In this document: piece by piece, positions 1-64,000 of the stretch
Layout: each line of letters begins with the position of its first letter
Position numbering within the stretch: the stretch's first letter is position 1
Assembly (NCBI RefSeq): GCF_029581195.1
Contig: NZ_CP120737.1
Span: 2,829,001-2,893,000 of the forward strand
Length of the DNA stretch: 64,000 nt
Source of the DNA: Solwaraspora sp. WMMD791
GTDB lineage: Bacteria > Actinomycetota > Actinomycetes > Mycobacteriales > Micromonosporaceae
Reading direction: 5' to 3'
Made by a program: the position numbers and the translations under genes
The notes under the pieces: generated by a model
What the model was told of the DNA's origin: nothing
Seen by the model: the letters and a program-made list of their open reading frames with translations, nothing else
The model's database searches: none

Positions 1-266
1 CTCTCGCCCAACAGGAAGGTGGGTTTGGCGGTGGCGGCCTGGGTGAGCAGGGCGTCGACGAGCTGCTGCCCCTTGATCGCCGGCAGGCCGGCGATGTCGA
101 AGATCTCCTTCTCCGGGTAGAGGGCGGCGATCTGCCCACCCGGTTCGGGCAGCGAGTCGACGATCGCGACCGTCATCCCCCGGAATCCGGCATAGTAGGC
201 GGCGTAGAGCCCGGCCGGGCCGGCACCGATGATGGCGAGGTCGACCTCGTGTTCGATGCTGCTCAT
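1..266 (-). CDS. Ferredoxin--NADP(+) reductase, N-terminal part (cut by window edge)
   Basis: The first 88 codons of a TrxB-like flavoprotein are visible; the gene runs off the left edge. The start region reads [20 protein letters not shown], which has the GxGxxG dinucleotide-binding motif for FAD, followed by a PEPGGQ-like segment and [11 protein letters not shown], both typical of type-2 ferredoxin/flavodoxin-NADP reductases. These enzymes pass electrons between NADPH and ferredoxin in the cytoplasm. Its ATG overlaps the stop of the upstream ferredoxin by one base, so the two are translationally coupled and probably form one electron-transfer pair. A thioredoxin reductase cannot be fully excluded, because the part that would carry the CxxC motif lies outside the window. 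Confidence 0.8.
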
Positions 267-577
267 CAGCTGGCCCCGCCGCTGACCGCCGGATGGTCGT
301 GGCCGACCCGGCCGATCTTGCGGGCACCGCCCGGGGTGCCGATCTCGGTGAAGAACTCGGCGTTGATCGGGCCGAACCGGGCCTGATCGGCGGGCAGGTC
401 GTCCAGGTGGAAGATCGAGGTGACCGGGCAGACCGGTTCGCACCGACCGCAGTCGACGCACTCGTCCGGGTTGATGTACATCATCCGGTCGCCCTCGTAG
501 ATGCAGTCCACGGGGCATTCCTCGACGCACGACCGGTCCTGCACGTCCACACATTCGTCGGTGACCACGTAGGTCAT
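266..577 (-). CDS. fdxA: 7Fe-type ferredoxin (FdxA family)
   Basis: A 103-residue small electron carrier. Residues 1-60 hold the bacterial 7Fe pattern: [10 protein letters not shown] near residues 17-26, then [12 protein letters not shown] near 39-50, which should bind one [3Fe-4S] and one [4Fe-4S] cluster. The C-terminal third is the extension usual in actinobacterial FdxA. The start MTYVV is chosen because AGGAGGACCG lies directly before its ATG; a longer reading frame upstream has no ribosome site. It is the first gene of an operon with the ferredoxin reductase (1-base overlap). A promoter with a superimposed IclR-type motif lies about 100 bases upstream, tying this electron supply to the regulon that includes the P450. 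Confidence 0.93.
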
Positions 578-681
578 CGGTCCTCCTGCGCCAATGGGGG
601 GCAGTCGCCGGTCCGGGCGTCCCGGCACCCTCCGCGACCTGCGCTCATCGGGTGGGGCGGCGACCTGGTTGATGTCACGTC

Positions 682-729
682 ACGCTAGAGACACCGCCCC
701 GGCTATGTCAACATGCGAGACGTCATCTT
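682..729 (-). promoter_or_regulatory. fdxA promoter overlapped by IclR-type 22-bp motif
   Basis: On the minus strand TTGACA (711-706) and TAGCGT (687-682) are separated by 18 bases, a good housekeeping-type promoter for the ferredoxin operon. Positions 708-729 carry one of six copies of the 22-bp motif (core ATGCGAGACGTCAT), which covers the -35 box. The site also lies just upstream of the divergent M20-like gene at 763, so it could control both. Confidence 0.55.
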
Positions 730-762
730 GGATAACTGTCACGGCGGTGATGGGATGAGGCG

Positions 763-2049
763 ATGAGCGAGGAGCGGATCGTCGAGACGCTGGCGGTGCT
801 GACCGCCGGACCGACCCCGTACGGTCACGAGCAGGCGACCGCGCGTCGACTCGCCGGCTGGGGCCGGGCCACCTGGCCGCAGCTGGACTGGCGGGTCGAC
901 CCGCTTCCGGTCAGTGCCGAGGCACCACACAGCGCCAACCTGGTCGTCACCGCGCAACTCGGCCCTCAGGCACCGGAACTGCTCATCTACTCCCACCTCG
1001 ACACGTCCCTGACCGGCGCGGCGGAATTCGACGAACCGGTCACCGGCACCTCCGGTGGTGCCCTCGGCCCGTGTCCGGTCGGCGGCTTCCGCCGGTCCAC
1101 CGGACCGGACGGCACCGTACTGATCAGCGCCTTCGGCCTCGGTGTCGCCCGGGCCGCCGCGGCCAGCGCCCTGGTCGGGTTCACCACCGCCGCCGACGCG
1201 CTGCGGGCCGCCGGCCGGCCGCACCGGCTCACCCTGCTGCTGGCCGCCGCCGGCACCCACCGGTACCACCCGCACGGCGGCACGCCCAGTGGCGTACTGC
1301 ATCACCTGGACCGCCACGCGCCGCCAGCGGCGGCAGTGGTCGCCAAGACCGGCCCGGCCGGCGTGCTCACCGCCGAACCCGGCGCGATGTTCCTGCGGGT
1401 ACGGTTGAGCACCGCGTTCCACCCGGTGCTCGCCCGCGAGACCGCCGTACCACCCGGGGGCCTGCTCGCCCACCTCGGCACCGTGATCGCGGCGCTGGAG
1501 GAGTTCCGGCGCCGGCACCTGGCCGACCGCACCGACCCGACCGCACCGGTCGGCGCCGAGATCGGCATCGGCGCGGTCCGGGCCGGGCAGCCCGGCAAAC
1601 CGGATCTGCTGCCCGGGCGGCTCGACCTGTACCTCTATCTGGTGACCGTGCCCGGCGACGACCCGGCGCGGATCCGGACCGGGCTGCACACCGCGCTGAC
1701 CGCCGCTCTCGCCGACTCCCCACTGGCCGACTGCCGGGTCGCGGTGGACGGGCAGCTGGTGCATCCGGCCGCCGCCACCGGGGCGGACGCGCCCATCGCG
1801 CGGCACGCCGAGGACGCCTGGACGGCGGCCCACGGCACGCCGCCGTCGCCGGTCACCGGGTGGACCGGGTCCACCGACGGGGTCGTGCTGCGGGGTCGCG
1901 GCGTACCCACGGTGCGGCTCGGGCCGCCGTCGCGCGGACCGGACCCGGCCGACCCCCGGCTGGACCGGTACGCCGTCGCCGACCTCGTCCGGTTCGCCGA
2001 CATCTACACCGGCATCGCGTTACGGCACGCGGGTGCATCGACAAGATAA
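763..2049 (+). CDS. M20/M28-like metallopeptidase homologue with degenerate metal site
   Basis: A 428-residue cytoplasmic protein with the overall layout of M20 amidohydrolases/peptidases: an N-terminal HEQATARRLAGWG segment, a metal-motif-like LIYSHLDTS near residue 80, a dimerisation-like middle (about 210-310) and a C-terminal GSTDGVVLRGRGVPTVRLGP segment. The aspartate expected in the second metal motif and the Glu-Glu catalytic pair are not seen: the corresponding stretches read GLGVARAAAAS and LLLAAAGTHRY. It may therefore have altered chemistry or be non-hydrolytic. The start ATG follows GATGAGGCG, a weak ribosome site. It is divergent from fdxA and close to an IclR-type motif. The family call is moderate; the substrate is unknown. 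Confidence 0.6.
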   Translation: MSEERIVETLAVLTAGPTPYGHEQATARRLAGWGRATWPQLDWRVDPLPVSAEAPHSANLVVTAQLGPQAPELLIYSHLDTSLTGAAEFDEPVTGTSGGALGPCPVGGFRRSTGPDGTVLISAFGLGVARAAAASALVGFTTAADALRAAGRPHRLTLLLAAAGTHRYHPHGGTPSGVLHHLDRHAPPAAAVVAKTGPAGVLTAEPGAMFLRVRLSTAFHPVLARETAVPPGGLLAHLGTVIAALEEFRRRHLADRTDPTAPVGAEIGIGAVRAGQPGKPDLLPGRLDLYLYLVTVPGDDPARIRTGLHTALTAALADSPLADCRVAVDGQLVHPAAATGADAPIARHAEDAWTAAHGTPPSPVTGWTGSTDGVVLRGRGVPTVRLGPPSRGPDPADPRLDRYAVADLVRFADIYTGIALRHAGASTR

Positions 2050-2062
2050 GGTACCGTATGCC

Positions 2063-2084
2063 ATGATGCTGTCTCACTTTCCGT
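2063..2084. promoter_or_regulatory. IclR-type 22-bp motif, weakest copy
   Basis: Read on the minus strand this contains AAAGTGAGACAGCATCAT, matching the GAGACnGCAT core of the other five copies but with a diverged left flank. It lies 95 bases upstream of the first iclR start, the usual position for autoregulation. Confidence 0.4.
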
Positions 2085-2178
2085 GCATGTACCGGCGGTC
2101 GATGCCTCGTCGCCGTCGAGGCGCAGCCGCGACTCCGCGCCTTCGCCGCGCATGCCGCGCCTTTCGTTAGGAAGCCAG

Positions 2179-3063
2179 ATGGCGGACGACAGCCCCCCGG
2201 CTGCCGGGCAGAGCGCCCCGGTGGCGGAGCCCGCGGTGGCCGGCCCTGTGGTGGCCGAGCAGAGCGCCCCGGCGATCCAGACCGTGCAGCGCGCCGCGGT
2301 GATCCTCAACGCCTTCACCGCCGCCCGCCCCCGGCTGAGCCTCAACGAGCTCACCGCCAGCCTCGGCACCAGCAAGGCCACCGCCCACCGTTACACCAAG
2401 GCCCTGCGGGAGAGCAACCTGCTGCGCTACGACGAGCGCGAAGGGCTCTACTCCCTCGGCCCGCAGATCCTCACCCTGTCCGCCGCCGCCCGCGCCGCGA
2501 TGCCGGTGATCAGCATCGCCGGCCCGCACATGCAGCAACTCGTCCGCGAGGTCGACGAGACCGTGGTGCTCAGCGTCTGGGACGGCGACACCGCCGTGGT
2601 GGTCCGCGCCGACGACAACACCGACCGGGTGATCCGGGTCAGCGTACGGACCGGCTCCCGGCTGTCGCGGACCGAATCCGCCCAGGGGCGGGTCTTCTGC
2701 GCGTTCCTGCCGGCCGAGGACGTCCCCGGCCTCGCCGACGACCTGGCCGCCTCGGCCGAGCTGCGGCACGAGGTCGACAAGATCCGCCGAACCGGGATCT
2801 CCGCCAACACCCCGTCGGTCAACGGGGTCCGCAGCATCGCCGCGCCGATCTTCCGGGGCCAGACGCTGATCGCCGCCATGGCGATCGTCGGCACCACCAC
2901 CTCGGTGCCGGAAGGCACCGACAGCCCGCTCGCCGCCGCCCTGCAGCGGGCCGCCGCGGTGGTCACCGCCGAGCTTGGCAGCGTCACCGGCAACGGCCAC
3001 CAGCCGGGCAATGGCAACGGGCGTACCGCCGGCACCGGCACCGGGCGCGGCGGCCGGCGCTAA
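2179..3063 (+). CDS. IclR-family transcriptional regulator 1
   Basis: A 294-residue regulator. The winged helix-turn-helix is at about residues 35-95 (IQTVQRAAVILNAF, then LNELTASLGTSKATAHRYTK). The effector-binding IclR domain follows to about residue 265. The N-terminus (AP-rich) and C-terminus (Gly/Asn/Arg-rich) are low-complexity tails. The start ATG is chosen for the TTAGGAAG ribosome site; the frame is open 32 codons further upstream without one. It is strikingly similar to the neighbouring convergent IclR gene, with which its stop overlaps by 3-4 bases. IclR proteins typically control catabolic operons through short palindromes, so it is a prime candidate to bind the six 22-bp motifs (inference). 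Confidence 0.93.
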   Translation: MADDSPPAAGQSAPVAEPAVAGPVVAEQSAPAIQTVQRAAVILNAFTAARPRLSLNELTASLGTSKATAHRYTKALRESNLLRYDEREGLYSLGPQILTLSAAARAAMPVISIAGPHMQQLVREVDETVVLSVWDGDTAVVVRADDNTDRVIRVSVRTGSRLSRTESAQGRVFCAFLPAEDVPGLADDLAASAELRHEVDKIRRTGISANTPSVNGVRSIAAPIFRGQTLIAAMAIVGTTTSVPEGTDSPLAAALQRAAAVVTAELGSVTGNGHQPGNGNGRTAGTGTGRGGRR

Positions 3064-3839
3064 CCGGCGATCGCCCCCAGCGCCTCGGACAACTCCCCCG
3101 CCGCCTGCCGCAGCCGGTCGGCCGCCGCTACCTGCGCCGCGCCGGCCAATGCCGCGCTGGTGCCGAGCACCGCGAGCGCGGCCACCACCTGGGCACGCTC
3201 GAACACCGGGGCGGCGATGACCCGTACCCCGAAGTCCTCCGGTGAGTTGACCGCGAACCCGTCGCGGCGGACCTGCGCGACCACCTCGCGCAGCGCGGCC
3301 GACAACCGCAACTGCCGGGCCACCACCGGGCTGTCCTGCTCCGGGAGGAAAGCGCAGAACACCCGGCCCTGCGCCGAGCGGGTCAGGTCCAACGGCGACC
3401 CGGTACGGACGCTGAGCCGCACGTCGCCGCTGGTGTTGTCCATGCAGCGGACCACAGTCGGCGCCTCGCCGTTCCAGACGCTGAGCACCGAGGTCTGATT
3501 CGTCGACCTGGTCAGCTGATCCAGGAAGGGCTCCGCGACGGTGACGATGGGCAGCGCCGCGCGGGCCGCCGCCTCCATCGCCAGGATCTGCGGCCCCAAC
3601 GTGTAGGTGGCGGTGGCGACGTCGAAGCGCAGCAGATTGGCGGCGCGCAGCGCCCGCGCGTACCGGTGGGCGGTGGCCCGGCTGATCGCCAGGTCGGCGG
3701 TCAGCTCCGCCAGGGTGAGGCGGGGCCGTTCGACGGTGAACGCCTGCAGGATCGTCGCGGCGCGCTGCACCGTCTGGATGGCCGGCCCGTCGCCGGTCAC
3801 CTCGTCAGTCGGGTTCGCCGGCCGGCCTGTGACCACCAC
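3060..3839 (-). CDS. IclR-family transcriptional regulator 2
   Basis: A 259-residue paralogue of the adjacent IclR protein, sharing phrases such as PAIQTVQRAA, RATAHRYARALR, YTLGPQIL and RVFCAFLPE. The wHTH is at about residues 20-80 and the ligand domain at 90-255. It starts at GTG with only a weak ribosome site; the next in-frame GTG is possible. Tail-to-tail overlap with the other IclR gene suggests a local duplication followed by inversion. Either or both proteins could recognise the repeated 22-bp motif; divergence in the ligand domain would allow two inducers. Confidence 0.92.
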   Translation of the reverse strand: MVVTGRPANPTDEVTGDGPAIQTVQRAATILQAFTVERPRLTLAELTADLAISRATAHRYARALRAANLLRFDVATATYTLGPQILAMEAAARAALPIVTVAEPFLDQLTRSTNQTSVLSVWNGEAPTVVRCMDNTSGDVRLSVRTGSPLDLTRSAQGRVFCAFLPEQDSPVVARQLRLSAALREVVAQVRRDGFAVNSPEDFGVRVIAAPVFERAQVVAALAVLGTSAALAGAAQVAAADRLRQAAGELSEALGAIAG

Positions 3840-3876
3840 GGCGCCACTCTACCTACCCGCACACCCCTGACCCGTG

Positions 3877-3936
3877 ACGATCTTGCACTTATCGACCGAC
3901 AAACTCGACATTTCGTCTCGATAAGCGCAAGATCGT
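3877..3936. repeat. Long inverted repeat, dispersed intergenic element (copy 1)
   Basis: Arms 3877-3895 (ACGATCTTGCACTTATCGA) and 3918-3936 pair over 19 bases with one mismatch around a 22-base spacer. A close relative occurs at 20376-20443. It lies between the iclR2 start and the SnoaL-like stop and could end transcription of the latter. I associate this sequence with a repeat family in Micromonosporaceae genomes. Confidence 0.75.
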
Positions 3937-3951
3937 CGCGATCTTGGAAGG

Positions 3952-4371
3952 TCAGCCGGCGGCGGTCCGGCCGGCGGCGAGTTGGCGGTGCACCTCGCCG
4001 GAATCCCAGTAGTCGATCCGGTGCGCGATCAGGCCGTCGGCGTCCACCTTGAAGCGGAACATCCCACGGATGCGCACCGGCACCTTGCCCGCCGAGACCA
4101 GCCGGAACGACATCCGGTACGCCACCGCCGCCCGGTCACCGGCGACCAGCAGGTCCTCGATCTCGTAGTGCAGGTCGGCGAACTCGGCCAGAAACCCGTC
4201 CAGCCGGGCCCGGTACGCGGCCCGGCCGGTGACGGTACGTCCCAACGCGGCGGTGTGCTCGTTGACGAAACCGACGCTGACGCAGTCGGCGACCGCGTCG
4301 GCGTCACGGGCGTTGAGCGCGGCCAGGTAGCGCCGCACCGCCTCACCGGTGCGCTCGCCGGTCAGGCCCAC
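3952..4371 (-). CDS. SnoaL-like / NTF2-fold polyketide-cyclase-type protein
   Basis: A 139-residue protein with the NTF2-like cone fold pattern: a helical start (AVRRYLAALNARDADAVADCV), then the strand-rich body with YRARLDGFLAEFADLHYEIEDLLVAGDRAAVAYRM and a final HRIDYWDSGEV. Such proteins are isomerases, cyclases, hydratases or simple binding proteins, so the reaction is not predictable. It overlaps the end of the VOC-family gene by 10 bases and is surely co-transcribed with it. No signal peptide or membrane segment is seen. Confidence 0.75.
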   Translation of the reverse strand: MGLTGERTGEAVRRYLAALNARDADAVADCVSVGFVNEHTAALGRTVTGRAAYRARLDGFLAEFADLHYEIEDLLVAGDRAAVAYRMSFRLVSAGKVPVRIRGMFRFKVDADGLIAHRIDYWDSGEVHRQLAAGRTAAG

Positions 4372-4808
4372 AGCCGCCGTACGGTGTCGAACACCTGCTG
4401 GTCGTGGGAGATCTCGATGACGTTGCCGTCGGGGTCCTTCAGCGCGCAGATGTAGCCGACCGGCGGCGGCATCTGCCGCGGCTCCCAGTGCAGGCAGCCC
4501 AGCTCACGGGCACGCTCGGCGATCTCGTCGACGTCGGACCGGTTCGGCACCTCGATGCCGATGTGCGCGAACGGGTGCAGCAGCCCGAGCTGGCCGCCCT
4601 TGTCCTTGTTGAACGAGACCAGTACGAGCACGAACGGTGTCTCGACCTGCTTGTCGTTGGAGAGCCAGACGCTCTCGCCGTCAGCGTCGGCGAACCGTTC
4701 GACCACCACCAGCGGGGTGAGTGAGGTGTAGAACGAGATGGCCTTGTCGAGGTCGCCGGTGGGCAGTGCCACGTGCGTCCAGCGGGCGTGGGTCAGGCCG
4801 GTGGCCAC
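4362..4808 (-). CDS. VOC superfamily (glyoxalase/extradiol dioxygenase-type) protein
   Basis: A 148-residue single VOC module pair. The first beta-alpha-beta motif starts at WTHVALPTGDLDKAISFY, the second at FAHIGIEVPNRSDVDEIAERA, and the protein ends with DPDGNVIEISHDQQVF. The two histidines and the final glutamate are the usual metal ligands of this fold. The start GTG at 4808 is supported by GGAGG seven bases upstream; the frame stays open much further, but that region is antisense to the aldo-keto reductase. Cytoplasmic. Partner of the overlapping SnoaL-like gene. The substrate cannot be named: members act on glyoxal adducts, catechols or antibiotics. Confidence 0.82.
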   Translation of the reverse strand: MATGLTHARWTHVALPTGDLDKAISFYTSLTPLVVVERFADADGESVWLSNDKQVETPFVLVLVSFNKDKGGQLGLLHPFAHIGIEVPNRSDVDEIAERARELGCLHWEPRQMPPPVGYICALKDPDGNVIEISHDQQVFDTVRRLWA

Positions 4809-4985
4809 AGGAACCTCCAGGTGCCGAAAAGCTGTTACTTCCGCGTCTACCAGGCTATTCAGCACGGTACCGAGCGACCATGTGCCGGGGACACAAACCG
4901 GCGGACAGTGCTTCGATCCGGCGGGACGGTGTCCACCGCCCCCGCCCGTGCCAGCGTGGTCGGTACACGTCTGGGAGGTCAACTG

Positions 4986-6011
4986 ATGCGCTATCGCACA
5001 CTCGGCGGCACCGGGGTCGAGGTCAGCACGCTCTGCCTGGGCACCATGATGTTCGGTGCCTGGGGCAACCGCGACGAGACCGAATGCCACCGGATCGTCG
5101 ACGCCGCACTCGACGCCGGCGTCAACTTCGTCGACGTGGCCGACGTGTACGCGCACGGCGAGTCCGAGGAGATCCTCGGCCGGGCGCTGCGCGGCCGGCG
5201 CGACGACGTGGTGCTGGCGACCAAGTTCCACGAGCCGATGGGTGACGACCGCAACCGACGCGGCAACTCCCGGCGTTGGATCCGCCAGGCCGTCGAGGGC
5301 AGCCTGCGGCGGCTCGGCACCGACCGGATCGACCTGTACCAGGTGCACCGGCCGGACCCGGGCACCGATCTCGACGAGACCCTGGGCGCCCTGTCCGACC
5401 TGGTCCGCGAGGGCAAGGTGCTGATGATCGGCAGCTCGGCCTTCCCGGCCGAGGAGATCGTCGAGGCGCAGTGGGTGGCACACCGGCGCCAGCGGGAGCG
5501 CTTCACCACCGAGCAGTTGCCGTACTCGATCATGGCGCGTGGGGTGGAGGCCGGCGTCCTGCCGACCTGCCAGCGGCACCGGCTCGGAGTGCTCGCGTTC
5601 AGCCCGCTCAACGGTGGCTGGCTGACCGGCAAGTACCGCACGGCGGACGTACCGGACGACTCCCGGGCCGGCCGCAACGGCGACCACTTCGACTTCCGCG
5701 ACGCTGCCGCCCGGCAGCGCAAACTCGACATCGTCGGCGAGTTGGACACCCTCGCGGCGCAGGCCGGCCTCACCCTGATCGACCTGGCGTTGGGCTTCGT
5801 ACTCAGCCACCCGGCGGTCACCAGCGCGATCATCGGACCACGTACGCTGCCGCAGCTGCACAGCCAGCTCGGCGCCGGCGACCTGGCGACGTTGCCGGCC
5901 GACGTGCTGGACCGCATCGACGAGCTGGTGCCGCCGGGCAGCAACGTCAATTCGGCCGACGCCGGCTACCAGCCGCCAGCGCTCACCGACCCGACGCTGC
6001 GGCGACGCTGA
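4986..6011 (+). CDS. Aldo/keto reductase
   Basis: A 341-residue NADPH-dependent (beta/alpha)8 oxidoreductase. It begins MRYRTLGGTGVEVSTLCLGT, the hallmark of the family. The catalytic tetrad is visible: Asp and Tyr in VDVADVYAHGESE, Lys in LATKFHEP, His in YQVHRPDPGT. The C-terminal IIGPRTLPQL segment is the cofactor 2'-phosphate region. The ATG is selected because GGAGGTCAACTG precedes it. It stands alone, divergent from the VOC operon and convergent with the antiporter gene. Reduces small aldehydes or ketones; the specific substrate is unknown. Confidence 0.92.
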   Translation: MRYRTLGGTGVEVSTLCLGTMMFGAWGNRDETECHRIVDAALDAGVNFVDVADVYAHGESEEILGRALRGRRDDVVLATKFHEPMGDDRNRRGNSRRWIRQAVEGSLRRLGTDRIDLYQVHRPDPGTDLDETLGALSDLVREGKVLMIGSSAFPAEEIVEAQWVAHRRQRERFTTEQLPYSIMARGVEAGVLPTCQRHRLGVLAFSPLNGGWLTGKYRTADVPDDSRAGRNGDHFDFRDAAARQRKLDIVGELDTLAAQAGLTLIDLALGFVLSHPAVTSAIIGPRTLPQLHSQLGAGDLATLPADVLDRIDELVPPGSNVNSADAGYQPPALTDPTLRRR

Positions 6012-6068
6012 CCGGTCCTTCACCCGAAGGGTACGGCCGACGGTACGGCGGACGGGCGACGCGGCGGG

Positions 6069-7106
6069 TCATGCCGCGCGGATCAGCAGCAGCACCACCG
6101 CGCCGAGGTAGATCGCCGGAATGGCGACGCCCTCGAACCCGATTCCGCGTCGCTCCCGCAGGATCAGCCCGGCGGCGAGGGTAGCTGTCAGCAGGGTCGT
6201 CGCTCCGGCCAGCAGAAGCCCGGCCGAGGCCGCGTCGCTGTAGATCGACCCTGGCCGGTACGTAGCGTCGGCGAGGAAGATCATCAGCGAGTCGAAGGCG
6301 TTGCCGCCGAGGATGTTTCCGACGCCGAGGGTCAACGCGCCGATGCGTACCGCCGCGATCAGAGCGACCAGCTCCGGCAGTGACGTGATCGCGGTGGTGA
6401 TGGTGAATCCGACGAAGCCGCTGGGTAGCCCGGTCGCGGCGATCACCCCGAGGCCGCCCTGCCCGATCAGGTAGCCGGTGCCGCCGACCAGGACGGCGAG
6501 GGCGGCCAGCCGCAGCCACAGCCGGCGGGTGCTCGGCCCGCCGGCTGCCTCGCCGTTGGCGTCGTCCGGCACGTCCTGGCGGGTGTCCGAGGTCTGCTCG
6601 GCCCGCCACATCGGGTCGCGCCGCAGCCGACGCACCAGGTGCAGCCCGTACAGGTAAAGGATCGGGATGAGCAGACTCACCGGGTGCACCCAGCCGACGG
6701 TGAAGGTCGGGGTGGCGTAGGCGACGATCGGCAGACAGAGCAGCGCCACCAGCACGAGCGCCTGCATGATGTTCTCCAGCGAGGCGGCGGCGTGCTCGAT
6801 GTTGGAGCGCCGGTAGAGCAGGTCGGCGATGGCCAGCCAGACCGTCTGTACGGCGATCCCGCCGATCGGATTGGCGATGGCGAACTGTGCGTCGCCCTGC
6901 CACGCCCCGATCGCGGTGGTGGCGATCCCGGGTAGCGAGGTGACCGCGCCGAGCAGCAGCGCCCCGGCGACGGCTTCACCCATGCCGGTCCGGTCGGCCA
7001 GGGTGTCGGCGGTCGTGGCCAGGGACTTGCCTGCGGCGACGATGACCACCAGGGCGACCACGAGCGCGGCGACGCTCGGGCCAAGGGGCCAAGCTGGGCC
7101 GGTCAC
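6069..7106 (-). CDS. Ca2+/cation antiporter (CaCA family) membrane protein
   Basis: A 345-residue integral membrane protein with about ten hydrophobic segments in two halves separated by a charged cytoplasmic loop (about residues 155-190). Each half carries an alpha-repeat: GAVTSLPGIATTAIGAW near residue 53 and TAITSLPELVALIAAVRIG near 240, followed by GVGNILGGNAFDSLMI. The first repeat has Gly where the exchanger motif usually carries an acidic residue (SLPE in the second repeat only), so ion selectivity may differ from a standard Na+/Ca2+ exchanger. Monocistronic. The 190 bases upstream show nothing distinctive. Confidence 0.85.
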   Translation of the reverse strand: MTGPAWPLGPSVAALVVALVVIVAAGKSLATTADTLADRTGMGEAVAGALLLGAVTSLPGIATTAIGAWQGDAQFAIANPIGGIAVQTVWLAIADLLYRRSNIEHAAASLENIMQALVLVALLCLPIVAYATPTFTVGWVHPVSLLIPILYLYGLHLVRRLRRDPMWRAEQTSDTRQDVPDDANGEAAGGPSTRRLWLRLAALAVLVGGTGYLIGQGGLGVIAATGLPSGFVGFTITTAITSLPELVALIAAVRIGALTLGVGNILGGNAFDSLMIFLADATYRPGSIYSDAASAGLLLAGATTLLTATLAAGLILRERRGIGFEGVAIPAIYLGAVVLLLIRAA

Positions 7107-7297
7107 CGCAGCGCACCCTCACCTCTCGGCGGGTGGCCCGGCGACGATGGGCACAGCCGAGCGCTGTTCGTCCGTTCAGATCCCATGATCGCTATCCCTA
7201 CCCGGTCACCGTCGCGGCGAATCATCGGGCCGTGGGCCGGTGCGACGGTACGCGTTGGAGAACGTCACCCGCTGAGCGGGCGGGCGGGAGCCCAGCC

Positions 7298-7654
7298 CTA
7301 CGCGGACGCCGGGAACCGGTCGATGTTGCGCTCGACCCACACCCGAAGCGCTGTCAGCGGCAGATTCGCGTCCGCGCCGAGCGGGGTGAGGGTGTATTCC
7401 ACCCGCAGCGGCACTTCGGCGAAGACCTCGCGGGTGACCAGTCCGTGCTCTTCCAGCCGACGCAGCGTATGGGTCAGCACCTTCGGGCTCACTCCCTGCA
7501 GACGGTCGCGAAGCGCACCGAACCGCAGCGGACCGTCCTCCAGCGCACCGAGGGCCAGCGCGCTCCACTTGTTGGCCAGCAGGTCCAGCATGTCCCGGCA
7601 GGGGCAGGCGGCGGCGTAGACGTCTCTGGGGCCGCAGTCCGTCGACAGGCTCAT
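7298..7654 (-). CDS. HxlR-family (MarR-like) transcriptional regulator
   Basis: A 118-residue winged-helix regulator. CPCRDMLDLLANKWSALAL is the diagnostic HxlR opening, followed by FGALRDRLQGVSPKVLTHTLRRLEEHGLV (recognition helix region) and YTLTPLG (wing). The start ATG at 7654 puts MSLSTDCG before the domain; a longer frame lacks a ribosome site. It is divergent from the quinone reductase, the standard arrangement in which the HxlR protein senses electrophiles or quinones through cysteines (several Cys lie in residues 7-19) and controls the reductase. Confidence 0.92.
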   Translation of the reverse strand: MSLSTDCGPRDVYAAACPCRDMLDLLANKWSALALGALEDGPLRFGALRDRLQGVSPKVLTHTLRRLEEHGLVTREVFAEVPLRVEYTLTPLGADANLPLTALRVWVERNIDRFPASA

Positions 7655-7725
7655 CAGGCAATAGTACCCCTTGGATACTTGGCTCCCTTGTCGGTAACTA
7701 CTACCTTCGGAATATCTTTCCGGGC
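7655..7725. promoter_or_regulatory. Divergent promoter region of hxlR-type gene and quinone reductase
   Basis: This 71-base gap is less GC-rich than its surroundings and holds near-inverted segments TAGTACC (7662-7668) and GGTAACTA (7693-7700). They could be HxlR half-sites. No clear -35/-10 pair could be fixed. Confidence 0.35.
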
Positions 7726-8730
7726 ATGACCGAGCAGATGCCGGCGGTGGCATACCGCCACAACCTCCCAGTTTCCGATCCGGCCAGCCTTGAGGACCTT
7801 GTCCTACCCGTGCCGGTGCCTGACCCGCGCGACCTGCTCGTCCGGGTCGAGGCGGTCTCGGTGAATCCGGTGGACACCAAGGTCAGGGCCAATGTGGCAC
7901 CCGACGGTACGCCAAGGGTGCTCGGCTTCGACGCCGCCGGTGTGGTCACGGCGACCGGGGCCGGGGTCACCCTCTTCCAGCCCGGCGACGAGGTCTACTA
8001 CGCCGGATCCATCGCCCGGCCGGGCACCAACTCGCGGTTCCATCTCGTCGACGAGCGCATCGTCGGCCACAAGCCGCGCAGTCTCGGCTTCGCCGACGCC
8101 GCTGCCCTGCCGCTGACCACGATCACCGCCTGGGAGACACTGTTCGACCGGTTCCGGCTCGGCCCGGACAGCGAGGGAACCCTGCTCGTCCTGGGCGGCG
8201 CCGGAGGAGTCGGGTCGATGGCCATCCAGTTGGCGCGCGCCACGACCCGGCTCACGGTGATCGCCACCGCGTCGCGACCGGAGTCCCGGCAGTGGGTCGA
8301 GGGACTCGGTGCCCACCACGTCATCGGCCACCATGATCTGGTCCGGGAACTCGGCCCGATCGCTCCCCACGGTATCGACTACGTGATCTCACCGAACACC
8401 ACAGATGCCTTTGGGGCATTTGCCGAAATCCTCCGCCCCGGGGGCCAGATCACGGCGATCGACGAGCCGCAAGGACTGGACCTGCTGTCGCTCAAGAGCA
8501 AGAGCATCACGTTCCACTGGGAGTTCATGTTCACCCGACCGCTCTTCGGCGGGCCGGACATGATCGCGCAGCACCGGCTACTCGACCAGGTCGCCGACCT
8601 GGTCGAGCGCGGCGTGGTCCGCAGCACCGCGACGACGACGCTCAGCCCGATCAACGCCACCACTCTGCGCCAGGCCCACAGCATGGTCGAAACGGGACGG
8701 ATGATCGGCAAGGTCGTCGTCACCGCTTGA
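7726..8730 (+). CDS. Zinc-binding-alcohol-dehydrogenase-like NADPH:quinone reductase
   Basis: A 334-residue MDR-superfamily oxidoreductase of the zinc-free quinone-reductase branch. The N-terminal GroES-like domain (1-130) contains VSVNPVDTKVR and VLGFDAAGVV; the Rossmann part contains LLVLGGAGGVGSMAIQLA. It lacks the catalytic-zinc Cys/His set and the structural-zinc Cys cluster, as expected for this branch. It reduces quinones or enals with NADPH. The gene is divergent from the HxlR regulator and ends at a strong hairpin terminator. Confidence 0.9.
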   Translation: MTEQMPAVAYRHNLPVSDPASLEDLVLPVPVPDPRDLLVRVEAVSVNPVDTKVRANVAPDGTPRVLGFDAAGVVTATGAGVTLFQPGDEVYYAGSIARPGTNSRFHLVDERIVGHKPRSLGFADAAALPLTTITAWETLFDRFRLGPDSEGTLLVLGGAGGVGSMAIQLARATTRLTVIATASRPESRQWVEGLGAHHVIGHHDLVRELGPIAPHGIDYVISPNTTDAFGAFAEILRPGGQITAIDEPQGLDLLSLKSKSITFHWEFMFTRPLFGGPDMIAQHRLLDQVADLVERGVVRSTATTTLSPINATTLRQAHSMVETGRMIGKVVVTA

Positions 8731-8754
8731 CGACCGCGCGGCACGGGCCGGGAC

Positions 8755-8800
8755 GGCGTGGAGCGCGTCGGAGGCATCCGCCTCCGACGCGCTCCACGCC
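8755..8800. terminator. Strong bidirectional hairpin terminator
   Basis: A perfect 21-base inverted repeat (8755-8775 with 8780-8800) around the loop ATCC. It lies between the convergent quinone reductase and ABC permease genes and can serve both. Confidence 0.85.
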
Positions 8801-8807
8801 GGAGGCG

Positions 8808-9722
8808 CTAGGTGGTGCCGCGCTGGAACGGTTGGGCCAGGGCTCTGGGTTCGCGGTGCTGGGTGGCAAAGACCAGCATGGCGAGCAGAGCAAGCAGGTA
8901 CGGCGCGGCGATCAACAGTTGCGAGTTGACCGTGATGCCGAGCGCCGGCAGGGCCAACCGCATCGCGTCAGCCAGGCCGAAGACGGCACAACCGATCATG
9001 GTCCGGCCCAGTCGCCAGGCACCGAAGATCACCGCGGCGATGACCAGGTAGCCCCGACCGGCGGTCATGTTCTGGTTGAACGAGCCGACCTCACCGACGG
9101 CGAGGTAGGCGCCGCCGAGCCCGGCGAGCAGGCCGCAGAAGAGCAGCGCCTGCCGCCGCCGGTGGTTGACCTTGATCCCGCTGACGTCGGCCGCCTGTGG
9201 GTTCTCCCCCACCGCCCGCAGCTCCAGACCCCACCGGCTGCGTTCCACAAGCCACCAGGTCAACGGGATCGCGATCAGCAGCAGGTACGCCGGCCAGCGC
9301 TGCACGAACAGCATCGGCCCGATGATGGGGATGTCGCGCAGCACCGGGATGTCCACCCGCCACACCTGGTGGCCGGTGAAGGTGCTGATGGTGATCAGAT
9401 AGCTGGTGAGGCCGAGAACGAGCGCGTTGAGCACCAGACCGACCACGAAGGTGTTGATCTGTGCCCGGTGCGACAGGTTCGCGTGCACCACCGCGATCAG
9501 CAGTCCGATCAGCGCGCCGGCCGCCAACCCGACAGTCGCGCTGCCGGTGGCGCTGGCGACCGCGATCGAGCCGAACGCGGCACCGAGCATCATCGCCTCG
9601 ACCGAGATGTTCAGGGTGCCGGCGCGCTGGGCGACGTACTCGCCGCAGGCGGCGAACGCGAGGGGGATGGTCAGCCGGGCCCCGCTGGACAGGATGGTGG
9701 CGATGTTGTCGGCGGCGCTCAT
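8808..9722 (-). CDS. BMP-type (nucleoside/sugar) ABC transporter permease 2
   Basis: A 304-residue integral membrane protein with about eight to nine hydrophobic segments. It belongs to the branched-chain-amino-acid/ribose permease superfamily: LNISVEAMMLGAAF near the first segments and the ATPase-docking loop LRAVGENPQAADVSGIKV around residue 175. It is the last gene of the transporter operon; its start overlaps the stop of the other permease by 4 bases. With that permease, the twin ATPase and the BMP-family receptor it forms a complete importer resembling nucleoside uptake systems (YufPQ type). Confidence 0.9.
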   Translation of the reverse strand: MSAADNIATILSSGARLTIPLAFAACGEYVAQRAGTLNISVEAMMLGAAFGSIAVASATGSATVGLAAGALIGLLIAVVHANLSHRAQINTFVVGLVLNALVLGLTSYLITISTFTGHQVWRVDIPVLRDIPIIGPMLFVQRWPAYLLLIAIPLTWWLVERSRWGLELRAVGENPQAADVSGIKVNHRRRQALLFCGLLAGLGGAYLAVGEVGSFNQNMTAGRGYLVIAAVIFGAWRLGRTMIGCAVFGLADAMRLALPALGITVNSQLLIAAPYLLALLAMLVFATQHREPRALAQPFQRGTT

Positions 9723-11035
9723 GTCAGCTTGCCTTCCATAGCGTTCTCCTTGCTGCCGCTGGCCCCGGGGCGACCGTCGGGGTCGGACCCGTCGGCCTGC
9801 GCCACGTCGGCCTGCGCCACGTCGATCTCCGGCACGTCACGGCCGGGGGCCGCCGGGTCGTCGGAGGGTGTGGTCGGGGTGGGCAGCCCACCGGCGGGCG
9901 GTGGGGTGCCGGCCGCCTGTGCGCCGGCCCGGCGCCGGCGCAGCATGCCGATCACCACCGGCGGTGCGACGAAGGCCAGCACCAGCAGCGCCTTGACCAC
10001 ATCCACCAGGAACGACGGCACGCCGGTCGCGGCGAGGAAGCTGCCGCCGGCCCGCAGTACCCCGAACAGCACCGCGACCGGGATGGCCAACAGCGGATTG
10101 TTCCGGGCGACCAGGGCCACCAGCAGTCCGTCCCAGCCGATGTTCAACGACATGCCGGGCTGCAACCGGTGGCTGCCGACCGGGCTGGTCAGCAGCAGCG
10201 CCCCGGCGAGACCGGCGAACGCCCCCGAGATGGCCAACGCCATCCCGCCGAGGGCACCGACGCGCACCCCGGCGTGTTGCGCGGTGACCGGGTTGAGGCC
10301 GAGCATCTTCAGTCGGAAGCCCCAGCGGGTGCGGGTCATCGCCAGGCTGAGCGCGACGGCGACCAGGATCGCCAGGATCAGGCCGCCATTGACCTGCAGG
10401 TTCGGGTACTCGCCGAAGGAGCCCAGACGGCCGTTGTCCGGCAGCGGGTTGGACTGCGGCGAGACGACGCCACTGCCCAGCCGGGACTCCTGCAGCAGCC
10501 AGGGAGTGTTGACCGCGAACGCCACCAGCTGCTGGGCGAGGAAGGTCATCAGCAGGGTGCTGACCACGACGTTGACGCCCCGGAAGCGGTACATCAGCGC
10601 GCTCAGGCCGGCCCAGGCGCCGGAGGCCAGCAACGCGGCCAGCAGCACCACGACCAGCAGCGTCGGCCCGGGCAACGCGAGCCGCAGCCCGACCCAGGCA
10701 CCGGCCAGCGCGCCGATGAGCACCTGGCCCTCCTGGCCGATGTTGAAGAACCCGCTCCGGGCGCTGACGCAGGCGCCGACCGCCACCAGCAGCAGCGGCG
10801 CGACGTAGAGCAGCGAGTTGCTCCACGCCCGCGGGCTGGACATGCTGCCCTGGTAGAGGGCCTGCACCGAGGCGCTCGGCGAGCCACCGGTGACGGCGAT
10901 CAGCAGGGCGGACAGGCCGAGGGCGGCGGCCACGGTGGCCACCGTCGCGGCGGTCACCTGCCAGCCGCCGACGCCGGGGTTCAGCCGGGCGAGCAGCCGC
11001 CGGGCGGTGCCGTCGAGTCCGGTCGTCGCGGTCAT
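9719..11035 (-). CDS. BMP-type (nucleoside/sugar) ABC transporter permease 1
   Basis: A 438-residue membrane protein, longer than its partner. Hydrophobic segments span about residues 25-375. FFNIGQEGQVLIGALAGAWV is the conserved first-domain motif, and the docking loop LKMLGLNPVTAQHAGVRVG is near 245. The last 55 residues are a Pro/Asp-rich hydrophilic tail with two QADVAQADG-like repeats. The start overlaps the ATPase stop by one base. It forms the heteromeric channel with the gene that follows. Confidence 0.9.
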   Translation of the reverse strand: MTATTGLDGTARRLLARLNPGVGGWQVTAATVATVAAALGLSALLIAVTGGSPSASVQALYQGSMSSPRAWSNSLLYVAPLLLVAVGACVSARSGFFNIGQEGQVLIGALAGAWVGLRLALPGPTLLVVVLLAALLASGAWAGLSALMYRFRGVNVVVSTLLMTFLAQQLVAFAVNTPWLLQESRLGSGVVSPQSNPLPDNGRLGSFGEYPNLQVNGGLILAILVAVALSLAMTRTRWGFRLKMLGLNPVTAQHAGVRVGALGGMALAISGAFAGLAGALLLTSPVGSHRLQPGMSLNIGWDGLLVALVARNNPLLAIPVAVLFGVLRAGGSFLAATGVPSFLVDVVKALLVLAFVAPPVVIGMLRRRRAGAQAAGTPPPAGGLPTPTTPSDDPAAPGRDVPEIDVAQADVAQADGSDPDGRPGASGSKENAMEGKLT

Positions 11036-12663
11036 CAGTGGCTCACCCCGCCGACCAGCATGCCGAGCCGCTCCGCGGTGGCCTCCGCCGTGGTGAGCAC
11101 CCCGACGATGCGTCCGGAGGAGATCACCGCGATCCGGTCGGCCAGGGCCATCACCTCCTCCAGCTCGGTGGAGATCAGCAACACCGCCACCCCTTCCGCC
11201 GCGGCACGCCGCAGCCGCACGTACATGTCTTCGATGGCGCCGACGTCCAACCCGTGGGTGGGTTGGGCGGCGACCAGCACGGTGGGTCCGGCGGACAACT
11301 CGCGGGCCAGGACCACCCGCTGCTGGTTGCCGCCGGACAGGCTACGGACCGGGGTGTCCGGCGACGGGGCGACGATGTTGAACTCGGCCATCCGCTGCCG
11401 GGCGATCTGGTGCATCCTGCGCCTGCTGAGCACGCCGCCGGCGCCGGAGACCGCCGCCAGCGACTTCATCGCCAGGTTCTCGGCGATCGTCATGTCGAGC
11501 ACCACCCCGGAGCGGTGTCGGTCCTCGGGCACGATGCCGAGTCCGGCGCGGTGCAGCGCACCCGGCCGGGCCAGGTCGACCGCCGTGCCGGCGATCTCGA
11601 CCGTGCCGGCGTCAGGGGTCAACAGCCCGGAGAGCAGGTCCCCGAGGGTGGCCTGGCCGTTGCCCTCCACGCCGTACAGGCCGACGATCTCGCCGGCGGC
11701 GACGTCCAGGCTGAGTGTGTCGAGGATCTTCAGGTCACCGAGGAGCACGGTGACGTCGTCCAGCCGCAGCGCCGGCGCGTTCTTGGCCGGTGCGGCCGGC
11801 CGCTCCGGCTCCACCGCCGGCGGGTCGGCCGGGGCGGCGGCCTCCACCGGCGCGCCGGACTCCGTGGTCGGCCGTTCGACGGGGAGCAGGCCCAGCGCGG
11901 CGCTCTCCGCCCGTAGTGACACCTCCCGGCCGACCATCTGCCGAGCCAGCAACTGCGGGGTGGTGTCGGCGGTGGCACCGTGGAAGACCACCGCGCCACG
12001 GCGCAGTACGGTCACCCGGTCGGTGGCCGCGATGATCTCGGCCAGTTTGTGGCTGATCAGAATGACAGCCCGGTTCTCCGCCTGCACCACCCGGCGCAGC
12101 ACCGTGAACAGTTCGGCCGACTCCGCCTGGGTGAGCACCGACGTCGGCTCGTCCAGGATGAGCACCGACGGGTCCCGGCGCAGGCACTTGATCAGTTCGA
12201 CCCGCTGACGTTCCCCGGCAGAGAGCCGGTCCACCCGGGCCAGCGGGTCGATCGGCAGGCCGTACCGCGTGGCGACCTGCTCGACCTGCGCGCAGGCCGC
12301 CGCCTTGTCGACCCGGCCGGTGTCGCCGAGGATCACGTTCTCCCAGACCGCCAGCGGCTCGATCAGGCTGAAGTGCTGGTGCACCATGCCCAGCCCGAGT
12401 TCGGCCGCCACCTGCGGTGTGTCGATCTCCACTGGTCGGCCGTCCCGCTCGATCGTGCCGGCGTCGCGGTGCACCAGCCCGAGCAGGATCTTCATCAACG
12501 TCGACTTGCCGGCCCCGTTCTCGCCGAGGAGGCCGTGGATCTCACCGGGTCGTACGGTGAGATCCACGGCGTCGCAGGCGACGACCGGACCGTAGCGCTT
12601 GCTCACCGCGCTCAGGGTGAGCGCCGGCGCCTGCTGGTCGTCGGTGTCCACAGTCCGTTCCAC
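11035..12663 (-). CDS. BMP-type ABC transporter ATP-binding protein (two ABC modules)
   Basis: A 542-residue protein with two nucleotide-binding domains. The first has Walker A GENGAGKST, a signature LSAGERQRVEL and Walker B VLILDEPTS. The second has a degenerate Walker A (GVEGNGQAT) but intact LSGGNQQRVVLAREL, the pattern known for the RbsA/YufO family, where only one site is fully active. A Pro/Ala-rich linker of about 50 residues joins the halves, longer than usual. Cytoplasmic motor of the importer. 48 bases separate it from the receptor gene. Confidence 0.92.
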   Translation of the reverse strand: MERTVDTDDQQAPALTLSAVSKRYGPVVACDAVDLTVRPGEIHGLLGENGAGKSTLMKILLGLVHRDAGTIERDGRPVEIDTPQVAAELGLGMVHQHFSLIEPLAVWENVILGDTGRVDKAAACAQVEQVATRYGLPIDPLARVDRLSAGERQRVELIKCLRRDPSVLILDEPTSVLTQAESAELFTVLRRVVQAENRAVILISHKLAEIIAATDRVTVLRRGAVVFHGATADTTPQLLARQMVGREVSLRAESAALGLLPVERPTTESGAPVEAAAPADPPAVEPERPAAPAKNAPALRLDDVTVLLGDLKILDTLSLDVAAGEIVGLYGVEGNGQATLGDLLSGLLTPDAGTVEIAGTAVDLARPGALHRAGLGIVPEDRHRSGVVLDMTIAENLAMKSLAAVSGAGGVLSRRRMHQIARQRMAEFNIVAPSPDTPVRSLSGGNQQRVVLARELSAGPTVLVAAQPTHGLDVGAIEDMYVRLRRAAAEGVAVLLISTELEEVMALADRIAVISSGRIVGVLTTAEATAERLGMLVGGVSH

Positions 12664-12711
12664 CTCGTTGTCGGCTCAGGCAGCGGGGTCAGGGTGCGTT
12701 CGGTGGCGGGG

Positions 12712-13791
12712 TCAGTTGCCCAGCCGCTCCACCTCGGCCGCGGTGTCGATGCTGCCGCTCGCGACGTCCGCCACGAACGCGTCCATCTTCTCCGTCTGCT
12801 CCGGCGTCGGGTTGCAGATCTTGATCGCCGGGTACGGGTCGACACCGATCTGCCACACCTTCGTGGTGCCCATCTCCAGCTCGCCGTCGGCGAACAGGGT
12901 CAGCGCGGCCGCGAAGTAGGCACCCGGGTCGAAGATGACCGAGATGTCGAACTCCGGCTCGGTCGACTCGCACCGGTCGGTGCCCGGGGTCAGCGTCAAC
13001 GCGTCGTTCTCGTTGGCCAGCGCGGCCGCCGCGTCGGTGGCCCCGCCCAGGTACGGGTAGACCACGCCGACGCCCTGGTCGACCTGCGCCTGCACGGCCT
13101 CACGGGCCTTCGCCGAGTCGTTGAAGTCACCGGTGTAGGTGATCACCAGGTCGGCCTCGGGGACGACCATCCGGATGCCGGCCTTGAACGCGCGGGCGGC
13201 GTTGATGGCGAAGTCGACCTCCATGCCGGTGACGAACCCGGCCTTGGTGTCGCCGCTGTCGGCCATCAGCAGGCCGGTCGCGTAGCCGGCGGCGAGCATG
13301 CTCTGGTTCGGGTCGTCGCTGGAGATGACGATCTCCGGCGTCTGCGGGATGTTCTCCGACGACGGCACGTACCAGGCGACGTTCTCGCAGGCCGGTTCCG
13401 TGGAGGCCGGGATGGCGTCCTTGAGCTCGGAGGCACCGAGGGCGACCATGTCCACGCCCTGCTGGCACAGCGCGCGGGCGGCGCTGAGCGCCTCGGTGGG
13501 CGGCACCGAGCCGCGCTTGATGACCTCCCAGCCCTGCTCGTTGGCGAACCGCTCGGCCTCGGCGACGAAGCTCTCGTAGTAGCCGTTGTCGTTGATGTCG
13601 CCGGGGCTGAGCACGCCGATCAGCACCTTGCCGTCGGCGTTGACGTCCGGCTGGCCGGCGATGACGGTGCCGCCGCCCTCGCTGCCGGCCGGGGCCGGCG
13701 CGGTCGCGTCGTTGTCGGCGCAGCCGACCAGGGCAAGGCTGACGGCGCCGGCGAGCAGCGCCGCCGCACCCTTACGAATCCGTATTGTCAC
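12712..13791 (-). CDS. BMP-family substrate-binding lipoprotein
   Basis: A 359-residue extracytoplasmic receptor. The signal peptide ends in the lipobox LALVGC, so the mature protein should be lipid-anchored. The body shows the BMP pattern: VLIGVLSPGDINDNGYYESF, AEAERFANEQGWEV and MLAAGYATGLLMADSG. BMP proteins bind purine nucleosides or related small molecules. The GTG at 13791 is preferred because GAGGA lies six bases before it; an alternative GTG at 13806 would overlap the amidohydrolase stop by 4 bases but has no ribosome site. The substrate is presumably what the co-transcribed amidohydrolase attacks. Confidence 0.9.
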   Translation of the reverse strand: MTIRIRKGAAALLAGAVSLALVGCADNDATAPAPAGSEGGGTVIAGQPDVNADGKVLIGVLSPGDINDNGYYESFVAEAERFANEQGWEVIKRGSVPPTEALSAARALCQQGVDMVALGASELKDAIPASTEPACENVAWYVPSSENIPQTPEIVISSDDPNQSMLAAGYATGLLMADSGDTKAGFVTGMEVDFAINAARAFKAGIRMVVPEADLVITYTGDFNDSAKAREAVQAQVDQGVGVVYPYLGGATDAAAALANENDALTLTPGTDRCESTEPEFDISVIFDPGAYFAAALTLFADGELEMGTTKVWQIGVDPYPAIKICNPTPEQTEKMDAFVADVASGSIDTAAEVERLGN

Positions 13792-13802
13792 TGCGGTTCC
13801 TC

Positions 13803-15272
13803 TCACTGTGGGGGCGTCACGCCGGCCGTGCCGGTCCGGTGTGCGCGGTACTCGGTCGCCGGCACGGCAGGCCAGCGATGCGGGATGTCGATGCCGGCCC
13901 GACGCAGCAGGTCCGCGCGGCGTCGCGTGGCCTCGGTACGCAGGGCGTCGACGTCGACGGTGGTGACTCGGCGGTCCCGGATCACCGGCCGGCCGTCGAC
14001 CAGTACGTCCCGTACGGTGTGGCTGGCCGCCCCCCAGACGAGCTGGGTGGCCAGGTCACCTCGCGGGGTCCACGCGATGGTGCGGGTGTCCAGCACGACC
14101 AGGTCGGCGGCCTTGCCGACCTCGATCGAGCCGGTCAGCTGCCCGAGCCCGACGGCGGCCGCGCCGTCGATGGTGGCCAGGGCGAAAACCTCGTCGGCGC
14201 GCAGCGGGTCGGCCGCGCCCCGGTCCCGCTCCAGCCCGGCGAAGAGCCGGGCGGCGTGCCACACGTCCGGGGTGTCGCCGGCGTTGTGCGAGTCGCAGCC
14301 CAGCGCCAGCCGGCCGCCGGCGCGCAGCAGTTCGGTGTGTCGGCCAGCCCGGGTGAAGCCCTGCCCGAGCCGCAGGTAGGCGCCGGGGCAGGAGGCGACG
14401 GCGGCGCCGCTGGCGGCGAGCACGTCGACTTCGTCGTCGTCGAGCCAGACGGCGTGGCCGAGCAGCAGTCGGGGGCCGAGGACCCCGAGGTCGCGCAGGT
14501 GCAGCACCGGGCGGGGGCGACCGGCCACCGCGTACGCGGCCGGGTCGTCGGCGCTGGGCGACAGGTGCCAGGTCATCGGTACGTCGAGCCGCTCGGCAAG
14601 CTCGGCGGCGCCGGTGAACAGCGCGTCGCTGGCCAGGTCGTGGCCGACCAGGGTGACCCATCCGGTGACCCGGGGGTCACCGGCCAGGGCGGTGACCGTC
14701 TCGGCCTGGGCGGCGAGGGTGTCGGCGGCGGGCATCGCGTACGGGGCGTCGGCGACGTCCCAGCCCCAGCCGCCGACCCGGGCCCGGATCCCGGCGGTAC
14801 GCAGCCCGGCGGCGACCCGCAGCGGATGCCCGACGGTGCCCGGCTCCAGCAGGGTGGTGACGCCGTGACTGAGCGCTTCGACGGCGGCGAGGGTGGCGGA
14901 CAGTTCGTCGTCGTCGCCGGTGACGGCGGCGTGCAGCGGCACGATCCAGTCGAAGATGGCCTGCCGCGCGGGGACGTGGTCGGGGATGCTGCTGCGGATC
15001 AGCGGGTCGGCGGTGGTGTGCTGGTGGGCGTCGACCAGGCCGGGGACGACCAGGCAGCCGGCGGCGTCGAGTTCCGGGCTGTGCGGGTACGCCACCCGCA
15101 GGGCGCCGGTGGGGCCGATGTCGGCGATCCGGCCGTCGACGACGGCGATCGCGCCGCCGGTGACCACCTCCCGGCCAGGGGCCATGGTGACGATGTCGGC
15201 GTCGACGATCAGCAGGTCGGCGGTGCCGGTGGCACCGTCGACGGGCTGGGCGGAGGTCGGGGACGTGGTCAT
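13803..15272 (-). CDS. ATZ/TRZ-type amidohydrolase (deaminase/chlorohydrolase-like)
   Basis: A 489-residue metal-dependent hydrolase of the amidohydrolase superfamily. Ligand motifs are visible: DAHQHT near residue 82 (HxH), a His in TWHLSPS, LLGHAVW, and the catalytic Asp in LGCDSHNAGD. The C-terminal part (GSIEVGKAADLVVLDT) is the usual composite beta-sandwich. Relatives include S-adenosylhomocysteine/methylthioadenosine deaminases, 8-oxoguanine deaminase and triazine hydrolases, all acting on N-heterocycles. The start overlaps the zinc dehydrogenase stop by 4 bases. Co-transcription with a nucleoside-type importer favours an imported purine- or pyrimidine-like substrate (inference). Confidence 0.88.
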   Translation of the reverse strand: MTTSPTSAQPVDGATGTADLLIVDADIVTMAPGREVVTGGAIAVVDGRIADIGPTGALRVAYPHSPELDAAGCLVVPGLVDAHQHTTADPLIRSSIPDHVPARQAIFDWIVPLHAAVTGDDDELSATLAAVEALSHGVTTLLEPGTVGHPLRVAAGLRTAGIRARVGGWGWDVADAPYAMPAADTLAAQAETVTALAGDPRVTGWVTLVGHDLASDALFTGAAELAERLDVPMTWHLSPSADDPAAYAVAGRPRPVLHLRDLGVLGPRLLLGHAVWLDDDEVDVLAASGAAVASCPGAYLRLGQGFTRAGRHTELLRAGGRLALGCDSHNAGDTPDVWHAARLFAGLERDRGAADPLRADEVFALATIDGAAAVGLGQLTGSIEVGKAADLVVLDTRTIAWTPRGDLATQLVWGAASHTVRDVLVDGRPVIRDRRVTTVDVDALRTEATRRRADLLRRAGIDIPHRWPAVPATEYRAHRTGTAGVTPPQ

Positions 15273-16297
15273 GGCCGGATCAGGATCTTGCCGACGAGGT
15301 CACCGGACTCCTGCCGGGCGTACGCCTCGGCGAGGTCGGTGAGGGGGTATTCGGCGGCCCGGACCACCCGCATGCCACCGGCGAAGAAGACGTCGAGCAT
15401 CGCGGCGAAGTCGGCCGGGGTGTAGGCACCGGCGCCGAGCAGCCGCAGGCCCCGGTGGTAGACGTTGGCCAGTGACAGGCTGACCTGGTCACCGCTGGTG
15501 TTGCCGAGCAGGACCAGCCGCCCCTCGGTGCGCAGCATGCCCAGCGAGAGGTTCCAGGTGGCCGCGCCGACGTGGTCGACGACCAGGTCGACGCCGTGGC
15601 CGTCGGTGTACGCGGCGACGGCGGCGGCCGTCCGGTCGTCGAGGTCGAGCACGACGTCGGCCCCGAGGTCGGTGGCGGCGGCGCGCTTGGCCTCGGTCCG
15701 GGCGATCGCGACGACCCGGGCACCCGCCCGGCGGGCGAGCTGAATGGCGGCCATGCTGACCGCGCTGGTGGCCGCCGGGATCAGCACCGTCTCACCGGAG
15801 CGCAGTTGGCCGACGCGGTGCAGGGCGTTGAAGGCCACCGCCCAGGCGGTGGGCAGGGCGGCGGCGTCGGCGAGCGCGATGTGGTCGGGCACCCGGTGGG
15901 CGAGCGCGGCCGGTACGGCGACGTACTCGGCGAAGCCGCCGGGGCGGTTGCCGCCGATGACCGCGACGGTGGCGCAGTAGCCCGGGTTCCCGCTGACACA
16001 GTGGGCGCAGCGTCCGCAGCCGGTGGTGGGGTCGACGACGACCCGGTCGCCGACCCGCAGGCTGGTCACGGCCGAGCCGGCCGCGACCACCCGGCCGGCG
16101 AGGTCCATGCCGGCGATGTGCGGCAGCGCGAATCCGGGAAGCAGCCCGGGGCCACGTCGTTGCAGCAGGTCGAGCCGGTTGAGTGCGGCGGCGTCGACGG
16201 CGACGACGGCGTCGGTCGGGCCGGCGACGGGCTCGGCGAGGTCGTGCAGGCGCACGACCTCGGGCCCACCGAAACCGGTCTGAACCATCGCTCGCAC
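15269..16297 (-). CDS. Zinc-dependent alcohol dehydrogenase family protein
   Basis: A 342-residue MDR dehydrogenase. The GroES domain contains LPHIAGMDLAGRVVA and the structural-zinc cysteine set GCGRCAHCVSGNPGYC; the Rossmann domain carries VLIPAATSAVSMAAIQLARRAGARV, in which the usual GAGGVG is replaced by PAATSAV. That change puts it near zinc-type quinone reductase/alcohol dehydrogenases. The GTG start at 16297 is chosen for GGAGGGG five bases upstream; the frame is open 14 codons further. First gene of the six-gene importer operon, preceded by an IclR-type motif. Confidence 0.88.
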   Translation of the reverse strand: MRAMVQTGFGGPEVVRLHDLAEPVAGPTDAVVAVDAAALNRLDLLQRRGPGLLPGFALPHIAGMDLAGRVVAAGSAVTSLRVGDRVVVDPTTGCGRCAHCVSGNPGYCATVAVIGGNRPGGFAEYVAVPAALAHRVPDHIALADAAALPTAWAVAFNALHRVGQLRSGETVLIPAATSAVSMAAIQLARRAGARVVAIARTEAKRAAATDLGADVVLDLDDRTAAAVAAYTDGHGVDLVVDHVGAATWNLSLGMLRTEGRLVLLGNTSGDQVSLSLANVYHRGLRLLGAGAYTPADFAAMLDVFFAGGMRVVRAAEYPLTDLAEAYARQESGDLVGKILIRP

Positions 16298-16322
16298 GGT
16301 GCCCCTCCGCTGTCTACCAAAC

Positions 16323-16344
16323 GATATGCCGTCTTGCATTGTGA
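16323..16344 (-). promoter_or_regulatory. IclR-type 22-bp motif before the importer operon
   Basis: On the minus strand the core reads ATGCAAGACGGCAT, the most symmetrical copy (ATGC and GCAT half-sites six bases apart), with TCACA flanking. It lies 26 bases upstream of the first GTG; TATCGT just downstream could be the -10 box, so binding here would affect RNA polymerase directly. Confidence 0.6.
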
Positions 16345-16480
16345 TGCAGGTTGCTTAGCGACGTACTTTGCCTGCGGGCCGGCGGCCTGTCAACGCCTCG
16401 ACCGAAACTGGCTCAGCGACGTAACGTGCCCGTGATCCGCGGGCCGCCAGCGGACCGTCAAGATCGCGATCGACCTGCGG

Positions 16481-17740
16481 TTATCCGGCACCGGCCGCAG
16501 TGATCAGCAGCTCCCGCGCGACCAGCGCGGTACGCAGCACGGCAGCCGTCGACGGATCCAGCGGATCCACCCCCAACAGCCGCTTGATCAACCCGACCCG
16601 GTAACCCACCGAGTTACGGTGCAGATGCAGTTGCTCACTCACAGCTTGCCTGCTGCCCCCGCTGGCCAACCAGTGGTCCAGGGTGTGCAGCAGATCGTCA
16701 CGCCCGGCGATCGGCCCCAGATGGCGGTCCACGAACCAGTGCAGCCGCTCGTCAGGCACCGCCAGCAGCAGTTGCGCCACCCCGGCCCGGTCGAACGGCA
16801 GCTCACCGGCTGGTGCGCCCGGCGACAGCCCCGACGGGCCCCCCGGATGGCGCAGCAGCAGCCCCAGCAGCAGCCGTGCGTCGCGGAACGACTCCGGCGT
16901 CCGGCCCGGGTCGGCGACCGCGCGACCGCAGGCGACCAGGACCTGCCCGGCGCCGACGATCTGCTCCAGCCGGCGGCGCAACCGGGTGACCTCCCGCTGC
17001 GGGTCGTCGTGCAGCAGCGTCCAGCCGTACCCGTCCTCGGTCAGCACCGGCCGGTCCAGCCAGGTCAACGCCGAGGCCCACCGCCGCCGCTGGGCACCCG
17101 TGTAGCCCAGGGCGACCGCCGCGTGCGGCTGGTCCAGCCGCCAGCCGTACCCGGCGGCGGCCCGCAGCAGCTCCTCGCGCCCGGCCACGGCTCCCGCACC
17201 GGGGCCGTCACGCAACGCCCGCAGCACCGCCTCGGCACCGACCGGTACGGGCGGTTGCGGCGGCTCACGGCGTACCGCCTCGATCAGCAGCGCGGTGACG
17301 GCGGCCCGGCCATAGTCGATCTGGCGACCGTCGACCGGCTCGGCCAGCAGCAGTACGCCGATTCGCCGACTGCCGGTCCCGACCGGTACCACCCGACCGA
17401 GCCAGCCGTCGGTGCACCGCACCCGCTCGGCACCGAGCAGCTCGGGATCCGCCACCCGCCCACCGGGCCAGCCGCCCCGGCGGCGGTCGACCCCGCTACC
17501 CGATCCCCCTGCACCATCGTCCCGGCCGCTGTCGCCGCTGTCGGCCAGCAGGTCCCCGGTCGGGCCGACCAGGCGCGCCCCGGTGCCGGCGACCTCGGCC
17601 AGCCGGGCCAGCAGCACCGGCCAGCCGGCACCGCCGAAGGCCAGATCGGTCAGCCACTGGGCGAACTGCTCCGGGTCCGGCTCGGCCGCCACCGACAGCC
17701 GTGGCCGGGCCGGCACCGGGCGTTCGGCCGGGCCGGTCAC
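16481..17740 (-). CDS. PucR/CdaR-type transcriptional regulator
   Basis: A 419-residue regulator. The C-terminal 60 residues hold the PucR HTH: SRQAVSEQLHLHRNSVGYRVGLIKRLLGVDPLD. The middle resembles the GGDEF-like domain of this family (YGWTLLHDDPQREVTRLRRRLEQIVG). The N-terminal 200 residues form a variable sensor region with a Gly/Asp-rich patch around 70-95. PucR proteins commonly activate purine, amino-acid or sugar-acid catabolism. The GTG start overlaps the aldehyde dehydrogenase stop by 4 bases, so it is made with that enzyme. Confidence 0.88.
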   Translation of the reverse strand: MTGPAERPVPARPRLSVAAEPDPEQFAQWLTDLAFGGAGWPVLLARLAEVAGTGARLVGPTGDLLADSGDSGRDDGAGGSGSGVDRRRGGWPGGRVADPELLGAERVRCTDGWLGRVVPVGTGSRRIGVLLLAEPVDGRQIDYGRAAVTALLIEAVRREPPQPPVPVGAEAVLRALRDGPGAGAVAGREELLRAAAGYGWRLDQPHAAVALGYTGAQRRRWASALTWLDRPVLTEDGYGWTLLHDDPQREVTRLRRRLEQIVGAGQVLVACGRAVADPGRTPESFRDARLLLGLLLRHPGGPSGLSPGAPAGELPFDRAGVAQLLLAVPDERLHWFVDRHLGPIAGRDDLLHTLDHWLASGGSRQAVSEQLHLHRNSVGYRVGLIKRLLGVDPLDPSTAAVLRTALVARELLITAAGAG

Positions 17741-19206
17741 GTCGGTGGTCGATCGAGCAGCCGGACCGCGACGGCCTTCTCCTGGGTGTACTCACGCAGC
17801 GCCGCGTACCCGCCGCCCCGGCTGAACCCGCTCTCCTTCTGCATGTTGAACGGGAACCCGATCACCCCGGCGTCGTGGAACTGATTGACCGCCACCTGGC
17901 CGCTGCGGGCCTGTCCGGCGATCCGCAGGGCGCGGGACACGTCCGAGGTCCAGATGCAGGTCAGCAGACCGAAGTCGGTGCCGTTCATGATCGACACCGC
18001 TTCCTCGGCGGTCCGGAAGCTCTGCACCGCCAGGACCGGGCCGAAGACCTCCTCGCGGGCCAGCCGCATCGACGAGTCGACCCCGTCGAAGACCGTCGGG
18101 GCGACGTACCAGCCGTCGCCGGACCCGGACGCCGCCGACGCCCCGCCGGTGACCAGACGCGCCCCGGCCGCCGGGGCCTCGGTCAGGAAGTCCCGGACCC
18201 GCTCGTACTGCGCCTGGCTGACCAGCGGACCCATGTCGAGATCCTGGTCCCAGGAGCCGACCCGGACCTGCGCCATCGCGGCGGCGACCCGCTCGACCAC
18301 CTCGGCGCGGATCGACTCCTGCACCACCAGGCGGGATCCGGCGTAGCAGTTCTGCCCGGCGTTCTCGGTGATCGACGCGACGATCGCCGGCACCGCGGCG
18401 TCGAGGTCGGCGTCGGCGAAGACGACGTTCGGCGACTTGCCGCCGAGTTCGAGTTTGACCGGTACCAGATGCTCGGCGGCGGCCCGCATCACCGCGCGGC
18501 CGGTGACCGTGGAGCCGACGAAGCTGATGTGGTCGATGTCGGGATGCCCGGTCAGGGCCACCCCCGCCTCGGGCCCGAGCCCGGTGACGACGTTGAGCAC
18601 CCCGGGCGGCAGGCCGGCCCGTCGGGCCAGCTCGGCCAACGCGAACGGTGCCAGCGGTGCGATCTCCGAGGGCTTGAGCACCACCGTGTTGCCGGCGGCC
18701 AGGGCCGGAGCGACGTTCGCCGCGGTCAGCACCGCCGGTACGTTCCACGGGATCACCACGGCGCAGACCCCGTACGGCTCCGGCCGGGTGTAGCCGAAGT
18801 AGTCCGGGGTACGGGTGGGCAGGGTGACGCCGGTGAGCTTGTCGGCGGCACCGGCGAAGTAGTCGACGATGCCGTGCGCGATGTACATGTTGAGCCGGCC
18901 ACCGGAACGGGGTTTGCCCACGTCACGGGCCTCATGGACGGCGAGGTCCTCGACGTGGGCGGCGATCAGGTCGGCCCACCGACGCAGCATCGCGCCACGC
19001 TCGCTCGGGGACGTGGCCGCCCAGGCGGGGGCTGCCCGGCGGGCGGCGGCGACGGCGCGGTCCACGTCGGCGGCGCGGGCCCGGGCCACCGGCTGGATCG
19101 TCTCCCGGGTGGCCGGGTCGAGCACGGGGAGTTCCCCACCGTCGGCGGCCGCCTCCCAGGCACCGTCGATCAGCTGGCGGGCAGCGGGAATGTCCAGGTC
19201 AGCCAT
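17737..19206 (-). CDS. NAD(P)-dependent aldehyde dehydrogenase
   Basis: A 489-residue ALDH-superfamily enzyme of normal length. The cofactor segment VVIPWNVPAVLTAANVAPALA, the catalytic Glu in KLELGGKSPNVVFADAD and the nucleophilic Cys in ENAGQNCYAGSRLVV are all present. It oxidises an aldehyde to the acid in the cytosol. The ATG at 19206 follows AAGGATTCCACC. It is divergent from the aryl-alcohol-type dehydrogenase, which could supply its substrate, and the 22-bp motif lies between them. Forms an operon with the PucR regulator. Confidence 0.93.
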   Translation of the reverse strand: MADLDIPAARQLIDGAWEAAADGGELPVLDPATRETIQPVARARAADVDRAVAAARRAAPAWAATSPSERGAMLRRWADLIAAHVEDLAVHEARDVGKPRSGGRLNMYIAHGIVDYFAGAADKLTGVTLPTRTPDYFGYTRPEPYGVCAVVIPWNVPAVLTAANVAPALAAGNTVVLKPSEIAPLAPFALAELARRAGLPPGVLNVVTGLGPEAGVALTGHPDIDHISFVGSTVTGRAVMRAAAEHLVPVKLELGGKSPNVVFADADLDAAVPAIVASITENAGQNCYAGSRLVVQESIRAEVVERVAAAMAQVRVGSWDQDLDMGPLVSQAQYERVRDFLTEAPAAGARLVTGGASAASGSGDGWYVAPTVFDGVDSSMRLAREEVFGPVLAVQSFRTAEEAVSIMNGTDFGLLTCIWTSDVSRALRIAGQARSGQVAVNQFHDAGVIGFPFNMQKESGFSRGGGYAALREYTQEKAVAVRLLDRPPT

Positions 19207-19240
19207 GGTGGAATCCTTGACCCTTCATGTTCCGCATGTC

Positions 19241-19262
19241 AAGATGCAGTCTCGCTTTGTGA
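19241..19262. promoter_or_regulatory. IclR-type 22-bp motif in divergent ALDH/ADH promoter region
   Basis: On the minus strand the site contains AAGCGAGACTGCATCTT with TCAC in front. It sits in the 73-base gap between the divergent aldehyde and alcohol dehydrogenase genes. A consensus TTGACA for the aldehyde dehydrogenase overlaps its end (minus strand), though the -10 partner is unclear. Confidence 0.6.
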
Positions 19263-19279
19263 GTCATCGGGGAGGTCGT

Positions 19280-20362
19280 GTGCGTATCACGGCGGCGGTT
19301 GTGAACAACGCGGGGGGCCCGTTCACCCTCGAGGAGGTCGAGCTGGCCGAACCTCGTCCGGACGAGGTACTGGTGCGGGTGCACAGCGTCGGCATCTGCG
19401 GAACCGACCTGGAGTTCGCCACCTTCTTCCCCACCCCCGCCGTCCTCGGCCACGAGGGCGCCGGCGTGGTCGAACAGGTCGGCGAACGGGTCACCGGGAT
19501 CTCGGTCGGCGACCACGTCGCGATGAGCTTCACCTCGTGCGGCACCTGTTCGCTCTGCCTGACCGGCAGCCCGGCCTACTGCCGCAGCTTCGACGCGGTC
19601 AACTTCACCGGCCGCCGACCCGACGGCAGCAGCGCCCTGTCGCGCGACGGCGAACCGGTCAACGGCCACTTCCTCGGCCAGTCGGCGTTCGCCAGTCACG
19701 TCGTCGCCCCCGCCCGCGCGGTGGTGCCGATCAGCAAGGAGATCGACCTACGCCTGGTCGGACCGTTCGGCTGCGGGTTCGGCACCGGCGCGGGCGCGGT
19801 GCTCAACGTGCTCCGGCCACCGGTGGGGTCGACGATCGCCGTGTTCGGTGCGGGCGCGGTCGGCGTCGCGGCGATCCTGGCCGCCCGGGTCGCCGGCTGC
19901 TCGACGATCGCCGCCGTCGACGTCAACGCCGACAAGTTGGACACCGCCCGGCTGCTCGGTGCCACCCACGGCGTCGACTCGCGCACCGGCGACACCAGGG
20001 AGTTGCTGGCCGCGATCGCACCGCACGGCTTCGACTTCACCATCGACGCCACCGGCCGCGAAGAGGTGGCGCGGACCGCGGTCGAGGCGTTGGGCCCGCT
20101 GGGCCGGTGCGGGATCGTCGGGGTCGGCCCTAGTGAGCAGATGAGCTTCGACTGGCGCAGCATCCTCAACGGGCGCAGCGTCACCGGCATCATCGGTGGC
20201 GCCAGTCTGCCCCAGGTGTTCCTGCCGAGGCTGCTGGATCTGCACACCGCCGGCCGGTTCCCGGTCGACCGGCTGCTGAGCTACTTCCCGTTCGCGCAGA
20301 TCAACGAGGCGGTGGCGGCGGTCCGCAGCGGTACGGTCGGCAAGGCCGTCCTGACCTTCTGA
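19280..20362 (+). CDS. Aryl/benzyl-alcohol-dehydrogenase-like zinc enzyme
   Basis: A 360-residue zinc MDR dehydrogenase. VGICGTDLEFATFFPTPAVL and GHEGAGVVE give the catalytic zinc site; CGTCSLCLTGSPAYC gives the structural zinc cysteines. The phrase VNFTGRRPDGSSAL and the following FLGQSAFASHVVA are typical of benzyl-alcohol/class III-like dehydrogenases. The Rossmann motif is FGAGAVG. The GTG start is preceded by GGGAGGTC. It oxidises an alcohol to an aldehyde, probably feeding the divergent aldehyde dehydrogenase. An inverted repeat follows the gene. Confidence 0.9.
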   Translation: MRITAAVVNNAGGPFTLEEVELAEPRPDEVLVRVHSVGICGTDLEFATFFPTPAVLGHEGAGVVEQVGERVTGISVGDHVAMSFTSCGTCSLCLTGSPAYCRSFDAVNFTGRRPDGSSALSRDGEPVNGHFLGQSAFASHVVAPARAVVPISKEIDLRLVGPFGCGFGTGAGAVLNVLRPPVGSTIAVFGAGAVGVAAILAARVAGCSTIAAVDVNADKLDTARLLGATHGVDSRTGDTRELLAAIAPHGFDFTIDATGREEVARTAVEALGPLGRCGIVGVGPSEQMSFDWRSILNGRSVTGIIGGASLPQVFLPRLLDLHTAGRFPVDRLLSYFPFAQINEAVAAVRSGTVGKAVLTF

Positions 20363-20375
20363 GCGCCCCCACCGG

Positions 20376-20443
20376 CCCGACGATCTTGCAGATATCGAGA
20401 GCTTTTGTCCGATATGTTCGTTGATAAGTGCAAGATCGTCGGG
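20376..20443. repeat. Long inverted repeat, dispersed intergenic element (copy 2)
   Basis: Arms CCCGACGATCTTGCAgaTATC and its near-complement ending at 20443 enclose a 21-base centre. It shares GATCTTGCA and GATAAGtGCAAGATC with the element at 3877-3936. Here it follows a gene directly, so it may act as the terminator of the alcohol dehydrogenase. Confidence 0.72.
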
Positions 20444-20513
20444 ATCATGGGGATCATGGGGCAACGCGGCCACCCTGGCACGACAGACCAGGCGAGTTAC
20501 GGTGTCTCAGAGT

Positions 20514-20548
20514 GAAACATTGTCTCGCAATGTGAACCCGATTACTCT
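20514..20548 (+). promoter_or_regulatory. P450 promoter overlapped by IclR-type motif
   Basis: TTGTCT (20520-20525) and TACTCT (20543-20548) are 17 bases apart. The 22-bp motif at 20514-20535 (minus-strand core TTGCGAGACAATGT) covers the -35 box, and ACATTG/CAATGT form a perfect 6-base inverted repeat around TCTCG. This position is typical of a repressor. A second partial TCTCAG-AGTGA lies just upstream at 20505-20515. Confidence 0.6.
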
Positions 20549-20619
20549 CGGCGACAGACACCCAGTGGCGCGGCTGGGAAACACCGCGCGGTAGCCAGCA
20601 TCCGTGGAGCTCGTGCGCC

Positions 20620-22824
20620 ATGACTGACTTCGACCACCACTCCGCCACGTGCAACGCCGACCCGGTCGGCTACTACCGGACGTACCGGGAAAAATGCCCG
20701 GTCGGGAGGACCACCGCGCACGGCGGCTTCGTCTACACCACCCGGTACGCCGACGTGGTCCGCGTCGCCCGCGACGACGACACCTTCTCCTCCGCCCGGG
20801 CCACCGCCGGCGGCGACGGCACCGCCATCGTCATACCCCGGGGACCCGGCCTGGAGCAGTACCCGATCGAACTGGACCCGCCGGCCGCCACCGGCTACCG
20901 GGACCTGATCAACCCGCTGCTCACCCAGGACGCGGTGGCGAAACTCGCCCCGATGATCGCCCGGCACACCACCCGGATCATCGACGCCTTCATCACCGAA
21001 GGCTCCGTCGACTTCGTCCGCGACCTGACCAACCCGCTGCCGGCCGCCGTCACCCTGGACTGGCTCGGCTTCCCCGAGTCGGACTGGGCCAAGCTGGCCA
21101 AGCCGATCCACGACATCTTCGCCGCTCTGCCCGGCAGCGACCGCGCCATCCGGGGCGCGCAAGGGCTGGCGTACCTGGACGAACGGATCCGGGACCTGAT
21201 CCGCGACCGCCGCGCCGAACCCGCCGACGACGCGGTCAGCTACCTGGCGGCCCAGCGACGCGCCGACGGTGAACCGTTCAGCGTCGACGAACTCGTCTCG
21301 GTGATCGGGCTGCTGGTCGCCGGCGGCGTCGACACCACCACGTCGCTGACCGGGTCCACCCTGGTGCACCTGAGCCGTCACCCCGAGCAGCGCCAGCGGC
21401 TCATCGACACCCCGGACCTGCTCGACAGCGCCACCGAGGAGTTCCTGCGGGTCTTCGCCCCGTCGCAGTCGATGGCCCGCACGGCCCGTGCCGACGCGGA
21501 GGTCGGCGGCTGCCCGGTCAGCGCCGGTGAGCGGGTCCTGATCCCCTGGGTCGCCGCCAACCACGACCCGGCGGTCTTCCCCGACCCGGAACAGGTCCGC
21601 CTCGACCGCGACGCCACCCGCCACCTCAGCTTCGGCATCGGCAGCCACCGCTGCGCCGGCGCGCACCTGGCCCGGCTGATGTTCCGCGAGATGATCACCC
21701 AGGTGCTGACCCGGCTGCCGGACTACCAGGTCGTCGACGACGGTCTCGTCGGCTACCCCACCAAGGGGAACCAGACCGGCTGGGACGCCATCCCGGCCGT
21801 GTTCACCCCCGGCCGCCGCGCCGCCGACGCGGCGGCCGGAGGTGCCCCGGTGGCCACCCGCCCCGGCGGGGACCGGGATCTGGTCGTCGAGGCGGTCGCC
21901 CGGGCCGCCGACGAGGTGCTGGAGGTACGGCTGGCCGCCGCCGACGGCGCACCGTTGCCGACCTGGGCACCCGGTGCCCACCTGGAGGTCCGGCTGCCGT
22001 CCGGTCGACTCCGGCAGTACTCGCTCTGCGGTGACCCGGCCGAGACCGGGCACTACCGCATCGGCGTGCTGCGCGAGACCGCCGGCCGGGGCGGCTCCGT
22101 CGAGCTGCACACCGTCGCCACCGCCGGCGCGACGCTGACGGTACGGGGGCCACGTAACCACTTCCCGCTGGTCGACGCGGACGCGTACCTCTTCCTGGCC
22201 GGCGGCATCGGGATCACCCCGATCCTGGCCATGGTCCGCGAAGCCGTCCGGCGCGGTACGCCGTACCAGGTCGTCTACGGCGGCCGCAGCCGCGCCTCGA
22301 TGGCCTTCGCCGACGAGCTCGCCGCCCTCGCTGGCGACCGGGCCGTCCTGCTACCGCAGGACGAGGCCGGACTGCCCGATCTGGCCGCGCTGATCGGTGG
22401 CGTCGGCGACGGCACCGCCGTCTACTGCTGCGGCCCCGGCGCGATGATCAACGCGGTGGAGCAGGTGTGCGCCGACGCCGGACGTAGTGCGCAGCTGCAC
22501 GTGGAACGCTTCGCCGCCGGCGACGACCTGGAGGTGCCGTTCGACCCGGCTGCCAACACCGAGTTCGACGTGCACCTGGCCCGTACCGGCGTCACCCTGC
22601 GGGTGCCGAAGGACAAGCGGATGATCGAGGTGCTGCGCGAGGCGGTGCCCGGCCTGACCTACGACTGTGAGAAGGGGTACTGCGGCGCGTGCGAGACGCG
22701 GGTGCTGGCCGGTACGCCGGAGCACCGCGACTCGCTGCTCACCGCCGACGAGCGGGCCGCTGGCCGCAGCATGATGATCTGCGTCGGCCGGTGCAGCTCC
22801 GACCGCCTGGTGCTCGATCTCTGA
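20620..22824 (+). CDS. Self-sufficient cytochrome P450 fused to phthalate-dioxygenase-type reductase
   Basis: A 734-residue fusion. Residues 1-400 are a P450: I-helix AGGVDTTTS near 234, ExxR in EEFLR near 274, and the heme loop FGIGSHRCAG with Cys345 as thiolate ligand. Residues about 410-734 are the reductase: flavin motif RQYSLCGDP, NAD(P)H motif GGIGITPIL and a C-terminal plant-type [2Fe-2S] domain with Cys683, 688, 691 and 721. This is the CYP116B/RhF-like layout, which needs only NAD(P)H and oxygen. Relatives carry out O-, N- or S-dealkylation and hydroxylation. Single gene with its own promoter and terminator. The substrate is unknown, but the regulon suggests dealkylation of an imported heterocycle. 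Confidence 0.93.
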   Translation: MTDFDHHSATCNADPVGYYRTYREKCPVGRTTAHGGFVYTTRYADVVRVARDDDTFSSARATAGGDGTAIVIPRGPGLEQYPIELDPPAATGYRDLINPLLTQDAVAKLAPMIARHTTRIIDAFITEGSVDFVRDLTNPLPAAVTLDWLGFPESDWAKLAKPIHDIFAALPGSDRAIRGAQGLAYLDERIRDLIRDRRAEPADDAVSYLAAQRRADGEPFSVDELVSVIGLLVAGGVDTTTSLTGSTLVHLSRHPEQRQRLIDTPDLLDSATEEFLRVFAPSQSMARTARADAEVGGCPVSAGERVLIPWVAANHDPAVFPDPEQVRLDRDATRHLSFGIGSHRCAGAHLARLMFREMITQVLTRLPDYQVVDDGLVGYPTKGNQTGWDAIPAVFTPGRRAADAAAGGAPVATRPGGDRDLVVEAVARAADEVLEVRLAAADGAPLPTWAPGAHLEVRLPSGRLRQYSLCGDPAETGHYRIGVLRETAGRGGSVELHTVATAGATLTVRGPRNHFPLVDADAYLFLAGGIGITPILAMVREAVRRGTPYQVVYGGRSRASMAFADELAALAGDRAVLLPQDEAGLPDLAALIGGVGDGTAVYCCGPGAMINAVEQVCADAGRSAQLHVERFAAGDDLEVPFDPAANTEFDVHLARTGVTLRVPKDKRMIEVLREAVPGLTYDCEKGYCGACETRVLAGTPEHRDSLLTADERAAGRSMMICVGRCSSDRLVLDL

Positions 22825-22840
22825 CCGCAGGTGTACGGCG

Positions 22841-22874
22841 AAGGGGCGGGACCGGTCGACCGGTCCCGCCCCTT
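22841..22874 (+). terminator. Hairpin terminator after the P450 gene
   Basis: A perfect 34-base palindrome with half AAGGGGCGGGACCGGTC begins 17 bases after the P450 stop. It is very GC-rich and followed only by a short T stretch, as is usual in actinomycetes. Confidence 0.85.
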
Positions 22875-22880
22875 TCCACG

Positions 22881-22928
22881 TCACGAACGTTCGTGGGTTC
22901 GTGGTCACGAACGTTCGTGGGTTCGTGC
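22881..22928. repeat. Two tandem 24-bp repeats, each containing a 14-bp palindrome
   Basis: Two copies (22881-22904 and 22905-22928) are identical except for the last base. Each holds the perfect palindrome CACGAACGTTCGTG followed by GGTTCGTG. They lie between two terminators of convergent genes, where no promoter is evident. Confidence 0.85.
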
Positions 22929-22956
22929 CATGGGCACGGATGGCCAGGCGACATGC

Positions 22957-23000
22957 GGACGGCCCGCCACGCTGCGACATTGGAGCGTGACGGGCCGTCC
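22957..23000 (-). terminator. Hairpin terminator after the TauD-like oxygenase gene
   Basis: GGACGGCCCGcCACGCT pairs with AGCGTGaCGGGCCGTCC across a 10-base loop with one mismatch. It lies 16 bases past the stop of the minus-strand oxygenase. Confidence 0.8.
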
Positions 23001-23015
23001 ACGTACCGGGAGTGG

Positions 23016-24086
23016 TCAGTTACCCCACTCGAGGTTCACCTCGGCCGCCTCGGCGATCCGGAACCGGCCGCCCGGCACCACGTCCGCCGCGCCCCGGTCG
23101 CTGACCACGTTCTTGCCGAAGCCGTCCACCAGCGGGCGGCCGACGTCGCGCTTGAGCCACAGCCGCAGCAGGTGCCGGCGGCGCTCCGGCTCCGGGTAGT
23201 CGACGTAGCCGGTCCGCGAGTGCAGGGCGGCGTAGTTCAGCAGCCACTGCACGTCGCCGGGCTGGAAGTTCATGTCCAGCGCCAGGCCGGGCTCCTGGGA
23301 GATCTCGTCGTAGAGGTGCAGCAACTCGATCTGCGCCTCGGTGAGCCGGGGCACCTCGGGGTAGTCCTGCGCCGAGAAGATCATCGAGCTGCCGGCGTAC
23401 GTGCTGAAGATGCCGTCGACGTAGCTGCAGATCGGCGACAGGTAGGTCTTCGCCGGGGCGTCGTGGTCCTGCTTGTACCAGTCCCAGTGCCACGGCTCGA
23501 ACAGCAGCGGCGCCAGGTCCGGGCGGCGGCGCAGGATCTCGTTGTAGATGGTGGTACCGCTGACCAGGCTGCTCGCCCCGCCGTCCTTCGCCGCGCGCAG
23601 GCACATCAGCGCGACGACGTCGGAGCTGTCGGAGTGGAACGGCAGCCGGTCCCGCACCCGCGACGGCAGCGCCGACGGGTCGTCGAGGGTCTTGTTGGAG
23701 GTGGCGATGACGTGGTCGAGCACGTCGCCCATCTGGTTCTGCGCCATCGGTACGCCGAGGTGCAGCCCCATCAGGAAGAAGATCGCGCCGGCCAGGGTGT
23801 CGCCGTACTCCTCGGTGCGCAGCCCGCGGACCAGGATGAAGCCGCGGCCGGAGTCCATCTGCTGGGCGCACTCGGCGTTGAGGCCGGCACAGACCGGCAG
23901 CGGGTAGTCGGCGGCGGTCACCGTACGCAGGTCGGGGTCGTCGGCGACGAACTGACGGCCGACGGTCTCCAGTTCGGTCCGCTCGGCGTCACTGAGGTGG
24001 TAGATCCATTCGGTGGACGTGCTCAGCTCGTCGCCGCGCCAGGCGGACGGGCCGGAGATCGGGGCGAGGTCGATTGCGGTCGTCAT
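23016..24086 (-). CDS. TauD/TfdA-family (clavaminate-synthase-like) Fe(II)/2-oxoglutarate oxygenase
   Basis: A 356-residue double-stranded beta-helix oxygenase. The Fe(II) ligands are proposed in LPFHSDSSDVVAL (HxD near residue 173) and the distal His in YAALHSRTGYVDY near residue 280; the Arg in RRRHLLRLWLKRD should hold 2-oxoglutarate. The acid-substrate family includes TauD and clavaminate synthase; members hydroxylate, desaturate or dealkylate small molecules. The start ATG is preceded by GGAGCGCATCATC. A 41-codon ORF lies upstream in the same transcript, which starts at a promoter with an IclR-type motif. Ends at a hairpin. Confidence 0.87.
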   Translation of the reverse strand: MTTAIDLAPISGPSAWRGDELSTSTEWIYHLSDAERTELETVGRQFVADDPDLRTVTAADYPLPVCAGLNAECAQQMDSGRGFILVRGLRTEEYGDTLAGAIFFLMGLHLGVPMAQNQMGDVLDHVIATSNKTLDDPSALPSRVRDRLPFHSDSSDVVALMCLRAAKDGGASSLVSGTTIYNEILRRRPDLAPLLFEPWHWDWYKQDHDAPAKTYLSPICSYVDGIFSTYAGSSMIFSAQDYPEVPRLTEAQIELLHLYDEISQEPGLALDMNFQPGDVQWLLNYAALHSRTGYVDYPEPERRRHLLRLWLKRDVGRPLVDGFGKNVVSDRGAADVVPGGRFRIAEAAEVNLEWGN

Positions 24087-24246
24087 GATGATGCGCTCCG
24101 AGGTCGTCGATTCTGATGGGAGAGTTGCCGGTGTCCCGGTGCGACGCGGGTGGGCATCGGTTGCACCGGTGCTTCAGGACAGGGCTGGCTTCCCGCCGTA
24201 CCAGCGGCGCACACGTGCGCGTGCGCGGCGGTCGACGGGACTCGAA

Positions 24247-24372
24247 TCAGAACGGGGTCTGCGGGTCCCCGGCAGCGGTCCCGGGGCGCATGCCCTCGCG
24301 CGGCGGGTGGACCCGCAGCGGCTCCTCGTAACCGCGCACCAACAATCCAGAGCCTTGCGGAACTCGGATCAT
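24247..24372 (-). CDS. Small ORF (41 aa) in the leader of the TauD-like oxygenase gene
   Basis: MIRVPQGSGLLVRGYEEPLR begins this 41-residue peptide, which continues to a C-terminal GDPQTPF. I do not recognise it. Support: AGGAG lies six bases before the ATG, the predicted promoter gives an RNA starting about 28 bases upstream, and it reads in the same direction as the oxygenase 160 bases downstream. It has no signal peptide, Cys or membrane segment. It could be a real small protein, a regulatory leader peptide or chance; no attenuator-like codon run is seen. Confidence 0.45.
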   Translation of the reverse strand: MIRVPQGSGLLVRGYEEPLRVHPPREGMRPGTAAGDPQTPF

Positions 24373-24406
24373 GGCGGTCTCCTGCGGCTATGTGGTCGTG
24401 CCGTCC

Positions 24407-24459
24407 AGCCTAAGCCAGCACCAGCCAGCCGTCAACAGAGACGCCATCTCGCAATACGA
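24407..24459 (-). promoter_or_regulatory. Promoter and IclR-type motif for sORF/TauD-like operon
   Basis: On the minus strand TTGACG (24435-24430) and TAGGCT (24412-24407) are separated by 17 bases, a strong promoter. The 22-bp motif at 24438-24459 (core TTGCGAGATGGCGT) lies directly upstream of the -35 box, a position that fits activation rather than repression. Confidence 0.6.
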
Positions 24460-24596
24460 TCAGCCATCCCGTCGTTCCGTTACCGCCCGACCGGAATCCT
24501 CCTGCTCGCCGGCCGTCGTGTACAGCGGCGGCAACGTGGCCGATGGTCCGAGCTGGCTGCCGGAGCACGTCGGCGGCGGTGAAGCGCAGGACCAGC

Positions 24597-24692
24597 CAGC
24601 CGAGATCGCGTAGGGCGTTGAACCAGCCCAGCCGAGATCGCGTAGGGCGTTGAACCGGCCCAGCCGAGATCGCGTAGGGCGTTGAACCGGCC
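24597..24692. repeat. Three tandem 32-bp repeats
   Basis: Units 24597-24628, 24629-24660 and 24661-24692 each begin CAGCCGAGATCGCG and include TAGGGCGTTGAACC; they differ at one base. A partial fourth unit follows, and GAAGCGCAGGACCAGCCAGC precedes. There are no spacers. The surrounding gap 24460-24737 between the oxygenase promoter and the TetR gene contains no other recognisable feature. Confidence 0.9.
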
Positions 24693-24737
24693 CAGCCGAC
24701 CCGGTCGGCGCACACCGGGTCAGCTGCCGGACGACCC

Positions 24738-25361
24738 TCAGCGGCGGACGGCGGCGACCGCGTCGTCGTAGAGGGCTTCGATGTCGAGTTGACCGTCGCT
24801 GCGCACCCAGGCCGTGGTGGCCACCTCCATGCAGGAGATGGCGGCGGCGACCACCGCGCCGGCCCGCAGCTCGGCGATCGGGTCCGACGCGGTCGACGCG
24901 GTCCGGGCCATGATGCCGGGGACCAGCACGTCGATCCACTGCTGCTGTTTCTCGATGTGCCGGGCACGCAGCGCCGGCGACTGTTTGAGCATGCGGTTGA
25001 TCTGCAGGAACTCCTGCAACGAGTACGGCATGGCCTCGAGGAGCGTCTTCAACGCCGCCCGGATCGCCGTCCAGGGGTCCTCGTCGGCAGGTCGGGCCGC
25101 CAGCGCGGCTCGGACGATCTCGCCCTGTTCGGCGTGGTCCCCGAGGACCATGTCCTCCTTGGTGCCGAAGTAGTGGAACAGCGAGCGCCGCGAGATACCG
25201 ACCTGGCGGGCGATCTGGTCCATCGTGGTGGATTCGTAGCCCTGTGCCAGGAACAGCCGCATCGCCGACGCCGCGATCTCGGCGCGGACCGCCCGACGGG
25301 TGCGGTCCCGCAGCCCTTCCTGGGGAGCCGCCTCGTCAACCATGCAGCACAGCGTACCCAT
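24738..25361 (-). CDS. TetR-family transcriptional regulator
   Basis: A 207-residue regulator. The N-terminal HTH is clear: AEIAASAMRLFLAQGYESTTMDQIARQVGISRRSLFHYFGTKEDMV (residues about 30-75). The C-terminal part resembles TetR_C domains with LQEFLQINRMLKQSPALRAR. Start ATG at 25361 lacks a ribosome site; a second ATG at 25343 is an alternative. It is divergent from the short-chain dehydrogenase, with a symmetric operator-like sequence in the gap, so it probably represses itself and that gene. Confidence 0.92.
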   Translation of the reverse strand: MGTLCCMVDEAAPQEGLRDRTRRAVRAEIAASAMRLFLAQGYESTTMDQIARQVGISRRSLFHYFGTKEDMVLGDHAEQGEIVRAALAARPADEDPWTAIRAALKTLLEAMPYSLQEFLQINRMLKQSPALRARHIEKQQQWIDVLVPGIMARTASTASDPIAELRAGAVVAAAISCMEVATTAWVRSDGQLDIEALYDDAVAAVRR

Positions 25362-25381
25362 CTTGCACTTGAAACATGTAT

Positions 25382-25394
25382 TGCACTGAGTGCA
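25382..25394. promoter_or_regulatory. Palindromic candidate TetR operator
   Basis: TGCACTGAGTGCA is a perfect 6-base inverted repeat around one G in the gap between the divergent tetR-type and SDR genes. TTGCACT recurs at 25362-25368 and AGTGCA at 25407-25412, giving further half-sites. Confidence 0.6.
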
Positions 25395-25438
25395 GATTGC
25401 GGATAGAGTGCAGGAAACATCGGCTTCGAGGAGATGGC

Positions 25439-26275
25439 ATGCCGCCCGTCGACTACCGCGACCAGACCACCCTGATCACTGGCGCGAGCTCCGGCATCGG
25501 TGCCGAGTTCGCCCGCCAGTTCGCCGCGCGCGGCTCCGACCTGGTGCTCGTCGCCCGCCGTGAGGAGCGCCTGCACCGGTTGGCCACCGAGTTGACCGCA
25601 GCGCACCGGGTTCGGGTCGAGGTGCTCCCGGCAGATCTGAGCCTGCCCGGGGCCGGCGAGCGGCTCGCGGAGCAGACCAACAGCCGAGGAATCACGGTGA
25701 CGAGCGTGGTCAACAACGCCGCCTTCGGCACCGCCGGCCCGTTCCACCGGGAGGACCCGGACAGACTGCGGGACGAGATCGCGGTCAACGTCACGGCCGT
25801 GGTCGACATCAGCCGGGCCTTCATCGGCCAGCTGCACACCGCCGCCAACGGCGTACTGATCAACGTCGCCAGTCTCGCCGGCTACCAACCCAGCCCGAAC
25901 CTGGCGGTGTACGCGGCAACGAAGGCGTTCGTGCTGCACTTCACCGAAGCCCTCTGGTACGAGAGCCAGGGCACCGGCCTGCGGGTGCTGGCACTGACCC
26001 CCGGCGTCGTCCAGACGGAGTTCTTCGAGGTGCTCGGCACCGACGAGGTCAACGGCCCGCTGCCCGCGCAGACGGCGTCCGAGGTGGTCGCGACGGCGCT
26101 GCGCGCCCTCGGACGACGCAACGGCCCGCCGAGCGTGGTCTCGGGCCGGCTGAACCGGCTGGCCGCCCACGGTGCCCGGCTGCTCAATCGCCGGCAGGCC
26201 GTCCAGATGATGGGCCGGATCAATGCCCGGTACGACACTGCCACGACAGACAGCGCCAGCAACACAGCGGCGTGA
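25439..26275 (+). CDS. Short-chain dehydrogenase/reductase
   Basis: A 278-residue SDR. TLITGASSGIGAEFARQFA is the cofactor motif; NNAAFG matches NNAG; catalytic residues are the Ser in NVASLAGYQ and YAATK (Tyr-x-x-x-Lys). The preference for NADP(H) is suggested by ARREERL after the second strand. A C-terminal extension with RLNRLAAHGARLLNRR resembles the DltE-like classical SDRs that act on acyl or steroid-type ketones. The ATG follows GAGGAG. Divergent from TetR. Confidence 0.92.
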   Translation: MPPVDYRDQTTLITGASSGIGAEFARQFAARGSDLVLVARREERLHRLATELTAAHRVRVEVLPADLSLPGAGERLAEQTNSRGITVTSVVNNAAFGTAGPFHREDPDRLRDEIAVNVTAVVDISRAFIGQLHTAANGVLINVASLAGYQPSPNLAVYAATKAFVLHFTEALWYESQGTGLRVLALTPGVVQTEFFEVLGTDEVNGPLPAQTASEVVATALRALGRRNGPPSVVSGRLNRLAAHGARLLNRRQAVQMMGRINARYDTATTDSASNTAA

Positions 26276-26293
26276 CGGCCGCCGGGGACATGG

Positions 26294-26815
26294 TCAGCAG
26301 CGGTCGAGGTCGGCGCGGGTCAGCAGCGACCGCAGCCGGATGCCCTCGGCGGCCAACGCCGATGCCCCACCCTCCTGGCGGTCGATCACGCACAGCGCGG
26401 CGTCGACCACGGCACCGAGCTCACGCAGTTGGCGCGTGGAGCTCACCACCTGCCCGCCGGAGGTGACCACGTCCTCGACGACCAGCACCCGGCGGCCGAC
26501 TACCGCCGCGCCTTCGGCCAGCCGGGCGGTGCCGTACTCCTTCGCCGTCTTTCGCACGAAGGCGCACGGCAGCCCGGTGTGGCGGCCCACGGCGGTCACC
26601 ACCGCGATGCCACCCATTTCCAGCCCGGCGAGCACCTCGGTCTCCGCCGGCACCAGCGCCGCCATCCGCTCGGCCAGCGCGTCGAGCAGGACCGGATCAG
26701 CCTCGAACTGGTACTTGTCGAAGTATTCGTCGGCCACCCGCCCGGAGCGCAACACGAACCGGCCGGTCAGCCGGGCGGTGGCGTCGACCCGGCGGGCCGG
26801 ATCCGCAATGTCCAC
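26294..26815 (-). CDS. pyrE: Orotate phosphoribosyltransferase
   Basis: A 173-residue enzyme of de novo pyrimidine synthesis that joins orotate to PRPP to give OMP. LTGRFVLRSGRVADEYFDKYQFEADP is the OPRT opening; VGRRVLVVEDVVTSGGQV is the PRPP loop; KTAKEYGTARLAEG is the catalytic flexible loop with Lys. The length is at the short end for actinobacterial OPRT. The start is GTG with no convincing ribosome site, perhaps leaderless. 115 bases separate it from the upstream amidohydrolase, so it is probably a separate housekeeping unit at the border of the catabolic region. Confidence 0.88.
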   Translation of the reverse strand: MDIADPARRVDATARLTGRFVLRSGRVADEYFDKYQFEADPVLLDALAERMAALVPAETEVLAGLEMGGIAVVTAVGRHTGLPCAFVRKTAKEYGTARLAEGAAVVGRRVLVVEDVVTSGGQVVSSTRQLRELGAVVDAALCVIDRQEGGASALAAEGIRLRSLLTRADLDRC

Positions 26816-26930
26816 CCTGGCATCGTCCCAGCCGAGCGGGCCCGTCGCTGACGCAGGCAGCGGCCTCGGTAAGGGCTGAAGAGTTGGGCGACGTGGTCAA
26901 CAGTCGTCGAGGTCGGCGTAAGAGGCAGCC

Positions 26931-28553
26931 TCAGCCTGCGGTGTAGCGGATTCCACCAGCCACCACCGTGGCCAGCACGGTGCCGGCGGGCAGCGCGTCG
27001 GCGTCCGGGGTGAGCGGATCGACGTCGAGCAGGGTCAGGTCCGCCGGCTCACCGACCCGCAGCACCCCGCCGCCCCAGCCGGCCCCCGGGTTGCCGGCCA
27101 CCTGCGCCGCGCCGGTGGTGAACAGCGCCAGCGCCTGCGCGGCGCTGACCGCCTGGTCCGGCCCGAGTGGCTCGTCGCGGCCCCGGACCCGACGGGTGCG
27201 GGCCTGCCAGATGCCGTGCAGCACCGACATCGGCGGACCCGGTCCGTCGGAGCCGCCGCCGACCGTCACCCCGGCGTCCAACCAGGCCCGAAGCGGGTTC
27301 GCGGCGGCGGCCGCTGGCTCACCGAGCCGCTCGATCAGGTTGAGCCCGAACGCCCATTGCAGCGCCGGATGCGCCGACACCGGCACGCCGAGCCGCCGCG
27401 CGGTCGCCATCGCCTCCGGTCCGGGCCCGAGGTAGGCGTGGATCAGGTGGAAGCCCAGTCCGGCGATCGGCGTACCGGCCGCGACCTCGGCGAAGACCGC
27501 CAGGGTCAGGTCGATCGCGGCGTCGCCGACGGCGTGCACGCCGACGCCCCGACCGTGCGCCGCCGCCGCCACGCAGTGTGCCCGCAGCGTCTCGGTGCGC
27601 AGACTCTGGTTGCCGTGGTAGCCGTCGGTGCCCGGCCACGGCGACGAGCGCAGTGCGGTGCCGAGCGAGCCGCCGCCGTCGAGGAAGAGCTTCGTCGGCC
27701 CGGCGCGCAGCAGCCCGGGTGCGACCCGATCAAGATCAAGTTCATCGAGGGTACGTCGCAACTGCGCGTCGTCCACGTCGTCGCCGCCGAGCGGCATCGC
27801 GACGGTACGCAGCCGCAGCGCACCGGACCGCCCGGCCGTCGCGTACGCGGCCAGTTCGGCGGCCGGCACCGCCGGATCGACGGCGGTGGTGATGCCATGG
27901 GCGAGCAGTTCCGCCTGGCCGGCGGTGATCCAGTCGATCCTCGTCCGCTGGTCCGGCTCCGGAATCACCGCACGGACCAGGGCGACCGCCGGATGCTCGA
28001 CGAGCAGCCCGGTCGGGGTGCCGTCGGCGTACCGGTCGATCCGTCCACCCGGCGGGTCCGGGGTGGCGGCGGTGATCCCGGCCAGCCGCAACGCGGTCAG
28101 GTTGGCGATGCCGTCGTGGCCCTTCCGGTCCAGCAGCACCGGCCGACCAGGGGCGGCGGCTTCCAGCTCGGCGGCCGACGGCAACCGGTGTTCGGCCAGG
28201 TCACCGGGGTCGAAGCCGGCGTCGGCCTCGATCCACCGACGGGTGGGGTACCGGCGGGCGTACCGGGTGATCCGGTCGCAGATGTCGCGGACGCTGGTCG
28301 CGTCGTCCAGGCCGACACGGGCGGCGGCCCGGCCGGCCCAGATCAGGTGCACGTGGCTGTCGACGAAGCCAGGCAGCACGACCCCGCCGGGCGGGGCGAG
28401 GTGCGGCGTACCGGTGGGGACGGCGTCGCGGACCGCGCGCAGGTCACCGACGGCGACGATCCGACCGGAGCGCACCGCCACGGCCTCGGCGCGCGGCGCG
28501 GTCGGGTCCATCGTGTGCACGTCGCCGACGACGAGCAGGTCACCGCCGGTCAC
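26931..28553 (-). CDS. YtcJ-type amidohydrolase (amidohydrolase 3 family)
   Basis: A 540-residue metal-dependent hydrolase. The composite beta-domain start (LLVVGDVHTMDP) leads to GFVDSHVHL with the HxH pair; later ligands are the His in VGVHAVGDAAID, the following HLIHAYLG and the Asp in GGGSDGP. These enzymes act on N-acyl or formamide-type compounds. The GTG start overlaps the OYE-like stop by 4 bases. Apparent last gene of the long operon that starts at 41245. Confidence 0.88.
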   Translation of the reverse strand: MTGGDLLVVGDVHTMDPTAPRAEAVAVRSGRIVAVGDLRAVRDAVPTGTPHLAPPGGVVLPGFVDSHVHLIWAGRAAARVGLDDATSVRDICDRITRYARRYPTRRWIEADAGFDPGDLAEHRLPSAAELEAAAPGRPVLLDRKGHDGIANLTALRLAGITAATPDPPGGRIDRYADGTPTGLLVEHPAVALVRAVIPEPDQRTRIDWITAGQAELLAHGITTAVDPAVPAAELAAYATAGRSGALRLRTVAMPLGGDDVDDAQLRRTLDELDLDRVAPGLLRAGPTKLFLDGGGSLGTALRSSPWPGTDGYHGNQSLRTETLRAHCVAAAAHGRGVGVHAVGDAAIDLTLAVFAEVAAGTPIAGLGFHLIHAYLGPGPEAMATARRLGVPVSAHPALQWAFGLNLIERLGEPAAAAANPLRAWLDAGVTVGGGSDGPGPPMSVLHGIWQARTRRVRGRDEPLGPDQAVSAAQALALFTTGAAQVAGNPGAGWGGGVLRVGEPADLTLLDVDPLTPDADALPAGTVLATVVAGGIRYTAG

Positions 28554-30532
28554 GATGTCACCTGCCGGGTGGCGAGCGTTTCGTGCAGGCTCCGGGCGGT
28601 GTCCGCTCCGGCGTGCACCGCGTCGTGCAGCCGTGCCGGACGCAGCGCGTCGCCGCAGCGCAGCACGGGACGGCCGGCGGCGACCTCGGCCGCCGCGTCG
28701 TACAGGTCGTGTCGGGGCCGCCGGCCGATCGCCGCGACGATCAGTCCGGCCGGCACGGTCTCTCCGTTCACCTGCACCTGCCGTTCCTCGGTGATCCTGG
28801 CCCGGCCGCCGAGAACGAGCCGGACGCCGAGGTCGGCGAGCAGGTCGGTCCAGGTCGGTGGGTCGTCGGGGGGCTCGGTGTCGAGCACCCGGGTGGTGTC
28901 GCCGATCAGGGTGACGTCGGCACCCCGGCGGGCCAGCGCGGCGGCGGTGCTGGTGCCGGTCCGGCCGGCGCCGATCACCACCACCGGGCCGTCGGACGGC
29001 GGCGGCACCGTGCCGCGCAGGACGTCGAGCGCCGGTACGGCACCAGGCAGCAGCCGCTGATCGCTGCCGGTGGCGACGAGCAGCCCGGCCCACCCCCGGC
29101 TCAGCTCGCCGGGGTGCAGCGGGGCGTCGACGACCTCGACGCCGCTGGCCGCCACCCGGGCCGTCAACCAGCGCAGGTACGGGGCGAAGCTGTCGTGCAC
29201 ACCGGTGTCCACAGCGTCCCGCAGCGCGCCGCCGAGCCGGCCGCCGGTGTACAGCCGGACCCGGTGGCCGTGCCCGGCAAGTGTGTGGGCGGCTTCCAGA
29301 CCGGCCGGTCCGGCCCCGGCGACGATCACCGACCGGTCCAGTGCGGGCCGGGGCGACAGGGTGCGAGGCGGCCGGCTCAGGGTCGGGCTCGACGCCGGAC
29401 CGGCGGGCAGCCGGCTCAGCGTCGGGTTGACGGTGCAGGCGACCGGACGGCCGACCAGAGCGGCGCGGGCGTGGCAGCCGTCGTTGCCGCGTACGCACGG
29501 GCGGATCCGGTCGGCGGCGCCGGCCAGGGCTTTCGCCGCCCAGTCGGGGTCGGCGAGGAAGGCCCGGCCGAGCGCGACCAGGTCGGCGGTGCCGTCGCGG
29601 ATCAGCGTGGCGGCCTGCGCCGGGTCGGTCACCCCACCGCAGGCGATGACGGACAGTCCGTACCCGCGTAGCTCACCGGCCGACCGCCAGGCGGCACCGG
29701 GCGGTACGGCGGCCGGCGGCACCTGCCGTACCCGGGTCTCGTGGTTGCCGGACGAGACGTGCACCGCGTCGACCTGACCGGCGGCGGCCAGGGTGCGCAC
29801 CAGGGCGGCGGTCTCGGCGAGGACCTGGCCGCCGGGTTCGTGGTCGAGATCGGACAGCCGTACGGTGAGCGCCACCTCGGGCGGCAGCGCGGCCCGGCAA
29901 CGGGCGACGACCTCCAGCAGGATGCGGCGTCGCCGGGCCGGGTCGCCACCGTAGCCGTCGGTACGGCGGTTGGTCTGCGGCGACAGGAACCCGGCGAGCA
30001 GGTAGCCGTTGGCGGCCTGGATCTCCACGACCCGGAATCCGGCCCGGGCGGCGCGGTCGGCGGCCCGGGCGAACCCGGCGACGACCTCGGCGATCTCGTC
30101 GACGGTGATCGCGCGCGGGCGCAGCCCGAGGCGGCGTTCGATGGTCGGCCAGGGCACCTCCGAGGCGGCCACTGCCTCGCCGGGCAGGGTGCGCTGTCGG
30201 CCGGCGTGGGCGATCTGCAGACCGGGCACCGACCCGGCGGCGACGATCCGTTCGGCGACGGCGGCGAGCGCGGCGGCGTGGTCGTCGCTGGCGATGCTGA
30301 GGTGACCGGGGAAGCCACGAGCGGTGTCGTCGTCGATCGCGGTGAACTCCACGATGGTCAACGCGCTGCCTCGGCCGACCCGACCGTAGTGGTCGCGGTG
30401 CCACGGCTGGGCGAACCCACCCGGGTCGGCCGCGCCGGTCGAGGTGGGTGCCTTGACGATCCGGGACCGCAGCCCGACCGGCCCGAGTCGGTACGGGGCG
30501 GCGAGCACCGCCGCCGATTCGGTGGGGTCCAT
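28550..30532 (-). CDS. Old-yellow-enzyme/TMADH-type NADH:flavin oxidoreductase with altered Fe-S site
   Basis: A 660-residue multi-domain oxidoreductase. Residues 1-330 form the FMN (beta/alpha)8 barrel (LQIAHAGRQ, EIQAANGYLL, FLSPQTNRRTDGYGG). Residues about 385-660 form FAD/NAD(P)H domains with VIVAGAGPAGLEAA and VVVIGAGRTGTSTAAAL. Trimethylamine dehydrogenase and dienoyl-CoA reductase bind a [4Fe-4S] cluster between the two through C-x2-C-x3-C-x11/12-C; here the stretch reads CVRGNDGC then CTVNP, so the second cysteine is Gly. The barrel's QTNRRTDGYGG is intact. Amine demethylation or enal reduction are possible. Start overlaps the GGT-like stop by one base. Confidence 0.85.
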   Translation of the reverse strand: MDPTESAAVLAAPYRLGPVGLRSRIVKAPTSTGAADPGGFAQPWHRDHYGRVGRGSALTIVEFTAIDDDTARGFPGHLSIASDDHAAALAAVAERIVAAGSVPGLQIAHAGRQRTLPGEAVAASEVPWPTIERRLGLRPRAITVDEIAEVVAGFARAADRAARAGFRVVEIQAANGYLLAGFLSPQTNRRTDGYGGDPARRRRILLEVVARCRAALPPEVALTVRLSDLDHEPGGQVLAETAALVRTLAAAGQVDAVHVSSGNHETRVRQVPPAAVPPGAAWRSAGELRGYGLSVIACGGVTDPAQAATLIRDGTADLVALGRAFLADPDWAAKALAGAADRIRPCVRGNDGCHARAALVGRPVACTVNPTLSRLPAGPASSPTLSRPPRTLSPRPALDRSVIVAGAGPAGLEAAHTLAGHGHRVRLYTGGRLGGALRDAVDTGVHDSFAPYLRWLTARVAASGVEVVDAPLHPGELSRGWAGLLVATGSDQRLLPGAVPALDVLRGTVPPPSDGPVVVIGAGRTGTSTAAALARRGADVTLIGDTTRVLDTEPPDDPPTWTDLLADLGVRLVLGGRARITEERQVQVNGETVPAGLIVAAIGRRPRHDLYDAAAEVAAGRPVLRCGDALRPARLHDAVHAGADTARSLHETLATRQVTS

Positions 30533-32064
30533 CAGCCGCCCCGCAGCACCCGCGCGGCACCGTCGGCGCGGGGGTCGCTGGCGGCGTCGAGGCCGGCCGG
30601 GGTGAGCCGGGCCAGTTGCACGTGCCCGGCGTCGTCGTGACGCTGCGGTACCTGGACCACCTGCAGGTCGAGGTCGCCGGCGGTGGCGCGCAGCGTGGCG
30701 GCGTCCGGGGTGTCGGGCTCCAGCAGCAGGCTGGGCCGGTCCTGGCCGACGTCGCGGGCACCGATCACCCACCGGGGCCGGGCCAACAGTCCGGCCGGGT
30801 CGGTGGTGGTCAGCGCGTCGGCGGCGACCTGGGCCAGGATCCACGGCTGGGCCCGGCCGCCCTGGCAGCCCAGTGCGAGCACCCGGTCCGGGCCGACGGC
30901 GATCGCCGGGCACAGGGTGTGCGGTGGGCGGGCACCGGGGCGCAGCCGACCGGGGTGGGCCGGGTCGAGGCTGAACACCGACCCCCGGTTGTGCAGCACC
31001 AGGCCGGTGCCGGGCTCGCAGATGCCGGCGCCGAAGGTCTGGAACACGCTCTGGATCAGGGTCACAGCGGTGCCGTCACTGCCGACTGCGGTGACCGCGA
31101 CGGTGTCCCCGGCCGGCTTCGGACCGGTCGGCAGGGTCGGCCCGGTCGGGGCGTCGGTGCGCAGCAGCAGTCCGTCGAGGTCGATCGGGCCGGTCCGGGG
31201 ATCACCGAGCAGGGTGTCACGGCTCTGCTCGGCGATCCGGGCGGTGGTCAGCGCGGCCGACGGGTGGTCGGCGGGGGCGGTGGCGGTCGCTGTGGCGAGC
31301 ATGGCCAGCAGGGTGGCCCCCTGGCTCGGCGGCGGGGCGACCGACCAGGTCACCTCGGAGCCGGCGGCGGCGTACCGCAGTGGGTCGGTGATCTCGGCGG
31401 CGTGCCCGGCGAGGTCGGCGGCGGTCAACGGGCTTCCGAGGGCGGCCAGCCCGGCGGCCAGCGTTTGGGCGAGCTCGCCCTGGTAGTAGTCGCGCCAGTC
31501 GGCACCGATGGTGCCGAGGGAGCGGGCCAGCGCCGGCTGGCGCAGCACCGACCCGGCTGGCAGCGGCGTACCGTCGCCGTCGAGCAGCAGCGCCGCCAGG
31601 CCGGGGTCGGCGCGGATCACGTCGATGCGGCGCAGGATCGCCGCGGCCAGACCGGGGCTGACCGGTACGCCGCCGACGGCCAACTCGACCGCAGGTGCGA
31701 GCACCCGGGCCAGTGGCAACTGGCCGCCGAGGCCGGCCAGCGCGGCCCAGCCGGCGACGACACCGGGCACGGTGACGGTGAACGGCCCACCTGGCGGCAT
31801 CCGGTCCCCTGCGGCGCGCAGCGCCGCGACGTCGATGCCGGCGGCGGCCGCACCGATCGACAGCACCGCCCGGACCCGGCCGTCGGGGGTGCGGACCAGG
31901 GCGGTCAGGTCACCACCGGCCGAGCACTGGTGCGGGTAGGCGACGGTGAGCGCGGCAGCGGCGGCGAGGGCGGCGTCGACGACGCCACCTCCGGCGGCCA
32001 CCACGTCGGCGGCGGCGTCCAACGCGGACGGGTGTGGTGCGGCGAGCGCGATCTCGGTCGACAT
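30532..32064 (-). CDS. Gamma-glutamyltransferase-like Ntn hydrolase
   Basis: A 510-residue GGT-family protein. The large-subunit part contains AYPHQCSAGGDLTALV; the predicted autocleavage and nucleophile threonine is in PAGDTVAVTAVGSDGTAV, followed by SVFQTFGAGICEPGTGLVLHN, which matches the small subunit. No secretion signal is seen, so unlike most GGTs it may work in the cytoplasm. It could remove a gamma-glutamyl group added by the GS-like ligase at 48466, or cleave a glutathione-type conjugate (inference). 20 bases separate it from the upstream cyclase gene. Confidence 0.85.
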   Translation of the reverse strand: MSTEIALAAPHPSALDAAADVVAAGGGVVDAALAAAAALTVAYPHQCSAGGDLTALVRTPDGRVRAVLSIGAAAAGIDVAALRAAGDRMPPGGPFTVTVPGVVAGWAALAGLGGQLPLARVLAPAVELAVGGVPVSPGLAAAILRRIDVIRADPGLAALLLDGDGTPLPAGSVLRQPALARSLGTIGADWRDYYQGELAQTLAAGLAALGSPLTAADLAGHAAEITDPLRYAAAGSEVTWSVAPPPSQGATLLAMLATATATAPADHPSAALTTARIAEQSRDTLLGDPRTGPIDLDGLLLRTDAPTGPTLPTGPKPAGDTVAVTAVGSDGTAVTLIQSVFQTFGAGICEPGTGLVLHNRGSVFSLDPAHPGRLRPGARPPHTLCPAIAVGPDRVLALGCQGGRAQPWILAQVAADALTTTDPAGLLARPRWVIGARDVGQDRPSLLLEPDTPDAATLRATAGDLDLQVVQVPQRHDDAGHVQLARLTPAGLDAASDPRADGAARVLRGG

Positions 32065-32084
32065 GCGGATCAGTCTCGCCGGGG

Positions 32085-32717
32085 TCAGCCGCGCTGGATC
32101 AGGATGGTACGGGCGAACGCCCCGTCGGCACCGACCAGCTTCGTCGGCAGGCAGACCAGTTCGTACTCCCCCGGCGGTACGGCGTCCAGGTCGGCGTTCT
32201 CCAGGATGATCACGCCGGAGCCGAGCAGCGCGTGGTGGGCGTCCCAGGTGTCGGTGCGCCGGTGGCTCTCGATGGTCAGGTAGTCGATGCCGATCAACGC
32301 GACCTGCTGGTCGATCAGCCAGCGGGCGGCTTCCGGGGAGAGCCCGACCCAGGAATCGGCGCGCTCGGTCTCGCGCAGCGGGCCGGCGGAGTTGCTGGTC
32401 TTCAGCAGCACCCGCGACGCTCCGGCGACACCGGCGGCGACCAGGTCGTCGACGGTGACGTCACCGTCGACACCGGTCAGGTCGGCGACGATCGCCGGGC
32501 CGACCAGGGTTTCCAGGGCGACCTCGTCGATCGGGGTGGCACCGTCGACGAAGTGCGCGGGGGCGTCGACGTGGGTGCCGGTGTGTGCGCCGAGCCGCCA
32601 CCTTGTGACGTTGGAGGCGTCGCCGTTGGCCAGCGACTCGACGATCTCCACCTCGGGCTTACGGCCCCAGTGCAGCATCTTCGGATGGATCGGCAGGGTG
32701 ATGTCGTAGATCTTCAC
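32085..32717 (-). CDS. Cyclase-family (kynurenine-formamidase-like) metal hydrolase
   Basis: A 210-residue member of the family of KynB and bacterial isatin hydrolase. The metal-binding signature GAHTGTHVDAPAHF is near residue 43, and the opening IYDITLPIHPKMLHWG is typical. These enzymes hydrolyse N-formylkynurenine, isatin or similar amides and lactams with Mn or Zn. The ATG follows GGAGGACCCGCG. Lies in the long hydrolase operon. Confidence 0.9.
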   Translation of the reverse strand: MKIYDITLPIHPKMLHWGRKPEVEIVESLANGDASNVTRWRLGAHTGTHVDAPAHFVDGATPIDEVALETLVGPAIVADLTGVDGDVTVDDLVAAGVAGASRVLLKTSNSAGPLRETERADSWVGLSPEAARWLIDQQVALIGIDYLTIESHRRTDTWDAHHALLGSGVIILENADLDAVPPGEYELVCLPTKLVGADGAFARTILIQRG

Positions 32718-32781
32718 GCGGGTCCTCCGGGCGTGGCGGGACGGGCAGGGCGTGGCGGGACGGTCAGGGCCGGCGCGACGG

Positions 32782-33594
32782 TCAGGGCCGGTGGGTGGGG
32801 TCGGGCCAGGGTTCGCGGACGGCGGCGGCGACGGCCCGGGCGGTGGTGGCCACGCAGCGGTCGAACTCGGCGCGGCCGTGTTCGGCGGTGGCGTCGGCGA
32901 CGTCGCGGCCCCACACGCCGGTGTCGCTGACCTGGTCCATCCGGTAGTCCCAGAAGGAGTCGACGTCCCGGTGCGAGGTGGCCTTCTCCATCTGGACCAG
33001 GTCCGGGTGCAGGTGCAGCATCACCGAAGTCTCGAAGTAGTTGGCGTGCATCAGGCCGCGGCCGTAGTAGACGTGCCCGTCGACCTCCGGCCCGGGGTAC
33101 ATGGTCACGTAGGCCAGGGCCCGCACCCGCGCGTCGCGGTGACGTACCCGCAGTTTCTCGGCGGAGACGTCGAGCGACCCGGCGTTCCAGATGTGCCCGT
33201 TGAGCAGGATGAACTGCCGGACACCGCTGGCGTGCAGCGAGTCGATGACGTCTTCGACGACGGCGATGAGGGTTTCCGGCCGCAGCGCGATCGTGCCGGC
33301 GAAGTCGCCGTGCGAGGCGGAGACGCCGTAGCCGATCGGCGGCACCACGGGTACGCCGGTGAGCGCGGAGACGTCGCGGGCGACCGCGTCGCAGATGAGG
33401 GTGTCGACGGCGAGCGGCAGGTGCGGGCCGTGCTGTTCGGTGGCACCGACTGGGATGATCACCGCGTCGACCATGGTCGCCGTCTGGCCGGCCTCCGGCC
33501 AGGTCAGATCGGCCCAGGCGACCGGAGTGCCGGGGCCGCCGAGTTCGGCGGCGAGCGCCGCCCGGTCGAGGTCGGTGTGGGACGGGTCGGACAC
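32782..33594 (-). CDS. Creatininase-family amidohydrolase
   Basis: A 270-residue member of the creatininase fold. IIPVGATEQHGPHLPLAVDT holds the Glu/His/Asp metal ligands; further ligands lie in YGVSASHGDFAGTIAL and LLNGHIWNAGSL (NGHxxN). Family members hydrolyse creatinine, dealkylate or deamidate cofactor precursors, or process guanidine and amide compounds. The GTG start is supported by AGAGGA five bases before it. Together with cyclase and deaminase neighbours it suggests opening of a cyclic amide. Confidence 0.9.
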   Translation of the reverse strand: MSDPSHTDLDRAALAAELGGPGTPVAWADLTWPEAGQTATMVDAVIIPVGATEQHGPHLPLAVDTLICDAVARDVSALTGVPVVPPIGYGVSASHGDFAGTIALRPETLIAVVEDVIDSLHASGVRQFILLNGHIWNAGSLDVSAEKLRVRHRDARVRALAYVTMYPGPEVDGHVYYGRGLMHANYFETSVMLHLHPDLVQMEKATSHRDVDSFWDYRMDQVSDTGVWGRDVADATAEHGRAEFDRCVATTARAVAAAVREPWPDPTHRP

Positions 33595-33692
33595 GGTGTT
33601 CCTCTCGGTACATGGACGGGGTCGAAAACGGCGCGGGGGCCCGACGGCCGGATCGGACCGAGCCGCGTCGGGTCGGCGCCGGTCAGTTCGCC

Positions 33693-34148
33693 TCACCAGG
33701 CGCGGCGGGACTTCTCCGGGAGCAGGTCGATGGCCGCCATGGCGGTGACGGCACCGTCGACGGTGGTGATCCAGACGCGGGTCTGCGGGCTGTAGTCGCT
33801 GATCAGCTCCCGGCACACGCCGCACGGGGCGATGATCCGGAACCGCCCGGCGGGTTTGATCTGGACGGAGACGACGCTGTCGACGGTGAGCGGCGCGTCC
33901 GGTGCCAGCGCGCCACGGGCCGCCCCGAGGGCGACCCCCTCGGCGCAGATGGAGCTGCGCCGGCACGACCCTTCCAGGTGGACGCCGGTGTGGATGGCAC
34001 CGTCGGGGGTGCGCAGCGCGGTGGCGACCTCGTGCCGGCCGGCGACCCAGACCTTCGACAGCAGTCGCTGGGCGACGTCGAGCAGTTCGACGTCGCCAGG
34101 GGCCATGTCGGCCGGCGGCGGCACCGGCGTGACGTCGGTGGCGATCAT
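33693..34148 (-). CDS. Cytidine-deaminase-like zinc enzyme
   Basis: A 151-residue CDA-fold protein. Zinc ligands and the catalytic Glu are in [10 protein letters not shown] and [12 protein letters not shown], the three-cysteine arrangement of small tetrameric cytidine and blasticidin-S deaminases. The N-terminal half differs from standard cytidine deaminases (it starts with an acidic, Pro-rich stretch), so its substrate may be another amino- or imino-heterocycle. The ATG overlaps the amidohydrolase stop by 4 bases. A 98-base gap follows before the creatininase gene. Confidence 0.82.
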
Positions 34149-34909
34149 GTGGAGATCCCGAGCAGTTTCGCCATGTTGCCGCCCTCGACCAGGGCCCGGT
34201 CGGCCGCGCTCGGGATCGCCTTGGCGATCTTCATGCGTTCCAGGTCGAAGTCGGAGCCGGGCCACTCGCTGCCGAGCAGGATCTGCGTCGGGCCGAGCCG
34301 GGCATAGGCCCGCCGGACGTCGCTGATCAGCGTCGCCGAGGTCTCCAGGTAGATGTGCGGGTTGCGTTCGGCGACGATGATCGCCTCCGGGACGTTCCAC
34401 ACCGCGCCCATGTGGGCGATGATCGTCGGCACCTGCGGGTGGCCCTTGGCGATCTCCTCGATCGCCAGGGGGGCGCAGAACGCGTCGTCGAGCGCGTTGA
34501 TCAGCACCATCAGACCGTGTTCGGCGCAGGCGGCGAAGACCGGGTCGAGCAGACCGTGGTCGGCGACGTGGTAGCCGTGCATGCTCGGATGCAGTTTGAG
34601 GCCCTTGAGGCCGGCGTCGGCGATCCGGGCGATCTCGTCGAGTGCGTCGTCGTCGGCCGGGCGGACCTGCCCGAACCCGAACAGCCGGTCGGGATGTGCC
34701 TTGGTCAGGCCGATGATGAAGTCGTTCTCGATCCGCTGGGCCAGCGAGCAGACCATCGCCATGTCCACCCCGGCGGCGTCCATCCGGTCCAGGATGCGTC
34801 GCGGGTCGAACGGTGTGTACGGCGGCGGTGCCTGGCCGGGACGGGCACCGGTGAGGTAGTCGGACCTGCCCCGGACGTCCTGGGTGGTGTTGTACGCGTC
34901 GATGATCAT
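34145..34909 (-). CDS. Amidohydrolase-2-family protein lacking the N-terminal HxH
   Basis: A 254-residue TIM-barrel protein. [14 protein letters not shown] near residue 105, [15 protein letters not shown] near 165 and [11 protein letters not shown] near 225 match the amidohydrolase-2 (decarboxylase/lactonase-like) family. The first strand, however, reads [12 protein letters not shown], without the usual HxH metal pair, and the final motif has Glu-Trp-Pro where SDxP is common. It may use a single metal held by the remaining His and Asp/Glu residues, or may not be hydrolytic. ATG preceded by GGAGG; 4-base overlap with the ATPase gene upstream. Confidence 0.78.
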
Positions 34910-35913
34910 CGTGGTGCGCCTCCGGTGGTGACGGTCGATGGTGCCGGGATGTCGGCCGGCACCAGGGGCAGGTGGCAGCGGACCGTGCGGTCCGCGGCGA
35001 TGGGCCGCAACGCGGGGGGTTCGCTGCGGCAGCGGTCGACGGCGTACCGGCATCTGGTGTGGAACAGGCAGCCGGCCGGCGGGTGCGCCGGATCGGGCAG
35101 CTCGCCGGCGAGCACGATCCGCTCCCGGCCGCCGGCGCGGTCCAGCGTCGGTACGGCCGACAGCAGCGCCTCGCTGTACGGGTGCGCCGGGCCGGCGAAG
35201 AACGCGTCACGGTCGGCGATCTCGATGATCTGGCCGAGGTACATCACGGCGATCCGGTCGGCGATGTGCCGTACCACGCCCAGGTCGTGCGAGATGAACA
35301 GCATGGTCAGACCGCGCTGCCGGGTGAGATCGGCGAGTAGGTTGACCACCTGGGCCTGGATGGAGACGTCGAGGGCGGAGACCGGCTCGTCGGCGACGAT
35401 GAACCGGGGGGACGGCGCGAGTGCCCGGGCGATGCCGATCCGTTGCCGCTGCCCGCCGGAGAACTCGTGGGGCCGGCGCCGGCCGGCGTCGCGGCCCAGC
35501 CCGACGAGGTCGAGCAGGTCGTCGACGGTACGGCGGGCCTGCGCCCGGCTCATGCCCCGGCCGCGCAGCAGCGGCTCGGCGACGCTGTCGGCGATCCGTC
35601 GCCGGGGGTTGAGCGAGCTGAACGGGTCCTGGAACACCATCTGCAGGTCGGCGCGGGTCTGCCGGAACACGGTCCCCCGCAGACCGGTGATCTCCTTGCC
35701 GAGCAGTCGGATGCTGCCGGCGGTGGGTTCGGTGATCCGCAGGATGGCCCGGCCGAGGGTGGACTTGCCGCAGCCGGACTCACCGACCAGGCCGAGGGTC
35801 TCCCCCGACCGGATCTCCAGGTCGACGTCACGCACGGCGCGGACCGGGTCGCCGCCGCGCCCGGGGTACTCCACCCGAAGGCCGGTCAGCTGGATCAGCG
35901 GTACACCGGTCAC
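34906..35913 (-). CDS. Oligopeptide-type ABC transporter ATP-binding protein (OppF/DppF-like)
   Basis: A 335-residue ATPase with Walker [10 protein letters not shown], signature [15 protein letters not shown], Walker [15 protein letters not shown] and switch His in FISHDLGVV. The C-terminal Cys-containing [14 protein letters not shown] is the oligo/dipeptide-family extension that binds an Fe-S-like or zinc centre. It pairs with the preceding ATPase as a heterodimer. GTG start with GGAGGTCACCC; 4-base overlaps at both ends show tight coupling. Confidence 0.94.
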
Positions 35914-36953
35914 GGGTGACCTCCGACTCGTGCGGGGGTACGGGCGGCGTGGCGGGCCGCCGCGTCGAGCAGGCAGGCGTCGAGGTGGCCGGCGTCGCCG
36001 TACCGGCGGGTCAGCTCGGGTGGTGAGGTGTCGCAGCCATCGTGGTGAAACGCGCAGCGCGGGGCGAAGCCGCAGCCGGGCGGGCGGGTGACGCCGGTGA
36101 GCGGGCTGCCGGGGATGGCCGGCAACTGGTCGGCGACCGGCCCGTCGACCCGGGGCACCGAGTCCAGCAGACCCATCGTGTACGGGTGTTGCGGCTGGTA
36201 CAGCACCTGGTCGCGGGTGCCCTGCTCGACGATACGGCCGCCGTACATGACGGCGACCCGGTCGGCCACCTCGGCGACCACCCCGAGGTCGTGGGTGATC
36301 AGCACGATCGAGGTGCCGTGCTCGGCCTGCAGCCGTTTGAGGGTGGCCAGCACCTGCGCCTGGATGGTCACGTCCAGGGCGGTGGTCGGCTCGTCGGCGA
36401 TGAGCACGGTCGGGTCGTTGGCCAGCCCGATGGCGATCATCACGCGTTGCCGCATCCCGCCGGAGAGCTGGTGCGGGTAGGCGCGGGCGTTGCGGGCCGG
36501 GTTGGCGATGCCGACGTCGGCGAGCAGCTCCTCGGCCCGCCGCCAGGCCTGCGCCCGACTGACCCGCTGGTGGGTGCGGATCATCTCGGCGACCTGGGCA
36601 CCGGCGCGTTGCAGCGGGTTGAGCGCGGCGAGGGCGTCCTGGAACACCACCGAGACGTCCCGGCCCCGGACCTGACGCAGGGTGGCCTCGCTGGCAGTGG
36701 CGAGGTTGCACCCGTTGAAGTCGACCTCGCCGCTGATGTGGGTGCCCGGTGCCCGGTTGAGCCCCACCAGGCTCATCGCCAGGGCGGACTTGCCGGAACC
36801 GGACTCGCCGACCAGGGCGAGGATCTCCCCGGCGTACAGGTCGAGGTCGACGCCGGCGACGGCGGGCAGCCGTCCGGCGGGCACGTCGAACTCGACCCGT
36901 AGCCCGCGTACGGACAGCACGGGCGGTGCCGGGGCCGCCGGGGCGGAGGTCAC
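35910..36953 (-). CDS. Oligopeptide-type ABC transporter ATP-binding protein (OppD/DppD-like)
   Basis: A 347-residue ATPase: Walker [10 protein letters not shown], in which the final Ser/Thr is shifted by one residue relative to GKST, signature [15 protein letters not shown], Walker [15 protein letters not shown] and the switch ITHDLGVV. The C-terminal [15 protein letters not shown] is the family's Cys-rich extension. The Ala after GKS (GKSALAM) is common in DppD proteins, so activity is expected. GTG start overlapping the alpha/beta hydrolase stop by 4 bases. Confidence 0.93.
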
Positions 36954-37642
36954 CGGGGCGCTCCGGCGAGGCTGGCGGCGGCCCGCTCCACCAGGTCGGC
37001 CACGTCGCGGGGCCACACCCGGGGGGTGAAGTGGCTGCCGGTGATCTCGGCGACGGTGGCGCCGGCGCGGGCCGCCATGTCCCGTTGGGTGTCCGGCCGC
37101 AGCGTCTTGTCCTGGGCGGCGACCAGGTACCAGGCAGGCAGATGGCGCCAGGCGGGGACCCCGGTGGGCTCGGCGAAGATGGCGTCGGCGCTGGGTCGCG
37201 AGTCGGCGTCGAAGCTGGCCCGTTCGTCCTCGGGCACGTCCCAGCCGATCTCGGCCCAGTACTCGGGGCTGTGGTCGGAGAACCATTCGCCGTCGGGCCC
37301 ACGCCGCATGTGCCGGCTGACCTCGGCCGGCGGATACCGGCCGATGATGTCCTGGATCGACTCGCCCTCGTCGGGGGCGAACGCGCAGACGTAGACGAGC
37401 CCGGCGACCCGCTCGTCCCGGCCGACGTTGGTGATCACCGCGCCGCCGTAGGAGTGGCCGACCAGCAGCACCGGCCCGGTGGTGGCGTCGAGAAGGGCGG
37501 CGGTGTTGGCCACGTCCTCCCGCAGCGAGTTCATCGGATTGGTGACCAGTTGCACCCGGTGGCCGGCGGCGCGCAGCAGCGGTGCGACGCCGGACCAGGT
37601 GCTCGGAGTGCCGCCGGCACCGTGCACCAGCACGATATCCAT
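36950..37642 (-). CDS. Alpha/beta hydrolase fold protein
   Basis: A 230-residue esterase-like protein. The oxyanion segment VLVHGAGG opens the sequence; the nucleophile elbow is GHSYGG (Ser near 65); the acid and His are proposed in AAQDKTLRPD and GSHFTPRVWP. It resembles salicylate-esterase/hydroxynitrile-lyase-type small hydrolases. Cytoplasmic, no signal. It sits between the ABC permease and ATPase genes, implying that it processes the imported compound, such as an ester or amide. Confidence 0.88.
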   Translation of the reverse strand: MDIVLVHGAGGTPSTWSGVAPLLRAAGHRVQLVTNPMNSLREDVANTAALLDATTGPVLLVGHSYGGAVITNVGRDERVAGLVYVCAFAPDEGESIQDIIGRYPPAEVSRHMRRGPDGEWFSDHSPEYWAEIGWDVPEDERASFDADSRPSADAIFAEPTGVPAWRHLPAWYLVAAQDKTLRPDTQRDMAARAGATVAEITGSHFTPRVWPRDVADLVERAAASLAGAPR

Positions 37643-37649
37643 GGTGGAC

Positions 37650-38702
37650 TCATCCTTTCCGCAGGCGGGGATCGAGGACCAGGTAGAACAGGTCGACCGC
37701 GGCGTTGACCAGCACGAAGAGCAGCGCGATCGCCAACGCGGCCCCTTGGACGACCGGGTAGTCGCGTTGCAGCACCGAGCTGACCAGCAGGTTGCCGACG
37801 CCGGGATAGGAGAAGACGGTCTCGGTGATCACCGAGCCGCCGAGCAGCGAGCCGAACTGCAGGCCGAGCACGGTGACGATGGGCAGCCCGGCGTTGCGCA
37901 GCACGTGCCGGCGCAGGATGGTCCGCTCCCGCAGGCCCTTCATCCGGGCGGTCCGGACGAAGTCGTCGCTGAGCACCTCCAGTACCGAGGCCCGCACGAT
38001 CCGGGTGATGAACCCGGCCATCGCCAGCGCCAGGGTGGTGGCCGGCAGGATCAGGTACTGCAGCCAGGGCCAGACCAGCTCCGGCCGGTCCTGCAGGATC
38101 GCGTCGAGCAGCACGAAGTTGGTGGTGGGCCGGTAGTCGAGCTGGCTGGGCAGCCGACCGATGACCGGCAGCCAGCGCAGCCACACCCCGAAGATCACGA
38201 TGCTGAGTACGCCGAGGGCGAACCACGGCAGCGAGAAGCTGACGGTGGCGATGGACCTGGTGGTGGTGTCCACCCAGGTGTCCTTGCGCAACGCGGCGAT
38301 CACCCCGGTGACCACGCCGAGCGCCACGGCGATCAGCATCGCGGCGACGGTCAACTCGATGGTCGCCGGCAGCGCCCCGCCGAGCAGGGCCAGTACGTCG
38401 TTGCCGCCGTAGAACGACCGGCCGAGGTCCAGCCGGGCCAGGTCACCGAGGTAGGTGAGGTACTGCTCCCAGACCGGCCGGTCCAGGCCGAGTGCCTCGT
38501 TGATCCGGGCCTCGTTGGCGGAGATCTGCTCGGCGCTCAGCCCCTGGGTGCCGCTGGCCGCGAGAGTCGACGACGGCGAGCCGGGCAGCCGGCGGATGGC
38601 CAGGAACACCAGGGAGGCGAGGACGAACAGCACCAGCGGCACGCTGGCCAGCCGGCGTACCGTCAGCATCGGCAGTGACCTGCCGCGCAGCAGCCGGATC
38701 AT
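37650..38702 (-). CDS. Oligopeptide-type ABC transporter permease (OppB/DppB-like)
   Basis: A 350-residue membrane protein. An N-terminal anchor (VPLVLFVLASLVFLAIRRLPG) is followed by a periplasmic loop and five more segments; the cytoplasmic docking motif is FVRTARMKGLRERTILRRHVLRNAGLP, typical of DppB. GSVITETVFSYPGVG is conserved in the last third. Heterodimer with the following DppC-like permease, whose start codon is overlapped by its own. Part of the importer with the receptor at 39599. Confidence 0.93.
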   Translation of the reverse strand: MIRLLRGRSLPMLTVRRLASVPLVLFVLASLVFLAIRRLPGSPSSTLAASGTQGLSAEQISANEARINEALGLDRPVWEQYLTYLGDLARLDLGRSFYGGNDVLALLGGALPATIELTVAAMLIAVALGVVTGVIAALRKDTWVDTTTRSIATVSFSLPWFALGVLSIVIFGVWLRWLPVIGRLPSQLDYRPTTNFVLLDAILQDRPELVWPWLQYLILPATTLALAMAGFITRIVRASVLEVLSDDFVRTARMKGLRERTILRRHVLRNAGLPIVTVLGLQFGSLLGGSVITETVFSYPGVGNLLVSSVLQRDYPVVQGAALAIALLFVLVNAAVDLFYLVLDPRLRKG

Positions 38703-39568
38703 CGGCGGCTCCTCGGGTCCAGCGCGTCACGCAGGTCGTCGCCGACGAAGTTGCCGGCGACCACGAAGATCAGCGTCAGCGCGGCGGGCAGCACCACCAG
38801 CCGGGGCGCCGAGTAGATGAACTCCTGCCCGGCCTGCACCATGTAGCCCCAGTCCGGGGTGGGCGGCTGGATGCCCAACCCCAGGTAGGACAGGCCGGCG
38901 GCGAACCCGGCGGCGACCGAGAGGGTCATCACCACCTGGGCGAGCATCGGGCCGGCGATGTTCGGCAGGATCTCCTGCACGATGATCCGGGGCGACCGGG
39001 TGCCGCCGAGGCGGGCGGCGAGCACGTAGTCCCGGGCTGCCTCGCGGGCGGTCAGCGCCCGGGCCAGCCGGGCCAGGCCGGGCGACAGGGCGATCCCGAC
39101 GCCGGTCACCAGGCTGGTCACGCCGGGGCCGCTGGCCGCGACAACCAGGATGATCAGCAGCATCGAGGGGAAGGCGAGCCCGATGTCGGTCAGCCGCATC
39201 AACAGTTGCTCGCCCCAACCGCCGAGGTAGCCGGCGAGCATCCCGACGGTGACGCCGATCGCCGCGGCGAGGCCGGTGGCGAGGAACGCGACCAGGAGCA
39301 GGGGTCGGGCGCCGTACACCAGCCGGGCGAGGAAGTCGCGGCCGAGGTCGTCGGTGCCGAGCGGATGCCCGGCCGCGCCGATCCCGGCCAGCGTCACGTT
39401 GGTCTGGCGTTCCGGGTCGGCGCCGACGAGCAGCGGGCCGACCAGGGCGATCAGGATGAACCCGATCAGGACCAGCCAGGAGACGGCGGCCAGCCAGGAC
39501 CGGGCGATGGAGCGCCGGGCGTAGCCGGCTCTCCATCGCCCGACCGGCCGCGCCCCTGCGACCGTCAC
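38699..39568 (-). CDS. Oligopeptide-type ABC transporter permease (OppC/DppC-like)
   Basis: A 289-residue membrane protein with about six segments. HPLGTDDLGRDFLARLVYGAR is the DppC signature after the first segment, and YVLAARLGGTRSPRIIVQEILPNIAGP the ATPase-docking loop. GLSYLGLGIQPPTPDWGYM completes the family pattern. It follows the receptor gene by 30 bases; its stop overlaps the DppB-like start by 4 bases. Confidence 0.94.
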   Translation of the reverse strand: MTVAGARPVGRWRAGYARRSIARSWLAAVSWLVLIGFILIALVGPLLVGADPERQTNVTLAGIGAAGHPLGTDDLGRDFLARLVYGARPLLLVAFLATGLAAAIGVTVGMLAGYLGGWGEQLLMRLTDIGLAFPSMLLIILVVAASGPGVTSLVTGVGIALSPGLARLARALTAREAARDYVLAARLGGTRSPRIIVQEILPNIAGPMLAQVVMTLSVAAGFAAGLSYLGLGIQPPTPDWGYMVQAGQEFIYSAPRLVVLPAALTLIFVVAGNFVGDDLRDALDPRSRR

Positions 39569-39598
39569 TGGTCCCCCGGACGGGCTGAGGGGGTGGCC

Positions 39599-41245
39599 TC
39601 ACACACTGGCGTTCTCCATGAAACAGCGGTGGTTGCCCAACGCGTCGACGTTGGCGCCTTCGACGTTGGCACCGGTGACCACCGGGTTGGCCGAGTAGCA
39701 GAGCATCGACAGCACCATGTACTGCTCGGCGAAGCGCCGCTGGATGTCGCTGTACGCGGCGGTGCGTTCGGCGCCGTTGGGCAGGTTCTTCGCCGCGGCC
39801 AGGTCGGTGGCGAACGCTTCCGCGCCGGGCAGCGTGTTCAGTCCGGAGGTGAAGTCGCCGTAGACACCGGACGGCAGGGCCATCGCGCCGATCATGTTGT
39901 CCGGATCCGGGATGTAGGAGTTGCGTTCCCAGATCATCAGCTCGTGGAACGGGTCGTCCGGGTCGAGCAGCCGGCTGAAGTAGGTGGCCGGGTCGACCGA
40001 GTCGGTGACCACGGTCAGCCCGATGTCGGTGAGGTTCTGGGCGACGATCTGGGCGGCACGCGGGTGCCACGAGTCGCTGGCGGCCATCAAGGCGACCTGC
40101 CGGCCGGTGGCACCGGCGGCTTCGATGAGCCGGCGGGCCTCGTCGGGGTCGAACCGGCTCAGGTCGGCCAGGCTGGGGTCGTAGCCCTGCTGCGACGGTG
40201 GGATGGCGAAACCGTCGGGCAGCGCGGCGATGCCGAAGAACGCCTGGGCGATGATCGCTTCCCGGTCGATCGCCAGGTTGATCGCCTGGCGCACCTCCAG
40301 CTCCGGGATCCGCCGTGCGTCGATCATCATCATCGCGTCGAAGCTGTACGGCGTCTCGTGGAAGGTCACCGCGTCGTCGGCCTTGAGCTGCTCGACGGCC
40401 GAGTACGGAGTGAACTGGGTGGCCGACAGGTCACCGCTGAGCAGCGAGCTGACGATCGTCGACGGGTCCTGCACCTGCTGCATGACCAGCCGGTCGATCT
40501 TGGGGCGGCCGCTGCGGTAGTCGTCGAACGCGGTCAGCACCACCTGCTGACCGGCAGTGGCGGAGGAGAACTTGAACGGCCCGGTGCCGACCAGGTTCTT
40601 GCCGATGTCGGCGCCGTACTCGTCGAGGGCGGCGGAGGAGATGATCCGGCCGCCGATGTCGGACAGCCGGTTGAGCACCGTGGCGTCGGGGCTGGCGAGC
40701 ACCATGACGACGGTGTAGTCGTCCGGGGCGTCGAGCGACGCGACGTTGGCTCCGAGGCTGCGCAGCGGCCGCGACGACCCCTCGGGCAGGGTCGGGTCGT
40801 CCTCGTTGAACTGCCGGCCGAGGCTGGCCAGCACGTCGGCGGAGGTGAAGGTGGTGCCGTCGTGGAAGGTGACGCCCTCGCGCAGCTTGAACGTGTAGGT
40901 AAGCCCGTCGTCGGAGATCTCCCAGCTCTCGGCGAGATCGGCCTGCGGCTCGTTGGTCTCGAACGAGATGAAGGTCAGCCCACGGCAGATGCAGTCGACG
41001 GCCATCCAGTCACCGAGCGAGGTGTAGAACGCGGGATCGAAGACGGCGCTGGTGGCGTCGATCCCGAGGGTCAGGGTGCCGCCGGTGGTGCCGCTGTCGT
41101 CGCCGTCGTCGTTGCCGTCGGACGCGACGCCACAGGCGGCGAGCAGGCTGCTGGCGCCGAAACCGAGGCCGAGCAGGCCGGCGCCGCGCAGCATCGCGCG
41201 ACGAGATATCAGGTTCTGCGGGAGATTGCGGGAATCGTCCGACAT
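39599..41245 (-). CDS. Oligopeptide-type ABC transporter substrate-binding lipoprotein (Tat-exported)
   Basis: A 548-residue SBP_bac_5-type receptor. The N-terminus has a twin-arginine signal (SRRAMLRG) and lipobox LLAAC, so it is exported folded and lipid-anchored. Body motifs include WEISDDGLTYTFKLREGVTFHDGTTFTSADV and YDPSLADLSRFDPDEARRLI, both diagnostic of the family. First gene of the long operon; AGGAG precedes the ATG, and the promoter region contains a TTGGATCCAA palindrome. These receptors bind peptides, nickel or small amphipathic solutes; here probably the regulon's amide-type substrate. Confidence 0.94.
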   Translation of the reverse strand: MSDDSRNLPQNLISRRAMLRGAGLLGLGFGASSLLAACGVASDGNDDGDDSGTTGGTLTLGIDATSAVFDPAFYTSLGDWMAVDCICRGLTFISFETNEPQADLAESWEISDDGLTYTFKLREGVTFHDGTTFTSADVLASLGRQFNEDDPTLPEGSSRPLRSLGANVASLDAPDDYTVVMVLASPDATVLNRLSDIGGRIISSAALDEYGADIGKNLVGTGPFKFSSATAGQQVVLTAFDDYRSGRPKIDRLVMQQVQDPSTIVSSLLSGDLSATQFTPYSAVEQLKADDAVTFHETPYSFDAMMMIDARRIPELEVRQAINLAIDREAIIAQAFFGIAALPDGFAIPPSQQGYDPSLADLSRFDPDEARRLIEAAGATGRQVALMAASDSWHPRAAQIVAQNLTDIGLTVVTDSVDPATYFSRLLDPDDPFHELMIWERNSYIPDPDNMIGAMALPSGVYGDFTSGLNTLPGAEAFATDLAAAKNLPNGAERTAAYSDIQRRFAEQYMVLSMLCYSANPVVTGANVEGANVDALGNHRCFMENASV

Positions 41246-41278
41246 GGTGCGCTCCTCGGCAGGGTATGGGACGAAGAT

Positions 41279-41309
41279 GGATTAAATTTCATCAGGATTG
41301 GATCCAAAA
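41279..41309 (-). promoter_or_regulatory. Promoter of the long hydrolase/importer operon with GntR-type operator
   Basis: The palindrome TTGGATCCAA is at 41298-41307. On the minus strand TTGGAT (41307-41302) doubles as a -35 box with TAATCC (41284-41279) 17 bases on. Binding of a GntR protein here would block polymerase. The remaining bases 41310-41427 show no other feature. Confidence 0.6.
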
Positions 41310-41427
41310 CCATGATCTGCGGTACCCAATTCGGGCCCGTATCGCGATTGTGAACGTCTGATGTCAGTACGTTCGGGCCAATGTGGACAGGTCCCCGTGG
41401 CCGGCGCCTCGGCCGGCGTACCGGCCG

Positions 41428-43404
41428 TCAGTCGGCCGGCACCACGTCAGAGTCGGTCGCACAGCAGGCGTCCGCGGTGCCCCGCGCCGCCGCCGGATCC
41501 GGCACGTCCATCGCCGGATTGCGGTCGAAGAAGCCGTCCGGCTCCAGGATCATGTGGATGGCGTCCACCGGCATCACCGGCCACTGCTCCGGGCGGGGGA
41601 AGTGATGCGTGCCGAGCACCGGCCACAGCACCAGCTCGGTGCCGTCGATCGACCGGTCCTGACGCTGCCAGACCTGGACCCCGTCGGAGCCGGGCTCGGC
41701 GTGGTTCGGGTACTGGCCGCCGAGGAACTGCTCGCTCGGGTCGTACGGCGTGGCCCACAGATGCTGGTGGATGAAGGGCGCTCGGCGGGCCATCACCGAA
41801 TCGGGCCGGGCGAACGACCGGGTGGTGTTCGGCAGCAGCAGCCGGTAGGCGGTCGGTTCGCCGTACCGGTTGGTCCGGGTGGTGCTCTCCACCCGCCAGC
41901 GCCGGGCGGTCGCCGGGTCGGTGCGCCGCGCGGCCTGCGACTCGCGCAGCAGCGGGGTCCGCACGTTGCGCACCGCGTTGCCGTACGGGTCGAGCGCCGG
42001 ATCGGTCTCGCCCTCGGCGTGCTCCTCGACGAGGCGGTTGTGCGGGCCGTCCACCGCCATGTCCAGGCGCAGCCCGAAGTAGTGCTGGTGGGTGGGGGTC
42101 TGCACGTTCGGCGCGACGACCCGGCCGTAGCGCACCTCGTCGCCGTCGTGAATGCCGGAGGCGGAGAGCATCCCGGTGAGCTTGACCTCCAGCTCGATAC
42201 GGCCGTCCTGGTACAGCGACCAGTAGAAGCCGTAGTCGTAGTTGGCCACCGTCTGGAAGTTGGAGATCACCAGTCGCCGGGAGCGACGCACCTGGCTGAC
42301 CCCACGGCGCAGGTCGTTGTGCTTCCAGAGGATGCTGTGGTCCTCCTCGTGCATGCAGATCGCGTTCGGGATGGTCACCGGGTCGCCGTCGCCGCCGAGG
42401 TAGGCGGTGTCGAAGTAGTAGATGACGCCGAGGCAGTCGCAGCCCAGGGCCAGCGAGTTGGTCAGCGGTCCGGCACCGTACTCGCCCCAGTCGAAGAAGT
42501 TCTTGCGGTACTGGGTGGAGTTGGGGTCCAGGTACGGCACGTACATTTCGTTGCAGGCGGCCCGCTTGACCACCGGTCGCCCCTGGAACTCCAGGTCGTG
42601 CAGGACCAGGCCCTCCCGGTGGGTGAACCCGACCCGCAGCCGCCAGCCCTGCCAGGAGACCTGCCAGCCGTCGACGGTGAAGCTGGGCCCGTCGGGCTGC
42701 ACCACGTCCAGCGGCTTGAGGCCGGGTCGGGTCGGCCAGGCCGCCGCCTCCAGCGGGCCGGCCTCGTCGGAGATCGGGACCACCCCGTGGTCCTCGACCT
42801 CCAGCACCTCCATGGTGGCCATGTCGATGATCGGCACCACGCCCTGCACCGGGCGGACGTAGCCGTTGTCCCCCTCGTCGACCCGGTGCCAGACGGTGCC
42901 CCAGGTCAGCCGGCGGTCGGCGTAGCGCTTCGGCTCGAAGCCGCCCATCGACTCGGCGTCGACCATCACCAGGGAGACGTCGTGGATGCCCCGCTTGGCG
43001 AGCACCTCGCGGAACAGCGGGCTCTGCCGGCAGGCCTGGGCGGCGGCCCGGGCCTCCTCGGAGGTGATGCCCGGCCGGCGTGGATCGAGCGGACGCCAGT
43101 CGAGGCAGCGGTCGGCGGTGCCGTCCGCGCCTGCGGTCAGCGCGACGTCGATCTCCCAGGCGGTGCCGGCGGCGTGGTCCATGGCCACCAGGCCGATGCG
43201 GACCTCGCCGGCAGCGGCGGCACCGGCGACGACGGCACGAGCGTGGGCTTCGTCCAGCGTGGCGCCCCAGAAGCGGGTCCGCTCGCCGAGCCGACCGTCG
43301 GCCCGGGCGGCGGCCACGGCACGGGCGATCTCCGCCGGGCTCGGCGGGTCGAGCGGGTGGCTGCGGTGGGTCCGTGCGTCCGGGGTGGGGTGGCAGGCAC
43401 TCAC
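41428..43404 (-). CDS. Copper amine oxidase (topaquinone enzyme)
   Basis: A 658-residue enzyme that converts primary amines to aldehydes with release of ammonia and hydrogen peroxide. The topaquinone precursor is Tyr389 in TVANYDYGFYW; the catalytic base is Asp305 in FFDWGEYG. Copper ligands are His439 and His441 in THQHYFG and His601 in GTHHFPRPEQWP. All key residues are present. No signal peptide, so a cytoplasmic form like the Arthrobacter enzymes. GTG start with AGGAGCAACC. Divergent from the GntR gene; the operator palindromes between them suggest common control. It could supply aldehydes to the ALDH at 46999. Confidence 0.95.
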   Translation of the reverse strand: MSACHPTPDARTHRSHPLDPPSPAEIARAVAAARADGRLGERTRFWGATLDEAHARAVVAGAAAAGEVRIGLVAMDHAAGTAWEIDVALTAGADGTADRCLDWRPLDPRRPGITSEEARAAAQACRQSPLFREVLAKRGIHDVSLVMVDAESMGGFEPKRYADRRLTWGTVWHRVDEGDNGYVRPVQGVVPIIDMATMEVLEVEDHGVVPISDEAGPLEAAAWPTRPGLKPLDVVQPDGPSFTVDGWQVSWQGWRLRVGFTHREGLVLHDLEFQGRPVVKRAACNEMYVPYLDPNSTQYRKNFFDWGEYGAGPLTNSLALGCDCLGVIYYFDTAYLGGDGDPVTIPNAICMHEEDHSILWKHNDLRRGVSQVRRSRRLVISNFQTVANYDYGFYWSLYQDGRIELEVKLTGMLSASGIHDGDEVRYGRVVAPNVQTPTHQHYFGLRLDMAVDGPHNRLVEEHAEGETDPALDPYGNAVRNVRTPLLRESQAARRTDPATARRWRVESTTRTNRYGEPTAYRLLLPNTTRSFARPDSVMARRAPFIHQHLWATPYDPSEQFLGGQYPNHAEPGSDGVQVWQRQDRSIDGTELVLWPVLGTHHFPRPEQWPVMPVDAIHMILEPDGFFDRNPAMDVPDPAAARGTADACCATDSDVVPAD

Positions 43405-43524
43405 GGTTGCTCCTGTCGCCGTCGCGGGAGTCGTCCCGGTGCGGTCCGGCTCGCCTGGGGTCGGTCTGCGTCGGTGTCGGTGCGGCTGCGGCGGGCCGGT
43501 GCTTCCGGAAAACTCCCTGGCCAA

Positions 43525-43576
43525 GGTAGTCTCGGATACTACCGCAGGATGTTTGGATCCAAAACCGGGATCCAAA
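43525..43576. promoter_or_regulatory. GntR-type operators between copper amine oxidase and gntR genes
   Basis: TTTGGATCCAAA (43552-43563) is a perfect palindrome, with a second imperfect site CGGGATCCAAA at 43566-43576. On the minus strand TTTTGG and TAGTAT, 17 bases apart, fit a promoter for the oxidase. GGTAGT/ACTACC (43525-43543) form another small inverted repeat just downstream. The other 137 bases up to the gntR start show nothing clear. Confidence 0.6.
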
Positions 43577-43713
43577 GGCAAATGTACGGGACCCGCAGCT
43601 CTCCGGGCGGGCTTGCTATCGTGACACCCACATCGCACCACTGTGGAGGCGATGGCAGCCGGCCTGACGCGCGGCCGGCTGCGCCGTACACCGATCAGAC
43701 AGGGGCACCGGGC

Positions 43714-44469
43714 ATGCCAGTCAGCTCGACGGAAACGACCAGCAGTGCCCTCGTCGACGCCACCGCCGCCGCCATCCGCGCAAAGATCATGTCTGGCGAG
43801 ATCCCGATCGGTGCCCAGCTGCGTCAGGCGGAGCTGGCCAAGCTGCTCGGCGTCAGCCGCACCCCGGTCCGCGAGGCGCTGCGACAGCTGCAGACCGGTG
43901 GGCTGATCGAGGTGGTGCCGCACCGGGGTGCGGTGGTGCGGGTGCCGGCGCCCTGGGAGGTCCGCGAGGCCTACGAGGTCCGCGCCGAGCTCGAGGCGCT
44001 GGCCTGCGAGCGGGCGGTCAGCCGGATCACCGACGACGTCCTCGACGAGCTGCGGGCGGCCAACTCGCTGCTGCGTCGCACCGAGCAGGCGGCCCGGGGC
44101 AACATCCCGCAACGGCGCGTCGAGGACGACCCGGGGGTCGCCCGCGCCCGGGTGGCCCTGGCGACGTCGACCAACGCCGCGAACGACCGGTTCCACACCC
44201 TGATCCACCAGGTGGCCGGCAACGACTGGCTGGCCCGGGTGATCAAGGAGATCAACGAGGCGTTCCCGCGTAACGTCTCCGCGCTGGTGCTGCAGGACAA
44301 CCCCCGGCACCGCGACGACAACTTCCACGAGCACGAGCGGATCATCGCGGCGCTGACCGAAGAGGACGGTGACCGCGCCCGACGCGAGATGCAGGCCCAT
44401 GTGATCAGCGCCGGTGAGCAGTTGGCTCGCTGGTACGAGCGGCGGTCGGCGACGGTGTTCCGGGGGTGA
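43714..44469 (+). CDS. GntR-family transcriptional regulator (FadR/FCD type)
   Basis: A 251-residue regulator. The wHTH occupies residues 15-75 with AELAKLLGVSRTPVREALRQLQTGGLIEV. The C-terminal FCD-type ligand domain follows (FHTLIHQVAGNDWLARVI, HRDDNFHEHERIIAAL), whose His and Asp residues usually hold a metal and bind small acids. The ATG follows AGGGGCACCGGGC. It is divergent from the copper amine oxidase and overlaps, tail to tail, the aminotransferase/oxidase fusion by 65 bases. It is the obvious candidate to bind TTGGATCCAA at all three promoters (inference). Confidence 0.94.
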   Translation: MPVSSTETTSSALVDATAAAIRAKIMSGEIPIGAQLRQAELAKLLGVSRTPVREALRQLQTGGLIEVVPHRGAVVRVPAPWEVREAYEVRAELEALACERAVSRITDDVLDELRAANSLLRRTEQAARGNIPQRRVEDDPGVARARVALATSTNAANDRFHTLIHQVAGNDWLARVIKEINEAFPRNVSALVLQDNPRHRDDNFHEHERIIAALTEEDGDRARREMQAHVISAGEQLARWYERRSATVFRG

Positions 44470-46939
44470 CCGGGCCGGGGCGGTGCGGGTCGCCGGGCAC
44501 GATCCCGGCCACGCCCATCGCCGCCGGGGCGAGGAAGTCCAGATCCGGCCGGGGCACACCGGTGACCAGGTCGGCCAGGGCCGTACCGATCGCCGGGCCG
44601 AACTTGAACCCGTGTCCGGAGCAGGCCGCCGCCAGCAGGACCTGCGGATGCGCCGGCAGCGCCCCGACCGCGAACCGGTTGCCCGGGGCCATCGTGTAGC
44701 GGCAGGCCACCTCGGCGGTGACCGGGCCGTCGGCGGCCGGCAGGAACCGGCGCGCGACGGTGAGCAGCGCGTCGCGTTCGGCGGCGGTGACCGGGCCGGG
44801 CGGCCGGTCAAGGTCGTCGACGGGCCCGTGGTCGAAGCCGACCTTGACCGTGTCCGGGCCGAACGCCGGGATGCCGTAGAGCAGCCCGACGCCGGGGACC
44901 TCCACCGAGAAGGGGCCGAGCGCCGGCGGGGCCAGCAGCGCCGGGGTCGACGAGCCGATGTGGATGTTGACGATTCGCACGACGGAGAGTTGGTCGGCGA
45001 GATCCGGCACCAGATCGGTGGTCCACGGGCCGGCGCAGATCACCAGCCGGTCGGCGAGCAGGTCGCCGTCGTCGGTGCACACCCGGACCCCGGCACCGTC
45101 GGGGCTCCAGCCGGTGACGGCGCAGCCGTCGCGGCGGTCCACCCCGGCGGCGGCACCGAGCGCGGCCAGCGCCGTCATCGACGCCGCCGCGTCGATGACA
45201 CCCGCCGCCGGGTCGTGGACGGCGACCATGTCGGTACCGAGGACCAGGCCGGGCAGGATTCCGGCGGCCTGGTTGGCGTCGACCAGCGTGCACCCCGGGC
45301 CCCGCAGGGTGCCGCTGGACCGGGCCGGCCGGGCGTAGAGCCCACCGACGGTGGTGATCAGCCGGCGACCGGCGGCCTGTTCCAGCTCGTGCCAGCCGGT
45401 GTACGCCCGCTGCACCAGGTCGTCCCAGACCGGCGACGGGTAGGCGCGCCGGATCATCCGGGTCTGCCCGTGCGAGGAGCCGTCGGTGTGGTCGGCCGGG
45501 TGCCGGTCGAGCTGCACCACCCGGGCCCCCCGGGCGGCCAGCGACCAGGCCGCGCTGCGGCCGTGGATGCCGGCGCCGACCACCACCACGTCGGCGCGCC
45601 GGTCGGTACCGGTGACCAGGGCGGGGGCGGCACCGGTAGCGAGGGCGCCGGCGCCGGTGGGCGCAGCGACGACCGGCGGCGGCGCCGGTTCGGGCGGCGT
45701 CGCCTGCCCGGTGGCGGGCGGGACCGGTCGGGCCAGCTGGGCGAGCAGCGCGTCGACGTCGCGGTCGTCGTTGTAGACGTGCACCGAGGCGCGGACCACG
45801 GCCGGCAGGCCGCGTCGACCCAGGTCCCACTGCCCGTGGCTGGCCGGCACGGCGACCAGGTGCAGGCCGGCGGCCCGCAGGGTACGGACCGTCCGCGCCG
45901 GTTCCTCGCCGTCGCGGACGAACGTGACGATGCCGCCGCCGGCCGCCGGCGGGTCGACCACCCGTACCCCGGCGAGTCCGGCCAGGCCGGCGCGCAACCG
46001 GGCAGCCAAACCGCTGACGTACGTGGAGATCGCGTCGACGCCGAGGGCGAGCGCCTCGGTGAGGGCGGCACCCAGACCGAGTCGCAACGCGTGCGACGCT
46101 TCCCAGGTCTCGTAGCGTCGCGCGCCGGGCAGCAGGTCGTACTCCTCGTCGCTGGTCCACCGGGCACCCCGCACGTCCGGGGTCAGTGGGCGGGCCCGCT
46201 CGTGCAACGCCGGGTCGAGGTAGAGCAGCCCGGTGCCGCGCGGACCCCGCAGGAACTTGCGGCCGGTGGCGACCACGATGTCGGCCCGCATCGCCCGTAC
46301 GTCGACCGGCAGCTGACCCACCGACTGGGTCGCGTCGACCAGCAGCGGCACCCCCGCGGCGGCGGACAGGGCGCCGACCTGTGCGACGGGCTCGATCAAC
46401 GCCGACGAGGTCGGTACGTGGGCCACCGTGACCAGCGCCGCCGGTCGGCGCAGCGCCTGCTCCAGCTGGTGCAGGTCGACACCGCCGGAGTCGTCGGTGG
46501 GCAGGACCTCGACGACGATGCCCCGGGTACGGCGCAGTTCGAGCAGATGCAGCGCCGAGCTGACGTAGCTGGACGCCGAGGCGAGGATCCGGTCCCCGGC
46601 CTGCAGCCGTAGCGCGTCGATCGCCCGGTGCCAGGCGACGGTGGCGCTCTCCACCAGGGCGATGTCGGCGGCGGAGGCACCGATGAGGTCACCGACGAGC
46701 TGGTACACCTGGGCGGTCCGCTCGGCGGCGGCCTCGGCGGCCTCGTAGCCGCCGAGGCGGGACTCCAGCCGCAGGTGGGCGATGACCGTGTCGAGCACGG
46801 TGAGGCTGGGCAGGGCGGCACCGGCGGAGTTGAGGTGGTGGGCCAGGGCCGCGCCGGGGGTGGCGGCGCGCAGGGCGGCGACGTCCAGGGCGGAACGAAC
46901 GCCGATCTGGGATGCGGTGTCTGTCAAAGTGGATCCCAT
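44405..46939 (-). CDS. Class V aminotransferase-sarcosine oxidase fusion protein
   Basis: An 844-residue two-enzyme fusion. Residues 1-405 are a fold-type I aminotransferase of class V (EgtE/isopenicillin-epimerase branch): Asp202 in LVDATQS and the PLP lysine Lys228 in ATGRKFLRGPRGTG. A Pro/Ala linker (405-445) leads to residues 446-818, a monomeric-sarcosine-oxidase-like flavoenzyme: VVVVGAGIHGRSAAW, the likely covalent-FAD Cys746 in ACRYTMAP and CSGHGFKFGP. Both active sites look intact. The flavin part would oxidise a secondary or N-methyl amine and the PLP part could remove or cleave the product. The C-terminus overlaps gntR by 65 bases. Last gene of the Rieske operon, 59 bases after the ALDH. 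Confidence 0.9.
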   Translation of the reverse strand: MGSTLTDTASQIGVRSALDVAALRAATPGAALAHHLNSAGAALPSLTVLDTVIAHLRLESRLGGYEAAEAAAERTAQVYQLVGDLIGASAADIALVESATVAWHRAIDALRLQAGDRILASASSYVSSALHLLELRRTRGIVVEVLPTDDSGGVDLHQLEQALRRPAALVTVAHVPTSSALIEPVAQVGALSAAAGVPLLVDATQSVGQLPVDVRAMRADIVVATGRKFLRGPRGTGLLYLDPALHERARPLTPDVRGARWTSDEEYDLLPGARRYETWEASHALRLGLGAALTEALALGVDAISTYVSGLAARLRAGLAGLAGVRVVDPPAAGGGIVTFVRDGEEPARTVRTLRAAGLHLVAVPASHGQWDLGRRGLPAVVRASVHVYNDDRDVDALLAQLARPVPPATGQATPPEPAPPPVVAAPTGAGALATGAAPALVTGTDRRADVVVVGAGIHGRSAAWSLAARGARVVQLDRHPADHTDGSSHGQTRMIRRAYPSPVWDDLVQRAYTGWHELEQAAGRRLITTVGGLYARPARSSGTLRGPGCTLVDANQAAGILPGLVLGTDMVAVHDPAAGVIDAAASMTALAALGAAAGVDRRDGCAVTGWSPDGAGVRVCTDDGDLLADRLVICAGPWTTDLVPDLADQLSVVRIVNIHIGSSTPALLAPPALGPFSVEVPGVGLLYGIPAFGPDTVKVGFDHGPVDDLDRPPGPVTAAERDALLTVARRFLPAADGPVTAEVACRYTMAPGNRFAVGALPAHPQVLLAAACSGHGFKFGPAIGTALADLVTGVPRPDLDFLAPAAMGVAGIVPGDPHRPGPVTPGTPSPTAARTSEPTAHRR

Positions 46940-46998
46940 CAGTGTCCAGGGCGGTGCCCGTACCGGCCGTAGCGGTTGACCGGTGCCGGCACCGCCGG

Positions 46999-48453
46999 TC
47001 AGAGCGCGACCACGACGCCCTTGCGTTCGCAGTACGAGTACAGGGCGTCGTCGCCCAGGTCCCGGCCCAGACCGGAGTCACCGACCCCGCCGAAGGACAG
47101 CGCCGGGTCGAAGATGTTGTACGTGTTCACCCAGACCGTGCCGACCCGCAGCGCGGCGGCCATCCGGTGGGCGCGGGACAGATCCCGGGTCCACACCCCG
47201 GCGGCCAGCCCGTACGCCGTGTCGTTGCCGATCGCCACCGCCTCGTCCTCGTCGTCGAAGGCGATCACCCCGGTCACCGGCCCGAAGATCTCCTCCCGGG
47301 CGATGACCATGTCGTTGCGGACCCCGGTGAACAGGGTCGGCTCGACGAAGTAGCCCGGCCGGTCCGGCACCCCGCCACCGACGGCGACCGTGGCACCCTC
47401 CCGGATGCCGGTCTCGATGTACGACAGCACCTGCTGCCGCTGCTCCTCGGAGACCAGCGGGCCAACGGTCACCCCGCCGTCGAGACCGTTGCCGACCGGC
47501 ACCCGGCGGGTCGCCTCGGCCAGCCGCTCGGTCATCTCGTCCAGGATGGAGCGCTGCACCAGCAGCCGGCTGCCGGCGGTGCACATCTGCCCGGAGTGGC
47601 CGAACGACGCCCGCATCGCGGTCAGCACCGCCGCGTCCAGATCGGCGTCGGCGAAGACGATGTTCGGGCTCTTGCCGCCCAACTCCAAGGTGAGCCGCTT
47701 CATCGTCGGTGCCGCTCCGGCCATCACCACCCGGCCCACCTCGGTCGAGCCGGTGAACGACACCTTCGCCACGCCGGGGTGGGCCACCAGCGCGGCACCG
47801 ACCTCGCCGTCGCCGGTCAGCACGTTGAACACCCCGGGCGGTACGCCGGCCTCGGCGGCCAGCGCGGCCAGCCGCAACATGGTCAGCGGGGTCTGCTCGG
47901 CCGGCTTGACCACCACCGGGCAGCCGGCGGCCAACGCCGGAGCGATCTTGAAGCTGCCGGTCATGATCGGGAAGTTCCACGGCAGGATCAGCGCCGCCAC
48001 CCCGACCGGCTCCAGCACCGTGTAGACGTGGTGGGCACCGCCGTCGATCGGCACGACGGTGCCGGTCAGCCGGCTGGTGGCCCCGGCGAAGTGCCGGAAG
48101 GCGCGGGCCGCCGCGCCGGTGTCCGCCCGGGACCGCTCGATCGGCTTGCCGTTGTCCCGGGTCTCCAGCACCGCCAGCTCTTCGAGATGCGCCTCGATCA
48201 GGTCGGCGAGCCGGTGCAGCACCCGGGTGCGCTCCAGCGGGGCCAGCCCGCTCCACCGCCGGTCGGCGTACGCCCGGGTGGCGGCGGCCACGGCGGCGTC
48301 CACGTCGGCGGCGGTGGCCTGGGCGACCCGGCTGATCACCGCGCCGTCCGACGGGTCCCGCACCTCGATCAGGGTGCGCTCCCCCGGCGCGATCCACTCG
48401 CCGTCGACGTGGAACGGCTCCAGCTCGGCCAGCGGGGCGACGGGTGACGGCAT
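46999..48453 (-). CDS. NAD(P)-dependent aldehyde dehydrogenase
   Basis: A 484-residue ALDH with all catalytic parts: ALILPWNFPIMTGSFKIAPALA, Glu in TLELGGKSPNIVF and the nucleophile in FGHSGQMCTAGSRLL. It resembles the PuuC/betaine-aldehyde group that oxidises amino-aldehydes. 12 bases separate it from the GS-like gene. It would turn the aldehyde made by the copper amine oxidase or the flavin oxidase into the acid. Confidence 0.94.
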   Translation of the reverse strand: MPSPVAPLAELEPFHVDGEWIAPGERTLIEVRDPSDGAVISRVAQATAADVDAAVAAATRAYADRRWSGLAPLERTRVLHRLADLIEAHLEELAVLETRDNGKPIERSRADTGAAARAFRHFAGATSRLTGTVVPIDGGAHHVYTVLEPVGVAALILPWNFPIMTGSFKIAPALAAGCPVVVKPAEQTPLTMLRLAALAAEAGVPPGVFNVLTGDGEVGAALVAHPGVAKVSFTGSTEVGRVVMAGAAPTMKRLTLELGGKSPNIVFADADLDAAVLTAMRASFGHSGQMCTAGSRLLVQRSILDEMTERLAEATRRVPVGNGLDGGVTVGPLVSEEQRQQVLSYIETGIREGATVAVGGGVPDRPGYFVEPTLFTGVRNDMVIAREEIFGPVTGVIAFDDEDEAVAIGNDTAYGLAAGVWTRDLSRAHRMAAALRVGTVWVNTYNIFDPALSFGGVGDSGLGRDLGDDALYSYCERKGVVVAL

Positions 48454-48465
48454 CGACGGCTCCTT

Positions 48466-50004
48466 CTAGATCAGGTCGAAGTACTCGCGCTGCTCCCAGT
48501 CGGAGACGTACGCGAGGTAACGGGCGAACTCACGGCGCTTGAGCGTCAGGTACCAGGAGACCACCGGGTCACCGAGGGCGGCGGCGAACGCCGGATCGGC
48601 CGCCAACGCGGTCAACGCCTCGGCCAGCGAGGCCGGCAGCCGGGGCGCGTCGGCCGCGTACGGATCCTCCACCGCCGGCGGTGGGGCGAGTCGTCGCTCG
48701 ATCCCGTCCAGACCGCTGATCAGCTGCGAGGCGACATAGAGGTACGGGTTGGCGGCCGGCTCACCGCAGCGGTTCTCCAGCCGTACGCCGGTGTCGGAGC
48801 CGGCACCGACGGCCCGCACCATGGCGCCCTTGTTGTCGATCCCCCACACCACCCGGTCCGGGGCGAGCGAGAACGGCAGGTAGCGCTTGTAGCCGTTGAC
48901 CGTCGGGGTGGCGAACGCGGCGGCCGCCCCGGCGTGCTCCAGCAGCCCGGCCAGGTAGTGCCCGGCGACCGGGGAGAGCGCCTCGCCCGGCGCGGTCGGG
49001 TCGAACGCCGCCGCGCCGGAGTCGACCGCCCGCAGCGACTGGTGCAGGTGCCAGCCGGTGGAGGCGGTCTCGGCACCGGCCGGCCGGGACATGAACGTGG
49101 CGTGGTAGCCGTGCCGACGACACAGCTGGCGGATCGCCGAGCGGGCCAGCAGCACCTGGTCGGCGGCGTCCGCCGCGTCCCCGGCGGTGAGGGTGATCTC
49201 GAACTGGCTCGGCCCGAACTCCAACTCCAGTGACCGCAGCGGCAGGTCGAGCCGGGTCAGCCCGTGGTGCAGCAGCTGGACGAGGTCGTCGGCGCGGTCC
49301 AGGCCGTCCTCGTGCAGCAGTTGCGCGCCCCGGCTGACCGGCCGCACCACGCTGGGCCGGCCGGGCGCGCCGGGGCGGCCCACCTGGTCGGCACCCAGTC
49401 GACCGGACCCGGGCTGGTCGGGGTCGGCGGCGAAGACGTGAAACTCCAGCTCCACGCCGACGGTCATCGCGTACCCGGCGGCGGCGAGCCGGTCGAGTTG
49501 GCCGCGCAACAGGCTGCGGGTACACAGCGGCACCGGCGAGCCGTCCGGCAGCCGCAGGTCGCACAGCACCCAGCCGGTCCGCTCGGCCCACGGCAGCACC
49601 CGGAAGGTGGTCGGGTCCGGCACCAGCACGAGGTCACCGGCGCCGGCGAAGCCGGGCACGCCGACCTGCGGGTCGGCGGCGAAGACCGGGAACACCGACG
49701 CCCCGGACGGATCCTTGAGCAGCAGCGACGACGGGACGGTCACCCCGGAGCGCAGGGCCGCGCCGGCCGCCGCCCGGGTCAGCGTCTTGCCGCGCAGCAC
49801 GCCGTGCTGGTCGGCGAAGGAGAACCGGATCAGCTCGATGCCCAGTTCGTCGACGACCCGGCGCAGTTGGCCGGCGGCGGCGTACTGGGCGTCGGTCCAG
49901 AGCTGGTGCCGGTCGATGAAGCCGCCCCGGTCGGCGGCGAGCATCGGCAACGCGCGGTGCCCGTCGCCGCCGTCGGCGACGGCGCGTTCGTCGACGCTAC
50001 GCAT
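48466..50004 (-). CDS. Glutamine-synthetase-like gamma-glutamyl-amine ligase
   Basis: A 512-residue GS-fold protein. Metal and catalytic residues are present: VGVELEFHVF, LELEFGPSQFEIT, the His of GWHLHQSL, KRYLPFSLAPDRVVW and RLENRCGEPAANPYLY (RxExR). It lacks the GlnA adenylylation-site context and has an N-terminal extension, as in PuuA or the gamma-glutamylanilide synthase AtdA1. Such ligases join glutamate to an amine. Start ATG at 50004 overlaps the Rieske stop by 8 bases; ATG 30 bases upstream is possible. A relative of the housekeeping enzyme is less likely given the context. Confidence 0.85.
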   Translation of the reverse strand: MRSVDERAVADGGDGHRALPMLAADRGGFIDRHQLWTDAQYAAAGQLRRVVDELGIELIRFSFADQHGVLRGKTLTRAAAGAALRSGVTVPSSLLLKDPSGASVFPVFAADPQVGVPGFAGAGDLVLVPDPTTFRVLPWAERTGWVLCDLRLPDGSPVPLCTRSLLRGQLDRLAAAGYAMTVGVELEFHVFAADPDQPGSGRLGADQVGRPGAPGRPSVVRPVSRGAQLLHEDGLDRADDLVQLLHHGLTRLDLPLRSLELEFGPSQFEITLTAGDAADAADQVLLARSAIRQLCRRHGYHATFMSRPAGAETASTGWHLHQSLRAVDSGAAAFDPTAPGEALSPVAGHYLAGLLEHAGAAAAFATPTVNGYKRYLPFSLAPDRVVWGIDNKGAMVRAVGAGSDTGVRLENRCGEPAANPYLYVASQLISGLDGIERRLAPPPAVEDPYAADAPRLPASLAEALTALAADPAFAAALGDPVVSWYLTLKRREFARYLAYVSDWEQREYFDLI

Positions 50005-51376
50005 CGGCGACCGCCCCGGTGCCGCCGGTCGCACCGGCCGGTCCTGCCGGGCCGGCCACCTCGGCCCGGCCGGCGGCCCACGGTGAGTCGGCCCGGCGCT
50101 GCGCCTCCCGCTCGCGCCAGGTCTGTTCCCAGCCGTCGGTCGGGGCGATGGTGTCGACGGCCAGCGGGCCGGTCAACGCGGCGGCCGCGGACTCGTCGGC
50201 GGGGCGGGCCGGTAGCGGGTTGCCTGCCTCGAAGGCGTCGATGGCGCGCAGCAGCAGCCGGCGGTTGGCGGTGACCGCCCGGTCGGAGACCCCGAGCCGC
50301 TCGACCGTGCGGTCCTGGATCGGGCCCATGCTCTCCACCGCCCACTGGTCGTGGACGTTGATGTCCAGGCCCATTCCGGTGTAGGTCAGGTCACGCTGCT
50401 CGGCCGGGTCGAAGCCCCAGTTGTTGGCCCGGTTGCGCAGCGGCCGGTAGTCCGGCAGCGAGACCTCGGCGAGCCGCTGGGCGAGCAGCGTCTCCTTGTC
50501 GGTCGGCTCGGCGAAGTCGTAGAAGATCATGTACCAGTAGTGGTGGTGGTCGTCGATCGGCACGTGCCACTGACAGAAGACCTTGTTGTTGCCGAAGGGC
50601 ACCACGAACGCGTTGGGGAAGACCAGGTTGGTGATGCGTACGTGCCGGATCTCGTCGGTGAGCTGACGCAACGCGTACACCCGCAGGCCGTGCTCGGCCT
50701 GCTCGACCTCGATGTCCGGCCGGTAGGCGTCGCCGACCAGCTTGGACAGCTTCTGCCCGGTGCCGGCGACCTCCTCGCTGAACTGCTGGCCGTAGACGTC
50801 GCGCGGATCTTCGTTGATGAACCGGTGCAGGAACGAGACGTGGCTGGGGTCGATGCCGCCTTCGACGCCCTGCAGCCAGTTGCACTCCCACAGCCCTTTG
50901 AAGGCGAAGGTGTACTCGTCGGGGGCCTGGAAGCAGTCGTAGTGCGGCATCGGCGGCGGGTCGCCCTCGCCGAGGTAGGCGAAGACGATGCCGTTGCGCT
51001 CGACGCACGGGTAGCTGGGGATGCGGACCTTGCTGGCGAACGTGCTGTGCGGCGGCTCGGCGGGCTGCTCCAGGCAGCGGCCGTCCGGCCCGTACAGCCA
51101 GCCGTGGTAGAGGCAGCGCAGCCCGCCGTCCTCGTGCCGGCCGTACGCCAGGTCGACGCCCCGGTGCGCGCAGAACCGGCCGACCAGCGCCCACCCGCCG
51201 TCGGCCTGCTTGAACAGCACCAGGTCCTCGCCGAGCAGCCGGACCGGTTTGACCGGCCGCTGCGGGTCCAGCTCGGAGACCAGGGCCGCCGGCTGCCAGT
51301 ACGCCCGCATCAGCCGGCCCAGCGGGGTGCCCGGCCCGGAGCGGGTGATCCGCTCGTTCTCCTCGCGGCGCAGCAT
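49997..51376 (-). CDS. Rieske non-heme iron oxygenase, large subunit
   Basis: A 459-residue ring-hydroxylating/demethylating oxygenase. The Rieske cluster is bound by FCAHRGVDL and CLYHGW (CxH...CxxH); the mononuclear iron by GGIDPSHVSFLHRF with two His and, further on, an Asp. The sequence resembles VanA/phthalate-4,5-dioxygenase-type single-subunit oxygenases, known for O- and N-demethylation. No small subunit or dedicated reductase follows. Start ATG with GGAGGGG. First gene of an operon with the GS-like ligase, ALDH and fusion protein. Confidence 0.93.
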   Translation of the reverse strand: MLRREENERITRSGPGTPLGRLMRAYWQPAALVSELDPQRPVKPVRLLGEDLVLFKQADGGWALVGRFCAHRGVDLAYGRHEDGGLRCLYHGWLYGPDGRCLEQPAEPPHSTFASKVRIPSYPCVERNGIVFAYLGEGDPPPMPHYDCFQAPDEYTFAFKGLWECNWLQGVEGGIDPSHVSFLHRFINEDPRDVYGQQFSEEVAGTGQKLSKLVGDAYRPDIEVEQAEHGLRVYALRQLTDEIRHVRITNLVFPNAFVVPFGNNKVFCQWHVPIDDHHHYWYMIFYDFAEPTDKETLLAQRLAEVSLPDYRPLRNRANNWGFDPAEQRDLTYTGMGLDINVHDQWAVESMGPIQDRTVERLGVSDRAVTANRRLLLRAIDAFEAGNPLPARPADESAAAALTGPLAVDTIAPTDGWEQTWREREAQRRADSPWAAGRAEVAGPAGPAGATGGTGAVADA

Positions 51377-51412
51377 CGCACCCCTCCCAGCTAGGCATCC
51401 GATCCGACATGC

Positions 51413-51424
51413 ATTGGATCCAAT
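51413..51424. promoter_or_regulatory. GntR-type operator upstream of the Rieske operon
   Basis: ATTGGATCCAAT is a perfect 12-base palindrome 36 bases before the Rieske start codon. It matches the copies at 41298 and 43552. No clear -10 box could be placed at normal spacing. Confidence 0.62.
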
Positions 51425-51755
51425 CCTGGCACAGATGTGGGCAGTGCGGAAGGTGCAGCATCCCTTCGATCCAGGGCCCACCACGCACCCTCGCGACCTT
51501 CCACCAGTCGACCACGACCAGGCGGCCGGCGGCGGTGCGACCACTCGGCAACCGCCTGAGACTCCGGCCGGCCCGCCGGTCGGAGTCCGTTCACAGGCCC
51601 GAAACAGGCATCACGCCGGGGAGCCGTCGCGAACCATCCGAGTTCCCGGAAAATGCGACAAAAAGAAGGTCGACCTGACGCCGGACCGACCCAATTCTGA
51701 TCCATTGAACCGCAGTCGTCGATAAAACTTGAACATCGAGGTAGATCTTTTGGTA

Positions 51756-51784
51756 TTGCCGGCCGTACAGCGCGCTGCTAGCCT
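51756..51784 (+). promoter_or_regulatory. Predicted promoter of the polyketide cluster
   Basis: TTGCCG (51756-51761) and TAGCCT (51779-51784) are 17 bases apart, giving an RNA leader of about 85 bases before the first gene. The rest of the 450-base gap 51425-51874 has no reading frame I trust; it is clearly less GC-rich from about 51,600 on, unlike the regions on either side. Confidence 0.42.
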
Positions 51785-51874
51785 GATCCATGGGTCGGGC
51801 AGGGGTAGCTCAAAAAGCATGGATCCCCGGCATAGGTCAAGTCAGTCACTGCGGCCCGACAGCAAAGGTTGGCT

Positions 51875-53032
51875 GTGCGCACGCTACTACTCTTCGATGG
51901 CCTGGGAAGCACCCATGAGGGTCTCGTTCCGGAACTGCGCAGGATGTACGCAAGCCCGGAGAATGCGACCTTCTTTCAAAGCTTCCTCGATACCGTGGAC
52001 AACGTTTCCGATTATCTCGGTACGACGGCATCCGCCGATCGACTAAGTTTCCGTGCCGTGCTGGAACAGCGCCGTCCCGGACAAGGCGAACCGCCGGTGG
52101 ATTCGGTCGCCGCCGGATTGTGCGTGTACGCCTACCAGACCTGTCACCTGCAACCGACCGCGCGCCACGCCGACGGCGCGGTCGCAGCGCTGGGCCACAG
52201 CATCGGCATGCTCGCGGCGGTCATCGCCGGCCTGCGACTGCGCAGGATGGACGACTTCATCGAGACCGTGACCGCCTTTCTACGGTTGATGGCGGTCAGC
52301 CTGGCCCGAGCCCAGGAGCTGGTCGCCACGGCGAACCCGGAGAAGAGTGCGGTCGACCGATACCGGGCGATGGTCCACCGGGGCGCGGACCCCGGGCCCA
52401 TGGCGGCGCTGTCCGGCCTGCCCCGCCACGAGCTGGCCGAGATGGTCGACGAGTTCACTCGAAACGGCGGCTCTCTTTCGATGAGTTTGGCAAACTCTCC
52501 GCGCTCCCATGTCCTGAGCGGCCCGCCCACCGAACTCCTTGAATTCTATCTCCAGCACGCGGCGACCTTCGAGCGGGCCGGCGCCATCTGGACGTTCCTC
52601 AGCAACACCATCCCATTCCACAGCCGACATCTGGCATCGACCGTGGACCGGGTCGGCCAGGACCGCCGGTTCATCGGCAAGCTTCCCGGCGGGGGGCAAC
52701 TTCAGCTGGCGGTGTACGCCACCGACGTGCCCCGCAACCTGCAGAGCTCATCCGACTTCGTGGACGAGTTTCTCCAGCAGGTCTTCCTGCATCCGATCGA
52801 TTGGGAAGCGGTGACGGGCCACGCTGTCGCCGATGCCGCGATCGACCGGATCGTGGACTACGGACCCGGGGCGGCAGCTCGGCGATTCACCAAGGAATGC
52901 TTGGGCACAGCCGCCCGAAGTGTGCAGTTCGCACCGATTCGACCATCCGTCGCGTCTCGGGCACCAGGAGGCCACCATGCGATGTCTACTCTTTCCCGGC
53001 CAGGGCGTCCAACGCCGAGGAATGGGCGCTGA
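51875..53032 (+). CDS. Stand-alone acyltransferase resembling starter-unit ACP transacylases
   Basis: A 385-residue AT-fold protein. The nucleophile is Ser109 in LGHSIGM and the partner His249 in IPFHSRHL. The phrase LANSPRSHVLSGPP around residue 206 is characteristic of fungal SAT domains and FAS beta-type ATs, not of FabD or modular AT domains. It probably loads a starter acyl group or edits the ACP. The GTG start is chosen for AAAGG six bases before it; TTG at 51869 is an alternative. Its last 56 bases overlap the next gene. Codon use is less GC-biased than in neighbouring genes, a hint of transfer. Confidence 0.78.
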   Translation: MRTLLLFDGLGSTHEGLVPELRRMYASPENATFFQSFLDTVDNVSDYLGTTASADRLSFRAVLEQRRPGQGEPPVDSVAAGLCVYAYQTCHLQPTARHADGAVAALGHSIGMLAAVIAGLRLRRMDDFIETVTAFLRLMAVSLARAQELVATANPEKSAVDRYRAMVHRGADPGPMAALSGLPRHELAEMVDEFTRNGGSLSMSLANSPRSHVLSGPPTELLEFYLQHAATFERAGAIWTFLSNTIPFHSRHLASTVDRVGQDRRFIGKLPGGGQLQLAVYATDVPRNLQSSSDFVDEFLQQVFLHPIDWEAVTGHAVADAAIDRIVDYGPGAAARRFTKECLGTAARSVQFAPIRPSVASRAPGGHHAMSTLSRPGRPTPRNGR

Positions 53033-53813
53033 GCTGTTCGCCCAGTTCCCGGAGACCACCGCCCTGACGGACGCGATTCTCGGTTACTCGATCGAAGAGC
53101 TGTGCACGGCTGACCCGGATCGTAGGCTCCGGGACACCCGGTACGCCCAGCCGGCCGTCTTCGTCGTCAACGCGCTCATGGGGATGCGGCAGATCGCAGA
53201 CGACACCGACGGCTACCGGTTCTTCGCCGGGCACAGCCTCGGCGAGTACAACGCACTCGTCGCCGCAGGGGTGCTCGACTTCCCGACCGCGCTACGAGTC
53301 GTCGCCCATCGCGGCGAGTTGATGGCCCGCATCACCGGTGGCGGAATGTCGGCGGTCCAGGGCGTACCGGCGGCGTTCGTCCGACGCACCCTCCAGGAGA
53401 CCGGTCTCGCCAGGGTGCACATCGCCAACTACAACGCCGACACCCAGACGACGATCGCCGGCGAACGGACCGAGGTGACCGTCGCCGCGAAGGCGATCAG
53501 CGCGCTCCCCGGCGCCCGGGTCGTCCCGATCAACGTCAGCGGACCGTTCCACACTCCGCTGATGGCCCCGGTGGAGCCGGCACTGCGTGCCGTCCTGGCC
53601 GACTGCGTCTTCGGCACCGCGACCGCAACGGTCGTCTCGAGCGTCACCGGCGAGGTCTTCGACCCGCAGGTCGGCGCCGACCTGCTGGCCCGCCAGGTCG
53701 GCTCCCCCGTGCAATGGGTACGGGCGGTCACCACCCTGCGGGCGTTGGGAGTCACCAGGTTCGACGAAGTCAACGGCAGCACCTTGAGTGCGCTGGTGAG
53801 CCGGATCCGCTGA
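52977..53813 (+). CDS. Malonyl-CoA:ACP acyltransferase, trans-acting
   Basis: A 278-residue FabD-like enzyme. LLFPGQGVQRRGMG opens the fold; Ser87 in GHSLGEY is the nucleophile, Arg112 in AHRGELM is the residue that holds the malonyl carboxylate, and His192 is in SGPFHTPLM. All point to malonyl specificity. ATG with AGGAGGCCACC. It should load the ACP of the adjacent AT-less polyketide synthase in trans. Confidence 0.92.
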   Translation: MRCLLFPGQGVQRRGMGAELFAQFPETTALTDAILGYSIEELCTADPDRRLRDTRYAQPAVFVVNALMGMRQIADDTDGYRFFAGHSLGEYNALVAAGVLDFPTALRVVAHRGELMARITGGGMSAVQGVPAAFVRRTLQETGLARVHIANYNADTQTTIAGERTEVTVAAKAISALPGARVVPINVSGPFHTPLMAPVEPALRAVLADCVFGTATATVVSSVTGEVFDPQVGADLLARQVGSPVQWVRAVTTLRALGVTRFDEVNGSTLSALVSRIR

Positions 53814-53826
53814 AGGGATTGAACGG

Positions 53827-56800
53827 ATGAGCATTGCCATCGTCGGCGCCTCGGTCAACCTGCCCGGAGTGGAGGGTCTGGACGACCTCTGGCGGGTCGT
53901 CAGCACCGGTACGAGCCTGACCAGGCCTTTTCCGCAGCACCGTCGGGAGACGTTGAGCGAGTACATCCACTACCTGCGGGCCACCACGGTCGAGCCGGTG
54001 GACGACGACAGCCTCGACTTCCACAACGGCTGCTATCTCGACGCGGTCGACGCGTTCGATTACGCGGCGTTCGGGATGACACCACGGCAGGCTGCGCTGA
54101 CCGACCCGCACCACCGCATGGTTCTTCGCGCGATGTTCCTCGCCCTGGAGGACGCCGGGTACTCGGCCGACCGGCTGCGGGGCAGCCGAACCGGGGTGTT
54201 CGTCGGCTTCGCGACGAACCCCGGGTCGACCTACATGGACTACATTTCCCGGGTCGAGCCCTCCCTGAGCCAGCAGGCGATCACCGGCAACATCCCGGCG
54301 ATGCTCGCCAACCGGCTGTCCCACCTGCTCGACCTGCGTGGCCCGAGCCTTGTCGTGGACACCGCCTGCTCGGCGACCCTGGTCGCGGTGCACCAGGCGA
54401 AGAACGCCCTGCTGGTCGGCGACTGCGACATGGCGGTGGTCGGTGGAGCCCGGATCGTCTTCGCCCCGGTCAAGCACCCACACTCGGCGATCGGCATCGA
54501 GTCGTCCGACGGCGTCACCCGCACCTTCGACGAAGCCGCCGACGGCACCGGATTCGGGGAAGGCTCGGGGGCGGTCGTCCTCAAACGAACCGAGCAGGCG
54601 CTCGCCGACGGCGACGAGATCTACGGGATCATCAAGGGCAGCGCGGTCAACCACGACGGCCACACCGACGGCATCACCAGCCCGAGTGCCCAGGCACAGG
54701 CGGAGCTGCTCCTCGCGGCCTGGGCCAACGCCGGCATCGACCCACGGACCATCGGCTATTTCGAGGCGCACGGCACCGCCACCCGGGTCGGTGATCCGAT
54801 CGAGCACGAGGGGATGAAGCGGGCCTTCGCCCGACACACCACCGACCGCGCCTTCTGCGCCGTCGGCACGGTCAAGGCGAACGTGGGGCACCTGTTCGAA
54901 GGCTCCGGAGTGATCGGTCTACTCAAGGCCGTGGCGGTGCTGCGGCACCGGCAACTGCCGCCGCAGGCCAACTTCGTCAACCCCAATCCGCAGCTCGACT
55001 TCGCCTCGGGCCCGTTCTTCGTGCCCACGAGCCTGCAACCCTGGGAGTCGTCCGGGCACCCCCGGCGCTGCGGCGTCAGCGCATTCGGCCTCGGCGGCAC
55101 CAACGCCCACGTCGTCGTGGAGGAGTACGTCGCACCACCGCGCGAGCGCGGCCCGGCCGGACCGTACCTGTTCACGCTCAGCGCGGCCACGATCCACTCG
55201 CTCACCGGGCTGCTGCGCAGCTACCTGCGGTTCATCGACGACGGCGGTCTGGTCGGCGTCGACATCGGCGACGTCTGCCACACCACTCAGGTCTCGCGGT
55301 CGGCGCACCGGTACCGGATCGCGCTGGCCGTGACCGACGCCGACGACATCCGCCGAGGCATCGCCGAGATCCTCGCCGACCGCCGACCGTCGATCACCGG
55401 TGCGCTCGCCGACACCGCGCAGGCGTACCTACGCGGCGAGCCGGTCGATTGGCGGACGCTGTCGGCGGGCCGCACGCACCGCATCGTCCGGCTGCCCCAC
55501 TACGTCTTCGACGAAACGACCGCCTGGCTGGACTTCCCGCAGGACTGGCGCCAGACGATGTCCCTGGAGCGGGCCACCACGCGGCATCCGGTCACCCACG
55601 ACGTAGCGCTGCGGCCGGTGCCGGTGCCGCAGCCGGCCCCCACCGGCACCGGCACGGTCCTCGCCCTGGTCGACCCGTCGACCGACGCCGAGGCGCTGCT
55701 GGCCGCCGCGTTGTCCGACGACAGCCGGATCATCCGGCTCGGCGAACCGGTCGCCCCGGACGGTCCGACGTTCGCCGCCGACAGCCCCGCCTCGTACGAG
55801 CACCTCGTCCGGCTCGCCGACGAACACGGGGTCACCCATCTCGTGTACGCGCTGGCGTTCGAGTCGACGCCGGCGGCCGACATCGAAGAGGTCGAACGCC
55901 GGTCCGCAAAGAACCTGCACGGGCTGTTCCACCTGTCGAAGGCGTTGATGGCGGCCGGCGCCAAACTCGACCTCATCGTGCTCACCCGCACCGCCGTCAG
56001 CGCGGACGAGGGTGACGTCACGGCGGTCACCGACAACGCGGCGCTGGTCGGCTTCGGCAAGGTCCTCGTCCGCGAATACCCGTACGTCCAGATCAAACAC
56101 GTCGACGTCGACATGGCCGTACCGGCCGGCGCGGTCCGCGCCGAGATCTTCGGCGACGGGTACGGGCTGTCCGTGCTGCGCGGCGAGCAGCGGTTGCGGG
56201 AGGTCTTCGTCGAGGTCGACGACATCGAACTCACCACCGCCGACCCCGGCCCCCGGCCGTACCTGCGGTCCGGCGGCACGTACCTGATCACCGGCGGCAC
56301 TGGTGCCCTCGGCCTCGCCGTCGCCCGTGACTTCGCCACCGCGCAGCCGGACATCACGGTCGTGCTGCTCAGCCGGTCCGGGCTACCGCCACGCGAGCAG
56401 TGGGACGAGCTGCTGGCGGCGGCGGCCGACCGTGCCGTGACGACCCGGATCCAGACGGTACGCGACATCGAGTCACTGGGTGCGAGGGTGCTCGCGATGG
56501 CGGTCGACGCCGGGGACAGCAAGGCGCTCGCCGAGGCGGTGGCGCAGCTGCGCGCCGACCACGGCCGGATCGACGGCATCGTGCACGCGGCCGGGCTCCC
56601 CGGCGGCAGCACCGTCATGTTCCGCCAGCTCGACGAGTTCGACGCCGTCGTACGCGCCAAACTGCACTCCGCCTTCGTGCTGGAGGAGTCGACCCGGAGC
56701 GACCCGCCGGACTTCATCGCCCACTTCTCGTCGGTCGCGTCGGTGTTTCCCGCGCCCGGGCAGGCCGACTACGCGGCGGCCAACTACTACCTCGACAACC

Positions 56801-57423
56801 TCGCCCGGTCGCGGGCGGGTGGCCGCTGTCACGTGCTCGCGGTGGACTGGGTGGCCTGGAAGGAGATCGGCATGGCCGTGGACTACGGCACCAACGGGGA
56901 CACCATGTTCAAGGCGCTGCCGACCGCCGTCGGACTGGCCGTGCTCGACGCGGGTCTGCGCTCGCAGCGGTCCCGGCTGTTCGCCGGCGAACTCCACTAC
57001 GGCGGCGAGCTCATCCACCTGCTGCGCTCGTACGACGTCACGCTCTCCGACGACATCGAGGCGACCGTGCACCAGCAGATGCAGGCGTTGGAGGAGCGGC
57101 TCGCCAAGGCCACCGACAAGATCCGTACGACGATCGAGGCGGTGACGGTACAGCTCGACGGCCGGCCCGACGGGACGTACACCGACGTCGAACTGTCCGT
57201 GGCGAGGTGCCTGGCGCTCGCGTTCGGCTACGACCGGCTCGACGTACAGGCCGACTTCTTCGACCTGGGCGGCGACTCGCTGATGGCGACGACGGTGGCC
57301 AACCACATCGCGGTCTACCACGGGGTGTCGTACGACGTCGCGGACCTGCTCGCGGACCGGACCACCGCCGAGATCGCGTACCACATCGAGGACCTGCAGG
57401 ACTTCGCGGCGAGTTCGATGTGA
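53827..57423 (+). CDS. AT-less polyketide synthase (KS-KR-ACP)
   Basis: A 1198-residue type I polyketide synthase. KS: residues 1-435, Cys181 (DTACSA), His315 (EAHGTAT), His355 (KANVGHL). A linker (435-575) ending in RIVRLPHYVFDETTAWL is the flanking segment left where an AT would be. KR: structural half about 600-800, catalytic half 812-1010 with GGTGALG, Ser968/969 and Tyr982 (YAAANYY), so a beta-hydroxy group is expected. ACP: about 1115-1195, phosphopantetheine site Ser1151 in LGGDSLM. No DH, ER, MT or TE. One module plus two free ATs suggests a short or iteratively built hydroxyacyl chain. Confidence 0.92.
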   Translation: MSIAIVGASVNLPGVEGLDDLWRVVSTGTSLTRPFPQHRRETLSEYIHYLRATTVEPVDDDSLDFHNGCYLDAVDAFDYAAFGMTPRQAALTDPHHRMVLRAMFLALEDAGYSADRLRGSRTGVFVGFATNPGSTYMDYISRVEPSLSQQAITGNIPAMLANRLSHLLDLRGPSLVVDTACSATLVAVHQAKNALLVGDCDMAVVGGARIVFAPVKHPHSAIGIESSDGVTRTFDEAADGTGFGEGSGAVVLKRTEQALADGDEIYGIIKGSAVNHDGHTDGITSPSAQAQAELLLAAWANAGIDPRTIGYFEAHGTATRVGDPIEHEGMKRAFARHTTDRAFCAVGTVKANVGHLFEGSGVIGLLKAVAVLRHRQLPPQANFVNPNPQLDFASGPFFVPTSLQPWESSGHPRRCGVSAFGLGGTNAHVVVEEYVAPPRERGPAGPYLFTLSAATIHSLTGLLRSYLRFIDDGGLVGVDIGDVCHTTQVSRSAHRYRIALAVTDADDIRRGIAEILADRRPSITGALADTAQAYLRGEPVDWRTLSAGRTHRIVRLPHYVFDETTAWLDFPQDWRQTMSLERATTRHPVTHDVALRPVPVPQPAPTGTGTVLALVDPSTDAEALLAAALSDDSRIIRLGEPVAPDGPTFAADSPASYEHLVRLADEHGVTHLVYALAFESTPAADIEEVERRSAKNLHGLFHLSKALMAAGAKLDLIVLTRTAVSADEGDVTAVTDNAALVGFGKVLVREYPYVQIKHVDVDMAVPAGAVRAEIFGDGYGLSVLRGEQRLREVFVEVDDIELTTADPGPRPYLRSGGTYLITGGTGALGLAVARDFATAQPDITVVLLSRSGLPPREQWDELLAAAADRAVTTRIQTVRDIESLGARVLAMAVDAGDSKALAEAVAQLRADHGRIDGIVHAAGLPGGSTVMFRQLDEFDAVVRAKLHSAFVLEESTRSDPPDFIAHFSSVASVFPAPGQADYAAANYYLDNLARSRAGGRCHVLAVDWVAWKEIGMAVDYGTNGDTMFKALPTAVGLAVLDAGLRSQRSRLFAGELHYGGELIHLLRSYDVTLSDDIEATVHQQMQALEERLAKATDKIRTTIEAVTVQLDGRPDGTYTDVELSVARCLALAFGYDRLDVQADFFDLGGDSLMATTVANHIAVYHGVSYDVADLLADRTTAEIAYHIEDLQDFAASSM

Positions 57424-57448
57424 TCGCGACCCGGGAGCTGAGGACGTC

Positions 57449-58819
57449 ATGACCGACATGACCCGCGGGCCGGCCCTCCGGCAGATCGTCGGTTTCGCCC
57501 TGCCGCTGACCGCGGCGAGTCTGTTCATGCAGACCTATCTGCTGGTCGACGGTATCGTCGTCGGCCGCTACGTGGGCGTCGACGGGCTCGCCGCGGTCGG
57601 GGCGAGTGGCCCGCTGTTCTACCTGCTGAACGCGATGTTCATCGGGCTCGGTACCGCGTTCACCATCCGGCTGGCGCATCTGCGCGGCGGCCGGCAGGAC
57701 GAGCAACGACGCGATGTGGTGGTGGCGTTGGCCACGGTGACCGTCGGCTGGACGATCGGATCCATCGTGCTGGTCACCGTGCTGGCCAGGCCGGTCCTGG
57801 CGTTGATGGGGATCACCGGGGCACTGGCTGAGCAGTGTGCCCACTTCATCGGGATGCTCTCGATCGGGTTTCCCGGCATCTTCGGTTCGGCGGCGGTCAG
57901 CGCCTACCTGCGTGGTCTGGGCAACTCGCGGGCGGCGATGTGGGTGCAGGCCATCGGCAACGTGGTCAACATCGGGTTGGCCTGGCTGTTCGTCGGTGGG
58001 CTGGGGCTCGGTGTCGGCGGTGCCGCGCTGGCGACGGCGGTGTCCGCCACCGTCGCGGCGGTGGTCGGCGTCGTCGCCTCGGGCCGGCTCTACCCGCTGC
58101 CGGCGGGCCGGCCCACCCCGGACGCCGTACGCCGTGAGCTGGTCGACGCCACCCGCCTCGGCTTTCCGCTGGCGACGCAGCACATCATCCTGGCCCTCGG
58201 CATCATGGTGCTGGTCTGGATCATCGAACGGTACGGCGAGGCGGTGATGGCCAGCTTCACCATCGTCTCGCGGATCGAAGCGTTCACCGCGATCCTGTTC
58301 CTGTCCTTCTCCGGTGCGATGACCACGTTCGCGGCGCAGAACCTCGGTGCGGGCGACACCGGCCGGGCGCGACGGGCACTGCTGCAGACACTCGGACTCA
58401 CCGTCGGTCTGACCGTACTGTTCTCCGCCGTGGTCCTGGCCGCGCACCGGCCGATCGTCGCGGTCTTCACCGACGACCCGGCGGCCCGCGAGATCGCCGA
58501 ACGGTACCTGTTGATCATCTATCCGTTCTTCGCGCTCTACACCGTGATGGTGGTGCTGCACGGCTACCTCAACGGCGCCCGCCGGACCACGGTGCCGCTG
58601 ATCTGCACGATTCTCGCTTTCGGCCTGGTGCAGTTGCCCTTCGCGTACCTGCTCAGTCGACCGTTCGGGGTCCAGGCGGTGATGTGGGCCGTGGTGGTGA
58701 GTTGGACCACCGGGCTGACGTACTCGTTGTTCTGCCTGCGACACGTCCTGCTGCCGCCGCGCCGCACCTCGGCCGGTGACACCATTCCCACCCCCGTCGA
58801 GGTGCGAGGATCATCATGA
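57449..58819 (+). CDS. MATE-family multidrug/metabolite exporter
   Basis: A 456-residue membrane protein with about 12 hydrophobic segments in two halves. Typical features are LPLTAASLFMQTYLLVDGIVVGRYVG at the N-terminus, SAYLRGLGNSRAAMWVQAIGNVVNI in the middle and AAQNLGAGDTGRARRAL in the second half. It uses Na+ or H+ to expel small molecules. Position between synthase and condensation protein suggests it exports the product and gives self-protection. GAGG precedes the ATG; the stop overlaps the next start by 4 bases. Confidence 0.93.
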   Translation: MTDMTRGPALRQIVGFALPLTAASLFMQTYLLVDGIVVGRYVGVDGLAAVGASGPLFYLLNAMFIGLGTAFTIRLAHLRGGRQDEQRRDVVVALATVTVGWTIGSIVLVTVLARPVLALMGITGALAEQCAHFIGMLSIGFPGIFGSAAVSAYLRGLGNSRAAMWVQAIGNVVNIGLAWLFVGGLGLGVGGAALATAVSATVAAVVGVVASGRLYPLPAGRPTPDAVRRELVDATRLGFPLATQHIILALGIMVLVWIIERYGEAVMASFTIVSRIEAFTAILFLSFSGAMTTFAAQNLGAGDTGRARRALLQTLGLTVGLTVLFSAVVLAAHRPIVAVFTDDPAAREIAERYLLIIYPFFALYTVMVVLHGYLNGARRTTVPLICTILAFGLVQLPFAYLLSRPFGVQAVMWAVVVSWTTGLTYSLFCLRHVLLPPRRTSAGDTIPTPVEVRGSS

Positions 58820-60240
58820 TCACTGCTTACACGACCGACGTCGAGTTCCACAGCGGACGCACCCGTAGCGCACCGCTGACCTGGGGTCAGGAAATGATCT
58901 GGGACCTGATCCGCGATCGCGACGACACCCGGACGTATGCGGTGCTCACCCGGTGGATGCCGATCCCGCTGCTGTTGAGCGTGGGCGACGTGCTGGAGAG
59001 CCTCGGCGAACTGCTCCGCCGCCACGAAGCGCTCCGCACGATGTACCACCCGACGGCCACCGGCGACGGCGTCCAGGAGGTCCTCGGCTCAGGGACGCTG
59101 CCGGTCGAGATGTTCGACCGGCCGGCCGACGATCCGACGGATTACACCAGCATCATCACGGACTGCCTGGTACGCGCCTCCGAGGCCGGATTCGACCACG
59201 AGAAGGAACTCCCGATCCGGTTCTCGGTCATCCTGCAGGACGGGATTCCGATCCTGCTGGCCTTCGCCGTCTCCCACCTGTCCGCCGACTTCACCAGCGC
59301 CGAGCTGCTGGTCGCCGAGCTCGGCGCGATGCTGCAGGCCCGCGCGGACGGTCGAGGGTGGCCACCGCCCCGGCAGGCCCGGCAGCCCGCCGACCTGGCA
59401 GCGATGGAGGCACGGCCCGAGGGACAGCTGCGCAACGTCGAGGCGGCCCGGTTCATTCGCCAGCAACTCGCCCGCGCCCACCCGGACATGCTGCCCGCAC
59501 GGGCCACACCGGCCACTCCCCGGTTCTTTCGCGGGCAGTTGGAGTCGTCCGCCGTCGCCGTGGCCGTCGGTCCGGCCGCCCGCCGCTACCGGACGAGCAC
59601 CTCAGTGCTGCTGCTGGCGGTCACCAGCGCGCTGATGCGCTGTGTGACCCGCGCACGGGCCTGTCCGATCGACCTGATGCTGAGCAATCGCGCCGATCCG
59701 GCGCTCGCCGGCACGGTGTGCAATCTGAGCCAGGGCATCCTGACCGTCATCGACCTGACCCCGGACTCGTTCGCCGGGCTCGTCGCGCGCTGCGCGGAGA
59801 TCACGGCGGAGGCGAGAAAGTACGGGTGGCACCGCAAGCGGGTCGTCCAGGGCATCCTTGACACCGCCGGAGCCGATCGGGGCTGCCAGTTCAACGACAT
59901 CTGGTCGCAGCTGCCCGGTCGGCCGAGCCGGCCGTCCGCGACCGTGACCGAGTTGCGGGCGATGACCGGGTCCACCTCGTTCTCCTGGCCGGAGCAGGCA
60001 CCGGAGAAGGGCAAGGACGTGTTCATGGGCGTCCGGGGCACCGCCGAACGGATGCACCTGTCGCTGTTCGCCGACACCGCGCTGCTGCCGCCCGGCGACA
60101 TCCGGGCCTTCCTCGACACGTTCGAACGGACCGCCATCGAGCTGGCCTACGCCGACGTCCCGCTGGAGCAGATCGCCGGCTGGTTCGCCGAGGCCAGCGC
60201 CCGGTACGCCCACCTCAACGACGGTGCTGACCCCCGGTAG
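58816..60240 (+). CDS. Free-standing condensation-domain (NRPS C / PapA-like) protein
   Basis: A 474-residue protein of the CoA-dependent acyltransferase/condensation fold. Core motifs: PLTWGQEMIWDL (C1), RRHEALRTMY (C2) and the active-site SHLSADFT near residues 153-160 (C3; HHxxxDG with the first His changed to Ser, the catalytic His154 and structural Asp158 kept). Later LSNRADPALAGTVCNLSQ matches C5. No adenylation or carrier domain. It could transfer the ACP-bound chain to a free alcohol or amine and so act as the release enzyme of the cluster. Last gene of the operon. Confidence 0.85.
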   Translation: MITAYTTDVEFHSGRTRSAPLTWGQEMIWDLIRDRDDTRTYAVLTRWMPIPLLLSVGDVLESLGELLRRHEALRTMYHPTATGDGVQEVLGSGTLPVEMFDRPADDPTDYTSIITDCLVRASEAGFDHEKELPIRFSVILQDGIPILLAFAVSHLSADFTSAELLVAELGAMLQARADGRGWPPPRQARQPADLAAMEARPEGQLRNVEAARFIRQQLARAHPDMLPARATPATPRFFRGQLESSAVAVAVGPAARRYRTSTSVLLLAVTSALMRCVTRARACPIDLMLSNRADPALAGTVCNLSQGILTVIDLTPDSFAGLVARCAEITAEARKYGWHRKRVVQGILDTAGADRGCQFNDIWSQLPGRPSRPSATVTELRAMTGSTSFSWPEQAPEKGKDVFMGVRGTAERMHLSLFADTALLPPGDIRAFLDTFERTAIELAYADVPLEQIAGWFAEASARYAHLNDGADPR

Positions 60241-60254
60241 CCGTCGGAAGCGAC

Positions 60255-60947
60255 TCAGTCGAACCAGGGACCGCCCACGAAGGCCTCGGCGTCGGCGGGC
60301 AGCCGGACGTCCTGCCCACCGGCCAGCCGCCGACACAGGTCCATCAACCGGGAATGGTCCGGACCCCGGCCCGCGCCGCCCGATTCGCCGCCGTCGGGAT
60401 GCCACCGCGCGTACCAGCCCGCACCACGCAGCAGCACCAGCGGGCCGGCGACGACCTGACCCACCCACCTGTCGATCGCCTCGAGCAGGTCGTCCGAGCC
60501 GTGGTCGCAGGCGTCGCAGCCGCAGTCCGGGAGCATGCCGACCGCCGTCCCGGGCCGCTCGACGTCGACGTGCAGCACCGGAAGTGACCCCTCGGCCCGG
60601 TCGAGGGCCCGGTCGAGTGGGGCGTCGCGCTCCAACAGCAGCAGCGGCAGGGTGCCGGAGCGGGCCGGGGTGATCCGCGCCCCACGGTCGAACGTACCGA
60701 AGTGTCCCTCGACGTCACGCGACCCCGACCCGAGCACTTCGACGGTCACGCCGGGCCGGTCACCGAGCACGTCGGCCCACACCCGGGCACGGGCGTGCAC
60801 GATCGCATACCGGCCCGGGTCGGTGACCCGCGAATACTCCGCCTCGGGTGGCGAGTCCATCCCGACGTGCGGATTCGGCCAGGACGGCAGGCCGAGCCGG
60901 TCGTACGCGACCGCCACCCGCGCCCGCAGCTCGTCGAGGTTCGTCAC
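60255..60947 (-). CDS. Hypothetical protein, possibly DUF6226 family
   Basis: A 230-residue protein with no catalytic motif I can assign. Conserved-looking parts are LGLPSWPNPHVGMDSPPEAEYSRVTDP, LPDCGCDACD (Cys pattern) and a C-terminal AEAFVGGPWFD. It resembles small uncharacterised actinobacterial proteins that I recall as DUF6226, but I am not certain. Start GTG at 60947 is taken because it lies two bases after the upstream membrane-protein stop; a longer frame would overlap that gene. Convergent with the condensation gene, 14 bases apart, no terminator seen. Confidence 0.6.
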   Translation of the reverse strand: MTNLDELRARVAVAYDRLGLPSWPNPHVGMDSPPEAEYSRVTDPGRYAIVHARARVWADVLGDRPGVTVEVLGSGSRDVEGHFGTFDRGARITPARSGTLPLLLLERDAPLDRALDRAEGSLPVLHVDVERPGTAVGMLPDCGCDACDHGSDDLLEAIDRWVGQVVAGPLVLLRGAGWYARWHPDGGESGGAGRGPDHSRLMDLCRRLAGGQDVRLPADAEAFVGGPWFD

Positions 60948-60949
60948 GG

Positions 60950-61741
60950 CTACGACGATAGGTCGCCGGGGCGCGGCACCCACCAGTCCCCGAGAATCCT
61001 GTGCAGGACCACTGTCAGCAGGCTGGCCAGGATCGCGGCGAGCAGACCGACCCCGAAGCCGAAGAATCCGGGATGCCGACGGGGCGTACCGCCGTCAAGC
61101 AGGCCGAGGGGCGCGGCCGCCGGACCCGTCCAGGGTCGGTCCCGTGCCAGCCAGAACAACACCCCGAGCCCGTACGGGACGAGGTAGACCAGCCAGAACC
61201 AGTACCACCGGGTTCCTCGGGCCGGGGCCGGACCGCCGACGATGACGGCGAGAAAGACGACGCCGAGAACGACGCCGGCCCCGAGGCCGATCGAACCGGC
61301 CGGCTGGACGCCGCCCACCCGTTGCTCCAGACCGGCGGAGCGCAGATCGCGCGCGAGGGCGGCAGCACCCGGGCCACTGAAACCCTCGTCGTCGACGGCG
61401 GTCCCCGCCAGGGCGACCTGGCCGAAGACGTCCGCGTCGGTCCAATGCGTGCGACCATCTGCGGTACGCCAGACGAACAGTGGGCCGAGGTTGCCGGACG
61501 AGCGCAGCGGTGCCTGACCGAACCAGGTGCCGGGCCGGCGGTCCCAGTTGTCACCCCACTGATACGCCACGATCCGACCGGCCGCTACGTCGGCCCTCGC
61601 CTGCTCATAGCTCTGCTGTCGGGGTGTCGTCCACCAAGCGGTCCCCGCCGCGACCAGCCAGAGCAGGACCAGGGCGAGCCGCAGCAGGTCCCACCAGCGC
61701 AGCCTCACCATGACCGGTGTGCCGAGTAGACCGTCGCCCAT
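60950..61741 (-). CDS. Hypothetical membrane protein
   Basis: A 263-residue protein with one N-terminal hydrophobic segment (LLRLALVLLWLVAAGTAWWT), an extracytoplasmic-looking middle with WTDADVFGQV (residues 50-130) and three further hydrophobic segments from about 145 on. I do not recognise a family. Start ATG at 61741 is chosen over one ten codons downstream; neither has a good ribosome site. It is followed almost directly by the hypothetical gene ending at 60255, so the two are co-transcribed. Confidence 0.6.
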   Translation of the reverse strand: MGDGLLGTPVMVRLRWWDLLRLALVLLWLVAAGTAWWTTPRQQSYEQARADVAAGRIVAYQWGDNWDRRPGTWFGQAPLRSSGNLGPLFVWRTADGRTHWTDADVFGQVALAGTAVDDEGFSGPGAAALARDLRSAGLEQRVGGVQPAGSIGLGAGVVLGVVFLAVIVGGPAPARGTRWYWFWLVYLVPYGLGVLFWLARDRPWTGPAAAPLGLLDGGTPRRHPGFFGFGVGLLAAILASLLTVVLHRILGDWWVPRPGDLSS

Positions 61742-61762
61742 GGACGCATTGTCCCAGTGCCG

Positions 61763-62051
61763 CCCTACGGGCGAGGCGGGACGCGTTGCTGGCCGCGCTG
61801 CGCCGGCACCTGCCCGACCTCGTCCCCGCCATGGTCCCGCGTGGCGGGCTGCACCTGTGGGTGGCACTGCCCGACGGCACCGACGATGTCGCACTGGCTA
61901 CCGCAGCAGCGGCCGAGGGCGTGGTCGTCTTCCCCGGCCGTCCCTGGTACACGGCCGAACCACCGGCACCGCACCTGCGGCTGACCTATCCGCCGCCCCA
62001 CCCGACCAGATGGACGAGGCCGTCCGTCGCCTCGCCACGGCAGCCAGGTAA
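61763..62051 (+). pseudogene. Remnant of a MocR/class I aminotransferase C-terminus, frameshifted
   Basis: The frame reading RARRDALLAALRRHLPDL, GGLHLWVALP, GVVVFPGRPWY and HLRLTY is the C-terminal end of a PLP-dependent (MocR-type) aminotransferase. Immediately after this the natural ending (APPDQMDEAVRRL then stop) continues in the next frame, so a one-base change near 61,990 broke it. The N-terminal three quarters and any start are missing. It overlaps no intact gene. Confidence 0.7.
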
Positions 62052-62101
62052 GCAGCCCCCGCACCACGTCCGGTACGGGGGCCGTCGCCGTGCTGGTCGC
62101 G

Positions 62102-62287
62102 TCAGCGGGCCTTCGCCAGCTCGACGAACGCCGACCACGCCGCCGAACCGAACATCAACGTCCCACCGTCGCGGTCCTTCGTGTCCCGGACCAGGACCCG
62201 CCCCGGCAGGTTGTCCGCCACCTCGACGCAGGTAGACCCACCGTTGCCGGATCGACTTGACTTCCGCCAGCTCGGCTCCCGGGTCAT
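62102..62287 (-). CDS. DUF397-domain protein
   Basis: A 61-residue protein consisting of just the DUF397 domain: WRKSSRSGNGGSTCVEVA at the start, VLVRDTKDRDGGTLMFG in the middle. In actinomycetes such proteins are usually encoded next to an XRE regulator and are thought to work with it, for example in development control. The start overlaps the stop of the XRE gene by 4 bases (ATGA), which fixes the ATG. The pair is translationally coupled. Confidence 0.92.
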   Translation of the reverse strand: MTREPSWRKSSRSGNGGSTCVEVADNLPGRVLVRDTKDRDGGTLMFGSAAWSAFVELAKAR

Positions 62288-63084
62288 GTCCATGTCTTCG
62301 CCACTTCCTTGATCATCCTCACCGCCGCCGAGTGCGGCAGCGCCTCGCTCCGCATAGCGTCCCATCGGGCGTGAAGGGCCGCAATGTCGTTCGGTCGATC
62401 GGTGATCCCTGCCTCCAGGGCCGCATCAATATGGGCGGCCTCAGTGCCCTCCGTGCTACGGGCCAGGATGTACGCGCCAGCCAGCCCGGCATGCGGTCCG
62501 GCTTCGGAGGGGATCACCTGTAGGTGTACATGGGGCATCTCTGATACCTCCAACAAACGCTCGTACTGCTCGCCCATCACCGTGGAGTCCCCTACGGTTC
62601 GCCGGAGCGCCTGCTCATCGACTACGAAGAACGCCATGGGAGGCGTCGGTTCACGGCACAACACCGCCTGCCTGTCCATCCGCGACGACAGTCGCTGCTC
62701 GATTTCCACCGCCGTCAGCAGTCCACCCCATGATAGAACCGCACGCGCGTACGCCTCGGTCTGCAGCAACCCGGGGATGAGACTCGGCTCGAACCAGCGC
62801 AGCACCGCAGCCTCGCGCTCGATCTCGATCCATTCACGGAGCCAAACGGGGGCGGATTCACTGACCACGAAATTCTGATAGAAGTGCACGAAGGTTGTCC
62901 CGTAACGTCCATCGACCCTAGCTAGGTAGTCCGGCAGTGCCGCACGGTTGCCGCGCTCAATAGCACTGACATGCTGGGCCGAGTATCCGATGCTGGCACC
63001 CCACTGCTCCTGCGTCAGCCCTGCCGACTCCCGGAAGCGCCGAAGACTCATGATCAAATACTCGCTCGGGCTCATCGGTTTCAT
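62284..63084 (-). CDS. XRE-family regulator with DUF5753-type C-terminal domain
   Basis: A 266-residue DNA-binding protein. The HTH is at residues about 10-60 (RESAGLTQEQWGASIGYSAQHVSAIERG); the remainder (LIPGLLQTEAYARAVL, QVIPSEAGPHAGLAGAYIL) is the DUF5753-type domain found in BldB/WhiJ-associated regulators. The frame is open for another 61 codons upstream, but ATG at 63084 is chosen because GGAG lies close and the HTH then starts at the usual distance; ATG at 63075 is an alternative. Partner of the DUF397 gene. Confidence 0.9.
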   Translation of the reverse strand: MKPMSPSEYLIMSLRRFRESAGLTQEQWGASIGYSAQHVSAIERGNRAALPDYLARVDGRYGTTFVHFYQNFVVSESAPVWLREWIEIEREAAVLRWFEPSLIPGLLQTEAYARAVLSWGGLLTAVEIEQRLSSRMDRQAVLCREPTPPMAFFVVDEQALRRTVGDSTVMGEQYERLLEVSEMPHVHLQVIPSEAGPHAGLAGAYILARSTEGTEAAHIDAALEAGITDRPNDIAALHARWDAMRSEALPHSAAVRMIKEVAKTWT

Positions 63085-63266
63085 GTTCTCCAGGCTCTCC
63101 TCAGGACCATGGGGCGATTCTTCAGACAGGACGCTCTTCTCTCCGTGACAGCTGCCGCACTGACTCGCCCTATCCGATCTGTCGCCCAATCTTCCGCCAG
63201 CAAGGCTTGGCAGTCCAGGGTGGAGTTCGACGAACACTAGACCGTTCTCCATTCGAGGGGGGATCA

Positions 63267-63710
63267 ATGATCAGGAACGACGGAATCGGCGGGACACCTC
63301 GCCTTGCCCGCTACACGTCGATCGGCACACCGCGAAACGTCGACCCGACGCCGAACCGTCCGCCGCTACCACGGCGGACGCCCGGCGAGACGGACATCGA
63401 CCAGGATCCGCGGTTCCGGCTGGCCAGCGCCCGCAGCGTCGCCCCGGCCCCCGCAGCCGCACGGCGTTCCCTCGCCGACTCGGTAGCGGCTGCCCGCGCC
63501 ACCGAGCAGGCCCGGGAGGACGCGCAGACCCACCTGCCGTCGCGGCACGGAGACTGTCCGAAGTGCGAGGAGACCGCGCCGTGTCGGCCGTTCCGGCGGG
63601 CGCTGACCATTCTGGACACCCACGATCCGGGCAGGGCCCGCCGGGTCCGCGCGGTGCTTGCGGTTCTCGCGCTGCCGGCACCGCCCCCGCCGGGCGCCGG
63701 AGCCGCGTGA
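63267..63710 (+). CDS. Hypothetical protein linked to an XRE/DUF397 pair
   Basis: A 147-residue protein with no recognised domain. It has a basic, Pro-rich N-terminal half and a Cys-containing HGDCPKCEETAPCRPF motif near residue 95, which might bind a metal. The ATG is backed by GAGGGGGG four bases upstream. Divergent from the XRE regulator; its stop shares one base with the next start. Confidence 0.7.
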   Translation: MIRNDGIGGTPRLARYTSIGTPRNVDPTPNRPPLPRRTPGETDIDQDPRFRLASARSVAPAPAAARRSLADSVAAARATEQAREDAQTHLPSRHGDCPKCEETAPCRPFRRALTILDTHDPGRARRVRAVLAVLALPAPPPPGAGAA

Positions 63711-63994
63711 TGGCCGCCGACGACCCGCTGCTGTGCGTCGGAGACGTGCTGCACCTGGCCAAGGCCGACTGGGTGTACGGCGACCGGGACCTGACCGTGC
63801 GGGTCTCCGACATCCGGTACGGGATCGACAAGCCGGACTGCCTGGTGATCGCGATCCTCGGCACGGTGATGGAGTTCGGCCGGGACGGGCGCATGTTGAT
63901 GCTCAACGTCTACAAGTCCGCCCTGAGCCGCCCCGGCGTACGTGAGCACCGCCGCGCGGTCAACGGAGTCGACCCGCCGCTGGAGACCCCTTGA
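63710..63994 (+). CDS. Hypothetical protein (small beta-rich)
   Basis: A 94-residue protein coupled to the gene before it through a TGATG overlap. It contains LCVGDVLHLAKADWVYGDRDLTVRV and alternates charged and hydrophobic residues, suggesting a small beta-barrel. I do not recognise a family. Such pairs occur near XRE/DUF397 genes in actinomycetes. Confidence 0.7.
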   Translation: MAADDPLLCVGDVLHLAKADWVYGDRDLTVRVSDIRYGIDKPDCLVIAILGTVMEFGRDGRMLMLNVYKSALSRPGVREHRRAVNGVDPPLETP

Positions 63995-64000
63995 GCCCCC

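Follow-up and report, generated by a model that had tools for sequence, protein, structure and literature searches.

A five-gene, probably trans-AT polyketide cassette in Solwaraspora sp. WMMD791, recurrent among actinobacteria and probably producing an exported small acyl conjugate

The five same-strand genes located at positions 51875–60240 of the window (the whole 64,000-nucleotide stretch of Solwaraspora sp. WMMD791 analysed here, contig NZ_CP120737.1) represent a real, self-contained family of polyketide clusters, which probably makes a small hydroxy-acid piece, couples this to a second small molecule, and exports the conjugate. All on the + strand, they encode a free-standing SAT/FAS-I-AT-like acyltransferase (AT1, 51875..53032, with a GTG start at 51875 or, alternatively, a TTG at 51869), a FabD-like malonyl-type transferase (AT2, 52977..53813, with an ATG start and AGGAGG immediately 5'), an AT-less KS-KR-ACP synthase (PKS, 53827..57423), a MATE exporter (57449..58819), and a free-standing condensation-type acyltransferase (C, 58816..60240). 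AT1 and AT2 overlap by 56 bases and MATE and C by 4, and gaps of 13 and 25 bases separate AT2 from PKS and PKS from MATE, in agreement with the preliminary description of five co-directional genes with overlaps or gaps under 30 bases. The cluster start proposed there, 51756, falls in the intergenic region, and the single promoter placed ahead of the genes was not recovered, as no sigma-70-like site was detected in 51400–60500 in a search for a single promoter type, which is little informative for an actinomycete. Relative to the cassette-free congener G034, the presence/absence unit spans 51465..60250: the flank homology ends at 51464 and restarts at 60251, and between the two flanks that congener has 3.1 kb of different sequence.

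All five genes were collinear in 32 of the 44 distinct actinobacterial loci, window included; recurrence of the gene set as a unit in other genomes had been proposed as a test of the cluster. Distinctness was established by comparing 45 rows at the DNA level, in which L067 and L119, the same over 17 kb, were counted once (L119 left out), and L026/L129 (98%) and L033/L064 (96%) are similar, yet were counted as separate genomes. The cassette genes were shown by sequence comparison to be under purifying selection, with dN/dS values of 0.10–0.32 against three relatives (15 gene comparisons), and to be co-inherited, as the matrices of pairwise identity obtained for each of the five proteins correlate at 0.78–0.96 across 24 cassettes. 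Because the gene order recurs in this way and the dN/dS values lie in this range, the gene set is not due to chance. The cassette is carried as a unit by many soil bacteria that are only distantly related, spanning several families of actinobacteria, and has a distant relative in the Treponema family; in the window's own genus it was present in three of the seven genomes. In a class-wide sample, four of 394 genomes passed 1e-150, one of which (G637) contains several KS stretches, looks like an ordinary multi-module PKS, and was dropped. No further gene family was detected in more than 6 of 31 cassette neighbourhoods. Membership in the adjoining amine-catabolic operon (Rieske, glutamine-synthetase-like, ALDH, and PLP/FAD genes) was rejected, the Rieske gene being present in all seven genomes of the genus and the cassette in three; of 31 loci, the window and two congeners were the only ones in which genes of this operon adjoin the cassette. 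One match of the operon's ALDH corresponded to another gene of the window. A plasmid location was likewise rejected: a PLSDB protein search at 1e-100 returned four records, none with a query cover of at least 80%, the best showing 40% identity over 48%. The view of a compact polyketide cluster without an assigned product also stood, and literature searches gave no characterised cluster with the five-gene set among the matches listed.

Domain and profile searches bore out the components previously proposed for the cluster, namely an AT-less, one-module synthase with no thioesterase domain, two different ATs upstream of it, one of starter (SAT/FAS-I AT) lineage and one FabD-like, and a free condensation-type enzyme encoded by a separate gene. 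The Pfam content of the synthase was KS, KR, and PP-binding, with no Pfam match to AT, DH, ER, or TE domains across its 1198 residues; the KS (approximately residues 2–432) is followed by a post-KS linker to about 580, a structural KR half at about 620–805, the KR at about 806–1065, and the ACP at about 1115–1190. Residues C181/H315/H355 of the KS, S969/Y982/N986/K945 of the KR, and S1151 of the ACP were invariant in 32 of 32 rows, including that of the Treponema family. The best single-KS match in the PDB was PksL (346 bits), with which both the KS and the post-KS linker align, and DEBS-type cis-AT chains were close behind as KS matches (332 and 326 bits). A special kinship of the KS to the 7zma synthase was discarded because its score of 643 bits is the sum of two KS domains (316 + 323).

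AT2 matched Acyl_transf_1 (3.4e-27) and the FabD model TIGR00128 (1.6e-69; 234.6 bits, under the model cutoff of 260.9), and its motifs GHSLGE, xR(A/G)xxM, and PFH were found in 30 of 30 rows. AT1 is most likely a starter transferase, because a stretch of about 330 of its residues shares homology with the AT domain of type I FAS. Its profile (A4) matched the FAS beta subunit in the PDB at 5.9e-31 over that length, N-terminal part included, with FAS beta subunits ranking above FabD-like enzymes (best 5.1e-14), and Pfam assigned it to SAT (PF16073, 1.1e-7; 32.2 bits against a cutoff of 22.8); the nucleophilic Ser and PFH were kept in 29 of 29 rows. The yeast FAS region aligned with AT1 is presumably the acetyl transferase, in which we take Ile306 to replace the malonyl-binding Arg, and the AT1 residue opposite Ile306 was S, T, G, A, I, or V in all 29 rows and never Arg. 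The missing-Arg argument depends on the alignment chosen: when AT1 and AT2 were aligned directly in MAFFT, a gap was opened and an Arg invariant in AT1 fell opposite the malonyl Arg of AT2, so AT1 may be a second malonyl-type AT; the FAS AT also has an Arg at the column of this invariant residue. Absence of the Arg, as seen in the FAS alignment, is in addition typical of proofreading acyl hydrolases, and AT1 could be such a trans-AT-type enzyme, with the starter supplied by KS self-priming or by AT2. We consider this quite unlikely, given the full-length match to the FAS-I AT and the SAT assignment; moreover, the malonyl Arg of trans-AT acyl hydrolases is reported to be usually replaced by Gln or His, whereas AT1 has small or aliphatic residues at this position of the FAS alignment, and 27 of 29 AT1 rows retain the His preceding the nucleophilic Ser, a residue that hydrolases often lack.

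The C protein matched the Condensation family (PF00668, 2.6e-15; 56.5 bits against a cutoff of 30.6) and carries the motif SHLSAD, the pattern SHxxxD being found in 28 of the 28 C-type proteins examined. This pattern retains the second His and the Asp of the usual HHxxxDG motif, but has Ser for the first His, and the Gly after the Asp is mostly replaced. In the PDB, its profile (A2) matched NRPS C domains and 4znm, described as a 'C-domain type II peptide synthetase' (2.3e-12, seventh of 37 PDB sequences). The exporter matched MatE in two stretches (PF01554, 4.7e-50) and TIGR00797 (212.8 bits against a cutoff of 147.4).

Across the 44 loci, the release enzyme was, unexpectedly, exchangeable in terms of gene content, the two release-type genes having an either/or distribution: a C-type gene was present in 34 and a BtrH-like gene in 10, with no locus carrying both or neither (L119, a duplicate of L067, was left out, and L123 is broken). 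The ten loci without a C gene carry a Cys/His/Asp protein distantly resembling BtrH; BtrH_N was matched at 0.0063 by one of the five proteins scanned and by none of the other four, profile-profile comparisons gave probabilities of 11 and 16% (P 0.003 and 0.0016), and no match to the PDB was obtained, so that the BtrH assignment of these actinobacterial proteins is a weak one. In the Treponema-family genome, the PKS and MATE genes are accompanied by an AMP-ligase and a BtrH_N protein, which matched PF14399 above the cutoff (2.5e-9) and the DarH model NF053550 under it (8.7e-7). A remote version of the BtrH/DarH type may fill the release slot in the ten actinobacterial loci.

The two types of loci also differ in their glycosyltransferases. 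A PMT_2-type or GT4 enzyme was found in 8 of the 10 BtrH-type loci versus none of the 34 C-type loci, window included (tblastn, 1e-5). In L124–L126, the MATE protein is fused to a further membrane glycosyltransferase domain of the PMT_2 type; in L065, it is fused to an FkbM methyltransferase domain and a PMT_2-like gene lies close by; and in L067 and L120–L122, a GT4 glycosyltransferase gene lies 3' of MATE. In L040, an FkbM-like match was located 6.7 kb beyond the cassette. Because the release slot is exchangeable and MATE is associated with glycosyl- or methyltransferases in some relatives, two points absent from the preliminary description, the five-gene cassette is, as judged from gene content, one subtype of a wider family. 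More broadly, these loci could form a class of widespread, horizontally spread minimal polyketide 'conjugate' cassettes, with a fixed core (KS-KR-ACP and MATE, plus the extender AT in actinobacteria), swapped starter loaders (FAS-I-type AT or AMP-ligase) and release enzymes (condensation-type or BtrH-like), and novel beta-hydroxyacyl conjugates as products, glycosylated in some lineages during export by the transporter-glycosyltransferase fusion; we rate this wider reading as somewhat less likely than not.

For the window itself, we give slightly better than an even chance to a self-contained trans-AT 'acyl-conjugate' cassette, in which a starter and malonyl would yield a beta-hydroxyacyl-ACP whose chain is passed to a small acceptor and exported. 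AT1 would load the starter acyl group, acetyl being the simplest guess, and AT2 would put malonyl on the single ACP; the KS would then condense once or a few times and the KR reduce, giving beta-hydroxyacyl-ACP. In place of a thioesterase, the free C enzyme would take the chain off the ACP and join it to a small, soluble acceptor, either an amine or an alcohol, and the MATE protein would export the conjugate. We infer the starter identity, the number of rounds, the acceptor, the bond type, and the export substrate. Single modules served by a discrete AT can be iterative, and no sequence feature restricts this synthase to one round, so a longer polyhydroxylated chain, cyclised or esterified to a second chain by C, could be the product; this is unlikely, as DH and ER domains are lacking and the 31 neighbourhoods share no additional conserved processing gene, although the sequence does not reveal chain length. 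The glycosyltransferase and FkbM associations described above would instead fit a molecule linked to the cell envelope or membrane, which MATE would flip outward and which would then be glycosylated outside, rather than a diffusible metabolite. To this we assign a similarly small chance, because tblastn at 1e-5 detected those glycosyltransferases in BtrH-type loci and in no C-type locus, and the window is of the C type. Finally, C enzymes that are free-standing can serve other assembly lines in trans and the genome contains other PKS-like loci, to one of which, or to an NRPS line, the cassette might supply an acyl group without having its own product. We regard this as very improbable, since the genes are kept together in very different genomic surroundings, where no further neighbour is widely conserved, and the cassette has its own exporter.

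At approximately 8.5 kb, the five-gene unit is small enough for cloning and testing whole. The occurrence of C-type and BtrH-like release on the same type of synthase provides a natural experimental system for PKS chain transfer to free acceptors. Relatives in which MATE is fused to a glycosyltransferase raise the question of export-coupled modification.

Several characterised systems share parts of this arrangement. With trans-AT PKS modules, such as those of PksL, which we take to be a trans-AT PKS, the cassette shares the KS and post-KS linker, the absence of an AT, and a separate FabD-like AT; however, it has a single module and no TE, and it also includes an AT of the FAS-I type together with a free C enzyme. 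AT1 resembles the AT of type I FAS beta subunits and the SAT of fungal PKSs, as seen in the long alignment and the Pfam match, but is a separate protein within a bacterial PKS operon. The C protein and 4znm, a type II condensation enzyme that is presumably SgcC5 of C-1027, are both free-standing, with low similarity only; SgcC5 uses an aminoacyl-PCP as donor, and we assume its cluster to be unrelated to the five-gene cassette. In mycobacterial Pks/PapA pairs, which are cis-AT systems with lipid products and MmpL export, a condensation-superfamily acyltransferase likewise releases the PKS chain onto an acceptor. As for BtrH/DarH-type acyltransferases, a BtrH_N protein adjoins the Treponema-family homologue, whereas the window has a C-type enzyme and the actinobacterial version is under the Pfam cutoff or unmatched. 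A further parallel is OaaA/OaaACP/OaaC of Coprococcus eutactus, which likewise combines a discrete acyl loader, an ACP, and a free C enzyme, the latter linking the acyl chain on the ACP with a small amine in free form (PMC13142362). In fatty acid amide clusters, the free-standing C domains conserve the second His and the Asp, with a variable residue after the Asp (PMC13142362), the motif being (D/H)HxxxDS in OaaC-type enzymes versus SHxxxD in the cassette. In the Oaa system, an adenylation enzyme activates a fatty acid that already exists as such, whereas in the cassette a PKS module would make the chain and, unlike in OaaA/OaaACP/OaaC, a MATE exporter is included.

Gene calls and domain searches bore out the five-gene set claimed in the preliminary description of the window (G000:C1:2829001-2893000, in a genome of 6.93 Mb). 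All on the forward strand, these genes encode a first acyltransferase, AT1 (51875-53032), a second acyltransferase, AT2 (52977-53813), an AT-less KS-KR-ACP synthase, or PKS (53827-57423), a MATE exporter (57449-58819), and a free condensation-type enzyme, C (58816-60240). No gap between neighbouring genes exceeds 25 bases, and two pairs overlap, by 56 and 4 bases. No sigma-70-like promoter was found in a scan for this one promoter type between 51400 and 60500. At 21 other collinear loci, with starts called by script, the spacing was -53 to 133 bases for AT1-AT2, -13 to 15 for AT2-PKS, -4 to 25 for PKS-MATE, and -13 to 34 for MATE-C; outside this set, locus L058 has a 344-base gap between MATE and C.

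The cassette is a real, conserved, and self-contained cluster family, apparently uncharacterised so far. A scan of genome contigs yielded 21 loci: 19 actinobacterial ones with a whole synthase, spanning Micromonospora, Kutzneria, Saccharothrix, Umezawaea, Actinokineospora, Sanguibacter, Actinoplanes, Streptomyces, and Kitasatospora, plus a partial Treponema match and a weak KR match. AT1, AT2, and MATE were present at all 19, and C as the fifth gene at 17. The combined sample comprised 44 distinct actinobacterial loci including the window (45 rows, L119 repeating L067); all five genes were collinear in 32, a C-like gene was located elsewhere in two (L037 and L038), and the C gene was absent in ten. 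Any gene family other than these five was confined to at most 6 of 31 neighbourhoods. Within the window's family, AT1 was detected in 15 of 300 genomes (E <=1e-10), and AT2 and PKS adjoined it in all 14 other positive genomes. Profile searches (1e-40, seed genomes counted) found AT1 in 15/346 genomes of the Umezawaea family and 11/345 of the Kitasatospora family; among the 24 non-seed positives of both families, 14 were opened, 13 of which had AT2, PKS, and MATE behind AT1. The remaining one, L123 (Kitasatospora family), is a broken cassette, its BtrH-like gene split by several kb, with no synthase within the 20 kb examined. The synthase is rare class-wide, with matches at 1e-150 in 4 of 394 genomes, one of these matches being a different PKS. 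A PPTase-family gene (L038:5832-6440, reverse strand) adjoins the Sanguibacter cassette.

The cassette comes and goes as a block. All seven genomes of the window's genus have the Rieske oxygenase gene that borders the cassette on the left, and three have the cassette itself. Against the cassette-free congener G034, homology ends at 51464 and restarts at 60251; in G034, these two points are separated by 3.1 kb of different sequence. Two further cassette-free genomes have both flanks (the right from 60964), and one has only the left. The edges vary, since in the cassette-bearing L058 an extra 2.6 kb separates the cassette from the left flank. Families are interleaved in the synthase tree, a quick tree in which eight forks are open and some branches long. 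Over 24 cassettes, the matrices of pairwise identity for the five proteins correlate with one another at 0.78-0.96, and thus the genes travel together; their dN/dS of 0.10-0.32 (15 comparisons) shows purifying selection on all five. Elsewhere in the window, 26931-51418 (reverse strand) is a probable amine-catabolic island encoding an amidohydrolase, an FMN oxidoreductase, a gamma-glutamyltranspeptidase, an oligopeptide-type ABC transporter, a copper amine oxidase, an ALDH, a gamma-glutamylputrescine-synthetase-like enzyme, and the Rieske oxygenase. In one ORF at 44405-46939 (reverse strand), a proline-rich linker connects an EgtE-like class V aminotransferase/lyase half with an FAD half (DAO, N-methyltryptophan-oxidase-like), and L059 has an ORF of similar length at the matching position. 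At 20620-22824 (forward strand), a P450 is fused to an NAD/2Fe-2S reductase module, the layout of a self-sufficient P450.

Judged by their residues, the cassette enzymes look active: all 32 synthases compared, including the Treponema-family one, share the KS Cys/His/His, KR Ser/Tyr/Asn/Lys, and ACP serine, and the FabD motifs of AT2 are kept in 30/30. AT1 belongs to a lineage different from AT2 (Pfam SAT match), and against FAS beta subunits its profile reached 5.9e-31, covering ~330 residues of their AT region, far better than the 5.1e-14 for FabD-type enzymes. In the FAS alignment, the residue facing yeast Ile306 is never Arg (29/29 rows), whereas MAFFT alignment of AT1 with AT2 opened a gap and placed an Arg that is invariant in AT1 opposite the malonyl Arg of AT2; the FAS reading was preferred because the FAS AT likewise has an Arg at the column of that invariant residue. 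All 29 AT1 rows keep the nucleophilic Ser and PFH, and 27 of the 29 keep the GHS His. AT1 is therefore read as a putative starter transferase, on the basis of its FAS/SAT lineage, the lack of Arg at the Ile306 position in the FAS alignment, and the conserved Ser and PFH. It may instead be an acyl hydrolase, as such enzymes also lack the malonyl Arg (PMC11775670), like AT1 in the FAS alignment. AT1 and C are the fastest-evolving cassette proteins (mean identity 0.524 and 0.527, vs 0.71-0.74 for the other three), which would fit a varying starter and a varying acceptor; relaxed constraint explains it too. In addition, dS is higher for AT1 (0.60 vs L057, 0.57 vs L058, 0.84 vs L059) than for the other four genes, and a codon-usage gene caller gives AT1 a low score; a separate recombination history is possible.

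The putative release slot is exchangeable between C and a BtrH-like gene. The ten loci without C (L065, L066, L067, L120-L126) each carry another gene near AT1, encoding about 340 residues where intact, with Cys, His, and Asp invariant across nine aligned rows, one of which, L119, duplicates L067; the alignment did not include the broken L123. By tblastn, 34 of 44 loci had the C-type gene, 10 the alternative, and none both or neither; for L037, L038, and L041 the best C match was their own sequence used as query, these genes having first been found, before tblastn, by the window's C (L037, L041) or Pfam (L037, L038). Kinship of the actinobacterial alternative protein to BtrH is weak: BtrH_N matched the L066 protein at 0.0063 and gave no match for L065, L067, and two more proteins scanned, and profile-profile comparisons gave probabilities of 11 and 16% (P 0.003 and 0.0016). 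Unexpectedly, exporters of the BtrH-like subtype are decorated, MATE being fused to a PMT_2 glycosyltransferase in L124:13987-16848 and L126:3749-6487 (reverse strand) by Pfam and in L125 by homology, and to an FkbM methyltransferase in L065:14696-16756, with a PMT_2-like gene upstream; a GT4 glycosyltransferase gene lies behind MATE in L067 and L120-L122. By tblastn, a glycosyltransferase occurs in 8/10 BtrH-like vs 0/34 C-type loci. This contrast stands for few independent events, since in the synthase tree the BtrH-like members sampled by then (L065-L067) fall outside the main C-type clade. Genome G791, one of two matches among 195 genomes of the Treponema family, encodes at L056:3176-14029 a full-length synthase (39% identity) and MATE between a clear BtrH_N protein (2.5e-9) and an AMP-ligase. 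Adjoining these are an ABC exporter of the C39 type and a protein reading as HlyD-like; AT1 and AT2 had no match there.

In the most likely order of action, AT1 would supply the starter and AT2 malonyl, KS would condense them, KR would reduce the product to a beta-hydroxyacyl chain on the ACP, C would move this chain onto a small amine or alcohol, and MATE would export the product. Four PPTase-family matches lie elsewhere in the window's genome. MATE transporters often carry cations, and a basic acceptor would, as a guess, suit such transport. Among PDB sequences, the profile of C matches the type II C enzyme 4znm. The nearest characterised logic found is that of OaaC from fatty acid amide clusters, a free C domain that joins acyl-ACP to free amines and whose motif is relaxed in a way similar to that of the cassette C (PMC13142362). 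The cluster family is an apparently new combination of known enzyme classes with swappable ends.
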